This document shows, piece after piece, positions 1-64,000 of a stretch of DNA of 64,000 nucleotides. The DNA lies in contig JAKSOL010000003.1 in the NCBI GenBank assembly GCA_024405635.1, positions 1 through 64,000 on the forward strand, written 5' to 3'. This DNA comes from Salinivirgaceae bacterium. Its GTDB lineage: Bacteria; Bacteroidota; Bacteroidia; Bacteroidales; SZUA-534. The translations under genes and the position numbers were made by a program. The notes under the pieces were generated by a model. The model had not been told where the DNA came from. It worked only from the letters and a program-made list of their open reading frames with translations, and did not search any database. Within the stretch, counting starts at the first letter, position 1, and each line of letters begins with the position of its first letter.

Positions 1-355
1 GGTAACTGAATTTGGAATGGTTACCGAAGTTAAGCCACTGCAATCACGGAACGCATACTCGCCAATGCTAGTAACTGAATTGCCAATAGTAACCGAAGTT
101 AAGCCACTGCAATATTCGAACGCATACTCGCCAATGCTAGTAACAGAATTTGGAATGGTTACCGAAGTTAAGCCACTGCAATATTCGAACGCAGACTCGC
201 CAATGCTGGTAACTGAATTTGGAATGGTTACCGAAGTTAAGCCACTGCAATCACGGAACGCAGACTCGCCAATGCTGGTAACTGAATTTGGAATGGTTAC
301 CGAGGTTAAGCCACTGCATCCATAGAACGCATAATCGCCAATGCTTGTAACTGAA
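1..355. repeat. 69-bp tandem repeats encoding 23-residue LRR units
   Basis: A 69-bp unit recurs in phase at about 14, 83, 152, 221 and 290. It is nearly identical between copies and varies mainly at two short patches. It encodes the leucine-rich repeats of the minus-strand protein. The near-identity at DNA level suggests recent expansion or ongoing unequal recombination. Confidence 0.85.
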
Positions 356-570
356 TAAGTTTCACCCGAATAAGTTACCGTTTCGGGTATTACAACATCA
401 CCTGTGTATCCGTTTGAATAAAAATAATAAGAACCTCGATACGAAACGCTTACCGTTTTATCGGTAGAAGATGTAATGTCGTAGTAAATGCCATCAACTT
501 CAAAATCGTCAGCCTTAGCCCCAAAACTGCCAAGACAAACAATGGCCACCATTAGTAAAAGTTTTCTCAT
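1..570 (-). CDS. BspA-like leucine-rich repeat protein, 5' part (truncated by window edge)
   Basis: Reading leftwards from an ATG at 568-570, the minus strand stays open to base 1, giving 190 codons. It starts with a signal peptide ([20 protein letters not shown]), then about 60 residues of linker, then 23-residue repeats of the type [18 protein letters not shown]. These match the LRR_5 (BspA / Treponema) family: secreted or surface leucine-rich-repeat proteins that bind host or other cell-surface ligands. At least five repeats are visible and the protein continues outside the window. A GGGAG element lies about 6 bases before the start. The C-terminus, where a sorting domain would sit, is not visible, so the anchoring mode is unknown. 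Confidence 0.85.
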
Positions 571-854
571 AAAATTCTCCCTAAATACGTGCCGGGCGCA
601 ACTTCTGTATGTTTGTTTAAAAATGTATATTCATAAAAAGCGTGGAAGTCTGTACCGGTTACCTATGACAAGCTTTTTACTTGCTTAGCGTTTGCCTTGA
701 GGCAACATTCGGCGTGAGACTTGGCTAAGATAAAAAAATATTGTTGAGACAAAAGATGGGTGATTATAACACTCAGACCCTCCCAATCGTATCATATTCT
801 CCGCATAGGTGTTCTATTGGTTATCACTCCCACCAAATAACTTACCTTTGCCGC

Positions 855-1844
855 ATGATGTTTGCACCCGATTATAGAACCATTTTCGACCAGAATAACC
901 GTTTTGCGTGGCTTGTTTTCGACTATCTCGACAAGATGCCGCAAGCCATCACAGCCGAATTGTTTGCCAGCATTGAAACGGGCGGAGCTTTAACCAACCC
1001 GCAGTTGTTTTGCATTTTGATGCAAGAGTTTATGGGGCTCGATGTGGAGAAAAATCAACTCCATCAAGTGTTTGACCGCGAGTATTTCCCGCTAACGGTT
1101 CACCAACTCGATGCTAACATTTATAAGCAAAACGACTACTACAAAAACATTGCAATTGGCGCTCAAAAATTAGGCAATTGGGAATTTTGCCTGTCGCACT
1201 ATGAACCGTACGAGGCTTTTGTGTGTAACGATTTGTTGCTAACTGCCGAAATGCGCGAAGTGCCGCAAATAGGTTTTTTTTCTGAGCCGTTCAGCTATCC
1301 AGCGGTGCATCAAAATGGGCGCGAGTGGATGGCCATTAAACCAAGCGAAATAGAGTCGATGCGCGAAGTTATTGACGAGGTAAAAGGCCGAGTGGTAACT
1401 TTTGGTTTGGGAATGGGCTATTTTGCATACATGGCAAGCCAAAAGGCTGAAGTTGAGAACGTTACGGTGGTTGAAACCGACGAACAAGTAATAAAACTAT
1501 TTAACAAAGTAGTGCTGCCACAATTTGCTAATCCACAAAAAGTTACAGTGGTTAAAATGGATGCTTTTCAGTTTATGAGCCAACGCATGCCGCATTGTGG
1601 GTTCAACTATGCGTTTGTCGATTTGTGGCACGATGCCGCCGATGGACTTGAACTTTACTTGCGAACCAAACGCCTTGAGCATCTTTCGCCACAAACACAA
1701 TGGCGCTATTGGGTTGAAAATGTGCTGCTTTCGGCCTATAGGTGGAATTATATGCAAAAAGTGCCAAAAGATTTGAATAACGACGACCTACTTATGCAAA
1801 TAAGCAATCAAAATTTGCGTAAAATGGCTCTAAGTGGCAAATAA
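855..1844 (+). CDS. SAM-dependent methyltransferase-like protein (spermidine-synthase-like fold)
   Basis: The middle of the protein has a Rossmann-type SAM-binding motif (VTFGLGMGYFAY, followed by VVETDEQV with the acidic residue that usually contacts the ribose). A later VKMDAFQFM and FNYAFVDLWHDAADG segment fits the spermidine-synthase / class I methyltransferase fold. The substrate is not predictable. The frame is open further upstream to a TTG at 741, but the residues before 855 look non-coding; two ATG codons in a row at 855 and 858 are the likely starts, giving about 330 aa. It lies upstream of the leu operon but is separated from it by a promoter. Confidence 0.6.
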   Translation: MMFAPDYRTIFDQNNRFAWLVFDYLDKMPQAITAELFASIETGGALTNPQLFCILMQEFMGLDVEKNQLHQVFDREYFPLTVHQLDANIYKQNDYYKNIAIGAQKLGNWEFCLSHYEPYEAFVCNDLLLTAEMREVPQIGFFSEPFSYPAVHQNGREWMAIKPSEIESMREVIDEVKGRVVTFGLGMGYFAYMASQKAEVENVTVVETDEQVIKLFNKVVLPQFANPQKVTVVKMDAFQFMSQRMPHCGFNYAFVDLWHDAADGLELYLRTKRLEHLSPQTQWRYWVENVLLSAYRWNYMQKVPKDLNNDDLLMQISNQNLRKMALSGK

Positions 1845-1908
1845 TCAACGTTTTTGGAGATTCATGCCAATGCTTTTGCATCGGTATAAAAAAATGCACC
1901 ATCACAAA

Positions 1909-1937
1909 TTGTGGCTTGCCGCTTTATGTTAACTTTG
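1909..1937 (+). promoter_or_regulatory. Bacteroidota-type promoter of the leu operon
   Basis: A TTG at 1909-1911 and TAACTTTG at 1930-1937 are separated by 18 bases, matching the -33 / -7 (TTG ... TAnnTTTG) elements of the Bacteroidota primary sigma factor. The predicted transcription start is about 1943, some 50 bases before leuC. Confidence 0.6.
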
Positions 1938-1944
1938 CGACCGA

Positions 1945-1962
1945 TTTTCGGAAATCCGAAAA
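1945..1962. promoter_or_regulatory. Perfect 18-bp palindrome at the leu transcription start (candidate operator)
   Basis: TTTTCGGA-AA-TCCGAAAA is a perfect inverted repeat with 8-bp arms, placed immediately downstream of the -7 element. A dimeric repressor bound here would block initiation. It could alternatively form a small 5' leader hairpin. The cognate regulator is not identifiable from the window. Confidence 0.5.
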
Positions 1963-1991
1963 CATTGATGTTAAACTACTTTCAATAGATT

Positions 1992-3383
1992 ATGGGAAAA
2001 ACTTTATTCGACAAAATTTGGGACGCTCACGTTGTTCAGAACGTTGAAGATGGACCAACACAACTATACATCGATCGTTTGTATGCCCACGAGGTTACTT
2101 CGCCTCAGGCGTTCGACACATTGCGCGACAAGGGTGTGAAAGTGTTCCGCCCCGACCACGTTTACGCAATGCCCGACCACAACACACCATCGGACCAACA
2201 AGAGGTGATTAACGACCCAATTGGGCGCAAACAAGTTGAAACCCTTGCAAAAAACTGCGAGGAGTTTGGCATCACCCACTTTGGAATGGGCTCAAAAGAC
2301 AACGGTATTATTCACGTTGTGGGTCCTGAAAAAGCACTTTCGTTGCCAGGTATGACCATAGTTTGTGGCGACTCGCACACTTCAACCCACGGCGCTGTTG
2401 GTGCTATTGCAATGGGTATTGGAACATCGGAGGTTGCTCAAGTTTTGGCATCGCAATGTATTTTGCAAGCTAAACCAAAAACAATGCGTATTAACGTTGA
2501 AGGTGAACTGCCAAAAGGAACCACAGCAAAAGACGTTGCTCTTTACATTATGGCTCAAATGACCACTTCGGGTGCTACTGGCTATGCTGTTGAGTATGCT
2601 GGTTCCGCTATCCGCAATATGTCGATGGAAGGCCGCCTTACTCTTTCAAACCTTTCAATTGAAATGGGTTCGCGTGCTGGTATTATTGCTCCCGACGACA
2701 CAACATTTGCTTACCTAAAAGGTCGCGAATATGCTCCAAAGGGCGAGGCTTGGGACAAAGCTCTTGCTGAATGGAAAAACTTGAAGAGCGACGACGACGC
2801 AGTGTTTGACAAAGAAGTTACTTATCGTGCCGAAGATATTGCTCCACGCATCACTTACGGAACAAACCCAGGTGCTGGTATTGCAATTGATGGTACAATT
2901 CCTACACTTGACCAAATTGCCGAAGCTGACAAAGAGCAATTCCTTGGAATGTTGGATTACATGCAATTTAAACCAGGCGAAAAACTTGAAGGTCACCCAG
3001 TTGACTACTGTTTCCTTGGCGCTTGCACCAATGGTCGCATCGAGGATTTCCGTGCATTTGCATCGGTAGTTAAGGGCAAAAAGAAAGCCGCAAATGTTGT
3101 AGCATGGTTAGTCCCAGGTTCGTGGTTGGTACGCAAACAAATTATTGAAGAGGGCATTGACAAGATTCTTGAAGAGGCAGGCTTTGAACTTCGTTTGCCA
3201 TCGTGCTCATCGTGCTTGGCAATGAACCCCGATAAAGTACCAGCTGGAAAATTATCAATCTCAACCAGCAACCGTAACTTTGTTGGCCGTCAAGGTCCAG
3301 GCGCACGCACAGTTTTGGCTTCGCCATTGGTTGTGGCAGCCAGCGCTATCACTGGTGTTATTACCGACCCTCGTAAATTGTAA
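1992..3383 (+). CDS. leuC: 3-isopropylmalate dehydratase large subunit
   Basis: 463 aa, the normal length for LeuC. With LeuD it isomerises 2-isopropylmalate to 3-isopropylmalate in leucine biosynthesis, using a [4Fe-4S] cluster. Visible family motifs are [15 protein letters not shown] near residue 125, CTNGRIEDF near 343, and [10 protein letters not shown] near 404-412, which supply the cluster cysteines. Cytoplasmic. It is followed by leuD after 31 bases and then by an LeuA-type synthase, so the three form one operon behind the promoter at 1909. This subunit can also serve citramalate-derived substrates when paired with a citramalate synthase. Confidence 0.95.
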
Positions 3384-3414
3384 TTCGTTGTTTAATAAAT
3401 AAATACGAAAAGAT

Positions 3415-4029
3415 ATGGCAAAACAAAAATTTGACATCATACAATCAACCTGTATTCCAATTCAGATTGACAACTGCAATACCGACTTGATTATTCCAGC
3501 TCGTTATTTGGCTTCAACCACACGCGACCCAAAATTCTACGGCGATGCCTTTATGCACGACCTTCGTTTTGATGCTAATGGCAAACAAGTAGCCGATTTT
3601 GTAATGAACCAACCCGATTTTTGCGAAGAACCAAAAGTTGGAGTTCACGAAATTATAGTAGGTGGCGCTAACTGGGGTTCGGGTTCGAGCCGCGAGCATG
3701 CAGCTTGGGCCATTGCAGGTTACGGCGTTCGCGTGGTTATTTCATCGTCGTTTGCCGACATTCACCGCAACAACTTGCTCAACTGCTTTGTGTTGCCTGT
3801 AATTGTTTCTGAGGCTTTTCAACAAGAATTGTTTGCTACAATTGCGACAAACCCAAAAGCCGAGGTTAAGGTTGATGTTCCTAACCAAACTGTAACCAAC
3901 ATTACAACAGGCAAAAGCGAGAAATTTGAAATTAACTCGTACAAAAAGTATTGCTTAATGAATGCTTACGACGATATTGATTTCTTATTGTCGAACAAAG
4001 ACAAGATTGAGGCTTTCGAAAGCAAATAA
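3415..4029 (+). CDS. leuD: 3-isopropylmalate dehydratase small subunit
   Basis: 204 aa, the usual length for LeuD, the swivelling substrate-binding partner of LeuC. Recognisable motifs are the IDNCNTDLIIPARYL start region and the signature GGANWGSGSSREHAAWAI around residues 82-97, which positions the substrate. It follows leuC closely and precedes the LeuA-like gene by about 80 bases. Cytoplasmic. Confidence 0.95.
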   Translation: MAKQKFDIIQSTCIPIQIDNCNTDLIIPARYLASTTRDPKFYGDAFMHDLRFDANGKQVADFVMNQPDFCEEPKVGVHEIIVGGANWGSGSSREHAAWAIAGYGVRVVISSSFADIHRNNLLNCFVLPVIVSEAFQQELFATIATNPKAEVKVDVPNQTVTNITTGKSEKFEINSYKKYCLMNAYDDIDFLLSNKDKIEAFESK

Positions 4030-4108
4030 ACTCATCTAAAAATTTACAAACCACAAATACAGATGAGCGCACAACTCACCTGTATTTGTTTTTTATAGGT
4101 AACTGTTT

Positions 4109-5626
4109 ATGAAAATTGAAATAGTTGACACCACACTTCGCGACGGCGAGCAAACTTCGGGTGTGTCGTTTACTCCCGACGAAAAACTTACGCTTACCAA
4201 GTTGCTGCTTGAAGATCTTAAAATTGACCGCATTGAGGTAGCCTCGGCTCGTGTTTCTGATGGCGAATTTGAAGCAGTGAAACGCATTACCGAGTGGGCC
4301 GAACAACGTGGTTTTATTGACCGTATTGAGGTGCTTGGTTTTGTTGACGGCGAAACAACTATAAACTGGCTGAAAAGTGCTGGCTGCAAGGTGCTTAACC
4401 TATTGGCAAAGGGCTCGTACAACCATTGTACTTATCAACTCCGCAAGTCGCTCGACGAGCATTTGGCCGACATTCGCCATAGCATCGACCTTGCTAACGC
4501 CAATGGCATCAGCGTAAACATTTACCTCGAAGACTGGTCGGGGGGTATGCAAAATTCGCCCGACTATGTGTACAAAATGTTAGACGAACTTAAATCGTTG
4601 AACATTAAGCACTTTATGCTGCCCGACACATTGGGAATACTTAATCCCGACGACACTTACGCATACCTTTCGCAAATTAAGGCTCGTTATCCCGACTTGG
4701 CTTTCGATTTTCACTCACATAACGACTACGACCTTGCAACCGGCAATGTTTTTGCGGCAATTAAGGCTGGCATCAACTCGTTTCATGCCACTATTAATGG
4801 ACTTGGCGAGCGTGCTGGCAATGTCCCAGTTTCGAGCATCATAGCCATTGTGAAAGACCATTTTAACTACGAAATATCGGCCGACGAAAGCAAATTGTTT
4901 AAGGTGAGCCGAATGGTTGAAATGTTTTCGGGAGTGCGCATTCCTGCCAACAAACCACTGATTGGCGAAAATGTGTTTACCCAAACTGCTGGTATTCATG
5001 CCGATGGTGACAATAAGAAGAACCTTTATTGCAACAACTTGTTGCCCGAGCGCTTTGGCCGCCACCGCACCTATGCGCTTGGAAAAACATCGGGCAAGGC
5101 CAACATTAAAAAGAATTTGGAAGAAATGGGCATTGAACTCGATGACGAGGCAATGCGCAAAGTAACTCAGCACATTATTGAACTTGGCGACAAAAAGGAA
5201 ATGGTCACTCCCGAAGATTTGCCATACATTATTTCAGATGTGCTTCGTAGTCAATCAATTACCGATAAAATTGACGTTGTAAACTTTAACTTTAGCACAG
5301 CAAAAGGTCTAAAGTCAATTGTGTCGGTGTTGGTAAAAATTGACGGCGAACTATACAAAGAAGCAGCCTCAGGCGATGGCCAATACGATGCCTTTATGTC
5401 GTGCATAAAAAAAATATACGCCAAACTGAACAAGGAGTTGCCAAAATTGGTTGACTACAACGTGCGCATACCGCCGGGTGGCCGTACCGATGCTTTGGTA
5501 CAAACAACCATCACTTGGAAAGACACAACCGAGTTCCGCACTCGTGGCCTTGATCCCGACCAAACTATGGCGGCTATTAAAGCCACTATTAGAATGTTGA
5601 ACATTATTGAAAGCCGCAAAAAGTAA
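4109..5626 (+). CDS. LeuA-family synthase (2-isopropylmalate or citramalate synthase)
   Basis: 505 aa. The N-terminal TIM barrel begins IVDTTLRDGEQTSGVSF (metal-binding Asp and catalytic Arg), with the HSHNDYDLA metal motif near residue 202. The last ~110 residues form an LeuA-type allosteric dimerisation domain (STAKGLKSIVSVLVKIDG through GGRTDALVQTTITW). The family condenses acetyl-CoA with a 2-oxo acid; the Bacteroidota branch next to leuCD is usually annotated as alpha-isopropylmalate or homocitrate synthase, and citramalate synthase is possible. No leuB follows in this window. The stop overlaps the next start by one base (TAATG), so translation is coupled to the methyltransferase. Confidence 0.8.
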   Translation: MKIEIVDTTLRDGEQTSGVSFTPDEKLTLTKLLLEDLKIDRIEVASARVSDGEFEAVKRITEWAEQRGFIDRIEVLGFVDGETTINWLKSAGCKVLNLLAKGSYNHCTYQLRKSLDEHLADIRHSIDLANANGISVNIYLEDWSGGMQNSPDYVYKMLDELKSLNIKHFMLPDTLGILNPDDTYAYLSQIKARYPDLAFDFHSHNDYDLATGNVFAAIKAGINSFHATINGLGERAGNVPVSSIIAIVKDHFNYEISADESKLFKVSRMVEMFSGVRIPANKPLIGENVFTQTAGIHADGDNKKNLYCNNLLPERFGRHRTYALGKTSGKANIKKNLEEMGIELDDEAMRKVTQHIIELGDKKEMVTPEDLPYIISDVLRSQSITDKIDVVNFNFSTAKGLKSIVSVLVKIDGELYKEAASGDGQYDAFMSCIKKIYAKLNKELPKLVDYNVRIPPGGRTDALVQTTITWKDTTEFRTRGLDPDQTMAAIKATIRMLNIIESRKK

Positions 5627-6330
5627 TGCAAAAATCGTCGGCCGAAAGCATTAGCCGCGCTTTTGACGAGCAAGTTGAGCGTTTCTCAAATCTTGAAACG
5701 GGGCAAACCACAGCCATCGATTCGCCATTTTGTATGGAAATGGTTGCCTCTGTTGCTCAAGCTATGCAGCCGCAATGTTCGCATATTATGGACATTGGTT
5801 GTGGTGGCGGCAACTATGCAATTAAGTTATTGCAACGTTTTCCGTTGGCAAACTGCATGTTGGTCGATATAAGTCCAAAAATGTTAGCTGCGGCAGTTGA
5901 GCGAGCCAAGTTAACTACTAAAGGTTGCGTTGAGGGCATGTGTGGCGACTATCGAAACTTGCAACTTGGCTCAAACTTGTTTGATGTTGTTACGGCGGGC
6001 ACAACCTTGCATCATTTGCGTCAACCAAACGAGTGGGAGAGTGTGTTTGCAAAGGTGTATGATGCACTAAAGCTGGGCGGGTTGTTTTTTATTAATGATA
6101 TTACAGTGGGCGAAACGACTGAAATTGACCAAATTATGTATAACGGTTGGGCGGCCCATTTGAAAAAGAATTTTCCTGACGAGTATCAAGTTTATCTTGG
6201 GAAATATGAAAGCGAAGATACTCCACAAACACTTGACTATCAGCTTAGTTTGATGCGTAAAGTGGGATTTGTCAAAACCGCGATTTTGCATAGGCACTTT
6301 AACTTTGCCACATTTGTTGGTGTAAAGTAG
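5626..6330 (+). CDS. class I SAM-dependent methyltransferase
   Basis: 234 aa. It has the classic motif I MDIGCGGGNYAIKLL near residue 46-60, an acidic motif II (MLVDISPKML) and a post-motif LGGLFFINDI strand, as in small-molecule methyltransferases of the UbiE/Tam type. Its start shares one base with the stop of the LeuA-like gene, so it is part of the leu transcript. No methylation step is known in leucine synthesis, so its link to the pathway is an open question. The substrate is unknown. Confidence 0.75.
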   Translation: MQKSSAESISRAFDEQVERFSNLETGQTTAIDSPFCMEMVASVAQAMQPQCSHIMDIGCGGGNYAIKLLQRFPLANCMLVDISPKMLAAAVERAKLTTKGCVEGMCGDYRNLQLGSNLFDVVTAGTTLHHLRQPNEWESVFAKVYDALKLGGLFFINDITVGETTEIDQIMYNGWAAHLKKNFPDEYQVYLGKYESEDTPQTLDYQLSLMRKVGFVKTAILHRHFNFATFVGVK

Positions 6331-6382
6331 TTCTTTCAAATTTGAACTTACACGCAAATAGTGTTCCTTAATTGCTTAGTAC

Positions 6383-6967
6383 TTAAACAATTATAGCTAT
6401 GGCGCAAAGCGCAAGCAACGTTGCCATAATTATGTCAATCTGCTTTTTATAATTAACAAACCATTGTCTGAGCCAAACGCCAGCAAGTAGCCAAACAAGG
6501 TTGGCTGTTGGGCCCGCTAACGTTAGTATGTAACCAACAATCAACAAGTCGGTTAGGTTGTTAGAGTAGGGAAGCACAAACATTGAAAATATGGTGATAT
6601 CGAATAGCAGCATTTTGGCATTTGTCAACTGAACAAACATTCCTGATGCGAACGAACAGGTTTTTGCTTCGTTTTCAGCCAAACCTTTGCTTCGATATAT
6701 GTTGTATGCCAGCCACATTATGTAAGCAGCGCCAATATATTTTAACCATTCTACGTAATCACCCATCACCGCGCCAATAAAGTGAGTGGCTATCGAAACC
6801 AATGTAACGGCAATAAGAAACCCACACAATTCGCCATACCACATGCGCAAAGCTGTTTTTTTTCCATACTTAAGCGAACATGAAAGAGCATATAGATTGG
6901 CTGGTCCGGGTGTGTAACCTACCACAAGTATATAGAGCAATAACGATGGCAAAAGTTGTAGTGGCAT
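6383..6967 (-). CDS. LysE/RhtB-family amino-acid exporter
   Basis: 194 aa with about six hydrophobic segments. The N-terminal PGPANLYALSCSLKYGKK is the family signature (xGPG region followed by a positively charged loop). Members export amino acids such as lysine, threonine or homoserine lactone across the inner membrane by proton exchange. It is convergent with the methyltransferase and close to the HD gene upstream. Specificity cannot be told from sequence. Confidence 0.8.
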   Translation of the reverse strand: MPLQLLPSLLLYILVVGYTPGPANLYALSCSLKYGKKTALRMWYGELCGFLIAVTLVSIATHFIGAVMGDYVEWLKYIGAAYIMWLAYNIYRSKGLAENEAKTCSFASGMFVQLTNAKMLLFDITIFSMFVLPYSNNLTDLLIVGYILTLAGPTANLVWLLAGVWLRQWFVNYKKQIDIIMATLLALCAIAIIV

Positions 6968-7003
6968 ATAATTTAACGACCGTTAGTTGAATGAGAAATC
7001 AAA

Positions 7004-7504
7004 TTATTCGTTAATTCCAAACATATCATCAAGCATTTTCAATCCGCTTTTGGTTTTGAATATGTTATTTCTAACCGCCAAAACAGCATCTTTTGGTTCG
7101 TTGTCTTCGAACAGATTTACAAGAAAATCGGCCTCAATGAGTATTTGATAATCTATGTCGTTGCAAACATGATAGGTGTGGTGATGAGCTACAAGCCAGC
7201 AAATGCGATCAATTTGCGCATTGGTGTAGCCTCCGATTTGTGTAAGCAAATTTTTGGCAACGGCAGGTCCTTCTTGCTCTTGAAGTTTGCCGTTTTGATG
7301 CCCAAATTTTTTTTCGCTTGCGCGTATGCCTATGTCGTGAACAAGAGCGGCACTTTCTAAAACAAACTGAATGTCATCGTCAAGTTTCTCGCCGCGGCCA
7401 ATCAACGCTGCGTATGCGTGAACTTTTGTAGTGTGCTGTATTCTTTTGGGGTCGCCATTGTCGTAGTTAATCATGGCGAGTGAGAGTTGTTGAATGGTAT
7501 TCAT
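7004..7504 (-). CDS. HD-domain phosphohydrolase
   Basis: 166 aa. An HD metal-binding pattern is visible: an N-terminal His (IQHTTKVHAYA), the HD doublet in ALVHDIGIRASEKKFGH, and further His in WLVAHHHTYHV. Small HD proteins of this type act on nucleotides or phosphate esters; the substrate is unknown. It lies 36 bases upstream of the LysE gene on the same strand and may be co-transcribed with it. Confidence 0.75.
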   Translation of the reverse strand: MNTIQQLSLAMINYDNGDPKRIQHTTKVHAYAALIGRGEKLDDDIQFVLESAALVHDIGIRASEKKFGHQNGKLQEQEGPAVAKNLLTQIGGYTNAQIDRICWLVAHHHTYHVCNDIDYQILIEADFLVNLFEDNEPKDAVLAVRNNIFKTKSGLKMLDDMFGINE

Positions 7505-7585
7505 ATCAATCGATTGTTTACTGAATTTAGTAAAATTACCATTGCATTTAAATTGCCGAGAGCCAAAAACTGCGCATTCAATTTG

Positions 7586-10500
7586 CTAATTCTCGTTTTG
7601 TTCAGCAAGGTCAACATTGGCAACGTTCAGTAATGGGAACGATACAAAGAACGAAGTTCCGCGACCGGGTTTTGAGTAGAACCAAATGGCGCCGCCAGCT
7701 TCGCTCACAATGGCTTTAACAATGGCAAGTCCCAAACCAGTTCCACTTTTTTTGGTGGTAAAGTTGGGCTGAAATAGTTTCTTTTCGGTTTCGGCGTTAA
7801 TGCCGCAGCCGTTGTCTTTAATTTCAACCGTTGCACGGCCTTTCATGTTGCGCATGGTGATTATTATTTTGCCTTTGCGGTTTTTTGGAATGGCTTGAGT
7901 AGCGTTTTTAATAAGGTTGTTAAACACTTGCAACATTCGCTCTTTGTCGGCTTGAATAAGCACAGCAGAGTTTGGCTTGTTGAAAATAATGGTAGTGTTA
8001 GGAGTTGATTGGTAAGTGTCAACACTTTGGCTGATGCGTTCAACAAGGTCAACCGTTTCTTGTTTGCCCTCTGACATTTTAGCAAACTGCGAAAAGGTGT
8101 TGGCAATGGTAGTTAAACTATCAATTTGCTCAATAATGGTGTTGGCGGTGTGCTCAAAACGTTGCTCAAAGTCGGGGTCGTTGTTGGCGCGCGACCGTTC
8201 AAGCAGCTGAATGCTCAACTTCATAGGAGTGAGCGGATTTTTTATCTCGTGGGCAATTTGTCGAGCCATTTCGCGCCATGCGCCTTCGCGTTCCGATTTG
8301 GCAAGTTTGGCGGCGCTTATGCTTAGCTCTTCAAGCATAATGTTGTATTCGTTAACAAGCTCGGCAACCTCGTCATCGCCGTGATACTCAACACGTTGGT
8401 TGCTTTTTTGCAAACCAATTTCGCGAATACGTTGTTGAACTTCAAGTAATGGGCGAGTGATGCGGCTGGCGAGCAACACGGCAAGCAACACACTCACCAT
8501 CATAAGCACTAGGTAAATGTTTATTACAGTTACAGTTATGTTAATAAGCTCTTGTTGTAGCGATTTGTTTTTTGCAAAGTATGGCACATTTAGGTAGCCA
8601 AGCAATTTGTTGTTTTGGTTGCGCAGTGGCGCGTAGGCCGAATAGTATTCAAGTTTGCCTATTTTTTCGGGATGCAAAAATTGTGGACGCCTATTGGTTG
8701 CCAGTTCGTGGTAGGCAATTGGGTGCATTTTTCGGCTAGTTAGTTGTCGGGTAAAAATCTCTTTTCGCGATGTGGCAACAAGGTCGCCAGCGCGGTCGTA
8801 AAGATTAATGTCGGCAAAAAATATGTTTGCATAAGCGGCAAGCGTGTTATTTAGTTCGCTCTCCGATATTCGTGCAATGTTGTTTGTGTTTGCGTATTTC
8901 TGTTCAAGTTCAACCAAAACCGAGTGAAGGTTGCTGGTAAGCACTTCGTTTTGTGTGCGCCTGAAGTTGTTAATGGTGTAGTAGCCAACGCTTAGCACAA
9001 TTACCACGCCCGATAGTATAAGAATGGCAACAATTGAAATCATAATCTTGTTGCGAATAGAGAATCTAATATCGAATAGCTTGGTGTAAGGGTTTGAAAA
9101 AATTGCCATTAACGATATTATTATCAGCAAGAAGATGAAGATTGAAGTAAACGCCACCAAAAGGTCGAATTTTGATGTAATTGGAGTACTTACAACGGTA
9201 CTGTTGTTTGAATCGGACTGATAAATAAGGTGTTTGTAACCGTTTGTTTCTACGGTAGCAAATTCTTTGTTGTTGGTGTTTATTAGTTTTTCAAACGGAT
9301 ATTCGTATGCACCAGCATGGCTTATTAGCTTGTTGTTCATGTACTTGGCATAACTGCACGAACTAATGTAGGGAGTAAAATTGCTTGGTTTTTCAAGCAA
9401 AAGTTCAGGGTAGCCAAGCACGTCGTAGTTTACTTTTACCGATAGTCCGATAAACAATGTTGCAAAACCTTGGTGCTTGCCCAATGGTATTTGCGAGCGA
9501 ACGTAGTAACTGCCTTTAGCAAGGTCGTTTATCCGGTAAAGTCCGGCAACTTGAGTTTGCTGTGTGTTGTTGCGAACAAAGCGGTTGTAGTACGAAACGG
9601 CGCTTTGCCCATCAATCATATCGTTTGGCTTGCAAATGTTTAGGTTAAAGTTGTAGCGAGTAAGGTAACCAACAAAGTAGGTGTTTTGCATGTGGCGACG
9701 CACAAGGTCAATGTCGTAGTTGGCAGGGCGTAGCAACTTTGCCAAAGTGGTGTCGGTTTTTATTTGAGTCAGCACATCGGCAAGTACTAGTTCGGCAGTA
9801 GGGTCTTGTGCTTGCGCCAAATTAACAGCAATCACCTTGCTATTTGCATCTTTTCGCTCTTCGGTTTCGTGGTGCATTAGCAAGGTTGAGTACATTGAAA
9901 ACATTGCAATGGCAATAACCATTGTTGAGTAACCTATTGCGTTGCGGCTACGCATATAGGTCCATGTTAGCAAAATGCAAGCAAAAGTGATGCAGGCATA
10001 AAAATCAAATGTTTGTGGCCACACCGCCCACCATGTTACTGAGGCAATAAAGCAGAATAGTATTATGCCTAAAGCAATTTTACCAAAGTTGTAAAACTTA
10101 AGTTGCTGAATAGCCGATTTGTCAAGCAAAAAAGCAAAACTTACAAACCAAAGAGCAACTACCACATTGCCAACCCAATTAAACGACGACATTCCTATAA
10201 TGCTGTAGTTTTCAAGTTGAAAACTTGAGTCGTGAACCAATGTTGTGGTTATGTAGTTGGCGGAAAAAAATACTAGTGCTAAAGTTAGTAACCACACAAA
10301 AGCATTGTTAAATAGACGTAAATGGCTAAATCTATTTATGCGAAGCATGTGAACTTTAAAGTAGTAAACAAACACAAGGTAGGCCACCAATGCGCTTGTT
10401 ATGAGCAAATCGCCTAACGATGGAAACAATATTGACGAGGCGTAAATCTCGGGCCTAAATATGGGTATTTGCAAATAGAGCGATAGTGGTAACCAAAACT

Positions 10501-11257
10501 GCAATGCAAATCGGCACGATAATGCTAATGCTACAAGAAAAAAGAACCTATGGTTGCTCATTCGGTTTCGGCGAATGCCTTGCTGCATGTATAACAAAAT
10601 AAGCAACACCGCTATGGTTAGTAGCGGATAAACCACCATGCGTTTTTGTGTGGTATTGTCGTTGCTATTAAAACTAAACGAGAACAAATAATCGCCGTTG
10701 CGATTAAACACGGCATCGTTGTCGTCGGCCGAACCTTCAACAATGTCTATGTTGTCGTTCAATTCAAACGACGGATGAAACTCGTTGCGCAGAAATTGGT
10801 TTTCGTACTGAAAAACACGCTTAATGTCAATTGTGGCAACAACACTATAGTTATCCTGTGTGCTATAAATCGATTCAACATAGCAGTTGCTACATTTTAC
10901 AAGCGGCTTTGAAAACCAAAAAGCCGATGTGGGCAAATCGGTTGAGTTGTTGGTCCAAAACATTAGGCGCTTACCTTGGTACACATAAAACGAAATTCCT
11001 TTGTTTTGGCACAAACGGTCAAATCGTTGTGCATTGCGTTGTGTATAGCTATCAAGATTTCCGTTAACAACATAATTCATCAGCGAGTCAATGTAGCGCT
11101 CGGCATCGCGCTCTTTTGAGTGCAAATTGTTGGTAAACGACTGCGTGTTTGGCTTGTTTATTTGCGTAATGTGATTAGGGTCAAGCACATATATAGCAGT
11201 TGCTAAACAAATAATAGCCAAAATAAGAAGCCTATGTCGTATAAAAAAACGGTACAT
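7586..11257 (-). CDS. NtrY-like membrane sensor histidine kinase
   Basis: 1223 aa, unusually long for a histidine kinase. There is a TM helix at residues 8-28, a first extracytoplasmic segment, a block of about nine TM helices (~208-460), two more extracytoplasmic sensor segments (~470-700 and ~770-910), a TM helix at ~917-940 and a HAMP linker. The HisKA motif RQIAHEIKNPLTPMK has its phospho-accepting His at residue 1003. An intact HATPase follows (NNLIKNA N-box, DNGCGI, and GTGLGLAIVKAI). The catalytic core is therefore complete. It ends the rlmH transcript, whose stop lies 4 bases upstream. No response regulator is adjacent. The signal is unknown. Confidence 0.9.
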   Translation of the reverse strand: MYRFFIRHRLLILAIICLATAIYVLDPNHITQINKPNTQSFTNNLHSKERDAERYIDSLMNYVVNGNLDSYTQRNAQRFDRLCQNKGISFYVYQGKRLMFWTNNSTDLPTSAFWFSKPLVKCSNCYVESIYSTQDNYSVVATIDIKRVFQYENQFLRNEFHPSFELNDNIDIVEGSADDNDAVFNRNGDYLFSFSFNSNDNTTQKRMVVYPLLTIAVLLILLYMQQGIRRNRMSNHRFFFLVALALSCRFALQFWLPLSLYLQIPIFRPEIYASSILFPSLGDLLITSALVAYLVFVYYFKVHMLRINRFSHLRLFNNAFVWLLTLALVFFSANYITTTLVHDSSFQLENYSIIGMSSFNWVGNVVVALWFVSFAFLLDKSAIQQLKFYNFGKIALGIILFCFIASVTWWAVWPQTFDFYACITFACILLTWTYMRSRNAIGYSTMVIAIAMFSMYSTLLMHHETEERKDANSKVIAVNLAQAQDPTAELVLADVLTQIKTDTTLAKLLRPANYDIDLVRRHMQNTYFVGYLTRYNFNLNICKPNDMIDGQSAVSYYNRFVRNNTQQTQVAGLYRINDLAKGSYYVRSQIPLGKHQGFATLFIGLSVKVNYDVLGYPELLLEKPSNFTPYISSCSYAKYMNNKLISHAGAYEYPFEKLINTNNKEFATVETNGYKHLIYQSDSNNSTVVSTPITSKFDLLVAFTSIFIFLLIIISLMAIFSNPYTKLFDIRFSIRNKIMISIVAILILSGVVIVLSVGYYTINNFRRTQNEVLTSNLHSVLVELEQKYANTNNIARISESELNNTLAAYANIFFADINLYDRAGDLVATSRKEIFTRQLTSRKMHPIAYHELATNRRPQFLHPEKIGKLEYYSAYAPLRNQNNKLLGYLNVPYFAKNKSLQQELINITVTVINIYLVLMMVSVLLAVLLASRITRPLLEVQQRIREIGLQKSNQRVEYHGDDEVAELVNEYNIMLEELSISAAKLAKSEREGAWREMARQIAHEIKNPLTPMKLSIQLLERSRANNDPDFEQRFEHTANTIIEQIDSLTTIANTFSQFAKMSEGKQETVDLVERISQSVDTYQSTPNTTIIFNKPNSAVLIQADKERMLQVFNNLIKNATQAIPKNRKGKIIITMRNMKGRATVEIKDNGCGINAETEKKLFQPNFTTKKSGTGLGLAIVKAIVSEAGGAIWFYSKPGRGTSFFVSFPLLNVANVDLAEQNEN

Positions 11258-11261
11258 ATTT

Positions 11262-11735
11262 TTACTCGTGGTGATAAGGTTCGCCCTTCAAAATAGTGTG
11301 GCAGCGATACAATTGTTCAACAAACAATAATCTTACCAATTGATGCGGAAAAGTAAGTTTCGATAGCGATATTTTTTCGTTAGCCCGTTTGTAAACAGCA
11401 TCGCTGAATCCATAAGGACCGCCAATTACAAACACAAGGTTTTTTATTCCTTTACTTTGAATGCCACCCATCCATTGCGCCATTTGCATCGAAGTACGTT
11501 CTATACCATGCTCGTCAAGCAGCGCAACATAATCTTGCGACCCTATTTGCTTCAAAATCATCTCGCCCTCTTTTTCTTTTTGAACCGCCGCCGACATGTT
11601 TTTTGAGTTTTTAATATCGGGCAACACCACAAAATCAAACGGCCAATAATGCACTATTCGTTGAGTGTATTTTTTTATGCCCGATTCAAGAAAATCTTCG
11701 TCGGTTTTTCCTACCACAAGCAAGGTTGTTTTCAT
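11262..11735 (-). CDS. rlmH: 23S rRNA (pseudouridine-1915 N3) methyltransferase
   Basis: 157 aa from the ATG at 11735; the frame is open to 11789 but the extra N-terminus does not belong to the family. RlmH is a SPOUT-fold dimer that methylates pseudouridine 1915 of 23S rRNA in assembled ribosomes. Visible motifs are MKTTLLVVGKTDEDF at the start, FVIGGPYGFSDAVY (knot loop) and the C-terminal KLTFPHQLVRLLFVEQLYR. It sits divergent from DUF4783-nadC, a neighbourhood often seen in Bacteroidota, and overlaps no gene. Confidence 0.95.
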   Translation of the reverse strand: MKTTLLVVGKTDEDFLESGIKKYTQRIVHYWPFDFVVLPDIKNSKNMSAAVQKEKEGEMILKQIGSQDYVALLDEHGIERTSMQMAQWMGGIQSKGIKNLVFVIGGPYGFSDAVYKRANEKISLSKLTFPHQLVRLLFVEQLYRCHTILKGEPYHHE

Positions 11736-11821
11736 CTGGTTAACGAAGTTATTTTGTAAAACTGAATTACATTTGTAGCGTTTTGCCACACGGCATAAAC
11801 ATCGAGGTCAAAAATAGCAAA

Positions 11822-12235
11822 ATGATGCGTAACCAGTTAAAAAACATTTTGTTGCTAATGATAGTGCTGATGGGCTTTTGCGCACCATGCAAGGCCCAAC
11901 TGCAAGTAGCCGACTCTTCGTCGGTTGAGTTTATCATTAACGCACTTCGCAATGGCGATGCCGACCAACTATCGGAACTATTTAACCAGCGCATCGAACT
12001 GCTAGTTAACGACCACAACTCCATTTGCAGCCGCAAACACGCAAAACGCATCATGAGCGCTTTTTTTGAAAACCACAAACCAACTTCGGTTTATGTGGTT
12101 AACAACAACGTAACCGATGGCAGCAGCAACGTAATTGGCTCCATTATTACCGAAGAGGGCCGGTTTCGCTTAAGTTTTCTTACAAAACAAGAACTTAATA
12201 GACAATTTATTTATCAATTAACAATAGAAGAATAA
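11822..12235 (+). CDS. DUF4783-family periplasmic protein
   Basis: About 137 aa from the double ATG at 11822/11825. It has a signal peptide (hydrophobic run LLLMIVLMGFCAP, then KAQ) and a compact α+β domain (VEFIINALRNGDADQLSELF ... RFRLSFLTKQ). It matches the DUF4783 family, which in Bacteroidota lies between rlmH and nadC; its function is unknown. A TAnnTTTG -7 element (TACATTTG) lies at 11768-11775. Its stop overlaps the nadC start by one base, so the two are translationally coupled. Confidence 0.75.
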   Translation: MMRNQLKNILLLMIVLMGFCAPCKAQLQVADSSSVEFIINALRNGDADQLSELFNQRIELLVNDHNSICSRKHAKRIMSAFFENHKPTSVYVVNNNVTDGSSNVIGSIITEEGRFRLSFLTKQELNRQFIYQLTIEE

Positions 12236-13083
12236 TGAACGAACAAGAGTATTACAAAGCATTTATTGCTCAAGCAATTTTAGAAGATGTTGGCGATGGC
12301 GACCACACTTCGTTAAGTACAATTCCTGCCGACCAAATGGGTAAAGCCCAACTTTTGGTTAAACAAGACGGCATTTTGGCTGGCGTTGAGGTGGCTCAAA
12401 TGGTTTTCAACTATTTTGACCCTGAACTTAAAATGGAGGTGTTTATTAAAGATGGTACTCCAGTAAAAAAAGGCGACGTGGCTTTTACCGTTGAGGGAAA
12501 AAAACTATCGATTTTGCAAACCGAGCGCCTTGTGCTAAACTTTATGCAACGCATGAGCGGCATTGCTACCACAACAAACGAGTATGTTAAACGCCTTGAG
12601 GGTACCAAAACCCGTGTGCTCGACACTCGCAAAACCACTCCAGGAATGCGCTTGTTCGAAAAATGGGCAGTTCGTCTTGGTGGAGGTTGCAACCATCGCA
12701 TTGGCCTTTACGACATGATTTTGATTAAAGACAACCACATCGATTTTGCTGGCGGCATTCCTCAAGCCATTAACCGCGCTCACTACTACCTAAACCACAA
12801 AGGCAAAGACCTAAAGATTGAAATTGAGGCTCGCTCGTTTGACGAAATTCGCCAAATTATGGAAGTGGGCGGTGTTGACCGTATTATGATTGACAACTTT
12901 AACATTGAAGACACCCGCAAAGCTGTTGAAATGATTGGTGGCCGATATGAAACCGAATCGTCGGGTGGCATTACCATCGAAAACTTGCGCGAGTATGCCG
13001 AGTGTGGTGTCGATTTTATTTCGGTTGGCGCCCTTACTCACCAAATTCGTAGCCTCGATATGAGCCTTAAAGCAATTGGATAA
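12235..13083 (+). CDS. nadC: nicotinate-nucleotide pyrophosphorylase (carboxylating)
   Basis: 282 aa, full length. It makes nicotinic acid mononucleotide from quinolinate and PRPP in NAD synthesis. Family signatures are EDVGDGDHTS at the N-terminus, LNFMQRMSGIAT, the substrate-binding DTRKTTPGMR with adjacent Arg and Lys, IKDNHI and IEIEARSFDE. Cytoplasmic. It is coupled to DUF4783 upstream and ends before a strong inverted repeat at 13107-13158. nadK lies two genes downstream, so NAD(P) enzymes cluster here. Confidence 0.95.
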   Translation: MNEQEYYKAFIAQAILEDVGDGDHTSLSTIPADQMGKAQLLVKQDGILAGVEVAQMVFNYFDPELKMEVFIKDGTPVKKGDVAFTVEGKKLSILQTERLVLNFMQRMSGIATTTNEYVKRLEGTKTRVLDTRKTTPGMRLFEKWAVRLGGGCNHRIGLYDMILIKDNHIDFAGGIPQAINRAHYYLNHKGKDLKIEIEARSFDEIRQIMEVGGVDRIMIDNFNIEDTRKAVEMIGGRYETESSGGITIENLREYAECGVDFISVGALTHQIRSLDMSLKAIG

Positions 13084-13106
13084 TTGCTAGTAAGGTGTTT
13101 TTTTAT

Positions 13107-13158
13107 ACAATTGGAGTTGTAATTTTTTAGCAAGACAGTTTGTTACAACTCCAATTGT
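13107..13158. terminator. Perfect 16-bp inverted repeat between nadC and rlpA
   Basis: The arms at 13107-13122 and 13143-13158 are perfectly complementary with a 20-base loop. A run of T precedes the left arm and a T-rich stretch follows the right arm. It probably terminates nadC transcription. It lies about 25 bases before the rlpA start, so rlpA is likely transcribed from within or after it. Confidence 0.6.
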
Positions 13159-13183
13159 TTGTTCCTTTATTAATTTGAATGAA

Positions 13184-13957
13184 ATGAAAAAAACTCTGCT
13201 CACACTGATTGTTGCTTTTGCTACCGTAATTGCTTTTGCGCAAGAAACAGGTTTAGCATCGTTCTATCACGATAAATTTGAGGGAAAAACAACGGCAAGC
13301 GGTGAAACTTTTCACCAAGACGCGGCCACTGCTGCACACCGCACTTTGCCATTTGGCACCCGCGTGCGCGTTACCAACCTCGACAATAACTTGTGGGCCG
13401 ATGTTACTATTAACGACCGCGGTCCGTTTGCCGCGGTCCGAGTGATTGACCTTACCCGTTCGGTGGCAAAAAAACTGCAGTTTATTGAAAAAGGTACCAC
13501 AAAAGTCAAGGTTGAGGTGCTTGATGCCAACGGCAACGTTAAAACCGAAGCTAAAGCCGATGCTCCAAAGTCCGTGACAAAAACAGCCGACAAATCTGAA
13601 ACAAAAGCTGACAAAACTCCAGAATGGCCAGGTGCTAAAAAAGATAAATCGGTAAAAGAAACCGAACCAACCGCAACCGACATGCCTGAGGCAAACTACT
13701 ACAAAATGCAGTCAACTCGCGTTAAAGCATCGGGCTACGGCGTGCAAGTTGCAAGCTATCAGGAGGTTGCCAATTTGCTTGAACACTACATCAGCATTAG
13801 CCAACGCGTTGACCACGACTGCCTTATTCAAGTTACCGAGGTGGCCGACCGCAAAGTTTATCGTGTTATTGTTGGTCCGTTTGACTCGCGCGAAAAGGCC
13901 GAACAATTTAAACGTAAGTTGAGCGATTTTGACGGTTGTTACATCATTCAGCTATAA
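13184..13957 (+). CDS. rlpA: RlpA-like double-psi beta-barrel protein with SPOR domain
   Basis: 257 aa from the second Met. It has a signal peptide (MKKTLLTLIVAFATVIAFA), then the RlpA/DPBB domain: GLASFYHDKFEGKTTASGE, LPFGTRVRVTNLDN, and the catalytic-type INDRGPF. A Lys/Thr/Glu-rich linker (~125-170) leads to a C-terminal SPOR domain (~185-257) that binds denuded glycan strands at the septum. The family are septal lytic transglycosylases or structural relatives acting in the periplasm. nadK starts 3 bases after the stop, so they share a transcript. Confidence 0.85.
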   Translation: MKKTLLTLIVAFATVIAFAQETGLASFYHDKFEGKTTASGETFHQDAATAAHRTLPFGTRVRVTNLDNNLWADVTINDRGPFAAVRVIDLTRSVAKKLQFIEKGTTKVKVEVLDANGNVKTEAKADAPKSVTKTADKSETKADKTPEWPGAKKDKSVKETEPTATDMPEANYYKMQSTRVKASGYGVQVASYQEVANLLEHYISISQRVDHDCLIQVTEVADRKVYRVIVGPFDSREKAEQFKRKLSDFDGCYIIQL

Positions 13958-13960
13958 ACT

Positions 13961-14821
13961 ATGGACGTAGCAATTTATAGCCGCACATTTGAGCCACAAC
14001 ACGAACCTGTTCTTAGGTCGTTGTTTAAGGCGTTGAGCAAATACAACGCATCGGTGTGGCTACATCCAACGCTTGCCAGTTGGAAAGACGCTAAAAAATT
14101 TACCAGCATAAAATTGCTTGAACAAGCAACCGCAACACTCGATTTTATTATTGTTGTGGGCGGCGATGGCAGTTTTTTGCAAGCTGTGTGCGAGTTCGAC
14201 CGACTAAAAGTTCCATTCATCGGCATCAATATGGGCCGACTTGGTTTTTTGGCCGATGTGTCGCCCGAAAATATTGGAATGGCAATAGATAATCTGGTTA
14301 ATGGCGAGTACATGGTTGAGCGTCGCACTTTGCTCAATTTGTTACCGCACATCGACGAGATTGCCTATCCCCACGCATTGAACGAAATAACCGTTCACAA
14401 GCGCGAACGTTCGCAAATGATAACCATTCACACACAAATTGATGGTCGTTTTTTGACTAGTTATTGGGCCGATGGCTTAATTATAGCAACTCCCACAGGA
14501 TCAACAGCTTACTCAATGAGCGCAGGCGGTCCAATTGTTTCACCTTCGTCAAAAAACTTTATAATCACACCTATTGCTTCGCACGCTCTAACGGTTAGAC
14601 CTTTGATTATTCCCGATAGCAGCGAGATTAAAATTGTGGTTGAGGCGCGCGATTCGGACTACATGCTCACTGTCGATTCGCACTCTGTTGTTCTTGATCG
14701 CCCAATGGAGCTCACCATTAAAAAAAGCGACAGGTCAATTCAGGTTGTGAAATTCCACGAACAAAACTTTTTCGACACCTTGCGAAACAAACTTATGTGG
14801 GGCGCCGATAAACGTAACTAA
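13961..14821 (+). CDS. nadK: NAD kinase
   Basis: 286 aa. Phosphorylates NAD to NADP. The GGDGSFLQAV motif (catalytic Asp) is near residues 65-70, followed by INMGRLGFLADV and later TPTGSTAYSMSAGGP, all diagnostic of the family. Cytoplasmic. It follows rlpA by 3 bases and precedes the M16-type lipoprotein gene by 15 bases, so these probably form one operon. Confidence 0.95.
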   Translation: MDVAIYSRTFEPQHEPVLRSLFKALSKYNASVWLHPTLASWKDAKKFTSIKLLEQATATLDFIIVVGGDGSFLQAVCEFDRLKVPFIGINMGRLGFLADVSPENIGMAIDNLVNGEYMVERRTLLNLLPHIDEIAYPHALNEITVHKRERSQMITIHTQIDGRFLTSYWADGLIIATPTGSTAYSMSAGGPIVSPSSKNFIITPIASHALTVRPLIIPDSSEIKIVVEARDSDYMLTVDSHSVVLDRPMELTIKKSDRSIQVVKFHEQNFFDTLRNKLMWGADKRN

Positions 14822-14836
14822 TTGTAGATTAATAAA

Positions 14837-17761
14837 ATGGGCAGACGCATAATCAACTTTACATTTGTTTTGCTGACTATGCTTTGCGCATCGTGCCACA
14901 AGCAACACAGCGTGGTTGTGCGCACCGACGAAAATGGATTTAAATACGAGTCGGTGGTGGGCGACATTTTTAACAGCAGGTTATACACCTTACGCAACGG
15001 CATGCGAGTAATGTTGAGCGAAAACCACGAAGAGCCTCGCATCAAATCGCACATTAGCGTCAATTCGGGCTCTATTAACGACCCTGACGACTATCAAGGC
15101 CTGTTTTACAGCATGATGCACGTAATGGGCAAAGGCTCGGCTCAATTAGGAACACTTAACTGGGAAAAAGAAGAGCCCATTTTAAACCAAATAGCGCAAA
15201 AATATGAGGCCTATCGGTCAGAAACTGATGCCGAAAAACGTCGCAATATTTATCATCAAATAGATAGCCTATCGGGCGAGGCGGCTAAGTATTCGGTGCT
15301 CGACGAATACAATAAACTGGTGTCGGGACTTGGAGCAAAAGACATTCAGAGCGCAACAGCCGAAGATTTGATGCTTTTTACAATTGACATACCGTCAAAC
15401 GAACTCGAACGCTGGTTGTTGATTGAATCGGAGCGACTTTTTAACATGGTGCCACGTTATTTTCATACTGAAATGGAGGTGGTGTACGAGGGGTACAACA
15501 AGTCGCTAAACCGATCAACTGTAAACTTGTTACGAGCACTTAAACGCAAAGTGCTACAAAATACAAGATATGGCAGAGGGCTAACACTTGGCAATCCCGA
15601 ACACTTAAAAAATCCGTCAATTGATAGCATAATGAGTTACTACAAGCATTATTTCGTTCCACACAATATGCTTATGTGCTTGCAAGGCGATTTTAAATGC
15701 GACGATGCTATTTTGTTGATTGATAGATATTTTGGTAGTGTACCGCGAGTTGAAAGCATTGAAAAAACAGAAGAAAAATATGCCAATGTTGAGCAACGAT
15801 TTGATACTGTTGTGTATGATCATGGCAAACCAATGGTGGCTATTGGCTATTTGGGTCAAAATGTAACCGACGACCACTTGTTTATGATGATACTAAACGG
15901 CATGTTGTGCAATGGTCAAATTGGCTTGCTTGACGACCTTAAAAGCAATCATCAGTTGTTAAACGTTGGAGTACGAAACCGATACAATAGCCTTGCTCAC
16001 GTATTGTGCATCATAGGCGAGCCCAAAAATGACCAGTCGTTGCCTGAGGTTCGCGATATGATTTTGGCCGAAGTGGAGAAAATTTGCAACGACAACTTTG
16101 ACGATTTTCTGTTTGAAGGCGCCAAGAATTTCAGCAAGAAAAAAATAAACAACGAACTGCACGACGATTATGTAGGCGAAGTGGTATTTAGTTTAGCTTG
16201 GGGCTACACATGGCAACAATACTTGAGCAAAATTGAGCGCATTAACACAATAACTCGCAAAGAATTTGTCGATTTTGCCAACCAACATTTAAAAAATCCA
16301 ACCATTTTTCTGAAATATCATGGAGTTGACTCGTCGGCGCATAAAATTGAAAAGCCTGAAATAACAAGCATTAGTACGCAAACCGATCAGCAATCAAACT
16401 TTTATTCAACTGTAAACAACTACATAAACCAACCAATTTCGCCTGTTTTTGTCGATTATCGTCAAGCTATAAAAACAACCAAATTGGCCAACGATATTTA
16501 TTTTGATTATGTTGAGGCCGATGTTGCCGATCCTTTCAGCATAAACTATGTGATTGAGTATGGCAGCAGTAACTGCAAGTACCTGTCAATGTTGGCAAAG
16601 CACATAACAAACTTTGCAACAACCGATTATACTGCCAGCGAATTGCGAAAAAATATGTTTCGTTATGGTCTCGATTTAAGCATCAATGTGCAACCAACCA
16701 TCACAATTATCACAATGAGTGGTTTGGAAGATAATTTGGTTGAGGCAATTGACCATGTTGAGCATTTTATTTCAAAAGTTGTGGTTGATAGCGCTTTGTT
16801 AGCCGGGCAAATAGAACTTGAAAAAGCAACTCGTCGCAACAACAAAGTTGATATTGATAGCATTGCCGCAGCACTTGAGCGTTACGCAACGTATGAAAAT
16901 AAATCGCTACGCCAATGCCATTTTACCGACTACGAACTTGATAATCTTACGGTTAGCGATGCAATTGAGCAAATACGCAACATTTGCAATTATCCGCACA
17001 GGGTTTATTACTACGGGCATCGTCAGTTTAACGATGTGCTTGACATTGTGCGCAAACACCATCGGTTGCCAATTACAACATTAAAACCTCAGTTGAAAAA
17101 TTTACCTAAAGAGCGTAGGCATCCGCAGTCAAAGGTCTATTTTGTCGATTTGCCTGGAGCAACGCAAGTGTCGGTTGGTTTAACTGCAATTGACGATTTG
17201 CCCGATGCTGAACAATATGCTTACTCGTCAATTTTTAACGACATTTACGATCTTGGACAAACATCGATGGCGAGCCTTGCTGTGCGCGAAACCCGAAGCT
17301 TGTCGCATTCTGTAAAAATGAGCATGCAAATGCCGTCGTCGCTTAATAATCGCATAAGGCTAACTGCTCAACTGTTTACTCAGCCCGATAAGGTTGTTGA
17401 TGCAATTGATGTTCTGCATAAACTGGCAACTATTGAACCTTCTGACAGCGATTTGTTTGAATCGCGTCGCGATATGATTTTGCATCATATTGAGACTGAG
17501 CGTATTATACCCCCAAAACTGTATCGGTCTTGGTATCATAGCGAAATACTTTACAATATTGATTTTGATGCTCGTCAGGTTAAATATAATTTGGCTCGCT
17601 CCATTACTTTCAATCAGTTTAAACATTATTTCCGTACACATGTTGCGCAGCATCCGCAAAGCATTCTGCTTGTTGGCAACAAAAAGAATCTTGACCTTAA
17701 ATCGCTTGAGCAATTTGGCAAAGTGGAAGAGGTTAGTGTTGAAGATGTGATTGGTTATTGA
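14837..17761 (+). CDS. M16 (insulinase/pitrilysin)-like lipoprotein lacking the HxxEH zinc motif
   Basis: 974 aa. A hydrophobic signal ends in LCASC (probable lipoprotein cysteine at residue 17). Two M16-type halves follow, as in pitrilysins (N-terminal segment from VGDIFNSRLYTLRNGMRVML; second half from about residue 540). The catalytic HFLEH is replaced by Y91-S92-M93-M94-H95, so the first zinc His and the catalytic Glu are both gone, although the context (GLFYSMMHVMGKGS) aligns exactly. The downstream ESERLFNMV ... EMEVVYEGYNKSL region is kept. It is therefore a probable non-catalytic M16 homologue in the envelope, perhaps a partner or chaperone subunit as inactive M16 chains are elsewhere. 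Full-length with no frameshift. Confidence 0.85.
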   Translation: MGRRIINFTFVLLTMLCASCHKQHSVVVRTDENGFKYESVVGDIFNSRLYTLRNGMRVMLSENHEEPRIKSHISVNSGSINDPDDYQGLFYSMMHVMGKGSAQLGTLNWEKEEPILNQIAQKYEAYRSETDAEKRRNIYHQIDSLSGEAAKYSVLDEYNKLVSGLGAKDIQSATAEDLMLFTIDIPSNELERWLLIESERLFNMVPRYFHTEMEVVYEGYNKSLNRSTVNLLRALKRKVLQNTRYGRGLTLGNPEHLKNPSIDSIMSYYKHYFVPHNMLMCLQGDFKCDDAILLIDRYFGSVPRVESIEKTEEKYANVEQRFDTVVYDHGKPMVAIGYLGQNVTDDHLFMMILNGMLCNGQIGLLDDLKSNHQLLNVGVRNRYNSLAHVLCIIGEPKNDQSLPEVRDMILAEVEKICNDNFDDFLFEGAKNFSKKKINNELHDDYVGEVVFSLAWGYTWQQYLSKIERINTITRKEFVDFANQHLKNPTIFLKYHGVDSSAHKIEKPEITSISTQTDQQSNFYSTVNNYINQPISPVFVDYRQAIKTTKLANDIYFDYVEADVADPFSINYVIEYGSSNCKYLSMLAKHITNFATTDYTASELRKNMFRYGLDLSINVQPTITIITMSGLEDNLVEAIDHVEHFISKVVVDSALLAGQIELEKATRRNNKVDIDSIAAALERYATYENKSLRQCHFTDYELDNLTVSDAIEQIRNICNYPHRVYYYGHRQFNDVLDIVRKHHRLPITTLKPQLKNLPKERRHPQSKVYFVDLPGATQVSVGLTAIDDLPDAEQYAYSSIFNDIYDLGQTSMASLAVRETRSLSHSVKMSMQMPSSLNNRIRLTAQLFTQPDKVVDAIDVLHKLATIEPSDSDLFESRRDMILHHIETERIIPPKLYRSWYHSEILYNIDFDARQVKYNLARSITFNQFKHYFRTHVAQHPQSILLVGNKKNLDLKSLEQFGKVEEVSVEDVIGY

Positions 17762-17812
17762 TTTTTGTTTGCAAGCCTACTTCTTGTGCTTGACGCACAA
17801 TTGTTGTTTACA

Positions 17813-17853
17813 AAAAAAACTGCGCCACTTGCGGGGGAGAACCGAAGTGGCGC
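17813..17853 (-). terminator. Rho-independent terminator of the minus-strand gene at 17900
   Basis: The arms GCGCCACTT (17822-17830) and AAGTGGCGC (17845-17853) form a 9-bp GC-rich stem. Read on the minus strand it is followed by eight T (17813-17820). This terminates the DUF5020 transcript. It may also slow plus-strand transcription from the M16 gene. Confidence 0.8.
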
Positions 17854-17899
17854 GGGGGTGAAAAAAACAGATATATTAAAGTGTGTGTCTGTTACTATT

Positions 17900-18640
17900 T
17901 TAGAAAATCCATTTTAAACCAAGGCATGGATTAACTTGCCAACCATTGCTAACAAAATTGCAACCTATTTCAACCTCGGTGCCAATGTTTAGGTTGTTGC
18001 AACCAAAATGCTGGCCAATGCAGTACCAAAGTTGAGGTTCGGTTAAAAACACTATAGTTTTGTTTGTGGCGTTGTCGTTGTTGGTAGAAAATGTTTTGTT
18101 TTCGCCCCACAAATCGGCAAAACCCGAAAAAGTAAGGCCATTAACGCCAAACAAGTTGCTCATGCCCCACACAGCGGTTAGTTGCACAGGAATGTCTTGG
18201 TTGGTGTTGGCTATGCTTTTGTAAAGCAACTGCAATGTTAGCGTGTTGCTAAAGTCTTGATTATGAATAAAATATTCGGCACCAAAAAGCCAGCAGTTGT
18301 TTATGCCGTAACCGCCACCAATTGTGTTTTCGTCAATGGTATGAAAAATGCCCAAACCGCCGTTCCATTCGGCATGTAGGCTCAAAGCTCCAAGTTTGCT
18401 TTGTTGCCAAAAGTTAAAGGCCCGCGATATTTCAGCGTAAGCACCGCTAGGTGTGTATTTTTCGTTGTGGTCAATGTCAACAAAGAAAAATGTGCTGCCC
18501 CAGTTGTCGCCCTTAAACATTTCAAGAGTGGTGGTTAGGTGTTGGCGGTCGGAGCCAAAGTCGTAAAACTCTTGAATGTTAACTTGAGCTGTTGAGCTAA
18601 TTGATAAAAGTGCTGTTAATGCTAGTAGTAACTTTTTCAT
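17900..18640 (-). CDS. DUF5020-family outer-membrane protein (Tsx-like barrel)
   Basis: 246 aa from MKKLLLALTALLSISSTAQ, a clear signal peptide. The mature part begins VNIQEFYDFGSDRQHLTTTLEMFKGD and GSTFFFVDID, typical of DUF5020 proteins, which resemble nucleoside-specific Tsx channels. It has alternating hydrophobic strands and ends in Phe (LGLKWIF), the usual C-terminal signal for barrel insertion. The family is annotated as unknown function. It is downstream of, but not a close relative of, the seven-gene paralogue array at 18794-23088. Confidence 0.75.
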   Translation of the reverse strand: MKKLLLALTALLSISSTAQVNIQEFYDFGSDRQHLTTTLEMFKGDNWGSTFFFVDIDHNEKYTPSGAYAEISRAFNFWQQSKLGALSLHAEWNGGLGIFHTIDENTIGGGYGINNCWLFGAEYFIHNQDFSNTLTLQLLYKSIANTNQDIPVQLTAVWGMSNLFGVNGLTFSGFADLWGENKTFSTNNDNATNKTIVFLTEPQLWYCIGQHFGCNNLNIGTEVEIGCNFVSNGWQVNPCLGLKWIF

Positions 18641-18793
18641 TTGTTGTGTAGTTTTCAAATGCAAAGAAACCGTATTTGTTGTTAGCAACCATTTTCTTAA
18701 AGGTTAAAGAAACAAACAAGATTTTCACAAAAACTAAAAAAGCGCACCCAATTTTATTGAATGCGCTTTTGTTTGCTGCAACAAACAGCGGGG

Positions 18794-19342
18794 TTAAAAC
18801 CTATATCCAACACCTGCCGAGCAAATGCCTTTGTAGCCCACACCAATTTCAACAGTTCCATATAATTTGCTACCGTAGCGAATACCGCAAGTGGTAATGT
18901 GGCCAATAACTTTAATGTTGTTGCGGTAAGAGTATCGGCAAAAACCGCCCGAAAGTCCTGAGTAGATGGCAAATTTGTCGGTGTTTACATAAACTGCACG
19001 CACCGATGTCATTGCGCCAAAAAGGAACGAGGTAACTGACTCTTTAGTTGTGCGGTTGTCGACGTATAAAAATTTATTGCATGATGCTGCATTTACTACC
19101 ACATCGCAACCAATTTGAATAAAACGAATTGGCTCGTATAAAGCGCTTATTGCTAAAGCTGGGAGGCAACGATCAATATACAATTCGTTGTAGTTTGAGT
19201 CTTCGCCGTCAAAATAGTTGTTGCCTATTGCGTTGTTTTCGCCAACGGTTATTTGCAAGTTCATTTTTGGGGTAAACTCTTGAGCTTGTGTTGCTATGCT
19301 AAAAAGTAGTGCAATTGCTGAAAGTAATATCTTGTTTTTCAT
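18794..19342 (-). CDS. small outer-membrane beta-barrel-like protein, array copy 7
   Basis: 182 aa from MKNKILLSAIALLFSIATQAQ (signal peptide). The array pattern is: QITVG near the start, a middle strand ALYEPIRFIQIGCDVV, then VYVNTDKFAIYSGLSGGFCRYS, GIRYGSKLYGTVEIGVGYKG and the terminal GVGYRF ending in Phe. This fits an eight-stranded barrel of the OmpA/OprF size class, but no named family is recognised. It is the last of seven same-strand paralogues and lies only 12 bases from copy 6's stop side. Confidence 0.65.
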   Translation of the reverse strand: MKNKILLSAIALLFSIATQAQEFTPKMNLQITVGENNAIGNNYFDGEDSNYNELYIDRCLPALAISALYEPIRFIQIGCDVVVNAASCNKFLYVDNRTTKESVTSFLFGAMTSVRAVYVNTDKFAIYSGLSGGFCRYSYRNNIKVIGHITTCGIRYGSKLYGTVEIGVGYKGICSAGVGYRF

Positions 19343-19380
19343 ATAATTACAAAAGTTAAGGTTGAACATGTTGTTGCTGG

Positions 19381-19986
19381 TTAGTTAAACTTGTAACCAA
19401 TACCTGCGGTTAGCAAACCTTTGTAGCCGCTTCCCATTTCAAATGTTCCGTATAATTTTTTGCCCAGCGTTACGCCAAAGTAGGTTACTTGAGCAAAACA
19501 AAACACATCGGCAAAACGCTCCTTTTCGTTGTAGTTTAAGTGTCCTTTGCACCAACGCTCGTAGCCCCAACCAAATGATGCGCCTGAGTACATGGTTAGT
19601 TTTTCTTGTTTAGCATAGGTAAATCGGCCTGTAAAAATTGATCCGTAAATAATGCTTTCGTAATGGTCGGGGGCATTGTTGCTATTTATTTTGTCGAGGT
19701 AAGCATCACCTTTAAAGTAAAACGCCTCGCAACCTATTTGAATAAATCGTGCTAAGTCGTAAAAAACGCCAACGTTTATTATTGGGCTATTTTGTTGACT
19801 AATAGTATTGTAAACCTCGCGGTCGTAATGGCTTATTGCTTCAAATTTTAAAATGCCGACGTTTGACGTATAGTGTGGGTGCGACAGCGTAACTTGTACC
19901 AAAATGGGTTTGTGCTCATTTTCGGTTTGGGCATTTGCGGTTAACGTGCAAGCTGCCAACAATATATATAGAAGTGCTTTTTTCAT
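19381..19986 (-). CDS. small outer-membrane beta-barrel-like protein, array copy 6
   Basis: 201 aa with signal peptide MKKALLYILLAACTLTANAQ. It shares the array's order of strands: VFYDLARFIQIGCEAF in the middle, FTYAKQEKLTMYSGASFGWGYE, then TYFGVTLGKKLYGTFEMGSGYKG and the terminal GIGYKFN. The middle segments differ strongly from the other copies while the last 30 residues are conserved. Function unknown; probably in the outer membrane. Confidence 0.65.
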   Translation of the reverse strand: MKKALLYILLAACTLTANAQTENEHKPILVQVTLSHPHYTSNVGILKFEAISHYDREVYNTISQQNSPIINVGVFYDLARFIQIGCEAFYFKGDAYLDKINSNNAPDHYESIIYGSIFTGRFTYAKQEKLTMYSGASFGWGYERWCKGHLNYNEKERFADVFCFAQVTYFGVTLGKKLYGTFEMGSGYKGLLTAGIGYKFN

Positions 19987-20019
19987 TGTTGTTGAGTTAA
20001 AAATGAGTGAATGTTGATG

Positions 20020-20604
20020 CTATTTGCCAAAATGATAACCAATGCCGCCCGAAACAAATCCAAGACATCCAGCTCCCACTTCGGCATATCCATAAATGCG
20101 TTTACCAACGCGTAAGCCTAAACAAGTTACTTGTCCCACAATTCGGGTTTGCATGTCGCCCTCTTCGTATTCGGTGTATTCGCACATACCAGCAGCGCCA
20201 CCTACGTACATTTTTACAAAGTCGGTGTTTAAGTAAACGTAGTTGGCGGTAACTGTTAGGCTGTAAAAACTTTTGCGAATGGTAATGTCGTCATTCGAAT
20301 TCTGGTCATATAGATTTCGTTTGTATTTAACGTTTTGCGAAAAGCCTGATAGGTTCATTCCAAACTCAAGGTGCTTCGTAAATTCATATCTAAACGAAAC
20401 AACCGCTGCAGGTTTCCAACCATTTGGTGTAACTGCTCTATAGCTGTTATCCCAAGCATCGGAATAATAGTCTGAAAAATAAAAATGGGTTATTGTGCTC
20501 GATTCGGTTACTCCAGCTTGAACACTCAATTTATTTATGTCCGATTGTGCTTTTGAAACAATGCAAGCCAGAGCAAGTGTTGTAATTAGAATTAGTTTTT
20601 TCAT
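20020..20604 (-). CDS. small outer-membrane beta-barrel-like protein, array copy 5
   Basis: 194 aa with signal peptide MKKLILITTLALACIVSKAQ. Conserved blocks are FRYEFTKHLEFGMNLSG, ANYVYLNTDFVKMYVGGAAGM, GLRVGKRIYGYAEVGAGCLG and GGIGYHFGK. The DNA coding for the C-terminal end shares an 18-base exact stretch with copy 2 (both encode GFVSGG), suggesting gene conversion or recent duplication. Function unknown. Confidence 0.65.
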   Translation of the reverse strand: MKKLILITTLALACIVSKAQSDINKLSVQAGVTESSTITHFYFSDYYSDAWDNSYRAVTPNGWKPAAVVSFRYEFTKHLEFGMNLSGFSQNVKYKRNLYDQNSNDDITIRKSFYSLTVTANYVYLNTDFVKMYVGGAAGMCEYTEYEEGDMQTRIVGQVTCLGLRVGKRIYGYAEVGAGCLGFVSGGIGYHFGK

Positions 20605-20630
20605 AGTTAAAGTTTATTGAAGGTTGTGGG

Positions 20631-21182
20631 TTAAAAACGGTATCCAACACCAAATTGCATAACACCTTTGGCTCCGCATCCAAGTTCCATTTTGCCATAT
20701 AAGTCGTTTCCTATTCTAAGGCCCATTATGGTTACTTGAGTTGCTAAAAGGTCAGAATCTAAAGTTGGGTCTTTTAGATTTATAGACGAACCAATTTCGG
20801 CACTTGAGTACAGTGTTGCTGCTCCAAATTGTAGAATGTCAACTTTAAGACCAAACATGCAAGCTAATGCATATCCGTATTCAATTTCTCTAAGGTAAGA
20901 ATCTCTGTAAACATAATTGCCTTGTGAATAAGTAAATGAGGCACCAAACGATATTCGTTTAAATGTTTGGTAATACACCGATAGGTTTACGGTTGGATTT
21001 CCCATGTCGGCAATAATGTTGTCGTACGAGTCGCCAAATGGTTGAAAAAATACAAGTCCAGGAGTTTCTGTTGGTAAAAGACCTGCCGAACATTCAAGAG
21101 AAATTTTTGGAGTTTCGTCTTCTTGTGCCGATGCGCTAAAAAAGCAAAACGCAGAGGCGAAAATCAGAATAAATCGTTTCAT
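20631..21182 (-). CDS. small outer-membrane beta-barrel-like protein, array copy 4
   Basis: 183 aa with signal peptide MKRFILIFASAFCFFSASAQ, almost identical to that of copy 1 (22480-23088). The upstream bases AAAAAGGTTAGGTTGT are also shared with copy 1. Array blocks are VYYQTFKRISFGASFTY, FGLKVDILQFGAATLYSSAEIGSS, GLRIGNDLYGKMELGCGAKG and the terminal GVGYRF. Function unknown. Confidence 0.65.
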   Translation of the reverse strand: MKRFILIFASAFCFFSASAQEDETPKISLECSAGLLPTETPGLVFFQPFGDSYDNIIADMGNPTVNLSVYYQTFKRISFGASFTYSQGNYVYRDSYLREIEYGYALACMFGLKVDILQFGAATLYSSAEIGSSINLKDPTLDSDLLATQVTIMGLRIGNDLYGKMELGCGAKGVMQFGVGYRF

Positions 21183-21225
21183 AAAAAGGTTAGGTTGTTT
21201 TGTAAGTTGTTGTTAGACAGTTGTA

Positions 21226-21837
21226 TTAAAATCGGTAGCCAATGCCTATTGAGCCAGAACCAATGCCTAAATCGGCAGCAAAGAATGTTTTTTTGCCAAC
21301 TTGAATGCCTATTGGGCTGTAGTGTAAGAAAAATGGCCAAAATCCAACTTTTTTCGAATTGGCAATTTCGTCCATACTTGATTTGTGGTCGTCAACTGTA
21401 GTCATTAGTATTCCAAATCCCAACGAGGCATTGGTGTAAAGTTTTACAATGTCTCTTTTCATATAATAAAACCTAAACTATGGACTAAGACCAAACATTT
21501 TGTCCATGCAAACATACATTTCGTCTGGGGAGGTGTATTGTTTTCTTATGCAAAACAATCTGGTTTCAACACCCATTTCTATTCGTTTGCTAATGGGTTT
21601 GAGAGCGCTAAAGTTTATCGAAAATGGCGATGAGTATATTAAATCAACGTCAAATTCGGGACCACAACCACACGACACCATCCATTCGGATAAATCTAAG
21701 TAAATTAAGTCGGCTGAGTAGCTTGGGCCTACTGTTGCTTGAATTGCCCAATGTGGAGTTTCAGTTTCTGATTGTGCATTTAAACTATTGCTGCAAAATA
21801 GTATGGCACAAATAGTTAGCAAGGTTAGTTTTTTCAT
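21226..21837 (-). pseudogene. array copy 3, interrupted by an in-frame TAG
   Basis: The reading frame opens at 21837 (signal peptide MKKLTLLTICAILFCSNSLNAQ), runs to MFGLSP, meets a TAG at 21478-21480, and continues in the same frame through FRFYYMKRDIVKLYTNASLG to the family's terminal GIGYRF at 21226. Length (203 codons) and every array block are intact, so one nonsense change splits an otherwise complete paralogue. An ATG at 21460-21462 could in principle restart the second half, but without a signal peptide. TAG is used as a normal stop elsewhere in the window, so recoding is unlikely. Confidence 0.75.
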
Positions 21838-21875
21838 AATAGTTTAGTTTTTGTAGTTAATAATTGCTTGTTGCA

Positions 21876-22454
21876 TTAAAATCGGTAGCCAACGCCGCCC
21901 GAAACAAATCCTTTTATACCAGCTCCCAACTCGGCAGTGCAGTACCACTTGCTACCGTAGCGTATGCCTATAGCTGTAAGTTGTCCAAGGGCTTTTATTT
22001 CATCATTATCAGCAGATTTTTTTGTTTCGCGGCAATAGCCAACCGAGCCGCCAGAGTACAAACTGTAATTCGGTTTGTTTGTGTATAGGAATTTAACCGA
22101 TGCCATTGCTCCGTATAAAAGTGTGGTGTGGGTTTCGGTTTTGCCAGTTGCTTCATAAGTTGCTTTTGTTCTGGCTGTGCTTAATTCAATGTCGCCACCA
22201 ATTTGTATGTGCTGTGTAATTTCGTACATGGCACTAATCGATACTACTGGCGAGTAATGGTCAACTTCGTAGTATTTTTCACTGTAACCGTCATGTGGGT
22301 CGTACATAACCCATTTGTGGTTTCCAAAATGGCTGTTTTTGGTTGCGTTGTTTGTTCCTACAATTAGCTGTAAGTTCACTTTCTTCTCGTTGGTTTGAGC
22401 AGTTGATGCAAAACACATCAACATTATTACTGCAATTATTGATACTTGTTTCAT
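21876..22454 (-). CDS. small outer-membrane beta-barrel-like protein, array copy 2
   Basis: 192 aa with signal peptide MKQVSIIAVIMLMCFASTAQ. It shows the blocks NLQLIVGTNNATKNSHF, AMYEITQHIQIGGDIEL, ASVKFLYTNKPNYSLYSGGSVGYCRE, GIRYGSKWYCTAELGAGIKG and the terminal GVGYRF. It is the closest match to copy 7 over the N-terminal and C-terminal blocks. Function unknown; probably surface-exposed loops on a small barrel. Confidence 0.65.
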   Translation of the reverse strand: MKQVSIIAVIMLMCFASTAQTNEKKVNLQLIVGTNNATKNSHFGNHKWVMYDPHDGYSEKYYEVDHYSPVVSISAMYEITQHIQIGGDIELSTARTKATYEATGKTETHTTLLYGAMASVKFLYTNKPNYSLYSGGSVGYCRETKKSADNDEIKALGQLTAIGIRYGSKWYCTAELGAGIKGFVSGGVGYRF

Positions 22455-22479
22455 AGTGGTTTCTCTTTGTTTGTTTTTG

Positions 22480-23088
22480 TTATAGTCGGTAGCCTATGCC
22501 AACATTTGCAATGCCTTTGCAGCCGTAGCCAAGCTCAACGAATCCAAAAAGCTGTTTGCCATAATTTATGCCCAAAAAGTTAAAATGAGCAGCGCCTCGT
22601 TGTTTAACACCATCGTGTGCGCTAAACAAAGCAACGCCAACTGAGCCCGAAACATACATGTTCATGTTTTCGCGTGCCAAGTAGTTAATTTTTGCACTTG
22701 CCATTATTGCAAAAAAGTTTGCCCGAAACGAGTGGTCGTATTTAGCATCGTTGTTTATGTATGTGCCAGTTCTACTGTCCCAATATTTTCGTTCGTTTAG
22801 CGAGCATTGTCTTTTATCGGTGTAAAAAATCAAATTGGTACCCAATTGAATAAACTTGTTGTAGCATACATATCCGTCGGCAACTATTATTGGAGCTCTG
22901 CGTTGGGCGGGGTTAGAGTAATATTCTTTGCCCATGCGAACAAAATTTTCGCTTACAAATTTGCGATAGTCAGTCACCTCTTTTGGGTCTCCTAAACCAA
23001 TTTGTACAATGTACTTTGAGTTCTCGTTTTGTGCCGATGCGCTAAAAAAGCAAAACGCGGTGGCGAAAATCAGGATAAATCGTTTCAT
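22480..23088 (-). CDS. small outer-membrane beta-barrel-like protein, array copy 1
   Basis: 202 aa from the ATG at 23088 (MKRFILIFATAFCFFSASAQ); the frame is open to 23133 but the extra residues precede the signal peptide. Blocks are YIVQIGLGDPKEV, YNKFIQLGTNLIFYT, ASAKINYLARENMNMYVSGSVGVAL, GINYGKQLFGFVELGYGCKG and the terminal GIGYRL. First gene of the array. It is divergent from the hybrid sensor at 23350, which is a plausible regulator by position only. Confidence 0.65.
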   Translation of the reverse strand: MKRFILIFATAFCFFSASAQNENSKYIVQIGLGDPKEVTDYRKFVSENFVRMGKEYYSNPAQRRAPIIVADGYVCYNKFIQLGTNLIFYTDKRQCSLNERKYWDSRTGTYINNDAKYDHSFRANFFAIMASAKINYLARENMNMYVSGSVGVALFSAHDGVKQRGAAHFNFLGINYGKQLFGFVELGYGCKGIANVGIGYRL

Positions 23089-23290
23089 AAAAAGGTTAGG
23101 TTGTGAGTTTTGTATTTTAATGACAAATAACATAGTAAAAACCCTACGTTAGGGAATAATAAAATTTAACCAATTGGCGAAAAAATTGCTTAAAGGTAAA
23201 ATTAACAAGCTTTGCTACATATAAAATTATGCCAAGCGCGTTTGCATTAAACTTTTTTGAATGAGAGAGTTTCCCACACTCAAAGTTTCT

Positions 23291-23298
23291 TAAATTTG
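23291..23298 (+). promoter_or_regulatory. -7 element of the hybrid sensor gene
   Basis: TAAATTTG matches TAnnTTTG and lies 52 bases before the start codon. The -33 element is not clear (TTT at the expected distance). Confidence 0.4.
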
Positions 23299-23349
23299 AA
23301 CTTCGTTTGCGCAAAATAGCAACGCGAAAAACCTATAAAATTTTAAACA

Positions 23350-26160
23350 ATGGGAATAAAAAAACTCTTCTGCAAAGTTCTGCTTATAGTGTTATGCCTT
23401 GTGCAACATCCAGCTTTTGCATCCGACCTCACAGTTGGCTCTCGAGTAAACATCTATCCGTATTATTTCCTTTCGGACAATTCGAAAACTTCAACTTACG
23501 ACGGTATTATTCCTCTTGTTTTGCGCAACATGTTAGGCAATCAGTTCTTGCTTAAATTTTCAGGTTCCTTTGCCGACACTACCGACATTATTCTACAATT
23601 TGAAAACGACTCATTGTCCAACGCATACGACTGGGTAGCATTGCCTATGCAAATCGATTTTGTGGTGTGCTACCACAAGTCAAATGTTATACGGTCGATG
23701 GACGAGTTGCGCAAACGTAAAACCATTGTTGCAACAACATCAGACGTGTTTTCAACAATGCGACGAATGAACAAAGTGTCGATAATAGAGGTTGAAACCG
23801 ATAAGCAAGCTCTTGAAATGCTTTTAGATAGTACACAGCAGTGCGCATTGTTGCCAGTTTCGTACATGCGTCATCTAAAAAGAACATACAAGCAATTTGC
23901 AAACATCGAATTTGTTCCAACTCCATTTTTATCGCAACGTATTGGGTTGGCTGTGCGTCATCGCAGCCTAGTGCCTGCCGATTATATCAACGAGCGGTTC
24001 ATGGCTAATATGAATCGCGACAAGCAAAATCCAGAGTGGATTGAAACCATTATGCCATCAATTAGCAGCCAACGCCAGTTGCATGTGGCTCACATTTGGA
24101 TTGTTGTGCTTGTGGTAGTTATAATATTCTTGATTTACATAATACATCTTATTGCCATTGAACTTGGAGTGTCAACAAAGGAACATATAACCGAAATGGT
24201 TAAAACCAACGTTACTCCAATAGTGCTACCATTAGGCAATCCTATGATAAAAAAACTGCTTGACTATTCGTCGCTATGGTTTATGGTAAACGACAAAAAT
24301 GGTAAGATAGTGCGCATTAGCAGCACACTTTTGAGTCAAACAATTGGCGAAAAAGAACTACCCCAAAACTCATCGTTGACCGATATTTTCCCGCCCGAAT
24401 TAGCTGAACGTTTGCTTCAATACGATAACCTAATCTACACGCAACAACAGCAATCCGTGGTAGACTCGTTACGTTTTAAGCTACAACGATTTGAATCCGA
24501 TCGTTGGATAGTTAAATATCCGTTCCAATTTAGTGGTCAAAACGAAATATTCATCTTATCGATGATTGTGCCACCTTCCCACGCTAATATGTTCTACAAC
24601 AACATGTCAATTGAGGTGTTCCTAAAATCGGTTCTTGATACATTGCCTGACATCATTTATATTAAAGACACTCAAGGTAAATACCTGCAAGCCAACAAGG
24701 CATTTTACGAACTTTATAATCTTACAGAACAAGAAATAGTTGGCCATACCGATTTTGATTTATATAGGTCGCGCGTGGCCGACTCGTTCCAAAAAAGCGA
24801 TCAATTTGTTATTGATAATGGCACAACTTGGTTCGAAACTGAGTGGCAATGCGATGCACAAGGCAACCGCCATAAGTTTGAAAACAAAAAAGTGCCTTTG
24901 TATGACTTCGACAACAAAGTGTATGCAATTATGGGTATAAGCCACGAAATTACCCACCACGAATTGTATGATCAGGAATTACGCGAAGAAAAAGAAGAAA
25001 TACAACTAGCAAATGCTCAAAAACAAGAGTTCTTGATGAGCGTTGGCTCCGATTTTAGAGAACCTTCAGCATCAACAATTGAATTGGCCGATTTGCTTTA
25101 CGATAACGACCTTACATTTGACCAACGCGCCGACATTGTTGACTCAATTAAAGCTCATGGCAACCTTATGCTTGATATGATTAACGGTGTTTCCGATTTT
25201 TCACAAATCGACAACGATGCCATGCATATTAAAAACGAGTGGTTTAACATAAACTCCATAATGGCAAGCGTTTACAACAACGCCAACAACAAAAAAATTC
25301 AACTTGGCAAAGAAAATGTTGTAATGTCGTTAGCCTATGGCGCGTTTGACGACGAGGTGCTAGTTCACTCCGATAGCTTCCGCCTGCAACAAGTGCTCAA
25401 AAATGCCATCGATATAGGCTTGCGCTACACAAAAACCGACCGCATGACCATTGGCTACCAACTTGGCGACGACCGCATTTATTTCTACATCGATTCAATG
25501 AACAAAAAGAGAACACTTGACGATATTCGCCAATATGTGCTCAATTGTCAAGACTCAAATATTAAGCAAAACGACGATGCCATACCTTCAACCATTTCAA
25601 CCATCATAGCCCAACGATTGGTAAAAAAACTAAATGGTCGCATTTGGATTGATTTACACAACTTTAACGAGCCATTCATTTTGTTCTACATACCTTATTC
25701 AGCACACAAAAACGACAAAAAATCCGACGAACGCCGCATCGATGTATCGCAATATCAATGGAACAAATACAAGGTGCTTATTGCCGAAGACGAAGATATG
25801 CAATACACCATTTTGCAGGGTTTGCTAGCTCCAACTGGCATAACAATTTACCGCGCTGCCGATGGCGTTGATGCTATAAATATGTACGACGACATTCCAA
25901 ATATCAACATTGTGCTTATGGATATAAAAATGCCACGTGTTGATGGTTTTGATGCCGCTCGACAAATTCTGTCGCGCAATCCAAATGCTCTAATCATAGC
26001 TCAAACCAATGTTGCATCGCCCGAGTATATTAAACAATTCAACGACATCGGTTTTAAATCGATGCTCATGAAACCCGTGAGCCAATTGGAACTTTATCAC
26101 GTTATGGACAAATACTTGGGCAAAACAATTATTCCTGTTGACGAAAAACTGATTGAATAA
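23350..26160 (+). CDS. hybrid sensor protein with degenerate kinase core and intact receiver
   Basis: 936 aa. It has a signal peptide (residues 1-24), a periplasmic SBP_bac_3-like domain (~27-230), a TM helix (~242-266), a cytoplasmic PAS-like region (~300-410), a clear PAS domain (~430-535: LDTLPDIIYIKDTQGKYLQANKAF), a HisKA-like helical pair, an HATPase-like fold and a C-terminal receiver (~795-920). In the HisKA motif the phospho-accepting His is Ser567 (VGSDFREP where MSHEIRTP is expected). The G-boxes of the ATPase are absent (DSMNKKR and DAIPSTISTI occupy those places). The receiver keeps its acidic pair, Asp858 in VLMDIKMP, the Thr and the Lys. It probably cannot autophosphorylate and may relay or titrate phosphate from another kinase. 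Confidence 0.8.
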   Translation: MGIKKLFCKVLLIVLCLVQHPAFASDLTVGSRVNIYPYYFLSDNSKTSTYDGIIPLVLRNMLGNQFLLKFSGSFADTTDIILQFENDSLSNAYDWVALPMQIDFVVCYHKSNVIRSMDELRKRKTIVATTSDVFSTMRRMNKVSIIEVETDKQALEMLLDSTQQCALLPVSYMRHLKRTYKQFANIEFVPTPFLSQRIGLAVRHRSLVPADYINERFMANMNRDKQNPEWIETIMPSISSQRQLHVAHIWIVVLVVVIIFLIYIIHLIAIELGVSTKEHITEMVKTNVTPIVLPLGNPMIKKLLDYSSLWFMVNDKNGKIVRISSTLLSQTIGEKELPQNSSLTDIFPPELAERLLQYDNLIYTQQQQSVVDSLRFKLQRFESDRWIVKYPFQFSGQNEIFILSMIVPPSHANMFYNNMSIEVFLKSVLDTLPDIIYIKDTQGKYLQANKAFYELYNLTEQEIVGHTDFDLYRSRVADSFQKSDQFVIDNGTTWFETEWQCDAQGNRHKFENKKVPLYDFDNKVYAIMGISHEITHHELYDQELREEKEEIQLANAQKQEFLMSVGSDFREPSASTIELADLLYDNDLTFDQRADIVDSIKAHGNLMLDMINGVSDFSQIDNDAMHIKNEWFNINSIMASVYNNANNKKIQLGKENVVMSLAYGAFDDEVLVHSDSFRLQQVLKNAIDIGLRYTKTDRMTIGYQLGDDRIYFYIDSMNKKRTLDDIRQYVLNCQDSNIKQNDDAIPSTISTIIAQRLVKKLNGRIWIDLHNFNEPFILFYIPYSAHKNDKKSDERRIDVSQYQWNKYKVLIAEDEDMQYTILQGLLAPTGITIYRAADGVDAINMYDDIPNINIVLMDIKMPRVDGFDAARQILSRNPNALIIAQTNVASPEYIKQFNDIGFKSMLMKPVSQLELYHVMDKYLGKTIIPVDEKLIE

Positions 26161-26191
26161 TAGTTTGACTAATAGATTTTTTTTGTTGTAA

Positions 26192-28222
<2,031 letters not shown>

Positions 28223-29560
28223 CTACTCCACAACTTTGTTGCACAACATAAACAAGCCGTTGCGAGTGGCAATAAGATTTTGCTTGGCCGCGTGCGAAAG
28301 TTTAGCAAACCGCACCTTGCGTACACTTTTCAGAAGAAATTGGTAACAACTCCATTGCAATACCCCCATTGCTGGTAGCAAAGCCATGCAAATGCTTGCT
28401 ATGTAGAAGTTTATGGCTAAGCCAATTGCTAAAAATGTGCCGCCATAAATCAGCGGAATGGTTAAAAGTACGCTTAGCCCATAACGAATTGAACTTTCAA
28501 ACATTTTGTCCTTTAATCTATTTATTAAAGGCGTGGGTGCTATGTATAACAATATGTTTGGTAGTGCTATGGCAAATGTTATGATTGTTACAAAGAATGA
28601 TGCAATAAGTTGTGTAGCAGCGTTTAGTAGTCCAGAGTTGGATTCTACTTCGGCATCACAAATGTTTAATTGCTTAAGGTTTTCAATATAATTGTTGGTC
28701 AATTTGTACAACTTTTCTACCAAGGCGGGGTTGTTGTTTTTGGCTTCTTCAAGTTTGGCAAATAACAATTTGTCGGCTTCAAGTTTTTGAGGCAACTTGT
28801 TGGGATTCAAATTGTTTGCTTTGGCGAAGAGATTGCCGTAACTATTTCGCAAAAAATCGATGGCATTGTAGTTAATGTCGTCGGTAATGTTGAGCATCCT
28901 GTTTTCAATTTGCTCACGAACTAAGGCGTCGAGTTGGCGTTGTGCGGTGCGAGGTTTGGTTTTGTACAACTCAAAAAATTGCTGAACAGAGATTGGCTTG
29001 CCAAATTTTAGCACCAATTGATTCTGAATGCCGAAGTAGTTTGAGTAGTGATTGCAAACTGGCAGCACTATCAAGTCCTTTTCAAAGTTATTCATCTTGG
29101 CTGCTTCAAATGCCATTTTGGTGTAACCCGACGAAAAAGCACCTAACCAATGCCGGTTTTGGTGCATTCCTTCTGGAAAAATTATAATGGTATTGCCATT
29201 GGCAAGTTGGCTTTCGGTTATTTTAAACGATTGCTCGTTTTTCTTCATAGCCTCTTCGCCGTCAACCATCATTCTAAAGGCCGGCAACAAACCAATGCTA
29301 CGCAAAAAATTGTTTGCAAGTGTGCTTTTCTCAAAAATATCAGCACGAGCCAAAATGCTTGGTTTACGATCGCGAAATGTTAGCACCAAACCTAATGGAT
29401 CGTTCATGCAGTTTTGGTGGTTGCATGCAATAAGTAAAGGGGTGTTGCTGCTAGGAATGTTTTCAAGTCCTATGCGGTAAACCTTGCGATACTGAATGTG
29501 ATTGTAGAAAAATCGCAGGTACGAACGAAAAATCCTATATATAGGATAAAAAGCATTCAT
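28223..29560 (-). CDS. PlsC-type glycerolipid acyltransferase family protein
   Basis: 445 aa. The acyltransferase domain is in the first half: ACNHQNCMNDPLGL (catalytic His and Asp), later FPEGMHQNRHWLGAFSSGYTKMAFEA (motif III with the glycine and Glu that bind glycerol phosphate). The C-terminal half has two or three hydrophobic segments (~320-405) anchoring it in the inner membrane. The family transfers acyl chains to (lyso)phosphatidate or related lipids. Substrate not certain. Single-gene unit on the minus strand. Confidence 0.75.
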   Translation of the reverse strand: MNAFYPIYRIFRSYLRFFYNHIQYRKVYRIGLENIPSSNTPLLIACNHQNCMNDPLGLVLTFRDRKPSILARADIFEKSTLANNFLRSIGLLPAFRMMVDGEEAMKKNEQSFKITESQLANGNTIIIFPEGMHQNRHWLGAFSSGYTKMAFEAAKMNNFEKDLIVLPVCNHYSNYFGIQNQLVLKFGKPISVQQFFELYKTKPRTAQRQLDALVREQIENRMLNITDDINYNAIDFLRNSYGNLFAKANNLNPNKLPQKLEADKLLFAKLEEAKNNNPALVEKLYKLTNNYIENLKQLNICDAEVESNSGLLNAATQLIASFFVTIITFAIALPNILLYIAPTPLINRLKDKMFESSIRYGLSVLLTIPLIYGGTFLAIGLAINFYIASICMALLPAMGVLQWSCYQFLLKSVRKVRFAKLSHAAKQNLIATRNGLFMLCNKVVE

Positions 29561-29588
29561 AACCTTTAATTAATTGGTTTCTAGTGAG

Positions 29589-30530
29589 TTATCTAACTAT
29601 TAAATATTGTCCCACGCGAAGCATAGTTGTCGATTTTATGCCATTGAGCTTGCAAATGTTGCTTACAGTGGTTTGGTATTTTTTAGCTAAACCGCTCAAA
29701 GTGTCGCCCGACTTAACTTTGTGGCGTATGCGTTGCGATGCGGCAGCCGATTCATCGTCAGTCATACCATAGTGCGAATAAATGCTGTAGTGATGTTTTT
29801 TTAGCGTTATAAGCGAGTCGCGCAACTGTCCGGTGGTAAAATCAAATAATCTTTCGGGGTCAAACGACTGGCCTTGGTAGCGAGACTCAAAGTGTAAATG
29901 TGAACCAGTGCTGCGACCAGTGTTGCCTCCATAACCAATCACTTCGCCGGCTTTAACAACTTCGCCTGCAGCTACTTTGCGGCCCGAAAGGTGTCCGTAA
30001 TAGGTTTCAAGTCCGTTGGCATGGCGAATAATGATAAGGTTGCCGTAACCTCCTGTTTTTGCCGAATACTCTGAAATTCGCACGCGACCATCAAAAGCAG
30101 CGTAAATAGGGTCGCCTACTTCAACTTTAATGTCAGTGCCATTGTGGTTGCGTGTGCGGCGCCAACAGTAGCGCGATGTGATGCGACCAACTGCAGGTGC
30201 GTGGTATGGGTGAATTGAATCGACAAGCATAAGGTCAACCTCGTCGGGTATTTCTTCTAAAGGAACTTCTTTGTATGCGTGAATTTTGCCTTCGTACCAA
30301 TTTAATGTATCAAATTGAGTGTCGTCAATCACAGGTCGGCCAATGTCAAAGTACTCCCAAGTGTGGTTGTCGTATATCACAATCTTTACAAACTTGTCGT
30401 CGGTGTTAAATGTGTCTATTGCTACAAGTTCTAAATTACTTGCGCTAGTTTCGGTTGAATCGGTTGCCATTTGAGCATTTGCCCAGCCAAACGATGCTAA
30501 AGCAAATGTGAGTAGTAATAAATGTTTCAA
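29589..30530 (-). CDS. M23 peptidase with C-terminal LysM domain
   Basis: 313 aa from a TTG at 30530, chosen because it gives a clean signal peptide (KHLLLLTFALASFGWANA); the frame is also open to a GTG at 30581, which would add 17 unusual residues. The peptidase_M23 domain has all zinc ligands: HNGTDIKV (HxxxD) and SHLHFES (HxH). The C-terminus carries one LysM (HKVKSGDTLSGLAKKYQTT ...), which binds peptidoglycan. It should cleave peptide cross-links in the periplasm, acting in cell-wall remodelling. Confidence 0.85.
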   Translation of the reverse strand: MKHLLLLTFALASFGWANAQMATDSTETSASNLELVAIDTFNTDDKFVKIVIYDNHTWEYFDIGRPVIDDTQFDTLNWYEGKIHAYKEVPLEEIPDEVDLMLVDSIHPYHAPAVGRITSRYCWRRTRNHNGTDIKVEVGDPIYAAFDGRVRISEYSAKTGGYGNLIIIRHANGLETYYGHLSGRKVAAGEVVKAGEVIGYGGNTGRSTGSHLHFESRYQGQSFDPERLFDFTTGQLRDSLITLKKHHYSIYSHYGMTDDESAAASQRIRHKVKSGDTLSGLAKKYQTTVSNICKLNGIKSTTMLRVGQYLIVR

Positions 30531-30817
30531 AACAGGAATTTTAAAAATCAACGCGAAATTAAACTTTTTAAGCAAAAGCACTAAATGGCCAATTGTTAAT
30601 GTTTGTTAAACATTTAGTTTGAGGCATTATTGTTTTGTTGATTTTCTTTGAACGAAATAACTATATATTGTTGCAATTTTATGTTGGTTAAAGTTGAGTT
30701 TGCTACCTGTAAAAATCTCAGTTTTGTTTAAACTTTACATTAGCTTTAACTTAAAAATAATTCAATCTAAAGTGTTGTAGATTAAGCAATAACAACTTTG
30801 AATTAACTGTTTTTTGT

Positions 30818-30976
30818 TAAAAATAAACTCGCCCGAAATGGGTTAAAAACTATTGTTCGGGCGAAATAATCCTAAAAATAAACTCGCCCGAAGTGTATTG
30901 AAATGTGTTGTTCGGGCGAAATAATTTTAAAAATAAACTCGCCCGAACCGATGTAATTTGTATATTTGTGGCGAGT
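30818..30976. repeat. 55-bp direct repeats, each an inverted repeat (TCGCCCGAA / TTCGGGCGA)
   Basis: TCGCCCGAA begins at 30829, 30884 and 30939, an exact 55-bp spacing. In the first two units it is followed by its reverse complement TTCGGGCGA (30856-30864 and 30911-30919). The third unit is degenerate (GGCGAGTT at 30970). The flanks AAAATAAAC and AAATAAT are also repeated. The third unit overlaps the promoter of the ATPase gene. Confidence 0.8.
30961..30968 (+). promoter_or_regulatory. -7 element of the DUF234 ATPase gene
   Basis: TATATTTG matches TAnnTTTG and lies 23 bases before the ATG at 30992, inside the third 55-bp repeat unit. This puts any factor bound to the repeats in a position to control this gene. 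Confidence 0.5.
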
Positions 30977-30991
30977 TAATTTCTTTGTGTC

Positions 30992-32434
30992 ATGAAAGAA
31001 AATATCATTGGTCGAGCTCGCGAAACAGAGCAACTGCAAGCGATATACAATTCTGGAAATGCCGAATTTACAGTGGTTTATGGGCGCCGACGTGTTGGAA
31101 AAACATTTCTTGTTAGAGAATATTTTGAAAAAGATTTTGCCTTTTATCACACGGCCTTGTCTCCTTTTGAATTGACCGATAATGAAGAACTCCTATTGAG
31201 TCAACAATTACAAAGTTTTCATAGTTCGCTCAAACTTTATGGCGATTATCATGACAATTCTCCTAAAAACTGGATTGAAGCTTTTGATTGGTTGCGAGAT
31301 TTGCTTATCCGCAAGTCGCGAAAGAAACGTTTGGTTGTTTTTATTGATGAATTACCATGGCTTGACACTCCAAGGTCGGGATTTGTTACAGCGTTTGAGC
31401 ATTTTTGGAATGGGTGGGGCGCAGGTCAGAAAAAACTACTGCTTATTGTTTGTGGTAGCGCAACATCGTGGATATCAGATCAACTATTGAACAACACAGG
31501 TGGGCTTTATGGGCGTACAACAAAAGAAATTAGCGTGTCGCCGTTTACGCTAAAAGAAACTGAACAATTCCTGAAATCGAAAGGCATAGTTTATAATCAT
31601 TATGACATTCTTGAAACTTATATGGTTATGGGCGGCATACCATATTACTTGTCGTATATGGAAAAAGGTATGTCGGTGGCGCAAAACATTGATAATATCT
31701 TTTTTAAAAAAGGCGGAAAACTCGAAAATGAATTTATTCGGTTGTTTAGTTCTCTTTTTGTTGATTATGAACGATACATTTCGTTTGTGCGATTTTTGAG
31801 CCAAAAACGTAAAGGGTTTACGCGCAAAGAAATTGCTGAGCATTTTAATATGACTTCTGGCGGCGGCCTCTCAAAAATACTTCAAACACTATGTGCTAGC
31901 GATTTTGTGATGCCGTATGTCAATTTTGACCATTCAAGTCGCGAAGTATATTATAAACTAACTGATTTCTTTTCGCTTTTTTACTTCTATTTCATCGACA
32001 ATCGTAAAACTCTCAATCCTAGTTTTTGGCAAGAAAATAGCAATTCTCCATCGCTTAAATCGTGGCGCGGATTTTCGTTTGAAGAGGTGTGCTTTATGCA
32101 TCAAGACAAGATAAAAGCAGCTCTTGGCATAAGCGGCATACACACTGAAGTGTCGTCGTGGATGACCAAAAATAAAGAGGAAAATGCGCAGATTGACATG
32201 CTGATAGTTCGTGATGACAGGATTGTTAATATCTGCGAAATGAAGTTCCACTCTACTGAAGTGGCAATAGATAAAGACATGGATAAAAATCTCCGTAATA
32301 AAATGGATGTTTTTATGACGGAAACTAAATGCAAAAAAACACCGCAAATAGTATTGGTAACAACTTACGGATTGAAACAGAGCCTGTATGGCAGTGTGGT
32401 GCAGAAAGTTGTAACTATGGATGATTTGTTTTAA
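30992..32434 (+). CDS. AAA-type ATPase with C-terminal DUF234 nuclease-like domain
   Basis: 480 aa. The P-loop is in VVYGRRRVGKTFLVREYF (residues ~28-45), the Walker B in VVFIDELPWLD, and a sensor-like LLIVCGSATSWI follows. A winged-helix segment (RKEIAEHFNMTSGGGLSKIL) precedes the DUF234 region, which has the PD-(D/E)xK-like pattern QIDMLIVRDD ... NICEMKF. Members occur widely in Bacteroidota and archaea, usually as solitary accessory genes; their role is unproven, with links to mobile elements or defence suggested. Strong AT bias compared with core genes nearby. Confidence 0.85.
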   Translation: MKENIIGRARETEQLQAIYNSGNAEFTVVYGRRRVGKTFLVREYFEKDFAFYHTALSPFELTDNEELLLSQQLQSFHSSLKLYGDYHDNSPKNWIEAFDWLRDLLIRKSRKKRLVVFIDELPWLDTPRSGFVTAFEHFWNGWGAGQKKLLLIVCGSATSWISDQLLNNTGGLYGRTTKEISVSPFTLKETEQFLKSKGIVYNHYDILETYMVMGGIPYYLSYMEKGMSVAQNIDNIFFKKGGKLENEFIRLFSSLFVDYERYISFVRFLSQKRKGFTRKEIAEHFNMTSGGGLSKILQTLCASDFVMPYVNFDHSSREVYYKLTDFFSLFYFYFIDNRKTLNPSFWQENSNSPSLKSWRGFSFEEVCFMHQDKIKAALGISGIHTEVSSWMTKNKEENAQIDMLIVRDDRIVNICEMKFHSTEVAIDKDMDKNLRNKMDVFMTETKCKKTPQIVLVTTYGLKQSLYGSVVQKVVTMDDLF

Positions 32435-32573
32435 GCGGAGACTATTTGTCGGCCGCATAAGATATAAGAGGATTCTTGCAACATTGTCGCAAATATTGAG
32501 TTATTTTGTGAGAAAGTTTAATTGGTAAATATTCAGAACAACTGGATATGTAAACCAAATTATAAAGAATTAG

Positions 32574-32621
32574 ACGCCCACGCTCCAAAGGCGAAAATAA
32601 GGTTGGAGCAACGATATAAAT
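32574..32621 (+). repeat. Hairpin repeat, left copy (48 bp), before the DUF3791/DUF3990 module
   Basis: It starts ACGCCCACGCTCCAAAGGCG and ends AAGGTTGGAGCAACGATA. GCTCCAA and TTGGAGC pair into a hairpin with a 14-base loop, and ACGCC/GGCG gives an alternative smaller hairpin. The same two ends recur at 33563-33680 on the other side of the three-gene module. The copy ends at the start codon of the first gene and so also forms its 5' leader. Confidence 0.7.
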
Positions 32622-32844
32622 GAGTATGTATAATTTACGCGACATAGTAGAATATACGGTTATGTTGATTGGCTCGTTTGCTAAGAGATATAACATTAGC
32701 AGTCGGGAGGCTCAGTCATATTTGAGTCGCTATGGCGCTTTAGATTTGATTCAGTCTCATTATGGCATTATGCATACACAACGATTTGAGGATATGGTAG
32801 ATGGCTTGTCTGCTTTTTGCAGAAGGAAGGGCGGTAATTTATGA
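32620..32844 (+). CDS. DUF3791-family small protein
   Basis: 74 aa, predicted all-helical (VEYTVMLIGSFAKRYNISSREAQSYLSRYGALDLIQSHYGIMHTQ), matching the DUF3791 pattern in which small proteins occur next to DUF3990 genes. The stop overlaps the ATG of the DUF3990 gene (ATGA). Inference: antitoxin or accessory partner of the downstream protein. A second ATG two codons in (32626) is an equally possible start. Confidence 0.65.
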   Translation: MSMYNLRDIVEYTVMLIGSFAKRYNISSREAQSYLSRYGALDLIQSHYGIMHTQRFEDMVDGLSAFCRRKGGNL

Positions 32845-33317
32845 AACTATATCATGGCTCAAATATGGTTATTGATAGGATAGACTTGTCATGTTCCAAA
32901 CCAAATAAAGATTTTGGAAAGGCATTCTATTTGTCCGATGATTATGCACAAGCCGAGGAGATGGCTATGCTGAAAACTGTTTTCCTTGGAGGAACCCCGA
33001 TTGTTATGACCTTTGACTTTGATGAGTCATTGGTATCTAACGGAACATTACGATTCAAAAGTTTTGAAAGTTATACCGAGGATTGGGCTCGTTTTATTTA
33101 TGACCATAGAAATGATGAACAAGGACGAACATTGCATGACTATGATGTTGTGTATGGTCCAATAGCCAACGATAGAGTCGGAGCTCAAATCAACAATTTC
33201 AGGAATGGTTATATATCTTTTGAAACATTCTTGGAACGAATAAAATATATGAAAGGCATAACTTTTCAATATGCCTTTTGCACGCAGTTGGCAATATCGA
33301 AATTGAAGAGAATATGA
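32841..33317 (+). CDS. DUF3990-family protein (ADP-ribosyltransferase-like)
   Basis: 158 aa. Family motifs are KLYHGSNMVIDRIDL at the N-terminus, DFGKAFYLSDDYAQAEEMA, HDYDVVYGPIANDRV and the C-terminal FQYAFCTQLA. DUF3990 belongs to the ART-like folds (LYHG ... YLS pattern), several of which are toxins modifying proteins or nucleic acids. As I recall the family, the C-terminal motif often reads TEKA; here it is TQLA, so activity is uncertain. It overlaps both neighbours by 4 bases, forming a tightly coupled three-gene unit. Confidence 0.7.
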   Translation: MKLYHGSNMVIDRIDLSCSKPNKDFGKAFYLSDDYAQAEEMAMLKTVFLGGTPIVMTFDFDESLVSNGTLRFKSFESYTEDWARFIYDHRNDEQGRTLHDYDVVYGPIANDRVGAQINNFRNGYISFETFLERIKYMKGITFQYAFCTQLAISKLKRI

Positions 33318-33556
33318 ACGTTACAAAGCAAGAGTTCGATTTTATGGTTCAATCGCTCACAACCGATTTGATTACCATTCTAACAGAGAAAAATCATCTT
33401 TCTGTTAGCAAGGCTTTCGATGTTTTGTATCAGTCAAATACCTTCGCCAAACTTTGTGATGCAAACACAGGTTTGTATTATCAGTCAGCAAGATATATTT
33501 ATAGTTATCTTGTAGAAGAAAAGAAAGAAATGATTGACCAAGCATTGGCTTGTTGA
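33314..33556 (+). CDS. small helical protein, third gene of the DUF3990 module
   Basis: 80 aa from the ATG at 33314, which overlaps the DUF3990 stop (ATGA). Predicted all-alpha (FMVQSLTTDLITILTEKNHLSVSKAFDVLY ...), no signal peptide. It resembles DUF3791-like helical partners in size and position but I cannot assign it to a named family with certainty. It ends 6 bases before the right-hand hairpin repeat. Confidence 0.55.
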   Translation: MNVTKQEFDFMVQSLTTDLITILTEKNHLSVSKAFDVLYQSNTFAKLCDANTGLYYQSARYIYSYLVEEKKEMIDQALAC

Positions 33557-33562
33557 TTATAA

Positions 33563-33680
33563 ACGCCCACGCTCCCAAGGCGTATCCGACGACAAACCGA
33601 GCGCAATCAAGCATGCTTGAATTGCCGAGGTGCGAAGAAGGAAGACCTAAGGTCAAAAAGGTTGGAGCAAAGACATAAAT
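33563..33680 (+). repeat. Hairpin repeat, right copy (118 bp), after the DUF3990 module
   Basis: Its ends match the left copy: ACGCCCACGCTCCCAAGGCG at the start and AAGGTTGGAGCAAAGACA at the end (23 bases with 2 mismatches over the last block). The middle carries about 70 extra bases, including a 14-bp perfect palindrome TCAAGCATGCTTGA at 33607-33620. Conserved, mutually complementary ends with a variable-length middle are typical of folded recombination sites. Confidence 0.7.
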
Positions 33681-33791
33681 AAAAGGCGTCATCAACGCTT
33701 TGTTCTTGGAGATTCGAAACCTGAGAAATTTTGAATATACAATCAAGGACACTGCAGATAGAATGCCACGGATGAGTTGTATAAACTAGGT

Positions 33792-33950
33792 CCGTAGTGT
33801 GTCTGAGGGTATTATGTGCCCTCCCGACACACTCTACGGGTGTTTATATACTTCTCTGCGTGGGTATTTTGCATCTGCTCGTCTATTGTATAGGGTTTCT
33901 CAGGGCCTCGAATTCGGACGAGTTTGGTGCAAATGCCCACGCTTTTTTTG
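33792..33950 (+). ncRNA. Candidate structured RNA upstream of the TerB-like gene
   Basis: Hairpin 1: CCGTAGTGTGTC (33792-33803) pairs with GACACACTCTACGG (33826-33839, 2-base bulge), extended by AGGG/CCCT. Hairpin 2: GCGTGGG (33858-33864) pairs with CCCACGC (33936-33942), extended by ATTT/AAAT. Inside it CTCGTC (33878-33883) pairs with GACGAG (33917-33922). Seven T follow the last stem, as in an intrinsic terminator. No convincing protein is encoded. It could be a stand-alone RNA or a leader/attenuator for the downstream genes. Confidence 0.5.
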
Positions 33951-33996
33951 TTTAATAAGAATACTGACAATGGGCATTTGTCAGTTGTTTGAGATT

Positions 33997-34383
33997 ATGA
34001 ATGAAGTTTTAAAATCCCATTTTCTAAGAATTTGGTGCATGATTGTAGCCGATGGAAATGTAGATCAAAAGGAACTCTCTTTTTTGTATCAATTGGGAGA
34101 TGAGTATGGTGTATCAAAGGCGGATGTGCACGATGCTATTTTATCAGGTGGAAATATTACAAGTTTCCCTCAAGACCAAATAGGTAGAATCCGGCATCTG
34201 TATGATTTGACTCGAGTGGCTTTAATAGACGAAAATTTGCATGAGAAGGAAAAATTGTTGTTGTGTGATTATGCAAACTTGTTTGGCTTTAACCCAGAAA
34301 TAGTCCCAGATTTTATAGAAGTGTTGTTGCAGAGTGCAAGAGAAAACGTCCCATTTAATGATTTGATTAAACAACTTAACTAA
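33997..34383 (+). CDS. TerB-like acidic helical protein
   Basis: 128 aa from the ATG at 33997; the frame is open back to 33799 but that part overlaps the structured element. The sequence follows the TerB / DjlA-N pattern: CMIVADGNVDQKELSFLYQLGDEYGVSKADV, with a second acidic helical repeat ALIDENLHEKEKLLLCDYANLFGF. TerB proteins are metal-binding helical modules of tellurite-resistance and stress/defence systems, often at the membrane with VWA proteins. It starts a three-gene run: the next gene begins 10 bases after its stop. Confidence 0.65.
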   Translation: MNEVLKSHFLRIWCMIVADGNVDQKELSFLYQLGDEYGVSKADVHDAILSGGNITSFPQDQIGRIRHLYDLTRVALIDENLHEKEKLLLCDYANLFGFNPEIVPDFIEVLLQSARENVPFNDLIKQLN

Positions 34384-34393
34384 TTGAAGAAAT

Positions 34394-35734
34394 ATGAATT
34401 TTGGATTAAAAACTTTGTTTAGAAAATCGGATGCCGATAATTTAAATAAGAACATTGTTGTCGATAGCGAAGATGTCAGAATGGAGGGCGAAACGTATAA
34501 AACTTGGGGATTTCGCTTGGCAGGTAAAGCTGGTGGCAATAATTCTGTGTTAAGTTCGGCTCTTAATGTTGTTGAACAAAATAATCGCAAGGAACAGATT
34601 GAAAACCAACAACAGCAAGAAAAAAGCAAACAAGAAATTGAAGCTAAATTGGATGCTCTTATTCTAAAGAAAAAGAAGTTGGAGGATCAAAAGAATGGAT
34701 TACAGAATGCTATTGAGGATAGTTTAGAGAAAATAACAAGTTTTAAGGATGCATATACTGATAAGGTAACTGATTATGAGAAAAAGAAGCAAGAAATAAA
34801 GAATGGAGCGACGGGAACAAATAGGACCTCAAAACTTACTTTGATTATATCATGTTTCTTGTTGCTTGCACTTGCTATATATCTATTTACATTTTATTCT
34901 TCGGCTGTTTATAGTGCATTCTTTAAGGAGTTTAAGTTTGATGATATGGGTTTTGGATCTACTATTTTGGATTCTCAAGCACTATCAAAAGCTTGGCATC
35001 AAGGATCTCAGTCTGGGTTGTTTTGTTCTCTCTTGCCATTTGTATTTGTTGCATTAGGTTTTGTTGTGTCTCAATTTGAAAATCAAGATGGATGGAAAAG
35101 CGTAGTTAAAACTATAATTATGTATGCTATTACATTTGTGTTTGATGCAATTTTAGCTTATGAGATTAGTAAAAAAATCTACGATATGGAAATGTTGACC
35201 CAATTAGGAGATTTTCCGCCATATTCTATCCGTATGGCATTTGAGAATATTGGTTTTTGGTCTATCATTTTCTTAGGCTTTATTGTCTATTTGATTTTTG
35301 GATTTGTTTTTGGATTTGCTATGAAAACATACGATGATTTGACTGATCGTAAAGGTCAATTGAGAATGATAGACAAAGATATCCAAAAAGAGCAAGAGAA
35401 GTTGAATAGAAAGATTGCATCAGAAAATAATAAGATTTCAAAAATGAAACTACAGGTGAATCAATTATCAAATAATCTTCTTGTTGTAGAACAGAATATT
35501 GCTCAACAAGAAAGATTAATCAATGGAAACTTAATTGATTTTAATGCTTTGTTAAAGGCACTTAATGAGTTTTTTATGGGTTGGATGAGCTATTTGACTG
35601 GTGCTTCGTCAGGTTCTGAAAAGAAAACATTGGCTCAGCAAATTTTTAACAATAAGATTTCGGAAGTGAATAATAGTTTTCACCCACAAAAAAAGGATGC
35701 GATAATTGATCAATTAACTTTAAAAACCGAATAA
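34394..35734 (+). CDS. four-helix membrane protein with two long coiled coils
   Basis: 446 aa, no recognised family. A cytoplasmic coiled coil (~60-138, rich in Q/K/E) leads to TM1 (~147-168), TM2 (~207-226), TM3 (~237-257) and TM4 (~286-310), then a second coiled coil (~320-385) and a C-terminal tail. The symmetrical coil-TM-coil layout suggests a scaffold that crosses the inner membrane. It sits between the TerB-like and VWA-like genes, with gaps of 10 bases and 1 base, so the three are almost surely one operon. AT-rich codon use points to horizontal acquisition. Confidence 0.6.
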   Translation: MNFGLKTLFRKSDADNLNKNIVVDSEDVRMEGETYKTWGFRLAGKAGGNNSVLSSALNVVEQNNRKEQIENQQQQEKSKQEIEAKLDALILKKKKLEDQKNGLQNAIEDSLEKITSFKDAYTDKVTDYEKKKQEIKNGATGTNRTSKLTLIISCFLLLALAIYLFTFYSSAVYSAFFKEFKFDDMGFGSTILDSQALSKAWHQGSQSGLFCSLLPFVFVALGFVVSQFENQDGWKSVVKTIIMYAITFVFDAILAYEISKKIYDMEMLTQLGDFPPYSIRMAFENIGFWSIIFLGFIVYLIFGFVFGFAMKTYDDLTDRKGQLRMIDKDIQKEQEKLNRKIASENNKISKMKLQVNQLSNNLLVVEQNIAQQERLINGNLIDFNALLKALNEFFMGWMSYLTGASSGSEKKTLAQQIFNNKISEVNNSFHPQKKDAIIDQLTLKTE

Positions 35735-35735
35735 G

Positions 35736-36587
35736 ATGAAAAGAATTTTGTTATCTGCCCTATGGGGTATTGTATGCGTTCTATTTTGCAATGGTTGTTC
35801 AGGTTCTGGCAATTCAAATGGAAATGATGGTAGTGGCTCAACTAAAGTTAAGAAACCATTGAATATAACGGTGTTTATTGATTTATCTGACCGTATTGAA
35901 AAAAATACTCACCATGTTTCTTCTGAAACCAAGGATTTGGAGATTTTCAAACATTTGACTGCTAGTTTTAAAGAGAAAGCAGTTTCAGAAAAAATAGTTC
36001 CATGTGAGGATAGAATGGAGGTTTTCTTTTATCCTGTACCTAATGCTTCTGAAATAATTAACTTGTCTAAAGGTTTGATAATTGATCTAGCGAAGGTGAA
36101 TATTAAAAAAAAGAAGGAAGTGTTGAATCAGTTGGACGTTAAATGGGACTCTGCTTTGTCTCAAATTTATGCTCAAGCAAAAGCAGAAAAAAAATATCAT
36201 GGCGCTGATATCTACGGATTTGTTGGTAAAAAGATTAATTCTCAATGTGTTCTTCCTAATTATCGCAACGTGTTAATAATTCTTTCGGATGGCTATCCTT
36301 ATGATGTTAAATCGGCTAATTCGTATGGGAATAATGAATTTTCTTATGTTACTCCTAAATTGTTGAGACAATATCCTAATGCAAAATTGAAACCATTAAA
36401 AGTTGATTTGTCAAATTTGGAAATCCTTCTTTTGGAAGTAGATGAAGCGAATAAAGGAGATTATTATAAACTCCAGACTATTTGGGCAGATTGGTTAAAT
36501 GGTATGAATGTCAAGAGATTTGAAATGGCTGAAACAGATTTGCCAAATCAAACCCAAAAGGTTATTGATGCTTTTTTGAAGCAATAA
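35736..36587 (+). CDS. VWA-like lipoprotein
   Basis: 283 aa. The signal peptide ends in a candidate lipoprotein Cys at residue 21 (CNGCSGSG), followed by a Gly/Ser/Asn linker. The mature domain begins NITVFIDLSDRIEK, a MIDAS-like DxSxR at D49-S51-R53, and later has VLIILSDGYPYD, the usual position of the second metal loop, so a von Willebrand factor A fold is likely. Predicted on the periplasmic face of a membrane. It is the last gene of the TerB-like operon and is followed by an inverted repeat at 36737. Confidence 0.65.
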   Translation: MKRILLSALWGIVCVLFCNGCSGSGNSNGNDGSGSTKVKKPLNITVFIDLSDRIEKNTHHVSSETKDLEIFKHLTASFKEKAVSEKIVPCEDRMEVFFYPVPNASEIINLSKGLIIDLAKVNIKKKKEVLNQLDVKWDSALSQIYAQAKAEKKYHGADIYGFVGKKINSQCVLPNYRNVLIILSDGYPYDVKSANSYGNNEFSYVTPKLLRQYPNAKLKPLKVDLSNLEILLLEVDEANKGDYYKLQTIWADWLNGMNVKRFEMAETDLPNQTQKVIDAFLKQ

Positions 36588-36906
36588 AACAAATTACACT
36601 TTTCTTACAAAAACACACTTCAAACTTGAACTTTTCCCTAAAATTGGCACTTCAAAAATTATACTTTTTTAGAAATGTTGTAATTCGCAATTAGTCAATT
36701 TGTTGTGTGGTGTTTAATTCGTGGCTGGATTTATTAGGAATCAAACAAGCTGTTCTTATTGAAAAAAGATCGCTTGTTTGATTCCTTTATTCTAATATCA
36801 TGTAAATATTTCTAAATAGCGCATAATAAGCATTTTAAATATGTCGATAACCAGGCAAATAAAAAGCAGTATGTGCATTGTGTTTTCTCTCCGTAGGCTT
36901 ACCTAC
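36588..36906. other. 319-bp gene-free stretch at the right edge of the accessory island
   Basis: Very AT-rich. Apart from the perfect inverted repeat at 36737-36785 no ORF, promoter or RNA is evident. Core genes resume on the minus strand at 36907. Confidence 0.6.
36737..36785. terminator. Perfect 14-bp inverted repeat, probable terminator
   Basis: GGAATCAAACAAGC (36737-36750) and GCTTGTTTGATTCC (36772-36785) are exact reverse complements with a 21-base loop, followed by TTTATT. It may terminate the TerB-like operon. The long loop and low GC make a role as an element end equally possible. Confidence 0.4.
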
Positions 36907-37830
36907 CTAAAAACACCTACTTCGTTTAATCAAAAAAGCTGAAAGCACATCGGCGAAGGGTTGGTTAATGTCGGCTTCAACAAAATCGATGTTAAGTTGG
37001 CCGCAACGCGTGCGTAGTGTTGCGTTTTGTTTGGCCATTTGTTGTTGGTAGAATTGGCGAATCTCGTTGGGATTTAGTTTTATTGTCTCGCCAGTTTCCA
37101 TGTCGACAAACTTTATGGGGCGGTTTTTGAATTTTAGGTTTTGCTCGTGCTCGCAGTCGGTAAGTTGAAAAACTACAACCTCGTGTTTGTTGTATTTAAG
37201 GTGCTCAATGGCGTGAACTAGTTCATCTTGATTTGAGGTGAATAGGTCAGAGAATAACACAACCAACGACCTGCGGTGAATGTTGTCGGCAATGGTGTGT
37301 AGGGCTTGTGAAAGGTCGGTTTTTCGGTTTAGTTGAGCTTTGCTTTGGCTGATAAGCAATTGGTTTAACTGCGAGTAAATTAGTTTTATGTGGCTTTCAG
37401 TTAATCGGGCATCGGTTTGAAAATCAATGCCATCGGAAAAAAGAGTAAGGCCAACAGCGTCGCGTTGACGGCGTAGCAAGTGGGTCAAGGCTGCGGTGCA
37501 GTAAATGCCAAAAGAAAGTTTGCTACCTTTGCCGTTTTTCTCCATCGGAAAAAGCATTGACGATGAAGTGTCAAGTAAAATATGACAACGCAGATTGGTT
37601 TCTTCGTTGTATTGTTTAACGAAAAACTTGTCGGTGCGGGCAAATAGTTTCCAATCGATGTGGCGAGTCGATTCGCCTTGGTTGTAAAGTCGATGCTCGG
37701 CAAATTCGGCCGAAAAACCATGAAAAGGGCTGCGGTGTGTTCCGGCAATAAAGCCTTCAACTACTTGTGTGGCAATCCACTCAAGGTTATTAAATTGTTC
37801 AATGTCAATTATTTGCTGCAGAGTCTGCAT
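36907..37830 (-). CDS. DUF58 domain (VWA-containing) protein
   Basis: 307 aa. The DUF58 signature is HRLYNQGESTRHIDWKLFART (residues ~47-67), followed by a VWA-type core with the MIDAS motif LLDTSSSM and the later VVLFSDLFTS. In Bacteroidota such proteins lie next to MoxR ATPases in aerotolerance (Bat) loci; no MoxR gene is visible here. Its start overlaps the stop of the deoxynucleoside kinase gene by one base, so the two are co-translated. Confidence 0.85.
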   Translation of the reverse strand: MQTLQQIIDIEQFNNLEWIATQVVEGFIAGTHRSPFHGFSAEFAEHRLYNQGESTRHIDWKLFARTDKFFVKQYNEETNLRCHILLDTSSSMLFPMEKNGKGSKLSFGIYCTAALTHLLRRQRDAVGLTLFSDGIDFQTDARLTESHIKLIYSQLNQLLISQSKAQLNRKTDLSQALHTIADNIHRRSLVVLFSDLFTSNQDELVHAIEHLKYNKHEVVVFQLTDCEHEQNLKFKNRPIKFVDMETGETIKLNPNEIRQFYQQQMAKQNATLRTRCGQLNIDFVEADINQPFADVLSAFLIKRSRCF

Positions 37831-38450
37831 TAAAGCGAGAACAAACTATTGGTGGCAACTTCAACGTTGCTTATTGCCTTGCTCAAGTCTTCGTTATTTT
37901 CCGAAAAATTAAGTTGGTCAACGTCAAGAATAACCAGTTTGCCAAGGTTGTAGTGTTCAATCCAAGCCTCGTAGCGCTCGTTTAGGCGTTTTAGGTAGTC
38001 GATGCGGATTGAACCTTCGTACTCGCGGCCGCGTTTTTGAATTTGGTTTACCAATGTTGGAACCGAAGCTCGAAGATAAATTAGCACATCGGGAGCTTGA
38101 ATGAATTTGCTCATTAGGTTGAATGTGCCTAAATAAGTTTCAAGGTCGCGAGTTGAGAGCAATCCCATGTCGTGAAGATTGGGAGCAAAAATGTGTGCGT
38201 CTTCGTAAATGGTGCGGTCTTGAATAACGTTTTTGTGCGAGTTAAGCAGGTCAACTATCTGGTTGTATCGACTATTCAAAAAGTTTATTTGCAAGTTGAA
38301 TGCCCAACGTTGCATGTCGTTGTAAAAGTCGTTGATGTATGGATTGTTGTCAGACTCTTCGTAATGAGCCTCCCATTTGAAGTGTTTCGACAATAGTTTG
38401 GTTAAGGTTGTTTTTCCTGAACCAATGTTACCCGCTACTGCTATATACAT
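37830..38450 (-). CDS. deoxynucleoside kinase
   Basis: 206 aa. P-loop AVAGNIGSGKTTLTKLL at residues 4-20. The ERS/DRT-type motif is IQDRTIYEDAHIFA, and a lid-like RGREYEGSIRIDYLKRL follows. This matches the dNK / deoxyadenosine-deoxyguanosine kinase family, which phosphorylates deoxynucleosides in the salvage pathway. Cytoplasmic. Upstream partner of the DUF58 gene. Which base is preferred cannot be told. Confidence 0.85.
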   Translation of the reverse strand: MYIAVAGNIGSGKTTLTKLLSKHFKWEAHYEESDNNPYINDFYNDMQRWAFNLQINFLNSRYNQIVDLLNSHKNVIQDRTIYEDAHIFAPNLHDMGLLSTRDLETYLGTFNLMSKFIQAPDVLIYLRASVPTLVNQIQKRGREYEGSIRIDYLKRLNERYEAWIEHYNLGKLVILDVDQLNFSENNEDLSKAISNVEVATNSLFSL

Positions 38451-38517
38451 AGTTATCTGTTTTTTTCAGCGGACTAAAATAATCTTTTTGCTCGAAACTC
38501 AACAGGCTATTTTCCTT

Positions 38518-39165
38518 TCAAATTAAATTAACTAGTTGCTCAAATGATGCAATTATTGGGCAATGACTTTGTGATAGCCGTTCGGCATTTTGGTGACCAT
38601 GGCTCATTAGTAAGCACTTGCAGCCCATGTGTTTAGCAACTTCGTAGTCGTGCAAGGTGTCGCCAATAAGCAGAACTTGGTTGCTGTTTACTCCAAGTTG
38701 GCTCATTAGCTCAATGCCTTGCTCGGCTTTTCCTTTGGCGTAATGGTCGCCGCAACCATAAATATTTTCAAACATTTGGCCAATGCCAAGTGCATTAACC
38801 GACTCAACTAGCGCTTTTTGCTCCATTGCCGATAGTATTATCTGTTTGATGTTTAGTTGTTTAATGCGGTTTAATACATCGGTAGTTTTGTAAAATAGCC
38901 CAACTTGTGGCAATTTTTTGAAAAAAATATCCATGTACTCCATAGCTGGAGTTTCAAAAGGTTCGCGGCTGAAGTCGAATCCTGCAAGCTCGTAGTATTT
39001 CTGCACTGGAAAGGTGAATATTTGCTTGTATCGCTGTTCGGTAAGTGGCGCCAATCCTCGGCTTTCAAGCAACTGATTCATTGAACTTATGCTTATGTCG
39101 AGGTCGTTAAGCAAGGTCCCGTTCCAGTCCCAAATCACAATTTTTATGTTGCTAAGTAGGCACAT
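38518..39165 (-). CDS. HAD-superfamily hydrolase (phosphoglycolate phosphatase-like)
   Basis: 215 aa. Motif I is VIWDWNGTLLNDLD (nucleophile Asp followed by W-N, a DxNGT variant). Motif II is IILSAMEQ, a Lys follows (YAKGKAEQG), and motif III is LLIGDTLHDYEVAKHMG. The order and the helical cap fit the Gph / beta-phosphoglucomutase type. It should remove phosphate from a small metabolite; the substrate is not defined. It lies 3 bases after the DUF456 gene on the same strand. Confidence 0.8.
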   Translation of the reverse strand: MCLLSNIKIVIWDWNGTLLNDLDISISSMNQLLESRGLAPLTEQRYKQIFTFPVQKYYELAGFDFSREPFETPAMEYMDIFFKKLPQVGLFYKTTDVLNRIKQLNIKQIILSAMEQKALVESVNALGIGQMFENIYGCGDHYAKGKAEQGIELMSQLGVNSNQVLLIGDTLHDYEVAKHMGCKCLLMSHGHQNAERLSQSHCPIIASFEQLVNLI

Positions 39166-39168
39166 TTG

Positions 39169-39672
39169 CTAAAAAATGATGCGCAAAAAAGCTATTGTAA
39201 TACCAACCGAAACTGCCAACTTAAGCACAATTCCGCTTAGTATGCCCATAAACGAGCCTAATGCTGCATATAGAGCAGAGTCGTTGCTAGTGTTGCTATT
39301 CAGTTTTTCGCCAATAAATGCGCCCAAAAACGGACCAACTATAATGCCAATTGGCCCAAAAAACAATCCGATAATAATGCCAATAGTGGCTCCCCACGCG
39401 CCTTGTTTTGTGCCTCCAAATTTTTTTGTGCCAATTATAGGTACAACATAATCGAGCACTGTTACCGCAATCATAAGCAACGCCCAAACAACAAGTGTTG
39501 TTGCACCAAAATGCCCCCAACGGTCAGTAAACCAAATGCATGGCAAAGCAAGCCAACTCAAAAGCGGACCAGGAATAACTGGCACCACACAACCAACTAA
39601 ACCAATTAGCAGCAAACCAATGCTGAAAAAAAGCAGTAAATAGTCAAAGTATTGAAATAAGTCAATTCCCAT
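39169..39672 (-). CDS. DUF456 membrane protein
   Basis: 167 aa with four to five hydrophobic segments and Gly-rich turns (GLFFGPIGIIVGPFLGAFIGE), the typical DUF456 pattern. The DYVVPIIGTKKFGGTKQGAWGATIG segment is the conserved core. Inner membrane; function unknown in the family. It sits between ung and the HAD gene on the minus strand. Confidence 0.85.
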   Translation of the reverse strand: MGIDLFQYFDYLLLFFSIGLLLIGLVGCVVPVIPGPLLSWLALPCIWFTDRWGHFGATTLVVWALLMIAVTVLDYVVPIIGTKKFGGTKQGAWGATIGIIIGLFFGPIGIIVGPFLGAFIGEKLNSNTSNDSALYAALGSFMGILSGIVLKLAVSVGITIAFLRIIF

Positions 39673-39696
39673 ATCAGTTAAATAGATGTTGTTAGA

Positions 39697-40359
39697 TTAC
39701 CATTCAATAGGTTCAATTCCGTGCAATTTTAGGTATTCGTTTGCTCGGCTAAAATGATGGTTGCCAAAAAAACCGCGCGAAGCCGATAGTGGCGAAGGGT
39801 GAACCGACTCAAGTACCAAGTGCTTGCTTTTGTCAACCATTGCAGCCTTTGCTTGTGCGTATGCCCCCCAAAGTATAAACACAACGTGTTCTTTTTGATT
39901 GGCCACAGTGCTAATTACCGCATCGGTAAAAGTTTCCCAACCTTTTTTCTGATGCGATCCTGCCATATCGGCTTTAACGGTAAGAGTTGCGTTAAGTAGT
40001 AGCACCCCTTGTTTTGCCCAACGAGTAAGGTCGCCGCTCAAAGGTACAGGTGCGCCAATGTCGTTTTTTATTTCTTTGAAGATGTTTTTTAACGATGGAG
40101 GAAAAGGCACGCCATCTTGTACCGAAAAGCTCAAACCATGAGCTTGTCCCTCGCCGTGGTAAGGGTCTTGTCCAATAATTACCACCTTAACATTATTAAA
40201 CGGACAGCAGTTAAATGCGTTGAAAATTAAATTGCCCGGTGGATAAATGCGAGTAGTTTGGTATTCGTGACGAACAAAATTGGTAAGTTGCTGAAAATAA
40301 GGTTTATCAAACTCAACTTGCAGGCGTTCTTTCCACGATTCTTCAATTTTAACTTCCAT
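39697..40359 (-). CDS. ung: uracil-DNA glycosylase
   Basis: 220 aa from the ATG at 40359 ([13 protein letters not shown]); the open frame extends to 40437 but the extra residues are not part of the family. Ung removes uracil from DNA and starts base-excision repair. The catalytic water-activating motif [20 protein letters not shown] and the C-terminal [13 protein letters not shown] (catalytic His, minor-groove loop) are both intact. Family 1 UDG. Cytoplasmic. Confidence 0.97.
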
Positions 40360-40488
40360 AAAAAACAATGTTGATATGATAGCAAAGTTATTGTAATAGT
40401 TTGAAAAATGCCCACCTTTCAACCGCCTGCGGTGCATAAAACGCGCTAAACTAATTGTTTCAAAGTGTGTTTAATTGCTTAAAGCACT

Positions 40489-40496
40489 TAATTTTG
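40489..40496 (+). promoter_or_regulatory. -7 element of the phosphoglucosamine mutase gene
   Basis: TAATTTTG matches TAnnTTTG and lies 22 bases before the ATG at 40519. No good -33 box is visible. Confidence 0.45.
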
Positions 40497-40518
40497 CGGT
40501 CAGTAAAAAAACATACGT

Positions 40519-41913
40519 ATGAGTTTAATAAAATCAATTTCGGGCATTCGCGGAACAATAGGCGATAAAATTGGCGAAGGCCTAAGCCCAATAGATATTG
40601 TAAAATTTACAGCAGCCTATGCACAATGGGTAAAAGAGCAAAACGAACCAGGATTGCGCTTGCGCATTGTGGTAGGTCGCGACGCTCGCATATCGGGAGC
40701 AATGGTGGCTAACCTTGTAACTGGTACCCTTATGAGTATGGGCATGGATATTATTGACCTTGGTTTGGCAACCACGCCAACAACCGAATTAGCTGTGGTT
40801 GACTACGAGGCCGATGGCGGTTTAATTCTTACTGCAAGCCACAACCCAAAACAATGGAACGCACTAAAAATGCTTAATAATCAAGGCGAGTTTCTTAATT
40901 CAGAAGAGGGAAAACGCGTGCTTGAAATAGCCGAAAAAGACGCATTTACTTTTGCTCCTGTTGAGTTCCTTGGTCAGGTTACTGTCGATACCAATTTTGC
41001 ACAAAAGCACATTCAACAAGTTGTGGCATTGCGCCTTGTTGATGTTGAATTGATAAAAAAAGCCAACTTTAAAGTGGTGATTGACACCATTAACTCGGTT
41101 GGTGGTTTGGTTATACCAGATTTGCTACACGCTCTTGGTGTTAAAAACGTTATTGGTTTAAACACCGAACCTCACGGCGACTTTTCGCACACACCAGAGC
41201 CTCTGCCCGAAAACCTTGGGCAAATTTCGGCAGCAATGGTTGAATATAAAGCCGATGTTGGTTTTGTTGTCGATCCCGATGTGGACCGCCTAGCCATTGT
41301 TTGCGAAGACGGATCAATGTTTGGCGAGGAATACACACTTGTGTCGGTGGCCGATTATGTTCTTAGCAACCGAGCAGGAAACACTGTAAGCAACTTGTCG
41401 AGCACTCGCGCGTTGAGCGATGTAACCGCTCAATATGGCGGAACTTATTCAGCAGCAGCAGTTGGCGAGGTTAACGTGGTTGCAAAAATGAAAGAAACCA
41501 ACGCTATTATTGGCGGCGAGGGTAACGGTGGAGTTATTTATCCAGCTTTGCACTATGGTCGCGATGCTTTGGTGGGCATTGCGTTGTTCCTTACACATTT
41601 GGCAAAATCAAAACTCAAATGCACCGAATTGAAGGCACAATATCCAGCTTACCACATCTCAAAAAACAAAATTCAACTTACACCACAAGTTGATGTTGAT
41701 GCAGTGCTTGCTGCAATGAAAAAGAAATACGCAAACGAACGCGTTAACGACATCGACGGTGTGAAAATTGATTTTGCTAACGAGTGGGTTCACCTCCGTA
41801 AATCGAACACCGAGCCTATTATTCGTATTTATGCCGAAAGCAAAAACGAAGAAGCCGCCGACCAATTGGCTCAAAAAATAATGGGCGAGATTAAACAAAT
41901 AGCAGGTATTTAG
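40519..41913 (+). CDS. glmM: phosphoglucosamine mutase
   Basis: 464 aa. Interconverts glucosamine-6-phosphate and glucosamine-1-phosphate for peptidoglycan and LPS precursors. The phosphoserine loop LTASHNPKQWNALK (~residues 104-117), the metal loop DPDVDRLA (~255), the sugar-binding GEGNGGVIYP and the C-terminal phosphate-binding RKSNTEPIIRIYAE are all present. Bacteroidota versions of this length are annotated as GlmM, though phosphomannomutase activity cannot be excluded. Its TAG stop overlaps the GTG start of ruvX by one base. Confidence 0.9.
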   Translation: MSLIKSISGIRGTIGDKIGEGLSPIDIVKFTAAYAQWVKEQNEPGLRLRIVVGRDARISGAMVANLVTGTLMSMGMDIIDLGLATTPTTELAVVDYEADGGLILTASHNPKQWNALKMLNNQGEFLNSEEGKRVLEIAEKDAFTFAPVEFLGQVTVDTNFAQKHIQQVVALRLVDVELIKKANFKVVIDTINSVGGLVIPDLLHALGVKNVIGLNTEPHGDFSHTPEPLPENLGQISAAMVEYKADVGFVVDPDVDRLAIVCEDGSMFGEEYTLVSVADYVLSNRAGNTVSNLSSTRALSDVTAQYGGTYSAAAVGEVNVVAKMKETNAIIGGEGNGGVIYPALHYGRDALVGIALFLTHLAKSKLKCTELKAQYPAYHISKNKIQLTPQVDVDAVLAAMKKKYANERVNDIDGVKIDFANEWVHLRKSNTEPIIRIYAESKNEEAADQLAQKIMGEIKQIAGI

Positions 41914-42335
41914 TGGGACGCATTTTGGCAATCGATTACGGGCGCAAACGCTGTGGCATTGCTGTTACCGACCCTTTGCAGATTATTGCAAACGGACTGC
42001 AAACAGTGCCTACTGCAGCGTTGATGGACTTTTTGCGCGACTACACAAACCGCGAAAAAGTTGATGTGTTTGTTGTTGGTTACGCAAAACATCTCGATTC
42101 TACCGATTCTGAATCGATGCAATACATCAACCCATTTGTGAAAAAATTGCAAGCCACTTATCCCAACATTCCCGTTAAAATGGTTGACGAACGCTTTACT
42201 TCAAAAATGGCTTTCCAAACCATGATTGATGGCGGAATGAAAAAGAAACAGCGTCAAGACAAAGCAATGATTGACACAATTAGCGCCACTTTGATTCTGC
42301 AATCGTACATGCAACAACAAACTTTTTTAAAATGA
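41913..42335 (+). CDS. ruvX: Holliday-junction resolvase-like / pre-16S rRNA nuclease (YqgF)
   Basis: 140 aa starting with GTG inside the glmM stop (TAGTG). RNase H-like fold: ILAIDYGRKRCGIAVTDPL (first Asp), VDVFVVGYAKHLDSTDS and the VKMVDERFTS motif (Glu) near residue 92, then a last Asp near the C-terminus (DTISATLIL). YqgF trims the 5' end of 16S rRNA and was earlier predicted to resolve Holliday junctions. Its stop overlaps the def start (ATGA). Confidence 0.9.
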   Translation: MGRILAIDYGRKRCGIAVTDPLQIIANGLQTVPTAALMDFLRDYTNREKVDVFVVGYAKHLDSTDSESMQYINPFVKKLQATYPNIPVKMVDERFTSKMAFQTMIDGGMKKKQRQDKAMIDTISATLILQSYMQQQTFLK

Positions 42336-42889
42336 TACTACCAATCACAATTTACGGTAACCCGGTTTTGCGCCGCAAATCGCAACCAATTGACAAGAAT
42401 TATCCAGGGCTTAAAGAGCTTATTGCCAATATGTTCGATACTCTTAAAGTGTCGGAAGGTGTTGGCTTGGCTGCTCCACAAGTTGGAGTTAACATTCGTT
42501 TGGTGCTGATTGATGCAACTCCGTTTGCCGAGGACGATGCTAACTGCAAAGATTTTAAGTTGGCAATTATCAACCCCGAAATAATTGATTTTCCAACCGA
42601 CGAAGAGGAGTCGTTTGAAGAAGGTTGCCTTAGTCTTCCTGGTTTAAGCGAAGAGGTTTGGCGCCCCGATAAGGTTGAGTTAACTTACTATGACGAGAAC
42701 TTTGTTCAGCATCACGAAACTTGGGACGGAATGCGTGCTCGCATTTTCCAACACGAGTACGACCACTTGGAGGGTAAAATGTTTATTGACCACATTTCGG
42801 CAATAAAACGTCGTTTGTTAGGTGGCAAACTTAATGCAATGGCAAAGGGCAAAGTGTCGGCTCGATACAGAATTGTTCCAAACAAATAG
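42332..42889 (+). CDS. def: peptide deformylase
   Basis: 185 aa. Removes the formyl group from new N-terminal Met. The three family motifs are intact: GVGLAAPQVG (motif I), EEGCLSLPGL (motif II with the metal Cys) and QHEYDHLEG (motif III, HExxH type). The start overlaps the ruvX stop, so glmM-ruvX-def are translationally coupled. Terminator at 42911. Confidence 0.97.
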   Translation: MILPITIYGNPVLRRKSQPIDKNYPGLKELIANMFDTLKVSEGVGLAAPQVGVNIRLVLIDATPFAEDDANCKDFKLAIINPEIIDFPTDEEESFEEGCLSLPGLSEEVWRPDKVELTYYDENFVQHHETWDGMRARIFQHEYDHLEGKMFIDHISAIKRRLLGGKLNAMAKGKVSARYRIVPNK

Positions 42890-42910
42890 TTTACCATTTG
42901 TTTTATAAAA

Positions 42911-42943
42911 AAAGCGCTGTAACTGAATAAGTTGCAGCGCTTT
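42911..42943. terminator. Bidirectional rho-independent terminator between def and the TetR gene
   Basis: AAAGCGCTG (42911-42919) pairs with CAGCGCTTT (42935-42943), with an inner AACT/AGTT pair. A-tracts precede and T-tracts follow, so it serves the convergent def and TetR genes. Confidence 0.85.
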
Positions 42944-42987
42944 CTTTTTGTGGCGTGTTATAGTGCTATTGTTGGTTTGTTTTGCTT

Positions 42988-43602
42988 TTATTTATTGCGA
43001 TTTGTATCAACTTGATACTTAACCATATTTGCAATCCATTCAGGTATCATTTTTCGGCGAATATCCATCATGTAGTTAAATTGCTTGTCGTCCATGTCGC
43101 CAATGCATTGAATAAGAGGGCGAATAACAATTGGTCCCATAATCATTGCCAATGCGTTTGACATAACCTGTACTGCATCAACTTTGTCAGAGCCAGCAAA
43201 CTCGTGAACTTTCTTTTCAAAAGCCGAACTGGGTGTAAATGGTCGTATATTAATTTCAGCAAACTTTTCGGGCGATTTGCGCAATTCGGTTAGCATTACA
43301 ATAATCATTTGGTAGTTTCTAAGCCAAGTGTCGGTATAGTAATTAGAAATGCGGCCCAAAGTGGTTTCAAAATCCGATTTCTCGTCGTTGAAAAAATCGC
43401 GTAACGATTGGTTTATTGGTCCCAAAAAATCTTGCACAACAGCCCAAAACAATTGCTCTTTGCTCTGAAAGTGATAGTTTATAAGAGCAACATTAACGTT
43501 TGCCTCTAATGCAATGTCGCGAGTGCGTGCAGCATCGTATCCTTTTTGCTCAAATACGTGGCGGGCTGCAACTAGTATTTTTTCTTTAGTTTCTTGTGCC
43601 AT
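42988..43602 (-). CDS. TetR/AcrR-family transcriptional regulator
   Basis: 204 aa. The N-terminal HTH is TKEKILVAARHVFEQKGYDA through RTRDIALEANVNVALINYHF, the standard TetR DNA-binding region, followed by SKEQLFWAVV. The C-terminal ligand domain is not informative. It is divergent from the alpha/beta hydrolase gene. A -7 element (TAGATTTG on the minus strand, 43625-43632) and a 16-bp palindrome lie in the shared promoter region, so it probably represses itself and perhaps the hydrolase. Confidence 0.9.
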   Translation of the reverse strand: MAQETKEKILVAARHVFEQKGYDAARTRDIALEANVNVALINYHFQSKEQLFWAVVQDFLGPINQSLRDFFNDEKSDFETTLGRISNYYTDTWLRNYQMIIVMLTELRKSPEKFAEINIRPFTPSSAFEKKVHEFAGSDKVDAVQVMSNALAMIMGPIVIRPLIQCIGDMDDKQFNYMMDIRRKMIPEWIANMVKYQVDTNRNK

Positions 43603-43637
43603 TTCTGCTTAAATAGAATTTACGCAAATCTAATATT

Positions 43638-43653
43638 TTAAACGGCCGTTTAA
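43638..43653. promoter_or_regulatory. Perfect 16-bp palindrome, probable TetR operator
   Basis: TTAAACGGCCGTTTAA is exactly self-complementary. It sits between the expected -33 and -7 positions of the TetR gene's own promoter and 143 bases before the hydrolase start, the usual place for autoregulation by a TetR dimer. Confidence 0.65.
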
Positions 43654-43795
43654 TCGTTTTGCGCTGAAAAATGAAGATAAATTGAGGGTGGGAGAAAAAA
43701 TCTTAATTGTTGTAATTCAATAATAAATATTCTTGCCAATCACCATTCACAAAGGCATGTTTTTTGCTCAATTCTATGTATTAAGTACCAATAAC

Positions 43796-44608
43796 ATGAG
43801 CAAAGAGTTGACTTTTTCTGTAAAAACTCCCGAGTTTGAAATGGAGTATGCGCGTTTTGGCAATGGCCCCAAAGCATTAGTTATTATCCCAGGTTTGAGC
43901 ATAAAGAGTGTGGTGCGGTCGGCGGCGGCTATTAGGTCGGCATATAGCGTGTTTGAGTCGGAGTACACCATTTATCTTTTTGACCGAAAACTGCAATTGG
44001 GCAATGTGTATAATCTTGCAGAGATGGCCGACGATACAGTTGCAGCAATGCGAGCATTGGGGATAAATAAAGCCACAATTTATGGTACATCGCAAGGCGG
44101 AATGGTTGGGCAATATATTGCAATAAAATATCCCGAAGTTGTTGAAAATCTGGTTCTTGCTTCTTCATCATCAAAAGCACTGCCTTTGCAGTTAGAGGTT
44201 ATTGGCCACTGGACCGATTTGTGTGTTGAGGGAAAGGCTATGGAATTTGTTGAGGATTTTATTGACAATGCATTTTCAAAAAGTTACTTGGAGCGTTACA
44301 AACCTGTTTTGCTCAAAATGTATCGCAACGTAACAGCGGATGAATTGCAACGTTTTGCTGTACTTTCGGCAGCATGTGCGCATGTTGATACTTACAACGA
44401 TTTGGGGAAAATAAAATGCCCGGTTTTTGTTATTGGCGCAGCTCTTGATCATGTGGTGGGGGCCGAGGCTTCAACAATTATGTACGAAAAACTAAAGGCC
44501 GAAGGTGTGTCTTGCCAATTTTACATGTACAACGATTATGGCCATGCAGCTTTCGATGAGGCAAAAGATTATCGCCAACGCATTTATGATTTTTTGCAGA
44601 CAGTTTAA
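43796..44608 (+). CDS. alpha/beta-hydrolase
   Basis: 270 aa from the ATG at 43796; residues encoded upstream (from 43733) do not fit. The nucleophile elbow is IYGTSQGGMVG (Ser), the acid is probably Asp in FVIGAALDHVVG and the His is in YNDYGHAAFDE, giving a complete triad. The oxyanion region is LVIIPGLSIKS. Cytoplasmic esterase or C-C hydrolase type; the substrate is unknown. Divergent from the TetR gene, which may control it. Confidence 0.8.
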   Translation: MSKELTFSVKTPEFEMEYARFGNGPKALVIIPGLSIKSVVRSAAAIRSAYSVFESEYTIYLFDRKLQLGNVYNLAEMADDTVAAMRALGINKATIYGTSQGGMVGQYIAIKYPEVVENLVLASSSSKALPLQLEVIGHWTDLCVEGKAMEFVEDFIDNAFSKSYLERYKPVLLKMYRNVTADELQRFAVLSAACAHVDTYNDLGKIKCPVFVIGAALDHVVGAEASTIMYEKLKAEGVSCQFYMYNDYGHAAFDEAKDYRQRIYDFLQTV

Positions 44609-44649
44609 ATTATAGCTGAGCAATTTTTTACAATCAATTTGATGCTCAA

Positions 44650-45282
44650 ATGGAAATAAAACCGATATACCTTGCCATTGTTGTAGGCGTTGTGGTTATG
44701 TTAGCCTACTTTTCGTGGTGTGCGCTCAAGATGAAATTGGGTGAGTTGCGTGTAAAACGAGCTAGAAAACATGGATTGGAAGTTGAAAAATACGCACCCG
44801 ATGTTTTGCGCAAAATGGGTTTCAGAGACATAGTAGAGCAGCCAGTTTACAACTATTCAATGAACATTGGAGGGCATAATGTTGAGGTTGAGCTTACCCC
44901 CGATATAATTGCAAAACGTCATGGGCGCACTTACATTATCGACATAAAAACCGGTGGCGTTGGTATGGTTGATAATGCTAAAACTCGTAGGCAACTGCTT
45001 GAATATTATACATATATACCAGCCGATGGGGTAATGATGCTCAATATGGACACCAAAGAACTACACGAGTATGATTTTCCGTACACTAAAGCAAGGTCGG
45101 CAAAGAATAATGCCATACTTAAAGCGGTGATGGGACTCTCGTTGTCGGTTTCGGCGTTTGCAGCCATATTGATGCCCAACAACCAGTTTGCAATTCAAAT
45201 AGCGTGCGGTTTGTTTGGTTTACTTTCAGCAATTTGCATCATATCGATTATAGTAAACGAGCGCAAAAGTTCAGCTAACTAA
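44650..45282 (+). CDS. membrane-anchored PD-(D/E)xK nuclease-like protein
   Basis: 210 aa. An N-terminal TM helix (~7-26) and two C-terminal TM helices (~155-173 and ~178-200) flank a soluble domain with the nuclease-like pattern VEVELTPDIIAKRHGRTY followed by IIDIKTGGVG (acidic, then D-x-K). That is the restriction-endonuclease-like core. No family name recognised. It ends overlapping by 4 bases the convergent rhomboid gene. Function unknown; DNA degradation at the membrane is one possibility, but the domain may be inactive. Confidence 0.55.
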   Translation: MEIKPIYLAIVVGVVVMLAYFSWCALKMKLGELRVKRARKHGLEVEKYAPDVLRKMGFRDIVEQPVYNYSMNIGGHNVEVELTPDIIAKRHGRTYIIDIKTGGVGMVDNAKTRRQLLEYYTYIPADGVMMLNMDTKELHEYDFPYTKARSAKNNAILKAVMGLSLSVSAFAAILMPNNQFAIQIACGLFGLLSAICIISIIVNERKSSAN

Positions 45283-45941
45283 TTGTTGGTTGAGTTATTC
45301 TTGTACAAGTATTCAATATCAATGTCTTGTGTAAAAGTGGTTTGTTGGTTGCCGGGCATTGGCGCAGGTTTAGTAGGTTGAGTAACTAAACTGCTTTTGC
45401 GAAAAGCTAAAGCGAGGCACAATCCACCAATAGCACCAAGCAAATGGCCGTCCCAACTTATGTTGTTGTCTTGTGGCATCATTCCCCAAACCATTCCACC
45501 ATACTGAAAAACAACTAGTAGCGACAACACACGCAAAGGTCGTTCGTGACGTAGCAATCCGCTGAAAAACAGAAAGAAAGCCAAACCGTAAGTTAATCCG
45601 CTTGCTCCAATGTGAATAGCTGACCTGCCAAACAACCAAAGCAGTGTGCCCGACACCAACCAGTTGATTGCAAACACTTTGTATGCAATGTTTCGGTAAA
45701 AGTAAAATAGGGCAGTGCCAAGTAACAAAACGGCAACCGAGTTGTTGGCAATGTGACGCAAATCGGCATGCGCAAAAACCGATAGCAAAACACCGTGCAA
45801 CGAGTGTAGGTTGTGCGGTTTAATGCCAAGTGCGGTCATTCCGTGGCCGTTAGCTTGTGCAATGGTAAAAAATACCCACATGGCAAGTGTAAAGCAAAAC
45901 GGAGCAAACAATGCGTGTATCAGTCGGTTTGGTTTGTGCAT
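45279..45941 (-). CDS. rhomboid-family intramembrane serine protease
   Basis: 220 aa from the ATG at 45941 (MHKPNRLIHALF), chosen because the upstream part crosses the der terminator. Six TM segments. The catalytic Ser is in HIGASGLTYGL and the His in SWDGHLLGAIGG, the two rhomboid signatures; VFAHADLRHIANN is the conserved L1-side motif. It cleaves membrane proteins inside the bilayer. A TAnnTTTG element (TACCTTTG, 45946-45953 on the minus strand) is only 4 bases before the start codon, suggesting a leaderless transcript. Confidence 0.85.
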   Translation of the reverse strand: MHKPNRLIHALFAPFCFTLAMWVFFTIAQANGHGMTALGIKPHNLHSLHGVLLSVFAHADLRHIANNSVAVLLLGTALFYFYRNIAYKVFAINWLVSGTLLWLFGRSAIHIGASGLTYGLAFFLFFSGLLRHERPLRVLSLLVVFQYGGMVWGMMPQDNNISWDGHLLGAIGGLCLALAFRKSSLVTQPTKPAPMPGNQQTTFTQDIDIEYLYKNNSTNN

Positions 45942-45982
45942 GCAACAAAGGTAAGGAGTTTGGAAATTGCTGAGTAAACAAA

Positions 45983-46014
45983 AAAAGCGAGCTACATTGT
46001 TGCAACTCGCTTTT
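45983..46014 (-). terminator. Rho-independent terminator of der
   Basis: AAAAGCGAG (45983-45991) and CTCGCTTTT (46006-46014) form the stem with a 14-base loop. On the minus strand it is followed by a T run. It separates the der transcript from the downstream rhomboid gene. Confidence 0.8.
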
Positions 46015-46036
46015 GGTATTTTAACCGCCTGGCCAA

Positions 46037-47347
46037 TTACTTTTGGCGGAAGTAAATTTGAATTGGAACGCCGCAAAGGTCAAATTGTGCGCGCATTTTA
46101 TTTTCCAAATAACGTCGGTATGGGTCGCGAACATATTGTGGCAAGTTGCAGAAGAATGCAAACTGTGGCGACTGTGTTGGCAACTGAGTAACGTATTTAA
46201 TTTTAATGTATTTGCCTTTGAGTGATGGTGGTGGATAAGCATCAATAGCCTCAAGCATCACTTGGTTTAGTTGATTGGTAGGAATGCGTCGCGAGCGGTT
46301 TTCGTACACGTGCATTGCAGTTTCAACGGCTTTAAAAACACGTTGTTTGGTTAGAGCCGAAATAAAGATGATAGGCACATCGTTAAACGGAGCAAGTTTA
46401 GCGCGAATAGCTTCTTCGTATTCGTTGGTTATGTTTTTCTCTTTTTCAACCAAGTCCCACTTGTTAACCAAAATAACCACACCCTTACGGTTGCTTACAA
46501 TAAGGCTAAAGATGTTCATGTCTTGGGTTTCAAGACCGCGAGTGGCATCAATCATAAGCAAGCAAACATCGGCATCTTCAATTGAGCGAATGGCTCGCAT
46601 TACTGAGTAGAATTCAAGATTGTCTTCCACTTTGCCTTTTTTGCGAAGTCCAGCGGTGTCAATCAAATTAAACTCGTGTCCAAATTTGTTGTAAACGGTG
46701 TTAACCGAGTCGCGGGTAGTGCCAGCAATGTCGGTAACAATGTTGCGTTCCTCGTCGAGCAGAGCGTTTATAAACGACGATTTGCCAGCGTTTGGACGAC
46801 CAACCACAGCAATGTTTGGTAACTCGCGAGTAATGTCGTCGCTGTTTTTGTCTTTGTTAAACTTTTCAACAATGGCGTCCATCAAATCGCCAGTTCCAGA
46901 ACCGCTAACGGCTGAAATGGGATAAATTTCGCCCAATCCAAGTGCGTAAAACTCCGAAGCCATGTAGCCGCGTTCGGGGTTGTCAACTTTGTTAACTCCC
47001 ACTACAACAGGTTTTTTGCTGCGGCGAAGAATGTTTGCCACACCATCGTCGAGGTCGGTAACGCCATTTTTTACATCGGTTAAGAAAAGTATAACATCGG
47101 CCTCGTCAATTGCCAGCATAACTTGCTTGCGAATTTCGGCCTCAAAAATATCGTCGGAGTTGGTAACGTAACCGCCAGTGTCGATAATTGAAAAGTCGAT
47201 GCCGTTCCATTGCGCTTTGCCGTAGTGACGGTCGCGGGTTACGCCTGCTGTTTCGTCAATAATGGCTTTGCGCGATTCAATAATGCGGTTAAATAGTGTT
47301 GATTTTCCCACATTTGGACGGCCTACTATTGCTACAATATTTGCCAT
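46037..47347 (-). CDS. der: ribosome biogenesis GTPase Der (EngA)
   Basis: 436 aa with two tandem GTPase domains. G1: [12 protein letters not shown] with ETAGVTRD, then VNKVD; G2: [12 protein letters not shown] with [21 protein letters not shown] and VNKWD. The C-terminal KH-like domain ([27 protein letters not shown] ...) is present. Der acts in maturation of the 50S subunit. The gene lies 24 bases after era; the two GTPase genes share a transcript on the minus strand. Confidence 0.97.
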
Positions 47348-47371
47348 AATGTTGTGTGTTTTAATAGTTTG

Positions 47372-48256
47372 TTATTGTTGTTTGTAGCCAAAGTAACGAA
47401 GGTTTTGTTCGTTGTCGCGCCAGTCTTTCTGCACTTTTACATATAGTTGCAGCATCACTTTTGAGTCAAAAAATGCCTCCATGTCTTTGCGGGCATCAAT
47501 GCCAACTTTTTTTAGTGCCGAACCTGCGTGACCAATTATTATGCCTTTTTGTGTTTCGCGTGCCACGTAAATTATGGCGCGAATGTGAGTGCATTCGGGC
47601 ATTTCTTTAAACTCTTCAACTTCAACCTCGCACGAGTATGGAATTTCTTTTTTGTAGTTCAAAAAGATTTTCTCGCGTATTATTTCCTGAGCAAAAAAGC
47701 GCTGAGTTTTGTCGGTCAGTTCGTCTTTGTCAAAAAATGGAGGGTTGATTGGCAGCAGTTCTTTGATACGGTTAAAAACTGCATCGGTGTTGAATTTATT
47801 AATGGCCGATACGGGGAAGATTGTTGCTTGTGGCAGTTCTTTTTGCCACATTTCAACCAACTCTTCAAGGTGTTGTTGGTCGGTGGTGTCAATTTTGTTT
47901 ATCAGCAACAAAACTGGCACGTTTGCTTTTTTCACTTTTTGCAAATAATCTTTGTTCTTGTCAAATGTTTCAAAAACATCGGTTACGTACAAAATAATGT
48001 CGGCATCAATAATGGCTGTGTCTACAAACTTAAGCATTGCGTCTTGCAACTTGTAGTGTGGCTTGAGAATACCTGGGGTGTCGGAATAAACCACTTGAAA
48101 ATCGTCGCCGTTTACAATGCCCATAATTCTATGTCGGGTGGTTTGGGCCTTGTTGGTTATTATGGACAAGCGTTCGCCTACAAAGGCGTTCATTAATGTT
48201 GATTTGCCCACGTTTGGATTTCCAATAATGTTTACAAAACCTGCTTTATGTTCCAT
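47372..48256 (-). CDS. era: GTPase Era
   Basis: 294 aa. GTPase motifs are [14 protein letters not shown] (G1), the T-rich switch NKAQTTRHRIMGI, DTPGILKPHY (G3) and INKIDTTD (G4). The C-terminal KH domain that binds the 3' end of 16S rRNA is present (ALKKVGIDARKDMEAFFDSKVMLQLYVKVQKDWRD). Needed for 30S assembly. First gene of the era-der pair. A small GGGGA/TCCCC hairpin lies just upstream at about 48265-48285. Confidence 0.97.
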   Translation of the reverse strand: MEHKAGFVNIIGNPNVGKSTLMNAFVGERLSIITNKAQTTRHRIMGIVNGDDFQVVYSDTPGILKPHYKLQDAMLKFVDTAIIDADIILYVTDVFETFDKNKDYLQKVKKANVPVLLLINKIDTTDQQHLEELVEMWQKELPQATIFPVSAINKFNTDAVFNRIKELLPINPPFFDKDELTDKTQRFFAQEIIREKIFLNYKKEIPYSCEVEVEEFKEMPECTHIRAIIYVARETQKGIIIGHAGSALKKVGIDARKDMEAFFDSKVMLQLYVKVQKDWRDNEQNLRYFGYKQQ

Positions 48257-48418
48257 TTTGTTATTGGGGGATTTTATAGTTCCCCTATTAAAAAGTTATA
48301 CTTATTGAGAGCGAGTGTATGCTCCCTTAAATTTTGCGCAAAGATAAATAGTTTGGCGTTTTTATAAAGTGCCTATTGATAAACACTTGTGCTAGGTTGA
48401 TGCGGTGGTTTTTTGTGG

Positions 48419-49171
48419 CTAAAAGCGTTCAATTAGCAGCATTAGTATAAATCCGGCCAGCAATGCGTAGGTTGCTTGTTTTTGGTAGCCGTGAGTGTGG
48501 CTTTCGGGTATCATTTCGTCGCTAACAACATACAACATTGCGCCACCCGATAGTGCCAGCATTAGTGGCAATATTGATGCCGAAAGGGTGCCTAGCCCGT
48601 AACCTGTAAACACGCCAACAACTTCAAGCAGACCAATGGCAATTGCTATGATGAAGGTTCGCCAACGGCTTACGCCTGCTAGTAACAATGGCGATATTAT
48701 TACCATTCCTTCGGGTATGTTTTGCAGCGAAATGGCTATTGCTACACTAGCTGCATCGGCCGAACCTTCGCCACCAAAGCCAACTCCTGCGGCCATTCCT
48801 TCGGGAAATTTGTGCAAGGCTATTGCCATTACAAATAGCATTACACGATTAATGTGTTGATTGTTAGTGTGTTGCTCTTGCTCAATGCCGGTTATTGTGT
48901 GCAAGTGTGGAGTTAGTCGGTCGAGTAGGTTTAGCAGCATTACACCCAAAACAACACCCAAGCATGGCATCCATATTTGGCTCCATTGTGGGCATAGTTC
49001 AAACGCAGGCACAAGCAGTCCCAATACCGATGCCGAAAGCATTATTCCGGCGCATAGTCCAACTATTGTGTCGTTTGTTTTGTGGCTAACGTTGTTTATA
49101 AAATATCCTAATACTGAGCCAATTATAGTAGAGCTGCCTACGCCTATTGCTGTTGTGACTATTGCATTCAT
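48419..49171 (-). CDS. ZIP-family metal transporter
   Basis: 250 aa, about eight TM helices. The two ZIP signature helices are visible: IALHKFPEGMAAGVGF and ISLQNIPEGMVII, which hold the transported Zn/Fe ligands. A His-containing loop (HTITGIEQEQHTNNQH) lies before TM4, as usual. It imports zinc or other divalent metals. Monocistronic by spacing. Metal specificity is not predictable. Confidence 0.9.
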   Translation of the reverse strand: MNAIVTTAIGVGSSTIIGSVLGYFINNVSHKTNDTIVGLCAGIMLSASVLGLLVPAFELCPQWSQIWMPCLGVVLGVMLLNLLDRLTPHLHTITGIEQEQHTNNQHINRVMLFVMAIALHKFPEGMAAGVGFGGEGSADAASVAIAISLQNIPEGMVIISPLLLAGVSRWRTFIIAIAIGLLEVVGVFTGYGLGTLSASILPLMLALSGGAMLYVVSDEMIPESHTHGYQKQATYALLAGFILMLLIERF

Positions 49172-49181
49172 TTTGATTTAG

Positions 49182-50525
49182 TTATTGGTTTAGTATCCAT
49201 TCGTAAAGTTGGGCCCATTGTGTATTGGCAAAAGTGCTGTTGTGCCACAAGAAACTGAATTGCCCGTTCACTTTTTTTACTTCGGTTAGCAAGTTTGCAA
49301 TTTGTTGTTTTGCGTCGTTGGCCGACAGGTGTTGGTATTCGCTCAATGTGGTGTCCATTAGCACAAGTGGGTGAATGCTGATGTTGGTGAATCTATTGTT
49401 GGCAAAATCGAAAAAAGGAAAAGGATGGCAAGTGCCTGCGCGAAAACCTGCGTGGCTAGCGTAAGACATTGTGTAGTCGGTAGTTACACCAAAATTTTCG
49501 AGCCAATGATACTCGGGCGCATTGCGTAGCAAGTAGTGTTGCCTAATTGCGTTGGCCGGTTTTCCTGCAAGTTGCTCAAAGCATTGCTGTTCCTCGCCAA
49601 AAGTGCCAAACGAGCCTTTGCACGATGCATACGACGGATGTAGGTCAACTTTTGCTTGTTTACTCAACTCTTTCACGAATTTGGTCATGGCTTTGCTGCT
49701 TGGATTTACCGATTTGTCATATTTCCCGCGTTTGGCAAGCAATACAAAAAAATGGCTTTCAATACTGTGCTTGTTGTTCATTTCCAGTATTTTTCTGAAA
49801 GTGAAATGCGGATCAGACTTTAATCGGCAAAGTACCATTACACGTGTTATTGCATTGCTGAGTTTGAGTTGAACCAAATCGCGACACAAACCAACAGTGT
49901 TGCGCAAAATGCCTTTGTGTAGGTAGCACCATGGACTATCGACATCGGTTGAGGGCGATAGTTCAAATTTTTCGGTTTTAAATTGCAAAGTTGGGTCAAT
50001 GGTAAGCAGTTCAGCTTTTAGTTTTTCAATCCAAACATCAACAACAGGAATGTGTAACCAGTTGTTTTTTAGCGCAATCGATTGGCTGGCCATAAATCTG
50101 CCATGTTGGTCGAGTGGGGCGTTGTCGTTGTATTCTTCAACTCGTGCAAGCATAAAAAATACGGCGGCAAAAAGGTCGAACCCAAAGTTGCATTCGGTTG
50201 GAAAAATTACGGGCATTTGGTCAATGATGGTTGCATCGGTTTGTCTCATAAAATTTGGCACATTTCCCTGTATAACAGGCACTTGCTCGGTGCGCTGCGA
50301 TGTTGTAAAATCGATGTTGTTAAAAACCGAACGAACCTCGTTGTATGTGCGCGGCGCAATAGTTATGTTGGATTGTGCCCCAACTTTGTAGCTGATAACT
50401 GGCTGTGGAGTATCGGCAGTTTGTTCAAACACAATGTTGTAATCAATGCCCAATCGCTCTGAAAAAATGTAGTCGAGTACATAGTCGAGCCGTGGCGAGC
50501 GAATGTCGGTTACAATGGTTACCAT
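49182..50525 (-). CDS. polysaccharide deacetylase-like protein (DUF7033 type)
   Basis: 447 aa. The N-terminal half resembles the DUF7033 module of Bacteroidota deacetylases (MLARVEEYNDNAPLDQHGRF). The C-terminal half has the NodB-like elements STDVDSPWCY (first Asp pair) and LHPSYAS (metal His) and ends with FSFLWHNSTF. It probably deacetylates a cell-surface or capsular sugar. It overlaps the upstream glycosyltransferase gene by 7 bases, and the two appear to be one unit for a surface glycan. Confidence 0.75.
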   Translation of the reverse strand: MVTIVTDIRSPRLDYVLDYIFSERLGIDYNIVFEQTADTPQPVISYKVGAQSNITIAPRTYNEVRSVFNNIDFTTSQRTEQVPVIQGNVPNFMRQTDATIIDQMPVIFPTECNFGFDLFAAVFFMLARVEEYNDNAPLDQHGRFMASQSIALKNNWLHIPVVDVWIEKLKAELLTIDPTLQFKTEKFELSPSTDVDSPWCYLHKGILRNTVGLCRDLVQLKLSNAITRVMVLCRLKSDPHFTFRKILEMNNKHSIESHFFVLLAKRGKYDKSVNPSSKAMTKFVKELSKQAKVDLHPSYASCKGSFGTFGEEQQCFEQLAGKPANAIRQHYLLRNAPEYHWLENFGVTTDYTMSYASHAGFRAGTCHPFPFFDFANNRFTNISIHPLVLMDTTLSEYQHLSANDAKQQIANLLTEVKKVNGQFSFLWHNSTFANTQWAQLYEWILNQ

Positions 50526-51595
50526 AGTTGGTTGTAGGTTTTAATGAGTTGTTTTTCTTCGTTTTGCCAACATAACTCGTTGGCTGCCAGTTTGATATTG
50601 CTTGCGTAGGTGTTGCTTGCTTGCAACATTTGTTCTATTGCTTGAGCTAAAGCTTGTGGTGTTCGGTTGGTTAAAATAGTGCCTATTTGGTAGCTCTCAA
50701 CAATGGCGCGCATCTCTGGCAAATTTGACACTATTACTGGCACTCCCGCCTGAATGTAGTCAAACAACTTGTTGGGGAGCGCAAAGTGGTAGTTGAGTCC
50801 CAAATCTTCTTCAATTGACAAACCAACTGAAGCCATAGCTGTGTGTTCGCGGAGTTTTTCGGGTGGTAGTTTTCCTAAAAACACAACTTTTCCGCCATCG
50901 GTTTGGTTTTTGGCTTGAGTGCGCAATTGCTGTTCTACATCACCGCCTCCAGCAATCCACAACTCGCAGTTTGGTAACAGCCGCATAGTTTCAATCATAA
51001 GTTCAATACCTCGGCCTACGTTTAGTGCACCTTGGTACATAATCACGTTATTTTTGCGCTCGTAAGTTTGTGCGTTACGCTGCGTAGGAACGTTGCGAAT
51101 AACCGAAAACTGCTTGTTATACAGTTGGTTATAAATGTTGGCTATTGATTGACAAACTGTGTATGCAACATCAACTTTTGGCACAAAAATGCGCTCAATG
51201 GTTTGCCATATCCGTTTTGTTTTTGGGCGATTAACTAACTCTGGCAGTTCGGTAAATAGTTCGTGGCTATCGTAAACCAATTTGCGGCGGCGCAGTTTGG
51301 TTGCTAGTGTTACGCCAACCAATGTGTCGAGGTCGTTGGCCACTGCGGCATCAAATTTTTGGAACAAAATGAACCAAAAGATGCGCCAGTTTAGCAGTGC
51401 GTAAAATAACGGTCCACGTGTTGCTAAAAGACTGAATCTTACTGCTTTGTAACTAAAACTTACTGGCAAACTATTTTTCAACTTTCGGCCAACTAGCGTA
51501 ACGCTATATCCAGCATCGGTTAGCGACTGCGCCACACGTTGCACACGTTGGTCGGTTGCCAAATCGTTACTCACTGCCATTATTATTCGTCTCAT
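50519..51595 (-). CDS. glycosyltransferase family 4-like protein
   Basis: 358 aa, GT-B fold. The N-terminal DLATDQRVQRVAQSLTDAGYSV is typical of GT4-like enzymes. The C-terminal donor half has MYQGALNVGRGIELMIETMRLLP, the EX7E-like region (SVGLSIEEDLGLNYHFALPNKLFDYIQAGVPVIVSNLPEMR) and a closing helix. It transfers a sugar onto a surface polysaccharide. Co-transcribed with the deacetylase. Divergent from murB; the two starts are about 100 bases apart. Confidence 0.85.
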   Translation of the reverse strand: MRRIIMAVSNDLATDQRVQRVAQSLTDAGYSVTLVGRKLKNSLPVSFSYKAVRFSLLATRGPLFYALLNWRIFWFILFQKFDAAVANDLDTLVGVTLATKLRRRKLVYDSHELFTELPELVNRPKTKRIWQTIERIFVPKVDVAYTVCQSIANIYNQLYNKQFSVIRNVPTQRNAQTYERKNNVIMYQGALNVGRGIELMIETMRLLPNCELWIAGGGDVEQQLRTQAKNQTDGGKVVFLGKLPPEKLREHTAMASVGLSIEEDLGLNYHFALPNKLFDYIQAGVPVIVSNLPEMRAIVESYQIGTILTNRTPQALAQAIEQMLQASNTYASNIKLAANELCWQNEEKQLIKTYNQLW

Positions 51596-51668
51596 ACGAG
51601 CAAACTTATCACTTTTTTATGTTTCAAAACTGTTTATAAATCGCCTTTATTATTTGTGTTGCGCAATT

Positions 51669-51676
51669 TACTTTTG
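51669..51676 (+). promoter_or_regulatory. -7 element of murB
   Basis: TACTTTTG matches TAnnTTTG and lies 15 bases before the ATG at 51692. The -33 region has no clear TTG at the right distance. Confidence 0.45.
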
Positions 51677-51691
51677 CACAAACACTTAACT

Positions 51692-52714
51692 ATGGTGCAG
51701 ATAATTGAAAATGCTCAACTTAAAGAGTATAATACTTTTGGCATAAGCGCTTGTGCGTCAAAGCTTTGCATCTATACCGATGCGGCCGATATTGCTCAAC
51801 TTATTGCCGATAAAATAATAACCGACCAAACCAAAATTCTTGTGCTTGGTGGTGGGGCTAACATGTTGTTTGTCAATAATTTCGATGGATTGGTTATTCA
51901 CCCGCAAAATAGTTTTATAAAAATTATTGACCAAGATGCCGACTACTGTTACGTAGAGGCTGGCGCAGGAACAAATTGGGACGAATTTGTTGAATGGGCT
52001 GTTGAACAAAAACTCGGCGGAATTGAAAACCTATCGCTTATTCCGGGAACTGTTGGCGCTTCGCCTGTGCAAAATATTGGAGCATACGGAGTTGAGGCAA
52101 AAGACTCAATTTATAGTGTTAATGTGGTAAATCTGCGCAACGGTTTGCAACGCACGTTAACCAACAACGAGTGCAAATTTGGCTACCGAAACAGCATCTT
52201 TAAAAACGAACTGAAAGACCAATATCTTGTTCATTCGGTGGTTTACAAACTGAGCCGTCAGCCACAATTTACAACTCATTACGGCAGCATTCAGGCTGAA
52301 ATTGAAAAACTTGGAACACCAACGCTCAAAACTGTGCGTCAGGCAATTATAAATATTCGCTCGGCCAAGTTGCCCGACCCAAAAGTGACTGGCAATGCTG
52401 GTAGTTTTTTCAAAAATCCAACCATCAGCGCTTCAGAATTTGAGGTTGTGCGCTCCCATTTTCCCGATGTGGTTTCGTACGATGCTCCAAACGGAATGGT
52501 GAAACTTGCAGCAGGTTGGCTTATTGATAAGTGCGGACTAAAAGGCTATGTAAACAGCAACGGCACAGCGGGCGTTCACAGCAAGCAAGCGCTTGTGTTG
52601 GTTAATCTTGGCGGCGCCACAGGTTCCGACATTCTAAACCTTTCGAACTTTGTGCGCATAAGCGTGTTTAGCAAATTTGGCATTAACATTGAGCCTGAAG
52701 TAATAATCTTATAA
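51692..52714 (+). CDS. murB: UDP-N-acetylenolpyruvoylglucosamine reductase
   Basis: 340 aa from the ATG at 51692; codons upstream (from 51539) overlap the glycosyltransferase gene and are not family sequence. MurB reduces enolpyruvyl-UDP-GlcNAc to UDP-MurNAc with FAD and NADPH. Signature segments are LKEYNTFGI, VLGGGANMLF, LSLIPGTVGASPVQNIGAYG (FAD/substrate), FGYRNSIFK and GNAGSFFKNP with the Ser proton donor. Type I MurB layout. It is followed by the TRIC-like gene 10 bases on. Confidence 0.95.
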   Translation: MVQIIENAQLKEYNTFGISACASKLCIYTDAADIAQLIADKIITDQTKILVLGGGANMLFVNNFDGLVIHPQNSFIKIIDQDADYCYVEAGAGTNWDEFVEWAVEQKLGGIENLSLIPGTVGASPVQNIGAYGVEAKDSIYSVNVVNLRNGLQRTLTNNECKFGYRNSIFKNELKDQYLVHSVVYKLSRQPQFTTHYGSIQAEIEKLGTPTLKTVRQAIINIRSAKLPDPKVTGNAGSFFKNPTISASEFEVVRSHFPDVVSYDAPNGMVKLAAGWLIDKCGLKGYVNSNGTAGVHSKQALVLVNLGGATGSDILNLSNFVRISVFSKFGINIEPEVIIL

Positions 52715-52724
52715 TCAGTACAAT

Positions 52725-53339
52725 ATGTCGTTTATTGATGTTATTGACTATATTGGAACATTTGCCTTTGCAATAAGCGGAATACGTTTAGCCGCAGGCA
52801 AGCACTTCGATTGGTTTGGTGCGTTTGTGGTTGGTTTGGTTACTGCTGTTGGCGGCGGCACCATTCGCGACCTCCTTTTGGGCAACACACCGTTTTGGAT
52901 GCAGCAATCGTCATATCTGCTAGTTACTTTTTTCGCATTGTTTTTTGTCATACTATTTGGCCGTCAGCTAATTAAACTTAACCACACCATTTTTTTGTTC
53001 GATGCCATTGGTTTGGGGTTGTTTACCGTTGTGGGAATTGAAAAAAGTATCGACGCCGGTTTCCCAATTTGGGTTTGCATAATCATGGGAACTCTAACAG
53101 GTGCAGCAGGCGGCGTTTTGCGCGATACTTTGATTAACGAAGTGCCGCTTATTTTCCGAAAAGATATTTATGCCATTGCCTGCATCTTGGGCGGATTGAT
53201 ATTTTTTGCGTGCCGTTATTTTGAGTTTGGCCACGAACTTTCCGAAATTATTACTGCCACTTCGGTTATTGTTATCAGAATTGTGGCTGTTGTTTGCCAC
53301 ATAAGTTTGCCAACACTAAAGAGCGAAGACGATAAATAA
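52725..53339 (+). CDS. trimeric intracellular cation channel-like membrane protein (UPF0126)
   Basis: 204 aa, six to seven TM helices in two homologous halves. The repeat signatures are FAISGIRLAAGKHFDWFGAF with AVGGGTIRDLLLG, and the parallel FDAIGLGLFTVVGIEK with GAAGGVLRDTL. This GGxxRD duplication marks the TRIC / UPF0126 family, potassium-type channels in bacteria. Inner membrane. It lies 10 bases downstream of murB and is likely co-transcribed with it. Confidence 0.85.
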   Translation: MSFIDVIDYIGTFAFAISGIRLAAGKHFDWFGAFVVGLVTAVGGGTIRDLLLGNTPFWMQQSSYLLVTFFALFFVILFGRQLIKLNHTIFLFDAIGLGLFTVVGIEKSIDAGFPIWVCIIMGTLTGAAGGVLRDTLINEVPLIFRKDIYAIACILGGLIFFACRYFEFGHELSEIITATSVIVIRIVAVVCHISLPTLKSEDDK

Positions 53340-53367
53340 ATTACACATCGGGCAAAAAAAATGATAA

Positions 53368-53392
53368 TTTGGGGCAGAAATAATACCCCAAA
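53368..53392. terminator. Small hairpin before paaK
   Basis: TTTGGGG (53368-53374) and CCCCAAA (53386-53392) form a 7-bp stem with an 11-base loop. It could end the murB transcript or shape the paaK leader. Confidence 0.35.
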
Positions 53393-53404
53393 AATCAATA
53401 AACA

Positions 53405-54724
53405 ATGCAAGATATTAAGTCGGAATACCTTCATCCTGAATTTGAAACGCTGGATAGGGAACAGATTGAGGCTTTGCAAGTAAAACGGTTGCAAGATACC
53501 GTGCGCCACTGCATGAACTCGGAGTTTTACAAAACAAAGTTTAACGAGTTGGGCATCAGTCCCGAAGACATTAAATCGACAGCCGACATACGCAAACTGC
53601 CGTTTACCACAAAACAAGATTTGCGCGATACTTATCCGTTTGGCATGGCAAGTGTGCCACTTGAAAAATGTGTGCGCCTTCACTCATCAAGCGGAACCAC
53701 AGGCAACCCAACTGTTATTTTGCATACCCAAAAAGACATTGACGAATGGGCAAACGCAGTGGCTCGTTGCCTTTGGATGGTTGGCTTGCGCCCAAGCGAT
53801 GTGTTTCAAAACTCATCGGGATACGGAATGTTTACTGGTGGATTAGGTTTTCAGTATGGAGCCGAACGTTTGGGAATGCTAACAGTGCCGGCAGCTGCAG
53901 GTAATACTCTTCGCCAAATAAAATTCATAAAAGATTTTGGAACAACTGCCATTCATGCTGTGCCATCGTACGTAACTCGTATTAAGGAAGTTATGGACCA
54001 ACAAGGAGTTGACCCACGCAAAGACACAAAACTTAAAGTGCTTGCTATTGGTGCTGAACCTCACTCTGAAGAGCAACGCAAACGCATCGAAGAAATGCTT
54101 GGCGTTAAAGCCTACAACAGCTTTGGCATGAGCGAAATGTGTGGCCCTGGTGTGGCGTTTGAATGCAAAGAGCAAAACGGACTTCACTTTTGGGAAGACT
54201 ACTACATTGTTGAAATTGTTGACCCAGAAACACTTGAGCCTGTGCCCGATGGCGAAATAGGCGAACTTGTGCTTACTACAATCAACCGCGAGGCTATGCC
54301 GCTTATACGTTACAGAACTCGCGACCTTACACGTGTGCTTGGTCGAACTTGCCCATGCGGTCGTAATCACATTAGACTCGACCGTATGAAAGGTCGCTCC
54401 GACGATATGATGGTGCTTAGAGGCGTTAACATTTTCCCAATACAAATTGAGAAAATACTCATGCAATTTAAAGAACTGTTAACCAACTATCTTATTACAC
54501 TTACCACCGATAACGACAACGACAACATGACAGTGGAAGTTGAGGTTGACGACTTGTATGCAAACGACAATTTGCACTTGCAACAACTAACAAAAGAAAT
54601 AATCCGCCAGCTAAAAGATGAAATATTGCTTACGCCTATCGTGAAACTTGTAGCTCGCGGTACCTTGCCACAAACCGATGGCAAAGCAGTGCGCGTAAAC
54701 GACTTGCGAAAAGTGTATAGTTAA
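53405..54724 (+). CDS. paaK: phenylacetate-CoA ligase family protein
   Basis: 439 aa, full length. The AMP-binding P-loop is LHSSSGTTGNPTVIL. Later motifs are YNSFGMSEMCGPG (A5), the A7-A8 region GELVLTTINREAMPLIRYRTRDL and RMKGRSDDMMVLRGVNIFP, and the C-terminal PaaK domain (ITLTTDNDNDNMTVEVEVDDLY). It activates aryl acids (phenylacetate, indoleacetate) with CoA; in gut Bacteroidales it acts in aromatic amino-acid fermentation. Its last ~84 codons are duplicated at 58986-59238. Confidence 0.88.
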   Translation: MQDIKSEYLHPEFETLDREQIEALQVKRLQDTVRHCMNSEFYKTKFNELGISPEDIKSTADIRKLPFTTKQDLRDTYPFGMASVPLEKCVRLHSSSGTTGNPTVILHTQKDIDEWANAVARCLWMVGLRPSDVFQNSSGYGMFTGGLGFQYGAERLGMLTVPAAAGNTLRQIKFIKDFGTTAIHAVPSYVTRIKEVMDQQGVDPRKDTKLKVLAIGAEPHSEEQRKRIEEMLGVKAYNSFGMSEMCGPGVAFECKEQNGLHFWEDYYIVEIVDPETLEPVPDGEIGELVLTTINREAMPLIRYRTRDLTRVLGRTCPCGRNHIRLDRMKGRSDDMMVLRGVNIFPIQIEKILMQFKELLTNYLITLTTDNDNDNMTVEVEVDDLYANDNLHLQQLTKEIIRQLKDEILLTPIVKLVARGTLPQTDGKAVRVNDLRKVYS

Positions 54725-54740
54725 AAACGCGAGTGCGCGG
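54472..54740 (+). repeat. Direct repeat A: 3' end of paaK (left copy)
   Basis: Bases 54472-54678 are identical to 58986-59192 at a constant offset of 4514. Mismatches occur at 54679, 54720 and 54726, and similarity fades after about 54740. This copy forms the end of the intact paaK gene. The pair brackets the pdxST/higBA insert. Confidence 0.95.
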
Positions 54741-54911
54741 TTTAGGCTAAACTTGCCAACAATTGTGGCGAGCGAGCGCAGCAACATGGAACTCAGTTAC
54801 AATATGCGAATCCGACGACCCGGAATCGAGGAACTAAACCCGTTCATTGACCGCAGCGACCCGTTTTCGCTCTCGTACGGAAACTCTCATCTCGACGTAG
54901 AAAAAACCAAC

Positions 54912-54954
54912 AACCGCAACCAAAAGTCAAAAAAAGTGAGTTTTGGTTGCGGTT
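54912..54954. terminator. Perfect 14-bp inverted repeat at the left side of the insert
   Basis: AACCGCAACCAAAA (54912-54925) and TTTTGGTTGCGGTT (54941-54954) are exact reverse complements with a 15-base loop. A-rich bases precede it. It probably ends transcription from paaK or from the minus-strand genes of the insert. Confidence 0.6.
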
Positions 54955-54963
54955 CTACTATTA

Positions 54964-55185
54964 TCATAAATGTTCAGTAATCCATTGCCGTACTTTTGCG
55001 TAGCAACCCTCCACCACGTAATGATTCAAAACTTCCAGTTCTCCTAACGTGAAATTGATATTTTGGTCAAGTTCCTTTTTTAAAATGCCTAACACCGAGG
55101 TCATCTTTCCATTATTGGAGGTCTTTACGCATTCTCTCAGGTTCTCTTTCGCATTTATAAGATAACGGAGGCTCAATGAAATCAT
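54964..55185 (-). CDS. hypothetical small protein
   Basis: 73 aa, mainly helical, no signal peptide or membrane segment (KKELDQNINFTLGELEVLNHYVVEG). No family recognised. It lies downstream of the ThiD/AraC fusion gene on the same strand, with 114 bases between. Its start is weak and it could be a remnant or chance ORF; the frame is open over the whole available space. Confidence 0.3.
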   Translation of the reverse strand: MISLSLRYLINAKENLRECVKTSNNGKMTSVLGILKKELDQNINFTLGELEVLNHYVVEGCYAKVRQWITEHL

Positions 55186-55299
55186 TCAGCGACAAGTTAT
55201 TTGTTGTTTTCAATAAATTCGGAAAGTTCACAAAGACAAAGGTTCATAGTGTGGGCAAAAACATCAAATTCCCTTTCACACGATTTTTTAGGCTTTTTC

Positions 55300-56379
55300 T
55301 CATCCTCCCCTATAAGCCGACGGCGACTGCCCCTTGCATTTCCGGAAAAACTTCGCGAAAACCATCTGCGACGAGAATCCCAACACATTTGCAATCTCCT
55401 GAATCGACATCGTGGTGGTGTTCAACAAAACCTCCGACTCCCTCAGAATCTGAGAATCAATCACTTGCTTGGGCGTACGACCGCTTATCGACTTGGTAAT
55501 CTGCGACAAGTAGCGCGTGGTGATGGCAAGGGCGTCAGCATAAAACTGAACATCGTGACTCTTGGTGTAATTATCGGCCACCTGCGAGAGGAACTTATTA
55601 TACAAATCATTGGGCCTGAGATTGTTCCTCCTGTCAAACGACTCAGCATAAACCACCTGACGATGCAGATAATCGTGGGCATTGCCTACCGCCAACTCCA
55701 CATCGTCGCCCATAGCCAGACGTGTTGCAATGGCCGACGACAACGCGCCTCCCACGCCGTGACGCTGCCAGCCCGACACATTCACCGACGAGAAAAACCT
55801 CTGGGAACCATCGCCATAGAGCAACGCGTGAATCCTGCCCTCCGAGAACTTGCCGCCACGGAGCAACACCGACTCAGCACCCATATCCACAAACCGCCTC
55901 GACGCCATTACCATATCCTCGTCGGTGCTGATACTGCGCCCAAGAATAATCTCGGCGTCGGTGCACTTCAGCATAAGAATCGTCGTAATAGGCAAAATAT
56001 TGTTGCACAGGGATTTAATGGAGTCATTTGACATAAGACATCCACCCCTGGACGACAAAACTCCAGGCGAGCACACAATCCTTCCGCATCCCACAATCTC
56101 GTTCCTAAGCAAGCGGATAGCCTTGGGCGAATCTATCATACCGATTTTCACCGCCTTGGGCCTTGAATCCTGATACACGGCCCTTACCTGACCAACCACG
56201 ATATCGTCGGGCAAGGTGTGGACACACTGAATGCCGTCCTCGTTCTGCACGGCGATAGACGTTACAGCCGTTACCGCGTGACCGCCAAGATCCCTAACGG
56301 TCTTTATATCAGCCTGAATGCCAGAATGTCCCGTGCTGTCGGAACCATTAACGCATAATATCGAAACAGGATTATTCAT
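55300..56379 (-). CDS. ThiD-like kinase domain fused to an AraC-type DNA-binding domain
   Basis: 359 aa. Residues 1-260 follow the hydroxymethylpyrimidine/pyridoxine kinase fold: LCVNGSDSTGHSGIQADIKT at the start, TAVTSIAVQNEDGI, VKIGMIDSP and PGVLSSRGG. The catalytic loop, GTGC in ThiD or GTGD in PfkB kinases, reads HGVGG (G211 at the Cys/Asp position), so catalysis is doubtful. Residues ~295-357 form two AraC-type HTHs (TMSIQEIANVLGFSSQMVFAKFFRKCKGQSPSAYR). It is divergent from pdxS-pdxT, so it is probably a regulator that senses a B6 vitamer or HMP and controls PLP synthesis. Confidence 0.8.
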   Translation of the reverse strand: MNNPVSILCVNGSDSTGHSGIQADIKTVRDLGGHAVTAVTSIAVQNEDGIQCVHTLPDDIVVGQVRAVYQDSRPKAVKIGMIDSPKAIRLLRNEIVGCGRIVCSPGVLSSRGGCLMSNDSIKSLCNNILPITTILMLKCTDAEIILGRSISTDEDMVMASRRFVDMGAESVLLRGGKFSEGRIHALLYGDGSQRFFSSVNVSGWQRHGVGGALSSAIATRLAMGDDVELAVGNAHDYLHRQVVYAESFDRRNNLRPNDLYNKFLSQVADNYTKSHDVQFYADALAITTRYLSQITKSISGRTPKQVIDSQILRESEVLLNTTTMSIQEIANVLGFSSQMVFAKFFRKCKGQSPSAYRGG

Positions 56380-56529
56380 AGTGTCACAAAGATAGAAACA
56401 AAGTCAAAGCCTCCCAAATCCGAATTCCGAAAACGACAAATTTGTCTGTTTGTACGACAAGTATTCCCATTTAGGAGAGAAATCGTCAGCCCCCAAAAAA
56501 TAAAACTGACCTTTGCACCGAAAAAAATG

Positions 56530-56610
56530 GAACACAGATAACACGGATCAAGCGGATTTGCGCTGATATTATGACCGTGACAATCCGCCTAATCTGCGTA
56601 ATCCGCGTTC
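56530..56610. repeat. Large imperfect palindrome in the pdxS upstream region
   Basis: The left arm (56530-56558) contains GAACACAG, ACACGGAT and GCGGATT. The right arm (56582-56610) carries the matching AATCCGC, ATCTGCGT, AATCCGCGTTC in reverse order. The two ~29-base arms pair almost throughout around a ~23-base loop. The sequence type resembles extragenic palindromic repeats dispersed in Bacteroidota genomes. It also lies in the predicted 5' leader of pdxS. Confidence 0.6.
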
Positions 56611-56638
56611 TATCAAACCACATAAACACGAAAAAGAA

Positions 56639-57514
56639 ATGGCAGAAAACAGAGCAGAACTTAACCGCAACCTTGCACAGATGCTCAAGGGCGGTGTGAT
56701 AATGGACGTAACAACACCCGAGCAGGCACGCATAGCCGAGGAGGCCGGAGCCTGCGCCGTAATGGCATTGGAGCGCATCCCGGCCGACATCCGCGCAGTA
56801 GGCGGAGTATCGAGAATGAGCGACCCAAAGATGATAAAAGGCATTCAGGAGGCCGTCACAATCCCCGTAATGGCAAAGTGCAGAATAGGCCATTTCGCAG
56901 AGGCTCAGATACTTGAGGCTATCGAGATCGACTACATCGATGAGAGCGAGGTACTATCGCCCGCCGACGACATCTACCACATCAACAAGCGCGATTTCAA
57001 GGTTCCATTCGTATGCGGCGCCAAGGACCTCGGCGAGGCACTCCGACGCATCAACGAGGGCGCCACAATGATACGCACCAAGGGCGAGCCCGGCACCGGC
57101 GACATCATTCAGGCCGTACGCCATATGAGGATGATGCAGAGCGAGATACGCCGACTCACATCAATGAGCGAGGACGAACTCTACGAGGCCGCCAAGCAAC
57201 TCCGCGTGCCATACGAGTTGGTGCAGTACGTTCACCAGAACGGCAAACTCCCCGTAGTGAACTTCGCAGCCGGCGGAGTGGCCACCCCAGCCGACGCCTC
57301 GCTTATGATGCAACTCGGTGCTGACGGCGTATTCGTAGGCTCGGGAATCTTCAAGAGCGGCGACCCCGTAAAACGTGCCCAGGCCATCGTGAAAGCCGTC
57401 ACCAACTACAACAATCCCAAGATAATCGCAGAACTCAGCGAAGACCTCGGCGAGGCAATGGTAGGCATCAACGAGAGCGAAATCCAATTGCTAATGGCAG
57501 AGAGAGGAAAGTAA
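56639..57514 (+). CDS. pdxS: pyridoxal 5'-phosphate synthase, synthase subunit
   Basis: 291 aa. PdxS builds PLP from ribose 5-phosphate, glyceraldehyde 3-phosphate and ammonia supplied by PdxT. The family core is unmistakable: [53 protein letters not shown], the catalytic [17 protein letters not shown] and the C-terminal [11 protein letters not shown] phosphate loop. Codon usage is visibly richer in G and C than in flanking genes. Its stop overlaps the pdxT start by one base. Foreign origin is likely. Confidence 0.97.
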
Positions 57515-58083
57515 TGAGCATCGCAATTCTTGCCCTTCAAGGAGCATTCGAGGAGCACGCCCAGATGCTCCAAAAAATCAGCGTGGATAGCGTGTTTATC
57601 CGCAATCTTGCTGATTGGCAGGCATATATATCGGCAACCGACGGCAACAGAGCCCTCATAATCCCCGGCGGAGAGAGCACCGCGATGATGCGTATCATCA
57701 GGGACGAGAACCTCTTTGAGCCAATCCGTGAGGCCATCATCAGCGGACTTCCCGTGTTCGGTACCTGTGCGGGAATGATAATGCTCGACGACCTCCACCT
57801 CAACGTGATGGACATCCACGCCAAACGCAACGCCTACGGCCGTCAGTTGGGAAGTTTCAGCACCGACCACGAGGTGGAAGGCATCGGCAGAATCCCTATG
57901 ACCTTCATCCGCGCGCCATACATCGAGAGCATCGGCCCTGATGCCAAAGTACTCTCCGTCTTAGACGGAAACATAATCTGCGCCCAGCAAGGCAAAATGC
58001 TCGTCTGCTCCTTCCACCCCGAACTCACCCAAGACGAAAGAATGCACAGGTATTTTGTCGAGATGGTAAAAAAATCTGAGTAA
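57514..58083 (+). CDS. pdxT: pyridoxal 5'-phosphate synthase, glutaminase subunit
   Basis: 189 aa, class I glutamine amidotransferase. Family motifs are IPGGESTAMM, the catalytic Cys in FGTCAGMIML (~residue 80) and the His-Glu pair in CSFHPELT (~170). LQGAFEEHAQML at the start is typical. It releases ammonia and passes it through PdxS. Coupled to pdxS by the overlapping start, and followed by the higBA locus. Confidence 0.97.
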   Translation: MSIAILALQGAFEEHAQMLQKISVDSVFIRNLADWQAYISATDGNRALIIPGGESTAMMRIIRDENLFEPIREAIISGLPVFGTCAGMIMLDDLHLNVMDIHAKRNAYGRQLGSFSTDHEVEGIGRIPMTFIRAPYIESIGPDAKVLSVLDGNIICAQQGKMLVCSFHPELTQDERMHRYFVEMVKKSE

Positions 58084-58136
58084 AAATTCTACTTTTAGTG
58101 AATTTGTAATATATATATGCCACAAATTAACCGGCA

Positions 58137-58456
58137 ATGAAAATATACTTCGAAAAGGATTATTTGAGCGAACTATATCAAAATGGTAAATGTAACGACA
58201 AAAACATCGTTACCAACCTCAGATAATCAACAAATATAAACGTGTTATAGATTTAATGATATCACAGCCCAACGTATTGTCGTTAACCCAATATGGCTCA
58301 CTGCATTACGAAAAACTCAGTGGCGACAAAAACGGTCTTTCTTCTGTAAGAGTCAACGACCAATACAGAATTGAATTCACGGAAAAAACCGAAGAAGGGC
58401 AAGACATCGCAACTATCTGCAACATCGAAGAATTGTCGAATCACTACAAAAAATAG
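58137..58456 (+). pseudogene. higB: HigB-type toxin gene with a one-base frameshift
   Basis: The first part (MKIYFEKDYLSELYQNGKCNDKN) reads in one frame from the ATG at 58137 and stops at 58224. The rest reads in another frame from about 58205: HRYQPQIINKYKRVIDLMIS, then SLHYEKLSGDKNGLSSVRVNDQYRIEF, which is the RelE/HigB mRNA-interferase core. Joining the two requires one extra A in the A5 run at 58200-58204. The locus thus looks inactivated by a single deletion (or the base is a sequencing error). Intact antitoxin follows 5 bases later. Confidence 0.8.
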
Positions 58457-58461
58457 AAACT

Positions 58462-58785
58462 ATGGCACATATATTAGCAAACAATATTACACCTTTCGCT
58501 CCCACACACCCAGGTGAGATCTTGAAAGACGAAATAGAATTCCGCGGAATCTCTCAGAAAGACCTCGTAGAGAATATGAACGTTTCATATTCATTTCTCA
58601 ACGAGGTTCTTAACGGGAAACGTCCACTCAACACCGAACTCGCTATGATGATAGAGGTTGCATTAGGCATATCGGCAGAGCCTCTCCTGAATATGCAGAT
58701 GCGCTACAATATGCAAGTTGCAAAGAAAGACACAAGTTTTACGGAAAAACTTAGCAAGATTAGGAAAATGGTAGCGGTTTGGTAG
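58462..58785 (+). CDS. higA: HigA-type antitoxin (XRE HTH)
   Basis: 107 aa. The XRE helix-turn-helix region is HPGEILKDEIEFRGISQKDLVENMNVSYSFLNEVLNGKRPLN, exactly the HigA/VapI form, and a helical C-terminus follows. It would repress its own promoter and neutralise HigB. It is complete while its toxin is frameshifted, so the toxin function may be lost with the antitoxin kept. Confidence 0.9.
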   Translation: MAHILANNITPFAPTHPGEILKDEIEFRGISQKDLVENMNVSYSFLNEVLNGKRPLNTELAMMIEVALGISAEPLLNMQMRYNMQVAKKDTSFTEKLSKIRKMVAVW

Positions 58786-58865
58786 AGATGACCAAATCCC
58801 CAGATAAATCGGCAAAAAACTGCCATTGTGGATTGTGGGAATTGGGTATTGAGAAAATCCTTCAT

Positions 58866-58906
58866 ACCTATCGGAATGTCACATTTTTTGCCACATTCCG
58901 ATAGGT
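58866..58906. terminator. Perfect 14-bp inverted repeat after higA
   Basis: ACCTATCGGAATGT (58866-58879) and ACATTCCGATAGGT (58893-58906) are exact reverse complements with a 13-base loop that includes a T run. It probably ends the higBA transcript. Confidence 0.6.
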
Positions 58907-58912
58907 TCTACC

Positions 58913-58973
58913 AAAATCGCTTATTGCAGTAACCGATTTTTATAGGATTTCGGTTAGTGGAGTAAGCGATTTT
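58913..58973. terminator. Double-stem inverted repeat next to the right paaK repeat
   Basis: The outer arms AAAATCGCTTA (58913-58923) and TAAGCGATTTT (58963-58973) and the inner arms TAACCGA (58930-58936) and TCGGTTA (58950-58956) are both perfect, separated by symmetrical 6-base internal loops. T runs follow. It lies 12 bases from the duplicated paaK segment and may be a terminator or an element end. Confidence 0.5.
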
Positions 58974-58985
58974 TTCATAAAAAAG

Positions 58986-59238
58986 AGAACTGTTAACCAA
59001 CTATCTTATTACACTTACCACCGATAACGACAACGACAACATGACAGTGGAAGTTGAGGTTGACGACTTGTATGCAAACGACAATTTGCACTTGCAACAA
59101 CTAACAAAAGAAATAATCCGCCAGCTAAAAGATGAAATATTGCTTACGCCTATCGTGAAACTTGTAGCTCGCGGTACCTTGCCACAAACCGAAGGCAAAG
59201 CAGTGCGCGTAAACGACTTGCGAAAAGTGTATAATTAA
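58986..59238 (+). pseudogene. Duplicated 3' fragment of paaK (right copy of the direct repeat)
   Basis: It carries the last 84 codons of paaK and its stop, with two amino-acid changes near the end (D to E in QTDGK, S to N at the C-terminus). It has no AMP-binding domain and cannot be functional alone. Similarity to the left copy continues past the stop to about 59285 with more differences, so this copy is contiguous with the ancestral downstream sequence (the helicase gene). Confidence 0.9.
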
Positions 59239-59334
59239 ATACGCGAGTGCAGGTTAGTTTAATATTGCCCAAATTGTGGTGTGCCGCCGAATTTGATTTC
59301 GGCCTGTGCCCAACGCGCAACTTTTGTTTTAAAG

Positions 59335-61530
59335 TTATTGTCTTTGCAGTCCGTTTCTAATAAAACGTTCTTTGTTACCAGCAAAGAGCACTCGGTACGA
59401 GTCGGTGTTTACAATTTCAAGTATTTCGCCATTGCCAAAATACGCATGCCAAACTTTGTCGCCAACCTCAAAACCATCGCTTGCGGGGGCAACGTTGTTA
59501 AATCCAGCAGCCACAAGGTTGAGTGTGCTTTGCCACAATGATTGGTCCATTTTTCCTTCGGTAACAAACAACTCGCGGTTTATTTCGGTTAAGAATCGCG
59601 AAGGGTATTTTTTCGATTTGTTGCTCAAGTTATATCCTTCCGATTCGGTTAAGAATAGGCATTTTTCGGCACGAGTAACCGCTACAAACATCAGTCGGCG
59701 TTCCTCTTCAAGTCCAGCTTGCTTGCGCTCTTGCACCGATTTTAGGCTTGGAAACATGCCCTCGCTCAATCCAACTACAAACACAAACGGAAACTCAAGT
59801 CCTTTTGATTGGTGAATGGTCATTAGTTTGATGCAGCTTTGATTGGCTGTGCTTCGGTCGAGGTTGGTGTAAAGGGCAATGTCTTGCAGGTACGAGTTCA
59901 GCGTCACGTCGTCTTCTTTGTGGTCTTGCTCGTAAAGTTTAATTGACGACATCAGCTCCTCAAGGTTTTCAAGGCGTTCGTCGTCTTTGTCTTCGCGCAA
60001 CATTTGCTTGTAGCCTGTGTTTAGCAAAATGTGATCTAAAAGGTCAGATATGCTCAATTTGCTTGCAAGTGCCTGATATTCTTCAATTTTGTTTACAAAA
60101 TCGATGGCGTTTATTTTGCAAAGTTCATCGGTTTCAAGGTTGTTTTTCAAGGCCTGAAAGTACGAGCAGTTGTCTCGTTCGGCAATGGCTTTTACTTTGG
60201 CTACAAACACTTTGCCCAGCTTTCGCGATGGTAGGTTTATTACACGCAGAAACGACAAGTCGTCTTCGGTGGCAACCAAACGCAAGTAGCTTAGTGCGTC
60301 TTTAATTTCTTTGCGGTCAAAGAAACGGGTTCCGCCCCAAATAATGTATGGCAGCTGCAGTTTCATTAGTTCTTGCTCAACACTGCGCGACATGTAGCTT
60401 GCGCGGTATAAAATGGCAAAATCCGATGGCTTGGCATTTGCCTTTTCGATGCCTGCTTTTATTTGGTTTACAACCCATTGCGCTTCGTCAACTTCGCTGT
60501 CGCCGTGGTAGTGAACAATGTCGTACGATTGCGATTTGTTGTGGGCAAACAGGTCCTTTTTTATTCGGTTTTGGTTGTGGCAAATAAGCGAGTTGGCAAT
60601 GTTTAAAATATCTTGGGTCGATCGGTAGTTCTCTTCGAGTTTTAGGTCTAAATCGTAGTTAAAATTTAGAAATAACTCGGGTTTTGAGCCGCGCCATTCG
60701 TAAATGGCTTGGTCGGGGTCGCCAACTACAAAAATGTTGTTGTGTTTTTTGCCTATGGTTTCAATCAAATCCCAGTTGCAGCCATTGCAGTCTTGGGCCT
60801 CGTCAACCATCATGTAGTTTATTTTGTCTTGCCAAAAATTGCACACATCGTTGTACTTGTGGAGCAGATAAAGGGCAAAATAGTCGATGTCGGTAAAGTC
60901 GAGAGCGAGCAGTTTTAGTTGCTTGTGCATGAAAAGGTAGTGAGGATCGGCCATTTCTTGCTCGTTGAGCTCGCAGTTGGGCAGCATGTAACGCTCAATG
61001 TAGGCGCAGTTGTCCATCGATTTTAACACTTCCATTTCGTCAAGAAAATTGCGAATGCTCACTTTGTCTTTTTTGCGGCCACATTGCTCAAGAACTTCTT
61101 TTGCTAAAGCTTTTTGGTCTTCGTCGTCAAGAATGGTGAACGATTTTGGGTATCCCATGCGGAAAATATCTTGACGCAAAATTTTGACACAAAGGCTCGA
61201 TAGTGTGCAAATCATGTCGTTTAGGTGACCTGAGTTTACGTACCGAGCAATTCGCGACCTCATTTCTTGCGCAGCTTTGTTGGTAAAGGTAACGCACAAA
61301 ATGTTGGCGGCATCAATGCCAACGGTGTTTACCAAAAAGGCAAACCTTGAAGCTAGTGTTTTTGTTTTTCCCGAACCTGCACCGGCGGCAACTCTAATTC
61401 GGCCATCAATAGCGGTAACTGCCTCGCGCTGGCTAGGGTTGAGGCCTGCAAATGGGTCGTTGTTAATGCTTAGTGTGTGCGGCTTGTTGCTGCTATTTAT
61501 TTGTGGTATGTGCAGTTTGTTTGTGTCCAT
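59335..61530 (-). CDS. UvrD/PcrA-type superfamily 1 DNA helicase
   Basis: 731 aa from the ATG at 61530 (MDTNKLHIPQ); a TTG at 61554 is the only upstream option. Motifs in order: Q-motif (LNPSQREAVTA), Walker A AAGAGSGKTKTLA, Ia TFTNKAAQEM, II MVDEAQDCNG, III VVGDPDQAIYEWRG, IV ENYRSTQ, V MTIHQSKGLEFPFVFVVGL and VI FVAVTRAEKCLF. A short C-terminal Tudor-like segment (VGDKVWHAYFGNGEILEI) is like that of PcrA, where it binds RNA polymerase. It unwinds DNA in repair and restart. The -7-like TATTTTTG lies at 61552-61559 on the minus strand. Confidence 0.9.
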   Translation of the reverse strand: MDTNKLHIPQINSSNKPHTLSINNDPFAGLNPSQREAVTAIDGRIRVAAGAGSGKTKTLASRFAFLVNTVGIDAANILCVTFTNKAAQEMRSRIARYVNSGHLNDMICTLSSLCVKILRQDIFRMGYPKSFTILDDEDQKALAKEVLEQCGRKKDKVSIRNFLDEMEVLKSMDNCAYIERYMLPNCELNEQEMADPHYLFMHKQLKLLALDFTDIDYFALYLLHKYNDVCNFWQDKINYMMVDEAQDCNGCNWDLIETIGKKHNNIFVVGDPDQAIYEWRGSKPELFLNFNYDLDLKLEENYRSTQDILNIANSLICHNQNRIKKDLFAHNKSQSYDIVHYHGDSEVDEAQWVVNQIKAGIEKANAKPSDFAILYRASYMSRSVEQELMKLQLPYIIWGGTRFFDRKEIKDALSYLRLVATEDDLSFLRVINLPSRKLGKVFVAKVKAIAERDNCSYFQALKNNLETDELCKINAIDFVNKIEEYQALASKLSISDLLDHILLNTGYKQMLREDKDDERLENLEELMSSIKLYEQDHKEDDVTLNSYLQDIALYTNLDRSTANQSCIKLMTIHQSKGLEFPFVFVVGLSEGMFPSLKSVQERKQAGLEEERRLMFVAVTRAEKCLFLTESEGYNLSNKSKKYPSRFLTEINRELFVTEGKMDQSLWQSTLNLVAAGFNNVAPASDGFEVGDKVWHAYFGNGEILEIVNTDSYRVLFAGNKERFIRNGLQRQ

Positions 61531-61943
61531 CGGGTAGGGGTTTGGTATCGGCAAAAATAGGATATTACTTTAACGTGAGTTCGACGAAATTAGAATAACG
61601 TCAATTGCTTGTCATCGTCACTGTAGCAATACTCCATTCTGAAAGATTGCATTTATCACTATTATCATCATGACTTCTGGTATTGAAAGAATTGGCGCTA
61701 TATTCTTATATTTTCATTTGCTCGAAACCGTTTCAAGACTTCTTTTCTGTAGTTCAAAGACAAAAAGCTTATAAATTCATATAGTTCAAAGAAAATTTCT
61801 GCAATTTGGCACTCAGTAATCATAGCGAGAATTGTTTTGTTATTTTAGTGGGACACTAAAACACACTATATCTTTCGCTATTTTACTAATAATCAGGTGA
61901 TTAAATTAAAAAAAACAAGTTTATCGAACTTACGTTAAAATAT
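61531..61943. other. 413-bp gene-free stretch with a 19-bp palindrome
   Basis: AT-rich with no ORF. One perfect inverted repeat, TTTTAGTG-GGA-CACTAAAA, sits at 61843-61861, some 80 bases upstream of the TfoX gene. It could be an operator. The rest shows no RNA or repeat that I can recognise. Confidence 0.45.
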
Positions 61944-62255
61944 ATGGCTTCCACTGCTGAATACATAGAATTTGTCTGTTCTCAACTTGAGGGTGTTGGT
62001 GTCATTCGTTCGCGTAAGATGTTTGGTGACTATTGCATCTACGTAAATGAGAAGCCTATAATCTTGGCTTGCGATAATCAATGCTATGTAAAGAAGCATC
62101 CTGCTATTGCCGACATGATGGTTGATGCTCTGTGTGGCTTTCCTTATGATGGTGCAAAGGAACATTATATTCTAGACATCGAGCATCGTCGTGAGGCTCA
62201 GGCTGTTGTGTCTGCTCTATTGCCCGTAACACCTTATCCTAAGAAAAGAAAGTAA
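61944..62255 (+). CDS. TfoX N-terminal domain protein
   Basis: 103 aa. The TfoX_N pattern is clear: TAEYIEFVCSQLEGVGVIRSRKMFGDYCIYVNEKPIILACD. Stand-alone TfoX_N proteins are common and their role is not the competence function of full-length TfoX/Sxy. No membrane segment. It is 40 bases before the acyltransferase gene and in the same codon style, unlike the helicase on the other side. Confidence 0.85.
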   Translation: MASTAEYIEFVCSQLEGVGVIRSRKMFGDYCIYVNEKPIILACDNQCYVKKHPAIADMMVDALCGFPYDGAKEHYILDIEHRREAQAVVSALLPVTPYPKKRK

Positions 62256-62295
62256 GTGTAAGGTTTACATCTAATGACAATTATTGATAATATAC

Positions 62296-63315
62296 ATGAA
62301 TAGAGAACATTATATTGATAATCTGAAAGTTTGGCTTACAGTCCTTGTAATTTTTCATCATGCCGGACAAGCGTATGGTTATGGCGGAGGTTGGGCTTAT
62401 AAACCTTCCAATCCAGACGAGTTCATGCCTTGGATTTGGCATTTTTTCTCAGTAAACGCAGCTTTTTTTATGGGGTTGTATTTTCTCATCTCTGGTTATT
62501 TCGTTCCCACGAGTTATGATAGGCAAGGTCTTGCAACTTTCATCCGCAAGAAACTGATTCGTCTTGGTATCCCGTTGCTTGTCATGGGCGGCACGATATG
62601 TGCGATTACTCAGTCGGTAGAGATAGCCCACATGTGGTTTGTTGAGAGTCTTCTTGTGTTTTGTCTCGTCTATGCTTTGATGCGTTTGTTCTGCAAACCA
62701 ATATCGGGAGATTGTGATTCAAAGCCAACTATTATAGGTATGACGATAGTGGCCGTTGTTATGGGGGTTGGCAGTTATTTCATTCGTCAGCTCAGTCCTC
62801 AAGACCATTGGATATGGCCATTGGGAGTCATTCCTTTGCCAATGGAACCAGCACATTATCTTCAGTATGTTATGATGTTCATTTTGGGTGTTCTTGCAAG
62901 AAGGTTTGACTGGCTTAGCAAGATGACAGACAAGGTTGGAGCTGCATCGATGGTTGTTGGAGCCTTGTTGGCTATTGGCATCTACATGCGTAATGGTGGA
63001 TGGTGGGATAACTTTGTGTGGAAATGGTTCGGCATCTATGAGTCTTTCCTTTGCATATTCATCAGTTTCGGATTGCTGTGGCTTTTTCGCAAGTATTTCA
63101 ATCATACGTCAGATTTTATGCAGTGGTGTGCAGCTCAGTCCTATGGCGCCTATGTAGTTCATCTTCTTCTGATGCTTGGTCTCCAGTTTGCATTTGACGG
63201 TGTTTGGATGGGTGCTTTCGGCAAGTTCATGTTTATTGCCATTTTTAGCACCATATTGTCATACCTACTCACATGGGTCTTGCGACTCATTCCTGGTGTG
63301 AAAAAAATATTGTAA
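62296..63315 (+). CDS. acyltransferase-3 family membrane protein
   Basis: 339 aa from the ATG at 62296. About ten TM helices. The conserved His of the family is in LVIFHHAGQAYGYGGG, near the N-terminus, followed by FFMGLYFLISGYFVP and RKKLIRLGIPLLVMGG, the acyltransferase_3 core. Such proteins O-acetylate or succinylate surface sugars and other metabolites from the cytoplasm side. It follows the TfoX gene closely and may share its transcript. Substrate unknown. Confidence 0.8.
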   Translation: MNREHYIDNLKVWLTVLVIFHHAGQAYGYGGGWAYKPSNPDEFMPWIWHFFSVNAAFFMGLYFLISGYFVPTSYDRQGLATFIRKKLIRLGIPLLVMGGTICAITQSVEIAHMWFVESLLVFCLVYALMRLFCKPISGDCDSKPTIIGMTIVAVVMGVGSYFIRQLSPQDHWIWPLGVIPLPMEPAHYLQYVMMFILGVLARRFDWLSKMTDKVGAASMVVGALLAIGIYMRNGGWWDNFVWKWFGIYESFLCIFISFGLLWLFRKYFNHTSDFMQWCAAQSYGAYVVHLLLMLGLQFAFDGVWMGAFGKFMFIAIFSTILSYLLTWVLRLIPGVKKIL

Positions 63316-63573
63316 AAAATGAAGTTGTGAGAGTTCGCGATAATTGATGCTCCTGTCATTCTTGGTTGAATTAAAAGCAGTTCTACGAGAATAATGTATT
63401 TATTCTCACCATTTCACAACTTATGCTATCAAAGCATAATGTATGTCGATGAATAGGTTTATTTGGCAGAATGCTAAGCTGTTTGAATTGCATTGGGATT
63501 CAAATCAGTTGTTACCACTTATTTCTGACGTACGAAATATGGAAGACTGCAGTTTTTTTGTTTTTTCTTACAA
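63316..63573. other. Gene-free stretch between acyltransferase and ACP-like genes
   Basis: AT-rich with no convincing ORF. Near its right end (63552-63582) there is a long T/A inverted repeat (TTTTTTTGTTTT and AAAACAAAAAAA) that may act as a convergent terminator together with the stem at 63584-63605. Confidence 0.5.
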
Positions 63574-63605
63574 AACAAAAAAAGCCCAGACAATAATGCC
63601 TAGGC
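63574..63605 (-). terminator. Rho-independent terminator of the ACP-like gene
   Basis: On the minus strand GCCTAGGC and GTCTGGGC form an 8-bp stem (with two G-T pairs) around a 6-base loop, followed by a T run (63574-63583). It lies 26 bases after the gene's stop. Confidence 0.75.
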
Positions 63606-63630
63606 CTTAAAAGAGTATTGTAAAAGGTTG

Positions 63631-63879
63631 TTAGTTCAGCATCAAGTGGCGGTTAACCAAATCAACTGTGTTTCCAACAGTTACAAGGTTTACTGCTTCC
63701 TCGTCGTTAATTTGAATGTTAAAACGCTCTTCAATAAAGAATAAAAAGCAGTTCCAATCATCCTCGTCAAAAAACAAGTCTTTTGTAAACGAAGCTTCAG
63801 AATAAATGTTTTGGCGGTTAACGCCCAAACGGCGCAATGTTCTGTAAACGCCCAATTCTATTGTCTTTGCCATTTCCAT
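63631..63879 (-). CDS. acyl-carrier-protein-like protein without the phosphopantetheine serine
   Basis: 82 aa from the ATG at 63879 (MEMAKTIELG); the open frame extends to 63921 but the extra residues are unlike ACP. The four-helix ACP pattern is present, ending ... LFFIEERFNIQINDEEAVNLVTVGNTVDLVNRHL. The normal DSL attachment motif at the start of helix 2 is DED (KDLFFDEDDWN), so the Ser that takes 4'-phosphopantetheine is Glu. It is therefore unlikely to carry acyl groups and may be a regulatory or structural ACP homologue. A -7 element lies at 63968-63975. Confidence 0.65.
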   Translation of the reverse strand: MEMAKTIELGVYRTLRRLGVNRQNIYSEASFTKDLFFDEDDWNCFLFFIEERFNIQINDEEAVNLVTVGNTVDLVNRHLMLN

Positions 63880-63967
63880 AATCGTGTTCCTTAAAACACC
63901 TATATGACAAACAAGTGCCACATAACCCTACCTTGTTTTTACTTTTTTTTTGAAAAAAATTATTTTT

Positions 63968-63975
63968 CAAAAGTA
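63968..63975 (-). promoter_or_regulatory. -7 element of the ACP-like gene
   Basis: TACTTTTG on the minus strand matches TAnnTTTG and would start transcription near 63960, about 80 bases before the start codon. The direct repeat CCCTACCCTAC lies just upstream of it. The -33 box is not clear. Confidence 0.4.
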
Positions 63976-64000
63976 GGGTAGGGAAATGAGTTGATTTTCA

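Follow-up and report, generated by a model that had tools for sequence, protein, structure and literature searches.

Ter systems combine TerB/TerD binding proteins, the membrane protein TerC and the VWA proteins TerF or TerY (PMC7824862, PMC11090510). The related TerY-P triads, each a VWA protein with a phosphatase and a kinase, have been linked to restriction systems (PMC11090510), and links to nucleases and conflict systems are described for Ter and TerY-P modules alike (PMC7824862, PMC11090510). Altae-Tran et al. (2023) found that vWA-related systems with transmembrane proteins, UAS-7 among others, broadly associate with CRISPR loci (PMC10910872), and type III CRISPR systems use the membrane effectors Cam1, Csx23 and CorA (PMC11229360). 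In the type VI secretion system of Bacteroidota, TssR/TssN pair a lipoprotein carrying a VWA-like domain with a multi-TM inner-membrane protein (PMC10781749).

Here we analyzed a three-gene unit in a 64,000-nt stretch of a Salinivirgaceae bacterium contig (JAKSOL010000003.1; hereafter the window), which encodes a TerB-like protein, a 446-aa membrane protein (MEM) and a VWA-fold lipoprotein. The trio resembles the Ter systems in uniting a TerB domain with a membrane protein and with a VWA protein; unlike them, it has no TerC, D, E, F or Z, its MEM has no family match, and its VWA protein is a lipoprotein with a D-x-S-x-R motif. It also differs from TerY-P in that the kinase/phosphatase triad is absent, as no PP2C phosphatase or Ser/Thr kinase gene was found among the ORFs adjoining the window trio. 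The VWA protein and MEM resemble TssR/TssN by description (PMC10781749), and no type VI secretion genes were present among the examined neighbors of the trio. The unit is real and conserved, and a search of the open-access literature found no description of it, so that it is apparently undescribed.

Results

Organization and composition of the locus

The three genes are co-directed on the forward strand of the window and comprise the TerB-like protein gene (33997..34383, +; 128 aa, PF05099), the MEM gene (34394..35734, +; 446 aa, with four TM segments and coiled coils before TM1 and after TM4, as judged from a 47-sequence alignment and an AlphaFold2 model) and the VWA-fold lipoprotein gene (35736..36587, +; 283 aa, identified by AlphaFold2 and structure matching). 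Ten bases separate the TerB and MEM genes and 1 base separates the MEM and VWA genes, just as the initial annotation of this DNA, made from the sequence alone, had stated. The start of the TerB gene was placed at ATG 33997, as in its homologues, although the mechanical ORF extends back to GTG 33799. The AT richness that had been noticed was also borne out: the trio has a GC content of 32.7% (35.4, 32.0 and 32.6% for the individual genes) versus 41.6% for the window, and fewer than 1% of the window stretches of the same length are as AT-rich. For the hairpin-like region 5′ of the TerB gene, no inverted repeat was reported, and its sequence is single-copy in the genome. No cas genes adjoin the window trio.

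The outer two proteins have TerB and VWA folds

A Pfam profile search placed the first protein in PF05099 at 27.8 bits, above the cut-off of 24.4, in agreement with its annotation as TerB-like; the same family was matched (E ≤ 0.01) by 43 of the 44 aligned homologues. D19, E26, D78 and E85 were invariant in the 44 homologues, giving a paired acidic D..E pattern twice, and a search of solved structures with the TerB profile returned the COG3793 TerB structure 2ou3 (E 1.2e-4).

A TerB domain assigned by Pfam would fit a classical tellurite/metal-resistance (Ter) operon. However, no TerD was detected anywhere in the genome and its TerC gene lies on a different contig, so that the annotated absence of both holds for the locus, and that of TerD for the genome as a whole. 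Moreover, the unit lacks TerA, D, E, F and Z, and the MIDAS of its VWA protein, a lipoprotein, is altered. We therefore rejected classical Ter resistance as a highly improbable explanation.

The AlphaFold2 model of the third protein (58 sequences) reached a pLDDT of 91.7, and its residues 39-283 matched VWA domains at Z 12-14 (VIA-align). The best match was a TFIIH-subunit chain (9pd3_E; Z 14.0, rmsd 2.9, 175 residues aligned), followed at Z of about 12-13.7 by proteasome Rpn10, pilins, Sec24, integrins and NorD. Both outer proteins were thereby confirmed in the folds proposed for them. In the altered MIDAS motif 1 of the VWA protein, D49-L-S51-D-R53 (35880..35894, +), D49, L50, S51 and R53 are invariant and D52 is more than 90% conserved among the 58 homologues, so the annotated D49-S51-R53 signature is shared by all 58. 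The protein departs from the canonical MIDAS pattern DxSxS...T...D: it carries D-x-S-x-R instead, always with Arg as the third residue, and keeps D185, which together with G186 forms the invariant motif 3 ([T/S]-D-G-Y; 36288..36293, +). No canonical motif-2 Thr was identified in the alignments of the protein; Asp158 (36207..36209, +), which lies in a G-x-D-I-W/Y motif and is invariant in alignment A1 and more than 90% conserved in alignment A4, could possibly substitute for motif 2.

Cys21 (35796..35798, +), also invariant in A1, is probably the lipidated cysteine, and a simple pattern recognized a lipobox-like Cys in 46 of the 58 homologues. An acidic run is expected in the surface-export signal of Bacteroidota lipoproteins, and none of the 58 homologues carries such an acidic signal. 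Because of the lipobox-like Cys and the missing acidic signal, the VWA protein is likely a lipoprotein that faces the periplasm.

MEM belongs to no curated family and is predicted to form a stalk

Neither MEM nor the VWA protein matched a curated family in Pfam, NCBIfam, PHROGs or PADLOC beyond generic coiled-coil matches, and the PADLOC models (2023 library) gave only weak coiled-coil-type matches to the trio. A PHROG "tape measure" match to MEM (E 2e-5) looked like a coiled-coil artefact. Searches by sequence found no solved relatives that count for either protein. The central protein thus fits none of the families searched, in line with the initial annotation.

Hydrophobicity analysis found four peaks in MEM (residues 148-166, 207-225, 237-255 and 291-309), and most of its invariant columns fall in this four-TM block (34835..35320, +), including D251 in TM3. 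The AlphaFold2 model (47 sequences; pLDDT 89.3, pTM 0.62) has helical coiled-coil arms on both sides of the block, at residues 72-136 (34607..34801, +) and 319-377 (35348..35524, +), which pair as one two-stranded antiparallel stalk. Four hydrophobic segments put the two ends of the protein on one side of the membrane, and both coiled-coil arms seem to share one face, probably the cytoplasmic one; the charge balance of the loops did not settle the topology. The coils that the initial annotation placed on both sides of the TM block do flank it in sequence, and the model joins them into a single stalk, apparently on one membrane face and not on two. Judged from its sixty residues of coil, the stalk would be about 9 nm long. 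The arms align structurally with generic antiparallel coiled coils, for example those of SMC proteins and of the dynein stalk, a likeness that reflects a common arrangement and, on the model, points to neither kinship nor function. Beyond the TM block, the invariant residues in the 47-sequence alignment (G39; G396 and W397) are grouped at the distal tips of the arms and suggest that a docking head is formed at that end.

The three genes travel together in Bacteroidota

When 393 genomes of the same order (Bacteroidales) were searched with the VWA protein, 12 other genomes contained a match. Nearly all of these encoded a membrane protein of about 400 aa directly 5′ of the VWA gene, preceded in about half of them by a TerB-like gene; the weakest match (L015) was without the upstream membrane protein and TerB-like genes. 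A VWA profile run against one genome per bacterial or archaeal species yielded 170 relatives, and the loci of the best 80 of these 170 were analyzed. These 80 came from Flavobacterium, Chryseobacterium, Elizabethkingia, Pedobacter, Chitinophaga, Bacteroides, Prevotella and others, nearly all of them Bacteroidota; the exceptions were two metagenome bins labelled Succinivibrio and Bacillota, which may be misassigned. In these best 80 of 170, MEM was encoded within 150 bp of the VWA gene at 76 loci (median gap, 4 bp) and TerB within 150 bp of MEM at 69, which supports the expectation that the three genes travel together. Since the TerB-MEM-VWA order recurs in about 70 other loci, the unit is more than a chance arrangement.

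In a phylum-wide sample of 395 genomes, strong MEM matches (E < 1e-20) and strong VWA matches fell in the same 20 genomes, and two weaker VWA matches (G491 and G696) adjoined fusions of a PLD domain to MEM. Because the strong matches coincide in this way, always with a VWA gene at hand, MEM homologues do not occur mostly alone. Taken together, sequence comparison establishes a conserved operon in which MEM and VWA strictly co-occur and whose outer members belong to the TerB and VWA families.

A quick tree built from 67 MEM sequences placed the TerB-bearing units mostly in a single broad group; members lacking TerB, among them those linked to CRISPR or fused to PLD, were mostly deep branches. 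The TerB label changed 5 times on the tree versus 15.9 times in shuffles. The deep part of the tree is unsure because of its long branches. Several groupings cut across orders (G304 with Maribacter, G091 with Flavobacteriaceae, and Pedobacter with Elizabethkingia), suggesting horizontal transfer. The unit nevertheless hardly occurs in collections of viruses and plasmids: no relatives of the window proteins were found in viral contigs, a divergent VWA profile matched a single viral contig (L207), the only carrier in the plasmid collections was Runella plasmid pSP2_2, and phages searched with the Runella protein gave no match. An empty-site comparison indicated that gene order around the downstream DUF58 gene is not conserved in related genomes.

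MEM is fused to VWA or PLD domains in distant relatives

On plasmid pSP2_2 of Runella sp. SP2, the MEM and VWA parts are joined in a single 704-aa protein. Its first part matched the window MEM at 97.8 bits (E 6e-26), its last part matched the window VWA protein at 47.4 bits (E 3e-10), and an extra hydrophobic segment lies between the two. This fusion is direct evidence that MEM and VWA act together, and the extra hydrophobic segment is consistent with a VWA part that lies across the membrane from the stalk. A second kind of fusion places a PLD domain at the N terminus of MEM: PLDc_2 was recognized in G491 (Pfam E 4e-23) and G954 (E 1e-15), and a PLD-like domain in G696 was seen by sequence similarity. 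At all three loci the fusion gene is followed by a VWA lipoprotein gene and TerB is lacking; because the PLD domain is N-terminal, TerB and PLD hold the same place in the gene order.

Neighboring genes link relatives to CRISPR, TIR/caspase and nuclease genes

Two relatives linked to type III CRISPR loci were seen. The Runella fusion gene is embedded in a type III-B locus, with a WYL regulator gene on one side and, on the other, a CRISPR primase-polymerase gene together with cas2 and cas1; these are the kind of genes (WYL, PrimPol, vWA) shown in the adaptation-linked figure of Altae-Tran et al. (PMC10910872). In G544, a MEM-VWA pair follows a type III locus (Cas10, RAMP proteins, Cas6, Cas2, RT-Cas1, NE0113 and Card1), with one small ORF between the pair and Card1. 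By description, the CRISPR-linked MEM-VWA genes may be among the clusters of Altae-Tran et al., whose text, unlike the trio, makes no mention of TerB (PMC10910872).

These linkages raise the possibility of an inside-out membrane effector, in which a cytoplasmic alarm, either a CRISPR second messenger or a TerB ligand, switches MEM, which then either disturbs the inner membrane or, by way of the VWA protein, acts on the periplasm. The relatives within type III loci or at their end, one of them beside Card1, would suit such a role, as would the invariant Asp251 within TM3 and the precedent of Cam1, Csx23 and CorA (PMC11229360), which, like the CRISPR-linked MEM, are membrane proteins encoded in type III loci. 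Those effectors, however, have a ligand-binding domain or known homology and MEM has neither by Pfam; MEM also differs from them in having a VWA partner and in occurring mostly outside a CRISPR context. Since no CARF or SAVED domain was matched by Pfam in MEM, nor in the VWA protein, activation by cyclic nucleotides is unsupported. In addition, an output into the cytoplasm would better match the PLD fusions and the cytoplasmic TerB, and the CRISPR-linked cases number only two. We consider this effector model improbable for the unit at large, although the CRISPR-linked copies could equally be effectors of this kind.

Further associations were seen outside CRISPR loci. Caspase, TIR-FGE and DUF1508 genes lie 5′ of (TerB)-MEM-VWA in Chitinophaga and G945, and restriction-modification-type N6-methyltransferase genes lie 3′ of the unit in G956. 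In Flavobacteriia and Sphingobacteriia, accessory genes around the unit encoded HSDR_N/PD-(D/E)xK (28 loci), SNase (14) and EEP (7) nucleases, as raw counts, besides DUF6804, DUF1508, DUF4236/Excalibur-like, YidD-like and small Cys-rich proteins. The accessory genes vary in order and lie within 3 kb, nearly all on the same strand as the unit; the HSDR_N and SNase genes are co-directional, and the EEP genes, found within 3 kb in 7 loci, are so in 3 of them. The SNase and EEP proteins mostly have signal-like N termini and the HSDR_N proteins have none, so nucleases may be present on either side of the inner membrane.

The unit and these accessory genes form part of a larger cluster in Flavobacteriia and Sphingobacteriia, which begins upstream with a divergently oriented gene (F06) and the genes for a TPR kinase (F04) and a response regulator (F05). 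This cluster bears on an alternative in which the trio is a general envelope-stress or signaling module with no specific defense role: the VWA lipoprotein would sense envelope damage or periplasmic metal, MEM and TerB would relay the signal, and in Flavobacteriia the upstream kinase/regulator pair would set expression. In line with it, F04 and F05 lie near the trio in 46 of the best 80 loci (of 170 relatives), F05 always on the same strand; the unit is chromosomal and scarcely found on phages or plasmids; and its flanks in Bacteroidales are mostly housekeeping. Against it, the kinase/regulator pair is also present where the trio is not, followed there by other genes (G464, G419 and G409); the nuclease, TIR/caspase and CRISPR links and the PLD fusions would be unusual for a housekeeping stress pathway; and the distribution is patchy (12 other genomes of 393 in the order). 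We judge this alternative to be less likely than not. In G464 the gene behind the kinase/regulator module encodes Cas9, a single case that may be a chance adjacency.

The expectation that the unit lies in defense islands was not upheld for Bacteroidales. The 108 neighbors of the Bacteroidales loci, window included, belonged mostly to housekeeping Pfam families with scattered PADLOC matches, several of which were AAA ATPases, proteins that are common in Bacteroidales; islands are therefore not convincing in this order. Likewise, no defense-like neighbors were found at the deep relatives L024, L025, L026 and L181.

Discussion

We found that a TerB-like protein, a four-helix membrane protein of no named family and a VWA-fold lipoprotein form a conserved unit, the relatives of which include natural MEM-VWA and PLD-MEM fusions and, by gene context, neighbors of type III CRISPR, TIR/caspase and nuclease genes. 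The initial annotation had proposed a compact membrane-spanning system for stress or phage defense. Its first half stands, as the unit is compact, travels together and spans the membrane, in Runella as one chain; the stress or defense role is a hypothesis drawn from the neighbors and fusions of relatives.

We propose that the trio forms one envelope-spanning complex that acts as a signaling relay in stress or phage defense. In this complex, the VWA lipoprotein would sit in the periplasm and bind a partner via its VWA domain; MEM, in the inner membrane, would carry the resulting change along its stalk of about 9 nm into the cytoplasm; and TerB, as a small acidic ligand- or metal-binding adaptor, would dock on the distal head of the stalk and hand the signal on to effectors. 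TerB would be replaced in divergent relatives by a PLD nuclease-type domain that is joined to MEM. The complex and its topology are very probably as drawn here, and the proposal as a whole, with its role in stress or defense, has about an even chance of being correct. The periplasmic placement of the VWA protein, the docking of TerB on the stalk head, the direction of signaling and the defense role are what we infer from these data. We prefer outside-in signaling because the interchangeable part, TerB or PLD, is cytoplasmic and because the predicted nucleases nearby would suit a response to entering DNA.

Given that distant relatives adjoin CRISPR genes or carry a fused nuclease-type domain, the trio is probably an undescribed relay for stress or phage defense. 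The case for defense is circumstantial, built from gene neighborhoods and domain fusions in relatives (type III CRISPR, PLD, TIR/caspase and nucleases), and for the window's own copy these distant relatives make such a role plausible. More tentatively, MEM-VWA might represent a transmembrane immune scaffold of a new class, the cytoplasmic partners of which are interchangeable, namely a TerB adaptor, a fused PLD nuclease-type domain, type III CRISPR signaling or TIR/caspase, which would link an envelope event to intracellular and periplasmic nucleases across Bacteroidota.

Although widespread in Bacteroidota, gut genera included, the unit has a central protein without a named family. Should the unit prove to be an immune or stress relay, it would reveal the route by which an envelope event reaches TerB-type proteins, the role of which has long been unclear, and it would offer a ready experimental system of three genes, to be compared with the MEM-VWA fusion found in nature, the PLD fusions and the copies linked to CRISPR.

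Genes flanking the trio

Directly 5′ of the trio, a DUF3791 (PF12668) gene, a DUF3990 (PF13151) gene, and an 81-aa ORF follow one another at window positions 32620 to 33556, and this group looks like a small toxin-antitoxin-like cassette. Weak similarity to the ADP-ribosyltransferase-type ART-PolyVal was found for the DUF3990 protein. The cassette is adjoined by an AAA ATPase gene of the ATPase_2/DUF234 type (30992 to 32434), and AAA_14 and DUF4143 ATPases are repeatedly present near the units of other Bacteroidales loci that pair the four-TM coiled-coil protein (MEM) with the VWA-fold lipoprotein (VWA). A perfect inverted repeat with 15-nt arms and a 21-nt spacer lies 3′ of the trio (36736 to 36786) and is a possible terminator.

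Neighborhoods and fusions of the relatives

At Flavobacteriia loci, including L039, L073, and L106, genes for nucleases and small proteins recur as a variable cluster behind the divergent F06 gene and the kinase/regulator pair; they encode HSDR_N, SNase, EEP, DUF1508, DUF4236/Excalibur-like, YidD-like, and Cys-rich proteins. At another locus (L172, genome G464), the trio's place downstream of this TPR-kinase/response-regulator module is taken by an HSDR_N nuclease gene and a gene for a Cas9-like protein (1527 aa, with HNH_4 and RuvC_III).

The sole viral-collection contig with a relative, the putatively viral IMGVR_UViG_3300043424_000947 (L207), carries MEM, a 127-aa gene, and VWA in that order, and an uncharacterized 1455-aa protein is encoded upstream. 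In three genomes (L175, L184, and L201), a PLD-like domain is fused N-terminally to MEM, the VWA lipoprotein gene being next in each. On the Runella plasmid, MEM and VWA are joined in a single 704-aa chain, and its gene (L180:7629-9743, equal to NZ_CP031032.1:57373-59487) resides within a type III-B CRISPR locus.
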